A stretch of 11,013 nt of DNA from Candidatus Phytoplasma phoenicium (GTDB lineage Bacteria; Bacillota_I; Bacilli_A; Acholeplasmatales; Acholeplasmataceae), in contig NZ_JPSQ01000034.1 in NCBI RefSeq assembly GCF_001189415.1, positions 1 through 11,013 on the forward strand. The letters are read 5' to 3'. Below, piece after piece: positions 1 to 11,013 of this stretch. Made by a program: the position numbers and the translations under genes. The notes below the pieces were generated by a model, which was given only the letters and a program-made list of their open reading frames with translations, ran no database searches and was not told where the DNA came from. Numbering within the stretch: position 1 is the stretch's first letter; every line of letters begins with the position of its first letter.

Positions 1-1
1 A

Positions 2-2416
2 ATGATATTTAATTTTTGGAAAAATTTTTTCAATTCTTCAAATAAGTATTTAAAAAAAATTAAACCTAAGGCTTTACAAATAGAAAAATTAAATGATTTT
101 TACTCGAAATTCAAAAATGAACAATTTATTGCAGAAACAGAAAAATTTAAACAAATGTATCGCAACGGAACTTCTTTAGATGAACTTTTAGTACCAGCTT
201 TTGCTTTAGTTTGTGAAGCGTGTAAAAGAATTACTGGTTTAACTCCTTATCATGTCCAAATACTTGGAGCTATTGTTTTACATCAAGGACAAATTATAGA
301 AATGAAAACGGGAGAAGGGAAAACTTTAACTTCTGTTTTGCCTGCTTACTTAAATGCTTTAAGCGAAAAAAGCGTCCATATTGTTACTGTGAATGAATAT
401 TTGGCGCAACGCGAAGCTCAGGGACAAATTGGAGATATTTTTCGTTTTTTAGGCATATCAGTTGGTTTAAATACTAAAGATAAGAATTTTCAAGAAAAAA
501 AACAAGCTTATAGTTGTGACATTCTTTATTCTACCAATAGCGAATTAGGTTTTGATTATTTAAGAGATAATATGGCTACAGATATTAATGAAGTTTTAAT
601 GCAAAAAGAATATAAGTATGCTATCATAGATGAAGTTGATTCTATTTTAATTGATGAATCGCGTACTCCTTTAATTATTTCTAGTCGTGCTCAAAAAGGC
701 AAAAAATTTTATCATGATGCTAATCGTTTTGCTAAAATCTTAAAAGAAAACAATTATATCATTGATTTAGAATCAAAAACTATTGAATTAACTGAAGAAG
801 GTATTAAAAAAGGTGAAAAGTTTTTTCAAATAAAAAATTTATATAGTAATCATAATCGCCACTTACTTCACTTTATTAAAAACGCTTTAAAAGCTTGTTT
901 CCTTATGGAAAAAAATAAAGATTATTTAGTAGATAAAAATCAAATTTTAATTATTGATAAATTTACAGGTAGAATTTTACAAGGTCGTCAATTTAGTGAT
1001 GGTTTACAACAAGCTTTAGAAGCTAAAGAAGGTTGTAGTATTAAAGAAGAAACTGAAATTTCCGCTACAATTACTTATCAAAATTTTTTTCGTATTTATG
1101 AAAAATTATCTGGTATGACTGGAACAGCCAAAACTGAAGAAAAAGAATTTATTAGTATTTACAATACCAAAGTTATTGAAATTCCTACTCATAAATTAAT
1201 GATTAGAGAAGATGCACCTGATTTTGTATTTACTACTATGCAGGCAAAATGGGAAGCTTTATTGAAAGAAGTTGAATATAGATATCAAAAACAACAACCA
1301 GTTTTAATTGGAACAGTAACTGTAGAAACATCAGAACACATTTCTCAAAAATTAAAAAAACAAAAAATTCCTCATTTTGTTTTAAATGCTAAAAATCATT
1401 TCAAAGAATCCGAAATTATTGCTAAAGCGGGTCATAAAGGTTCTATTACTATAGCTACAAATATGGCAGGTCGTGGGACAGATATTCGTTTAGGCGAAGG
1501 TGTTGTTGAGTTAGGTGGATTAGTGGTTTTAGGAACAGAAAGGCATGAATCTAGAAGAATTGACAATCAATTAAGAGGACGTGCAGGTCGCCAAGGAGAT
1601 CCTGGTTTTTCAAGATTTTTTGTTTCAGGTGAAGATGATTTAGTCAAACGTTTTGGCGGAAATCAAATTCAAAGATTAATTATGTTATTGCAAAAAACAC
1701 AAATAAATAATAATAACCCTACTTCTTCCAGAATTTTTACAAAATTTATTACTAATTTACAAAAAAAAATCGAATCTTTAAATTTTAGTTATCGTAAATT
1801 TATTTTACAATTTGATTCTGTATTAGGTTTTCAAAGAAACATCATTTATCAACAAAGAAAAGATATTTTAACATCAGATAAAATCGAAGATATTGTTTTT
1901 CCTCTAGTGATTAAAACTTTGCGTGCTAAAATAATTACTTTTATGAAACATCAAAATCATTTAAAAGAAGAAAAAGACTTTAATGATTTAATTTATTATT
2001 TAGAAAATTTATTCTTTCCTCCTAAAACATTTGTTATAAAAGAATTCAAAAACATTAATAATAATATTATGAATCGACAAGAAATATTACAATTAATAGA
2101 AAAAAAAGTCGAACATCTTAAGGAAGAACAAAAACAAAAATTCAACAAAAACCAAAAAAATCATTACAGTATTATTTTAAAATTAATTATGTTACGTAAT
2201 ATTGATACAAATTTTAAACGTCATATTGTAGATATGCATGTTTTAACCAAAAGTATTAATTTTGTTAGTTATGGTCAAAAAGATACTTTAATTACTTATC
2301 AGCAAGAAGGACAAAAGTTTTTTAATCAAATGATCGACAATATCTCTTTTGATATTACACGTTTGGTTTTAAAATTATCTCTTTTGGAAGAAGAATTTAC
2401 CAAAATATTAAATTAA
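2..2416 (+). CDS. secA: Protein translocase ATPase subunit SecA
   Basis: SecA is the cytosolic motor that binds preproteins and pushes them through the SecYEG channel by ATP hydrolysis. Seen in the 804 residues: Walker A MKTGEGKT (101-108), Walker B-like [10 protein letters not shown] (210-219), the [10 protein letters not shown] motif (371-380), and in the second helicase-like domain [10 protein letters not shown] (486-495) and [13 protein letters not shown] (523-535). The helical scaffold ([10 protein letters not shown], 598-607) and a helical-wing-like end (LRNID...YGQKD, about 731-761) follow. The protein stops soon after, with no C-terminal Cys-rich zinc tail, and is shorter than the roughly 840-residue Bacillus form. 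The ATG at base 2 gives a normal SecA N-terminus, so the gene is probably complete, but its ribosome binding site lies outside the window. prfB follows 91 bases later. In phytoplasmas the Sec route exports secreted effectors and surface proteins. Confidence 0.97.
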
Positions 2417-2493
2417 AATTAATTTTTTTAGATATTATCTCTCAAATAAAATATTGGCAATATATAAAAATATGATTGTCTATTTTTTGTCAT

Positions 2494-2498
2494 AAGGA
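2494..2498 (+). promoter_or_regulatory. Ribosome binding site of prfB
   Basis: AAGGA lies 9 bases before the prfB ATG. It supports that start, and no upstream short leader frame with an internal stop is needed. Confidence 0.6.
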
Positions 2499-2507
2499 TA
2501 CAAAAAT

Positions 2508-3605
2508 ATGGAAAAATATGAATTTAATAAAATTTTAGAAAATTTAAAAATAATTTTGTCTAATTTAGCTCATAAAATTGATTTAAAAAAACAAAATAAG
2601 AAAATTACTCAATTAACTAAATCAATGGAAAAACCAGATTTTTGGAATGAAAATCCTAATATGACTGCTACTATGCGCACATTGCATCAAATACAAGCTC
2701 GCATTAATATGTTTAATGAATTTCAAAAAAGATTTCAAGATTTAGTTACAATGAATGAATTTACAGATGAAAAACATTCTGATTTTAATTTGTTAATTGA
2801 AGAATTACAAAATATCCAAAAAAATATTAAAAATTTTGAAATCGAAATTTTATTAAATCAACCTTATGATTCGAATAATGCTATTATAACTTTACATTCA
2901 GGTGCTGGTGGTACCGAATCACAAGATTGGTGTGAAATGTTATTTCGTATGTATCAAAAGTATGCTCAAAAAAAAAATTTTAAATCGAAAATTTTGTATA
3001 TGCAAAAAGGAGAAGAAGCTGGATTAAAATCTATCAGTTTTACAATTGAAGGTTTGTATGCTTATGGTTATCTAAAATCTGAAATGGGAGTGCACCGATT
3101 AATACGTGTTTCTCCTTTTGATTCTAATGCTAAACGACATACTTCTTTTGCTTCTTGCGAAGTATTACCAGAAATTAATGAGAAAATTATAATTGATTTA
3201 AAAATTGAAGATTTAAAAATTGATGTTTTTCGTAGTAGCGGGGCAGGCGGCCAACATGTTAATACGACTGATTCTGCTGTGAGAGTTACTCATTTACCTA
3301 CGAATATAGTTGTTAATTGTCAAAACGAAAGAAGTCAAATTAAAAATAGAGAAAAAGCTTTACATATTTTAAAAACTAAATTATGGCAATTAGAAGAAGA
3401 TCGTAAAAAAGAAAATCAAAAAAATTTTACCAAAGGTCAAAAAGATATTAGCTGGGGATCTCAAATTCGGTCTTATATTTTTCATCCTTATCAAATGGTG
3501 AAAGATCACCGTACTAATTGTGAAGTATTTCAAATAAATTTAGTAATGGATGGTCATTTGGATGATTTAATTAATGCTTTTTTAATACAATCCATAAATC
3601 AATAA
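2508..3605 (+). CDS. prfB: Peptide chain release factor 2 (RF2)
   Basis: RF2 reads UAA and UGA stop codons and triggers peptide release in the ribosome. Its 365 residues match the family's usual length. Seen: N-terminal helical domain ending in EKPDFWNE (41-48), SGAGGTESQDW (131-141), the anticodon-like tripeptide SPF (202-204) that distinguishes RF2 from RF1, and the catalytic GGQ (247-249) in SGAGGQHVN. Many bacteria need a programmed +1 frameshift at an in-frame UGA near codon 25. Here that place reads Ile-Asp (ATT GAT, 2577-2582) in one open frame, so no frameshift is required. A run of ten A (2968-2977) sits inside the gene. It follows secA as in Bacillus. The presence of RF2 implies that UGA is a stop in this organism, unlike in mycoplasmas that lost RF2. 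Confidence 0.97.
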   Translation: MEKYEFNKILENLKIILSNLAHKIDLKKQNKKITQLTKSMEKPDFWNENPNMTATMRTLHQIQARINMFNEFQKRFQDLVTMNEFTDEKHSDFNLLIEELQNIQKNIKNFEIEILLNQPYDSNNAIITLHSGAGGTESQDWCEMLFRMYQKYAQKKNFKSKILYMQKGEEAGLKSISFTIEGLYAYGYLKSEMGVHRLIRVSPFDSNAKRHTSFASCEVLPEINEKIIIDLKIEDLKIDVFRSSGAGGQHVNTTDSAVRVTHLPTNIVVNCQNERSQIKNREKALHILKTKLWQLEEDRKKENQKNFTKGQKDISWGSQIRSYIFHPYQMVKDHRTNCEVFQINLVMDGHLDDLINAFLIQSINQ

Positions 3606-3715
3606 AAATAACGTGTATTTTGATAACAATAGGTTTTTTTTAAAATTAAAAACATTTTTGGTCATATACAATTAATTTATTAGTTGATAAAAATATATTG
3701 AGTAAAGTAAAGAAA

Positions 3716-4432
3716 ATGACAGTTATGTTAAAATTAAATAAAGATAAACATTATTATTTCAACATTTGGCTGACTAAATGGTTTTGGATGATTTTTTATA
3801 CATTACTTTTATCTTTAGGAGTTTATTTTTTTACTTTTGGATTTCAATTAGTGACTGGAGGGTTAGACGGTTTAACTGTCTTAACCATAGAAATTTTACA
3901 AAATTGTGGTCTGCCAAATGATTATATACCCCGAGTAGAATATTTATATGGATTTTACAATATTATTAGTTTAATAGCGGGATATAAGGTTTTTGGTAAA
4001 GATTTTTGTTATCATACTGGTATTTTATGTATCATCTTATGTTTAAGTGTTTCTTTTTTAAGTTGGCTTTTCGGCGACATTAGTATTGTAACCTGTTACC
4101 TCAGTCCTAATGATTATTTTAATTTAATTTTTGTTTCTATTGCAAGTGGTATCTTATTTGGTATTGCTTTAGGAAATATTCGTAAATATAAATATACCAC
4201 TGGTGGAATGGATATTTTTCAAAAAATTTTAAAAGATATTTATGGTATAAATTTTATTTGGGTTGTTTTCATAACTGATGGAGTTTTAATATTGCTAACA
4301 GCAATCATTATTGCTACGAAGAATCATGATTTAATGCAATTTATTATTAGATTTTTTTGCTCTTATTTATCTTCTTTTATTATGAGTTGTATTATCGAAA
4401 AAATCGCTCCTGAAATTCAAAGTGTTAAATAA
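3716..4432 (+). CDS. YitT/UPF0750-family integral membrane protein
   Basis: A hydrophobic protein of 238 residues from this ATG, function unknown. It resembles the membrane domain of the YitT family (YitT, YvjA and relatives in Bacillus). Evidence is a set of about six membrane-spanning stretches and the paired glycine motifs typical of the family: TGGLDG near residues 47-52 and TGGMDI near 162-167, each following a membrane segment. The cytosolic C-terminal DUF2179 domain of Bacillus relatives is absent, since the chain ends shortly after the last hydrophobic stretch. The start is uncertain. TTG at 3698 adds six residues, ATG at 3725 removes three, and none has a clear ribosome binding site. 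The gene follows prfB by about 110 bases, the position yvjA holds in Bacillus as I recall. No substrate can be named. Confidence 0.8.
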   Translation: MTVMLKLNKDKHYYFNIWLTKWFWMIFYTLLLSLGVYFFTFGFQLVTGGLDGLTVLTIEILQNCGLPNDYIPRVEYLYGFYNIISLIAGYKVFGKDFCYHTGILCIILCLSVSFLSWLFGDISIVTCYLSPNDYFNLIFVSIASGILFGIALGNIRKYKYTTGGMDIFQKILKDIYGINFIWVVFITDGVLILLTAIIIATKNHDLMQFIIRFFCSYLSSFIMSCIIEKIAPEIQSVK

Positions 4433-4537
4433 CATTTAAATAATTTTTATTAATTTTTTGGCATAATTATTCTATAAATTAAAAATTTAAATTATTTTTT
4501 TGTTTTTATAAAAAAATATTTTAAAAAATAAATAAAA

Positions 4538-4557
4538 AAGCCCATAAACATGGGTTT
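4538..4557. terminator. Terminator-like hairpin, possibly bidirectional
   Basis: An 8-pair stem (AAGCCCAT / ATGGGTTT, with one G-T pair) closes a 4-base AAAC loop. It is the only G+C-containing hairpin in the gap. Reading rightwards it is followed by a moderate T-rich stretch (GAATTTCTTTATAC), enough to end the block-1 transcript. Reading leftwards the tail is a much better T tract, CTTTTTTATTTATTTTTT. It therefore may work on both strands, although no minus-strand gene lies in the window. Confidence 0.5.
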
Positions 4558-4593
4558 GAATTTCTTTATACAAATTTTTTATTTAGATAAATA

Positions 4594-4599
4594 TATAAT
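4594..4599 (+). promoter_or_regulatory. Candidate -10 box for the nadE operon
   Basis: A perfect TATAAT 54 bases before the chosen nadE start, downstream of the hairpin. No convincing -35 hexamer is found 16-19 bases upstream. In sequence this A/T-rich such boxes arise by chance, so support comes mostly from position. Confidence 0.3.
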
Positions 4600-4640
4600 T
4601 TATTAAAATATTTGAAAATTTTTATTTTATTTTTTTATTT

Positions 4641-4647
4641 AGAAAGG
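4641..4647 (+). promoter_or_regulatory. Ribosome binding site deciding the nadE start
   Basis: AGAAAGG ends 6 bases before ATG 4654. This favours that ATG over the in-frame TTG at 4612, whose extra 14 residues are mostly Phe, Leu and Ile and lie outside the nitrilase fold. Confidence 0.6.
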
Positions 4648-4653
4648 TTTCTT

Positions 4654-6402
4654 ATGTATCACAATGGTTCGATTAAAATAGAATTAGCTAGTCCTAATTT
4701 ATATGTTGGCAATCCTATGAAAAATGCTCAGAGTATTTTACAAATTTTAAATCAAAGTAAAGCTAGTTTTGTTTTATTTCCTGAATTATGTTTGAGTAAT
4801 TATACAGCAGGAGATTTATTCTTTGATACAACTTTTTATCAGGAAATTTTAGAGGCTCTTGTGTTTATTATGAAATATAATGGTTTTCCTGGAGTATATT
4901 TGTTGGGGATGCCTTTTGTATTAGAGGAAATTATTTTTAATGTAGCTATAGTTATTCAAAAAGATAAAATTTTAGGCATTGTGCCTAAAAAAACTATTCC
5001 TAATTATAAAGAATTTAGTGAAAAAAGATGGTTTCAATCTGGTAAACATCTACCAACACAAATAATTGATTTTTTAGGACAAAAAGTTTCAATAGGGGAC
5101 ATTTTATTTATTAATTCTCAATTTGATATAATGTTTGGAGTAGAAATTTGTCAAGATTTATGGACTATAGAATCGCCTAGCGATTTATTAACTTTGAATG
5201 GCGCTCATCTTATTTTTAATTTATCTGCTTCTACTGAACATACTGGCAAAACTATATTACGTAAAATGGCTGTTTTAGATCATTCACGTAAACAAATAGG
5301 TGGTTATTTTTATACTAGTAGCGGCATTACTGAATTAAATGCTGATACTTTATTTTCAAATCATAAAATAGCTGCTGTTTTAGGAGAAATTATTGGAGAA
5401 AAAAATTTATCTTCTTCAGATGTGAGTTTAGTAGTTGATGTTTTTGTAGATACTATTAAGTATCAAAGAAGAATTGATACTACGTATAGCGATCAAAGAA
5501 TAGGTAAAAAATTTAATTTTTTTAAATCTTTTTTTACATTAATAGAATCTAATGATTATATTTTTGAAAAACCTTTTGCTACTCAACCTTTTATTAATTT
5601 TAACTCTTCTTTATTAGAAGAATTAAAATTAGCTAATATTATTCAAGTTTCATCTTTAAAAAGTAAAATAAATCAATTAGAAGTTAATATAAAAATTATT
5701 TTACATATGACTGATCAATTAGATGTGTTTTTAACTCTTTTAGTGTTAATACAAAGTTGCGAACATACAACATATTTATCTCGTTTATTAATTGTAATCA
5801 ATACTAACATGTTCCAAAATAAACTTTTGTTATCGCAACTTAAAAAATTTTTGGATCAAATGAATATTGTTTATATCCAAGAAGATAAGATAAAAAATCA
5901 TATAAAACAAGAACACGCTCGCAATCAATTGCCTAAAATGATTTTGGAGAGTTATAATTTATCTGATATTGCTTTAGGTCAAATAACTTATCAAAGGTAT
6001 TCAAGTGATTATGTTTATAATACTAATATAGGGATTTCACATACTTTTATGGTCGAATTAATAAAATTTCATTTTGACAATTCTACAATTTCATTAAATC
6101 AAGCCATAAAACAAATTTATTTGCAAAAAATAACCGAATTTTTAACCCAAAATATAATTATAGAAGATTTTATTTTATATCATCATTTAACGAATAATTT
6201 TACTCAAAACAAAATTGCTTCTTTGATCCATCAAACTTTTGATATAACCAAAACAAAAAGCTTGCAATTAGTTTCTTCATATATGCAACGTTTTTATCAA
6301 GCACAAAATAAGAGGCAATATATTTCATCTGGACCTAAAATTTTTGCTTATAGCCTTTCATATCGTACAGAATTAAAATTACCGATATTTATGAAGAATT
6401 AA
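4654..6402 (+). CDS. nadE: Glutamine-dependent NAD synthetase homologue, synthetase domain degenerate
   Basis: The family converts nicotinate adenine dinucleotide to NAD, using ammonia freed from glutamine by an N-terminal nitrilase-type domain. In this 582-residue protein the glutaminase triad is visible: Glu44 (FPELCLS), Lys112 (VPKKTIP) and Cys166 (VEICQDLW). The C-terminal half aligns with the mycobacterial/eukaryotic form through LSDIALGQITY (436-446) and SGPKIFAYSLS (559-569). Yet the ATP-pyrophosphatase loop SGGLDS is replaced by TDQLDV (353-358), roughly 12 residues with most of GTGD before LSE are missing, the Lys of the VPKT motif reads His, and the loop after it is shortened. The length is below the 640-680 of that subfamily. 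The second half is therefore unlikely to adenylate its substrate. The frame is fully open, so it is called a gene rather than a pseudogene; an early decaying pseudogene remains possible. It heads the block containing mnmA, 30 bases downstream. Confidence 0.85.
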   Translation: MYHNGSIKIELASPNLYVGNPMKNAQSILQILNQSKASFVLFPELCLSNYTAGDLFFDTTFYQEILEALVFIMKYNGFPGVYLLGMPFVLEEIIFNVAIVIQKDKILGIVPKKTIPNYKEFSEKRWFQSGKHLPTQIIDFLGQKVSIGDILFINSQFDIMFGVEICQDLWTIESPSDLLTLNGAHLIFNLSASTEHTGKTILRKMAVLDHSRKQIGGYFYTSSGITELNADTLFSNHKIAAVLGEIIGEKNLSSSDVSLVVDVFVDTIKYQRRIDTTYSDQRIGKKFNFFKSFFTLIESNDYIFEKPFATQPFINFNSSLLEELKLANIIQVSSLKSKINQLEVNIKIILHMTDQLDVFLTLLVLIQSCEHTTYLSRLLIVINTNMFQNKLLLSQLKKFLDQMNIVYIQEDKIKNHIKQEHARNQLPKMILESYNLSDIALGQITYQRYSSDYVYNTNIGISHTFMVELIKFHFDNSTISLNQAIKQIYLQKITEFLTQNIIIEDFILYHHLTNNFTQNKIASLIHQTFDITKTKSLQLVSSYMQRFYQAQNKRQYISSGPKIFAYSLSYRTELKLPIFMKN

Positions 6403-6411
6403 TAAATTCAT

Positions 6412-6417
6412 AAAGGA
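6412..6417 (+). promoter_or_regulatory. Ribosome binding site of mnmA, unusually distant
   Basis: AAAGGA lies in the nadE-mnmA gap but ends 15 bases before the ATG, further than the usual 5-10. No ATG, GTG or TTG in frame lies closer to it, and the protein start is fixed by the family (a few residues before the SGG loop). Confidence 0.45.
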
Positions 6418-6432
6418 AATATAAATAAAATT

Positions 6433-7575
6433 ATGAAAAAAAAAGTTATTATCGGTTTATCTGGTGGAGTAGATAGTAGTGTGGCAGCTTTTTTGTTGAA
6501 AACACAAGGTTATGAAGTTGAAGGAGTTTTTATGCGTAATTGGGATAGTAGTTTGAATTATGATATTCAAGGAAATCCTTATTTAAAAGAAAATATTTGT
6601 CCGCAAGAACAAGATTTTCAAGATGCTTTACAAGTCGCACAACAATTAAATATTAAATGTCATAAAGTTGATTTTTCAGAAAAATATTGGGAACAAGTGT
6701 TCTCTGTTTTTTTAAAAAAATTACAACAAAATTTAACTCCGAATCCTGATGTTTTGTGTAATAATCGTATTAAATTTTCTACTTTTATCCAATATGCTCA
6801 ACAATTTAAACCGGATTATATTGCGATGGGTCATTATGCTAAAATTGGTTATTATCAAAATAAACCTATTTTAATGAAAGCTGTTGATAAAAATAAAGAT
6901 CAAACTTATTTTTTATCACAATTAAAACAACAACAACTAGAAAATGTTTTGTTTCCTTTAGGAGATATGACAAAAACAACAGTCCGAAAGATCGCTTTAA
7001 GAGAAAAATTCATTACAGCTAAAAAAAAAGATTCCACTGGGATTTGCTTTATTGGAGAAAGAAAATTTTTTAGTTTTTTAAACAATTATTTGCCAAAAAA
7101 TAAAGGTTATATTGAAGATATGCAAGGTAATATATTGAAAGAACACGAAGGAGTTGTTAAATATACTATTGGTCAACGTAAAGGACTCAATTTAAAAGTA
7201 ACAAAAATGAATCAAGCGCCTTGGTTTGTAGTGGGAAAAAATTTACAAACCAATACTCTTTATGTGGATCAAAGTTATGATAGTGATTATTTGTATAGTG
7301 ACGCTGCTTTAATTGTAGATGTATCCTGGAGAAACAAAGATATTTTGCAAAATCATGGTAAAATAAGAATGAAAGCTAAATTTCGTTACCGCCAAATTGA
7401 ACAAGAAGTCATATTACACTGGTTGACAAGTAATACTTTGAAAGTTGAATATCCACAAAAAATTAAATTAGTTACTCCAGGACAAATTTGTGCTTTTTAT
7501 AAAGATGATGTTTGTTTCGGTGCAGGCGTTATTCAAGAAGTGTATTTACAAAATAAAAAAATGTTATATACTTAA
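6433..7575 (+). CDS. mnmA: tRNA-specific 2-thiouridylase MnmA
   Basis: MnmA activates U34 of Lys, Glu and Gln tRNAs with ATP and places sulfur on it, taken from a cysteine-desulfurase relay, which sharpens codon reading. Its 380 residues are a normal length. Seen: the ATP-pyrophosphatase loop SGGVDSS (10-16), NPDVLCNNRIKF with catalytic Cys109 (104-115), GHYAKI (133-138), STGICFIGER with the second catalytic Cys205 (201-210) and YTIGQRKGL (244-252), then the C-terminal beta-barrel. All key residues are present, so it should be active. Two runs of nine A occur: at codons 2-4 (6436-6444) and just before the Cys205 motif (7021-7029). It lies 30 bases after nadE and 80 before the rel ATG, probably co-transcribed. 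Its intact loop contrasts with the broken equivalent in nadE next door. Confidence 0.97.
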   Translation: MKKKVIIGLSGGVDSSVAAFLLKTQGYEVEGVFMRNWDSSLNYDIQGNPYLKENICPQEQDFQDALQVAQQLNIKCHKVDFSEKYWEQVFSVFLKKLQQNLTPNPDVLCNNRIKFSTFIQYAQQFKPDYIAMGHYAKIGYYQNKPILMKAVDKNKDQTYFLSQLKQQQLENVLFPLGDMTKTTVRKIALREKFITAKKKDSTGICFIGERKFFSFLNNYLPKNKGYIEDMQGNILKEHEGVVKYTIGQRKGLNLKVTKMNQAPWFVVGKNLQTNTLYVDQSYDSDYLYSDAALIVDVSWRNKDILQNHGKIRMKAKFRYRQIEQEVILHWLTSNTLKVEYPQKIKLVTPGQICAFYKDDVCFGAGVIQEVYLQNKKMLYT

Positions 7576-7582
7576 ATATTTT

Positions 7583-7613
7583 TTCTAAATTCTTTTAGAA
7601 TCATTTTATGATT
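7583..7613. repeat. Two overlapping short hairpins between mnmA and rel
   Basis: TTCTAAA / TTTAGAA (7583-7589 with 7594-7600, 4-base loop) overlaps AATCAT / ATGATT (7599-7604 with 7608-7613, 3-base loop) by two bases. The stems are A/T-rich and no long T run follows, so neither is a good terminator. They could be a processing site or chance. Confidence 0.25.
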
Positions 7614-7636
7614 AAAAAGTATTAATGTAAGAAGTT

Positions 7637-7644
7637 AAAAGGTG
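7637..7644 (+). promoter_or_regulatory. Ribosome binding site of rel
   Basis: AAAAGGTG precedes two possible starts in the same frame: TTG 7653 (AAAAGG ends 10 bases before it) and ATG 7656 (13 bases). The ATG is taken here. The difference is one residue. Confidence 0.5.
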
Positions 7645-7655
7645 TTGAGTATTTG

Positions 7656-9884
7656 ATGGTGGAAAACAATAATAAAAAAATTCCATATAATCAAGAAGAA
7701 TTTTTATATCAAGAATTAATGAAAAAAATTCATAAATACATTGATTGCCCAAATTTTTTAGATAGAATTCAACAAGCTTATATTTTAGCCAAACAAAAAC
7801 ATGCTAATCAAAAAAGAATTACAGGCGAAGATTTTATTATTCATCCTTTAAATATTGCTATTATTTTAGCTGAATTACAAAGTGAACCACATACTATTAT
7901 GGCTGGGCTTTTGCACGATTCTTTAGAAGATACCGATTTAACTTTTGAGGAATTAAAACAACATATGGGTGAGGATGTAGCTTCTATTGTTGAAAAAACA
8001 ACTAAATTAAATAAGATTGTTTTTAATAAAAATCAAGCTCAAATAGAAAATCAACAAAAAATGTTTTTAGCAATGGCCATGGATATTAGGGTGGTGTTAG
8101 TTAAAATTGCTGATCGTTTACATAATATGCAAACTTTACAAATCATGCATTTAGAAAAACAAATTAATATTTCCAACGAGACATTAGCTATTTATGTACC
8201 TTTAACACATCGGTTAGGATTATTCCAAATTAAGTCACAATTAGAAGATTTAGCTCTCCGTTATACGAACCCTCATGAATATTATCGTATTGCTCATTTG
8301 ATCCGAAAAAAAACAAATGAAAAAGAAAAATCTATAGATTTTATTATTAAAAATATTGAACGTTTATTTTATAAAACAGGTATTCAAAATTTTCATATTA
8401 ATGGACGTAGCAAGAATATTTACAGCACTTACAAAAAATTAAAACAAAGAAATGTTTTTTTTGAAGAAATTTTTGATTTATTAGCGATTCGTATTATTGT
8501 TGACAATATAGATGCATGTTATCAATGTTTAGGAATTATTCATGCTAATTATTCTCCTTTGCCTAATCGTTTTAAGGATTATATAGCTGTACCTAAAGCT
8601 AATTTATACCAATCTTTACATAACACTGTTTTATCCAAAGATGGCACTATTTTCGAAATTCAAATTAGAACGAAAGAAATGGACGACATCGCGGAAAAAG
8701 GAATTGCTTCACATTGGAGTTATAAAGAAAATAAAATTTATTCTAAAAAACATAAACAACTAGAAATTTTGCAAAAATTAAGATGGTTTAAAGAATTAAT
8801 TAAACTTACTAAAGTCACTGAAAATAATTTTCTCACTCATTCGCACAATTTTGTTAATGCTATTAAAAACGATATTTTAAGTGAAAATGTATATGTGTTT
8901 ACTCCTAAAAGAGAAGTTTTGGAATTACCTAAAGGTTCTACTCCGATTGATTTTGCTTTTCGTGTTCATTCCGATATTGGTTATCGGATGAACGCTGCTA
9001 TTGTTAATTGTAAAATCACACCTTTAAGTTATCAATTACAAAATGGAGATATTATCTCTATTAGAACTACCAAAAATTGGTTTAATGTTAAAAAAGAATG
9101 GTTAAAAAATGTTCGAACTAGTTATGCAAAAAAAATCATTAAAAAATATTTAAATCAACATTCCAAAAAAAAATCTGATTTAATTCAAATGGGTAAAAAA
9201 ATATTGGATAAAGAATTGCAACAACAAAAAATTGAATTCGTTGTTAAAACACATTTCATTGAAAATTATTTTCCACAATCAGAAATCCAAAATTTAAATG
9301 AACTTTATGAATATATTGGGAGTAAAAAAATTAATTGTCAAATTGTTGTCAAAAAAATAATTCATTTTAATAATAAACAGATTCAGAATAAGAATTCTGA
9401 ACAAAAAACACTCGAAAAATATAAGCAAATTGTTCATGAAAATTCAATTGGAGTTTTTATTGAAGGTTTGACACAAACTAAATTAAAATTAGCTAATTGT
9501 TGTTTACCAGTTTTTGATGAAAAAATTATAGGTTTTATTTCAAAAGGTAAAGGGATTAGTATTCATAGAAATCAATGTATTAATATCCAAAATTATGATT
9601 GGAATAAAATGGTACCTGCTCGTTGGTATCCTAATAATAAACTGAAATATGCTTCTTTGATCTTTATAGTCGGTTATTATAACGCTACTCTTTTAGCAGA
9701 TATCACTAATAAAACAAAAACAATGGGGATTAATGTTTTAAATTTAAAAATTTTAACACAAAAATTAACTCAAATAAATATTTGTTTAAAAGTTTTAGTA
9801 AACAATATTCAAGAAATAAATATGTTAATAGAAAATTTATCTAAGTTATTAAATATTTATAAAATTTATAGAGGTTTTAATTAA
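7656..9884 (+). CDS. rel: Bifunctional (p)ppGpp synthetase/hydrolase Rel
   Basis: Rel makes the alarmone (p)ppGpp from ATP and GDP/GTP during amino-acid starvation and also degrades it. In the 742 residues, the hydrolase domain has His63, the HDSLED motif (87-92) and KIADRLHNM (150-158). All its metal- and substrate-binding residues are present, unlike synthetase-only RelA of enterics. The synthetase domain has GRSKNIYS (250-257), IFDLLAIR with catalytic Asp274, and EIQIRT with Glu334. The usual NGYQSLH motif reads NLYQSLH (316-322), with Leu for Gly317 but the stacking Tyr318 kept. A TGS domain (about 410-469), a Cys-rich zinc-finger-like domain (Cys615, Cys616, His637, Cys641) and a C-terminal ACT-type domain (about 665-742) follow, as in full-length ribosome-associated Rel. 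hisS begins 4 bases after the stop. Confidence 0.96.
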   Translation: MVENNNKKIPYNQEEFLYQELMKKIHKYIDCPNFLDRIQQAYILAKQKHANQKRITGEDFIIHPLNIAIILAELQSEPHTIMAGLLHDSLEDTDLTFEELKQHMGEDVASIVEKTTKLNKIVFNKNQAQIENQQKMFLAMAMDIRVVLVKIADRLHNMQTLQIMHLEKQINISNETLAIYVPLTHRLGLFQIKSQLEDLALRYTNPHEYYRIAHLIRKKTNEKEKSIDFIIKNIERLFYKTGIQNFHINGRSKNIYSTYKKLKQRNVFFEEIFDLLAIRIIVDNIDACYQCLGIIHANYSPLPNRFKDYIAVPKANLYQSLHNTVLSKDGTIFEIQIRTKEMDDIAEKGIASHWSYKENKIYSKKHKQLEILQKLRWFKELIKLTKVTENNFLTHSHNFVNAIKNDILSENVYVFTPKREVLELPKGSTPIDFAFRVHSDIGYRMNAAIVNCKITPLSYQLQNGDIISIRTTKNWFNVKKEWLKNVRTSYAKKIIKKYLNQHSKKKSDLIQMGKKILDKELQQQKIEFVVKTHFIENYFPQSEIQNLNELYEYIGSKKINCQIVVKKIIHFNNKQIQNKNSEQKTLEKYKQIVHENSIGVFIEGLTQTKLKLANCCLPVFDEKIIGFISKGKGISIHRNQCINIQNYDWNKMVPARWYPNNKLKYASLIFIVGYYNATLLADITNKTKTMGINVLNLKILTQKLTQINICLKVLVNNIQEINMLIENLSKLLNIYKIYRGFN
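9871..9874 (+). promoter_or_regulatory. Possible ribosome binding site of hisS inside the end of rel
   Basis: GAGG lies within the last codons of rel, 14 bases before the hisS ATG. The spacing is long. With only 4 bases between the genes, hisS translation may depend on ribosomes finishing rel. Confidence 0.35.
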
Positions 9885-9888
9885 ACAA

Positions 9889-11013
9889 ATGAATATCAAA
9901 AAAATTAAAGGCACTAAGGATTTTCTTTTGAATGATATTTATAAATGGCAAATTATTGAAACTAAAATTAAAAATTTGTTTGAAAGTTATAATTATCAAG
10001 AAATTCGTACGCCTATTTTAGAATATAGTGATGTTTTTTATCATTCTGCACCATATTCTGATATGGTTTTAAAAGAAACTTTTCGTTTTGAAGATAAAAA
10101 AGGAAAGACCATAGTTTTAAGGCCTGAAGGAACTGCGCCTATAATTCGTAGTTATATAGAAAATAAACTAGATCGTTGGTCCAAACTAATTAAGTTTTAT
10201 TATTATGGTCCTTTTTTTCGTTATGAAAGACCTCAAAAAGGCCGTTATCGTCAATTCCATCAAATAGGAGCAGAATTACTGAATGTTCGTAATAATTTAT
10301 CTAAAATAGAAATATTATTATTAATACAAGATATTTTGTCTTTGTTACAATTAAATAAAGCCATCATTCAAATTAATCATTTAGGAGATTTAAAAACACG
10401 TCGTCAATTTTTAGATGTTTTTACTTCTTATTTACAACAAAACCAACATCATTTATGTCTTTTGTGTTTAAAACGTATGAAACAAAATATTTTAAGAATT
10501 TTTGATTGTAAAGAATGTTCTCAAAAAGATGTGATCAAAAAAGCTCCTTTAATTTTAGATTATTTAACTACCGAAAGTAAATTACAATTTGAATATATTT
10601 TAAATATTTTATCTCTTCACAAAGTCAATTTTAATATTGATCCTTATTTGGTGAGAGGGTTAGATTATTATACAGATTTTGTATTTGAAATTACTTTTTT
10701 ATTAAAAGATCAAACTATGAATTTGGTTTTAGGAGGAGGAGGTTGTTATAACGATTTAGTCAATATTTTAGGTGGTGGTTTTAATAATAATCAAGGCATA
10801 GGATTTGCTTTAGGAATGGAACGTTTACTTATTGCTTTAGAAGATAATAGTTTTTTTGACCAATTAAACCCTTTACCATCTATAGATGTTTATATATTAG
10901 TCCTTCATGCAAAATGTTTTTCAACATCTTTGTTGTTGTTGCAACAATTAAGAAAAAATCAAATCAAAACCGAAATGAATTATGAGATTGATCATTTATT
11001 TAAAAATTTAAAA
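9889..11013 (+). CDS. hisS: Histidyl-tRNA synthetase, 3' end cut by the window
   Basis: HisS charges tRNA-His with histidine. The frame opens at ATG 9889 and runs without stop to the window edge, giving 375 residues (MNIKKIKGTKDF...). Class II motifs are clear: motif 1 IRTPILEYSDVF (39-50), motif 2 with FRYERPQKGRYRQFHQ (110-125), the histidine-binding LVRGLDYYTD (254-263), and motif 3 GIGFALGMERLL (303-314) with its ATP-binding Arg312. The insertion domain holds two CxxC pairs (Cys190/193 and Cys207/210), a zinc-knuckle-like set known in some Firmicutes enzymes. The anticodon-binding domain begins near residue 332 and is interrupted, with an estimated 40-60 residues beyond the window. Position just after rel matches the Firmicutes order, minus the dtd-type genes that lie between them in Bacillus. 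aspS would be the expected next gene. Confidence 0.96.
   Translation, partial: MNIKKIKGTKDFLLNDIYKWQIIETKIKNLFESYNYQEIRTPILEYSDVFYHSAPYSDMVLKETFRFEDKKGKTIVLRPEGTAPIIRSYIENKLDRWSKLIKFYYYGPFFRYERPQKGRYRQFHQIGAELLNVRNNLSKIEILLLIQDILSLLQLNKAIIQINHLGDLKTRRQFLDVFTSYLQQNQHHLCLLCLKRMKQNILRIFDCKECSQKDVIKKAPLILDYLTTESKLQFEYILNILSLHKVNFNIDPYLVRGLDYYTDFVFEITFLLKDQTMNLVLGGGGCYNDLVNILGGGFNNNQGIGFALGMERLLIALEDNSFFDQLNPLPSIDVYILVLHAKCFSTSLLLLQQLRKNQIKTEMNYEIDHLFKNLK

Follow-up and report, generated by a model that had tools for sequence, protein, structure and literature searches.

The phytoplasma protein annotated as NadE, which is the sole NAD-making enzyme credited to these bacteria, is likely no NAD synthetase. 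Judged from sequence comparison, it has lost the loops that bind ATP and substrates in its synthetase half and kept the catalytic triad of its amidase half, and we consider it probable that it works as a stand-alone glutaminase for which the former synthetase half provides a scaffold. With the synthetase likely gone, NAD would have to be imported.

The NadE-like gene and its annotation

The window, i.e. the whole stretch of 11,013 nucleotides that was analysed, carries secA, prfB, a gene encoding a YitT-family membrane protein, the NadE-like gene (phytoplasma "nadE"), mnmA and relA/spoT. The genome from which it derives is 75.9% complete and is represented by 77 contigs with a total of 344,581 bases. 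The NadE-like gene is located on the plus strand (positions 4654–6402) and encodes 582 aa plus stop. Its ATG at 4654 agrees with the starts of the homologues, while the list of open reading frames gives a TTG at 4612 instead. The best homologues are phytoplasma proteins, with 82% identity to Ca. P. phoenicium. The protein is composed of an amidase (carbon-nitrogen hydrolase) half (residues 1–285; 4654–5508, plus strand), assigned by its match to PF00795 and its conserved columns, and a former synthetase half (residues 325–582; 5626–6399, plus strand), assigned by conserved columns, omega and the predicted fold.

Profile matches already set the two halves apart. The window protein scores 25.2 bits against the Pfam cut-off of 23.2 for PF00795, but no match to PF02540 (NAD_synthase) was obtained at E 0.001, and six phytoplasma NadE-like proteins gave none even at E 10. 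It also misses the NCBIfam cut-offs for NAD(+) synthase equivalogs (NF002730, 267.8 vs. 473; NF010588, 100.7 vs. 479). The names of the phytoplasma homologues in databases are mixed, i.e. NAD+ synthetase or nitrilase-related carbon-nitrogen hydrolase.

The synthetase half has very likely lost its active site

For comparison with working enzymes, a column was regarded as conserved when it is at least 90% conserved among 18 Acholeplasma-type relatives. In the former synthetase half, 20 of 97 such columns are kept and 77 are changed in the 56 full-length phytoplasma rows. As stated in a preliminary description of this DNA, TDQLDV (residues 353–358; 5710–5727, plus strand) stands in place of the ATP-pyrophosphatase loop, and the alignment places it exactly on SGGLDS of the Acholeplasma-type NadE. 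The SGGxDS signature is present in 18/18 relatives vs. 0/56 phytoplasma rows; the acidic residue of this P-loop is replaced by Asn in 47/56 rows, the window being the sole row with Asp. The GTGD motif reads ESYN (residues 432–435; 5947–5958, plus strand), with both Gly residues present in 0/56 rows and the Asp changed to Asn in 54/56. Here the preliminary description, which assumed that about 12 residues including most of GTGD are missing, needs correction: a deletion exists, but it comprises approximately 25 residues just upstream of the motif (the conserved columns on either side are 18 residues apart in the window vs. 43–44 in the relatives), and GTGD itself is replaced rather than absent. 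The reading of ISHT for VPKT was correct, the conserved pocket Lys being His463 (6040–6042, plus strand) and Lys occurring in 0/56 rows. Likewise, the Pro-Glu-Leu/Gln-x-Thr-Glu loop is cut. This deleted P2-loop site (residues 493–505; 6130–6168, plus strand), located by length count and a structure model, has 12–13 residues in 56/56 phytoplasma rows vs. 21 in 18/18 relatives, and the predicted helices that flank it (483–496 and 499–514) lie two residues apart in the model. The NGD motif is lost as well.

An error of local sequencing had been considered unlikely on the grounds that the adjacent mnmA has an intact loop of the same type. Indeed, MnmA possesses SGGVDS, and a local error is ruled out by the finding that the same loss occurs in 56/56 phytoplasma proteins. 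When set against the M. tuberculosis-type NadE (PDB 3SZG, 6OFC, 3DLA), the phytoplasma proteins are without SGGxDS, GTGD, NGD, the pocket Lys and the P2 loop, and the NaAD contacts W490 and F634 as well as the last ammonia site, D497, are mostly lost. The lost loops support the earlier view that the C-terminal half is unable to make NAD, and this half is very likely catalytically dead. The two-domain fold of the window protein is nevertheless predicted to be intact, with the reservation that the alignment behind the model includes working NadE proteins and is thereby biased toward the NadE fold. This prediction would suit an enzyme that still makes NAD by means of an ATP site formed by different residues, and a review from 2011 assigns this role to NadE from annotation (PMC3322544). 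We regard such an enzyme as barely conceivable, however, in view of the combined loss of P-loop, GTGD, NGD, pocket Lys and P2 loop, the 77 changed columns, and the fact that NadD and PncB, the makers of the NadE substrate, are without match (see below).

As a side observation, copies of the aster-yellows type (P0031, loci L021–L024; 635–648 aa) contain an insert rich in Thr, Asn and Glu in the C-terminal half, which occupies the place of the deleted YENTQAR segment.

The loss appears to date to the stem of the genus

The best 120 of 1148 homologues fall into 60 proteins with and 60 without PF02540, the latter comprising, among the homologues listed, the window protein, 51 proteins from named phytoplasmas and 8 lacking a taxon name. 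Loss of the synthetase loops is common to all 56 full-length phytoplasma proteins compared and appears to date to the genus stem. Separate trees for the two halves (24 phytoplasma and 18 other rows) place the phytoplasmas in both cases as a single group next to the Alteracholeplasma palmae type, although this grouping is weakly supported by the N-half tree when taken by itself (support of 51, vs. 90 in the C-half tree). The phytoplasma stem branch measures 0.19 for the N-half and 1.39 for the C-half. Within the phytoplasma group the branches total 4.33 and 12.22, respectively, and in the remainder of the tree 6.29 and 5.21. These lengths suggest a burst of change in the C-half along the branch leading to the genus.

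The amidase half retains its triad and a putative glutaminase gate

The preliminary description also noted an open frame and an amidase triad, and both were found: the 582-aa frame is open and contains Glu44 (4783–4785), Lys112 (4987–4989) and Cys166 (5149–5151, all on the plus strand). Among 60 phytoplasma rows, Glu and Lys are present in 59 each and Cys in all 60; both misses are gaps, i.e. the triad is complete in each row that spans it. The protein thereby shows the two marks used to assign it to the nitrilase superfamily, namely a PF00795 score over the cut-off and the intact triad E44, K112 and C166. Moreover, 61/74 conserved columns of the N-half are unchanged in the 56 phytoplasma rows.

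As far as described in PMC6946656, the YRE loop is the glutaminase gate in NadE of M. tuberculosis and K644 bonds to it; the glutaminase is activated only by the synthetase intermediate, via the P2 loop, and Tyr131 relays activation between subunits. The equivalent of the YRE loop is YKEFSE (residues 118–123; 5005–5022, plus strand), in which Y118, E120, F121 and E123 are each present in 56/56 phytoplasma rows, while the Tyr131 equivalent (S122 in the window) is not kept. The invariant Y118 corresponds to Y127, which contacts the glutamine ligand in the M. tuberculosis enzyme, and E120 and K562 are the equivalents of E129 and K644. K562 occurs in 54/56 rows and is part of a kept C-terminal tail, GPK...SLS (residues 560–572; 6331–6369, plus strand); the entropy of residues 558–572 is 0.86, compared with 1.62 for the whole C-half and 0.79 for the N-half. 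Tyr118 (5005–5007) is fixed in phytoplasmas (56/56) and variable in the relatives (4/18). Its fixation may represent a change of the glutaminase gate that accompanied loss of the synthetase site.

The retained half could in principle be an amidase for another substrate, e.g. an omega-amidase or a metabolite-repair amidase, rather than a glutaminase. This is unlikely, given that the residues of the YRE loop and Y118 are invariant in 56/56 rows and that 61 of the 74 conserved N-half columns are as in working NadE proteins. In comparison with hydrolases of the nitrilase superfamily such as Nit2, aliphatic amidase and N-carbamoylputrescine amidohydrolase, only the phytoplasma protein carries a former synthetase half of 250 residues. 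A second PF00795 amidase was not seen in 29 phytoplasma genomes, because the matches, which were obtained in 21 of them, are single in each genome and always located at the NadE-like gene.

Both halves appear to be under selection

In five close pairs, omega amounted to 0.10–0.13 for the N-half and 0.21–0.31 for the C-half (kappa 1 to 3), the highest upper 95% bound being 0.38. NG86 estimates for the 30 wider pairs listed reached 0.44 and 1.33, respectively, but synonymous sites are near saturation in these pairs and therefore the verdict on selection rests on the close ones. Protein distances of the C-half plotted on those of the N-half gave a slope of 2.6 for 27 phytoplasmas vs. 0.72 for 8 relatives. 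These values argue for a C-half that is relaxed but not free of constraint, and for purifying selection on both halves in the close pairs. Equal, relaxed dN/dS in both halves, which the preliminary description had named as the sign of plain pseudogenisation, was not found.

A single open frame could be extracted from 27 of the 28 phytoplasma genomes that possess a NadE-like protein, i.e. the frame is not broken in most copies, and omega is not near 1 in the five close pairs. The exception is G047 (locus L113, G047:C1:143500-150000), in which the frame is interrupted in the N-half (1856–3790; ORFs of 255 and 324 aa), while intact copies are present in its close relatives. G055 is the one genome of 29 that gave no NadE-like match, although mnmA is retained. 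This genome (locus L112, G055:C1:472500-481000) is available as 1 contig of 769,143 bases and is 94% complete; by eye, the ORFs upstream of its mnmA resemble those of mobile units. The gene thus seems to be selected and yet dispensable.

These two genomes, together with the 2.6 times faster evolution of the C-half, are what a slow pseudogene would lead one to expect, i.e. a gene that lost its role along with NadD and decays with its frame open by chance. We nonetheless judge such a decay highly improbable: the frame is open in 27/28 genomes, omega in the close pairs stays at or below the bound given above, the triad is invariant, and the site was already lost on the stem of the genus. The earlier description had left the choice between decay and an amidase retained with a structural or regulatory C-half. 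The retained amidase fits better, because both halves appear to be under purifying selection and the triad is invariant.

Phytoplasmas likely obtain NAD from the host

To place the protein in its metabolic context, profile searches were run on the genomes of 29 phytoplasmas and of 59 relatives from the same family. NAD-dependent DNA ligase was detected in 29/29 phytoplasmas, and therefore NAD is needed. However, NadD matched in 0/29 phytoplasma genomes vs. 57/59 relatives, and PncB in 0/29 vs. 50/59. PF02540 scores did not exceed 38 bits in phytoplasmas, where they essentially reflect MnmA, and reached at least 108 bits in 57/59 relatives. The listed best PF02540 places cover 26 of the 29 genomes (all except G049, G051 and G054), and secondary, weaker matches in G047, G050 and G069 likewise lie outside this listing. 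A second synthetase was not among the listed places: 24 of the 26 directly adjoin the NadE-like gene at the position of mnmA, and the remaining ones are the mnmA ORF of G055 and a 378-aa frame in G050 at a distance of 1.2 kb. A NadD hidden under PF01467 was rejected as well. This profile matched in 8/29 genomes; six of the eight proteins are citrate lyase ligase and the other two RibF. The citrate lyase ligase (CitC) scorers belong to six phytoplasma genomes (L115, L117, L118, L119, L120 and L122), 5/6 of them scoring just under the NCBIfam cut-off.

The suggestion that NAD is made by another enzyme is thus not supported, as the searches of the 29 phytoplasma genomes revealed no second synthetase, NadD or PncB, whereas import, which had been offered alongside it, is possible. 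We infer that phytoplasmas make no NAD and import the finished dinucleotide, which they likely take ready-made from the host. No importer was identified among the PnuC and TLC-type families in the 29 genomes: PnuC (PF04973) matched in 0/29, with a match in 5/14 controls, and TLC-type nucleotide transporters (PF03219) matched in no phytoplasma, but in no control genome either. NAD kinase (PF01513) gave 0/29 matches in phytoplasmas with a model that is weak in this family, matching in 45/59 relatives, 12 of which are over the cut-off, and mostly in frames of approximately 300–330 aa.

Section 8.3.1 of the review cited above (PMC3322544) deals with four phytoplasma genomes, in all of which it treats NadE as functional. 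It reports no further NAD gene in them and reasons that they take up either deamido-NAD or a precursor. No report on loss of the phytoplasma synthetase site was found in the open-licence literature. Mycoplasma suis, likewise a host-dependent mollicute, is inferred in PMC3091866 to need nicotinamide cofactors from outside; according to that source its NAD synthase is simply missing, whereas phytoplasmas keep the protein minus one active site.

Proposed function of the NadE-like protein

Retention as glutaminase is the best reading of the sequence data. Glutamine hydrolysis would have remained useful to phytoplasmas, with glutamate and ammonia as predicted products. The C-half may have been retained because it supports the oligomer as well as the gate of the glutaminase (E120 to K562); it would then be a non-catalytic scaffold that still contacts the gate through these two residues. 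Several points speak against a glutaminase. By analogy with the M. tuberculosis enzyme, the protein could remain in a low basal state without the P2 loop, and the equivalent of Tyr131, which relays activation between subunits there, is not kept. In addition, G055 is without the gene, the frame in G047 is interrupted, and C-half omega reaches 1.33 in the wider pairs, though near saturation. A consumer of the ammonia or glutamate was not identified.

A further-reaching version, which we put forward only tentatively and hold to be rather doubtful, is that excision of P2 and joining of the flanking helices turned the synthetase half into a fixed activator. In the ancestor, this half would have acted as a throttle firing only with NAD precursor and ATP; the result would be a permanently active glutaminase that supplies glutamate and ammonia from phloem glutamine, with all NAD coming from plant and insect. 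The phytoplasma protein would also represent a natural experiment on how an allosterically gated glutaminase behaves after removal of the partner active site.

If the NadE-like protein cannot make NAD, none of the steps of NAD synthesis has been detected in phytoplasmas, and they depend on a carrier that brings in the dinucleotide ready-made. Phytoplasmas have resisted all cell-free cultivation, as stated in PMC3322544. Nicotinate or deamido-NAD in the medium would then be of no help, and NAD might aid such cultivation. One part of this long-standing problem thereby becomes testable.

Gene neighbourhood

The nearest relatives of the phytoplasma protein are the NadE proteins of Acholeplasma and Alteracholeplasma palmae (P0055, P0057), with 43–44% identity overall. 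Like the phytoplasma gene, their genes are located before mnmA; unlike it, they have nadD just upstream, and the three proteins tested reach 127–138 bits with PF02540. In eight relatives inspected for the order nadD-nadE-mnmA, a NadD-looking ORF (by eye) is found upstream in 8/8 and mnmA downstream in 7/8. In the window, mnmA (6433–7575, plus strand) is the neighbour kept from this ancestral order. It directly adjoins the NadE-like gene in 24/26 phytoplasma genomes with a listed PF02540 place, and a scripted neighbour scan recognised it at 23/28 phytoplasma loci. In phytoplasmas nadD is gone from the locus and mnmA still adjoins the NadE-like gene, which would fit a course in which precursor supply was lost before the synthetase site. 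Loss of NadD would have made the synthetase site useless, followed by its erosion on the genus stem.

The persisting adjacency of nadE and mnmA, together with a fold predicted to be kept without the synthetase site, could also indicate that the whole protein is a non-catalytic partner, e.g. a structural or regulatory subunit for MnmA or for an ammonia-receiving enzyme. This appears improbable to us: a pure scaffold needs no invariant hydrolase triad, and the nadE-mnmA neighbourhood is inherited, as it is also found in relatives with a working enzyme.

The position taken by nadD in the relatives is occupied in the window by the gene for the YitT-family membrane protein (3698–4432). In other phytoplasmas, the upstream neighbour of the NadE-like gene is, by eye, a secreted-looking Amp-like protein. 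A promoter scan yielded 26 sites vs. 25.2 expected, and five terminator-like sites vs. 0.5 expected were counted on both strands between 4300 and 7700. One terminator-like hairpin with a T-rich tail (4538–4557) lies between the YitT gene and nadE, which suggests that nadE-mnmA begins a new transcript.
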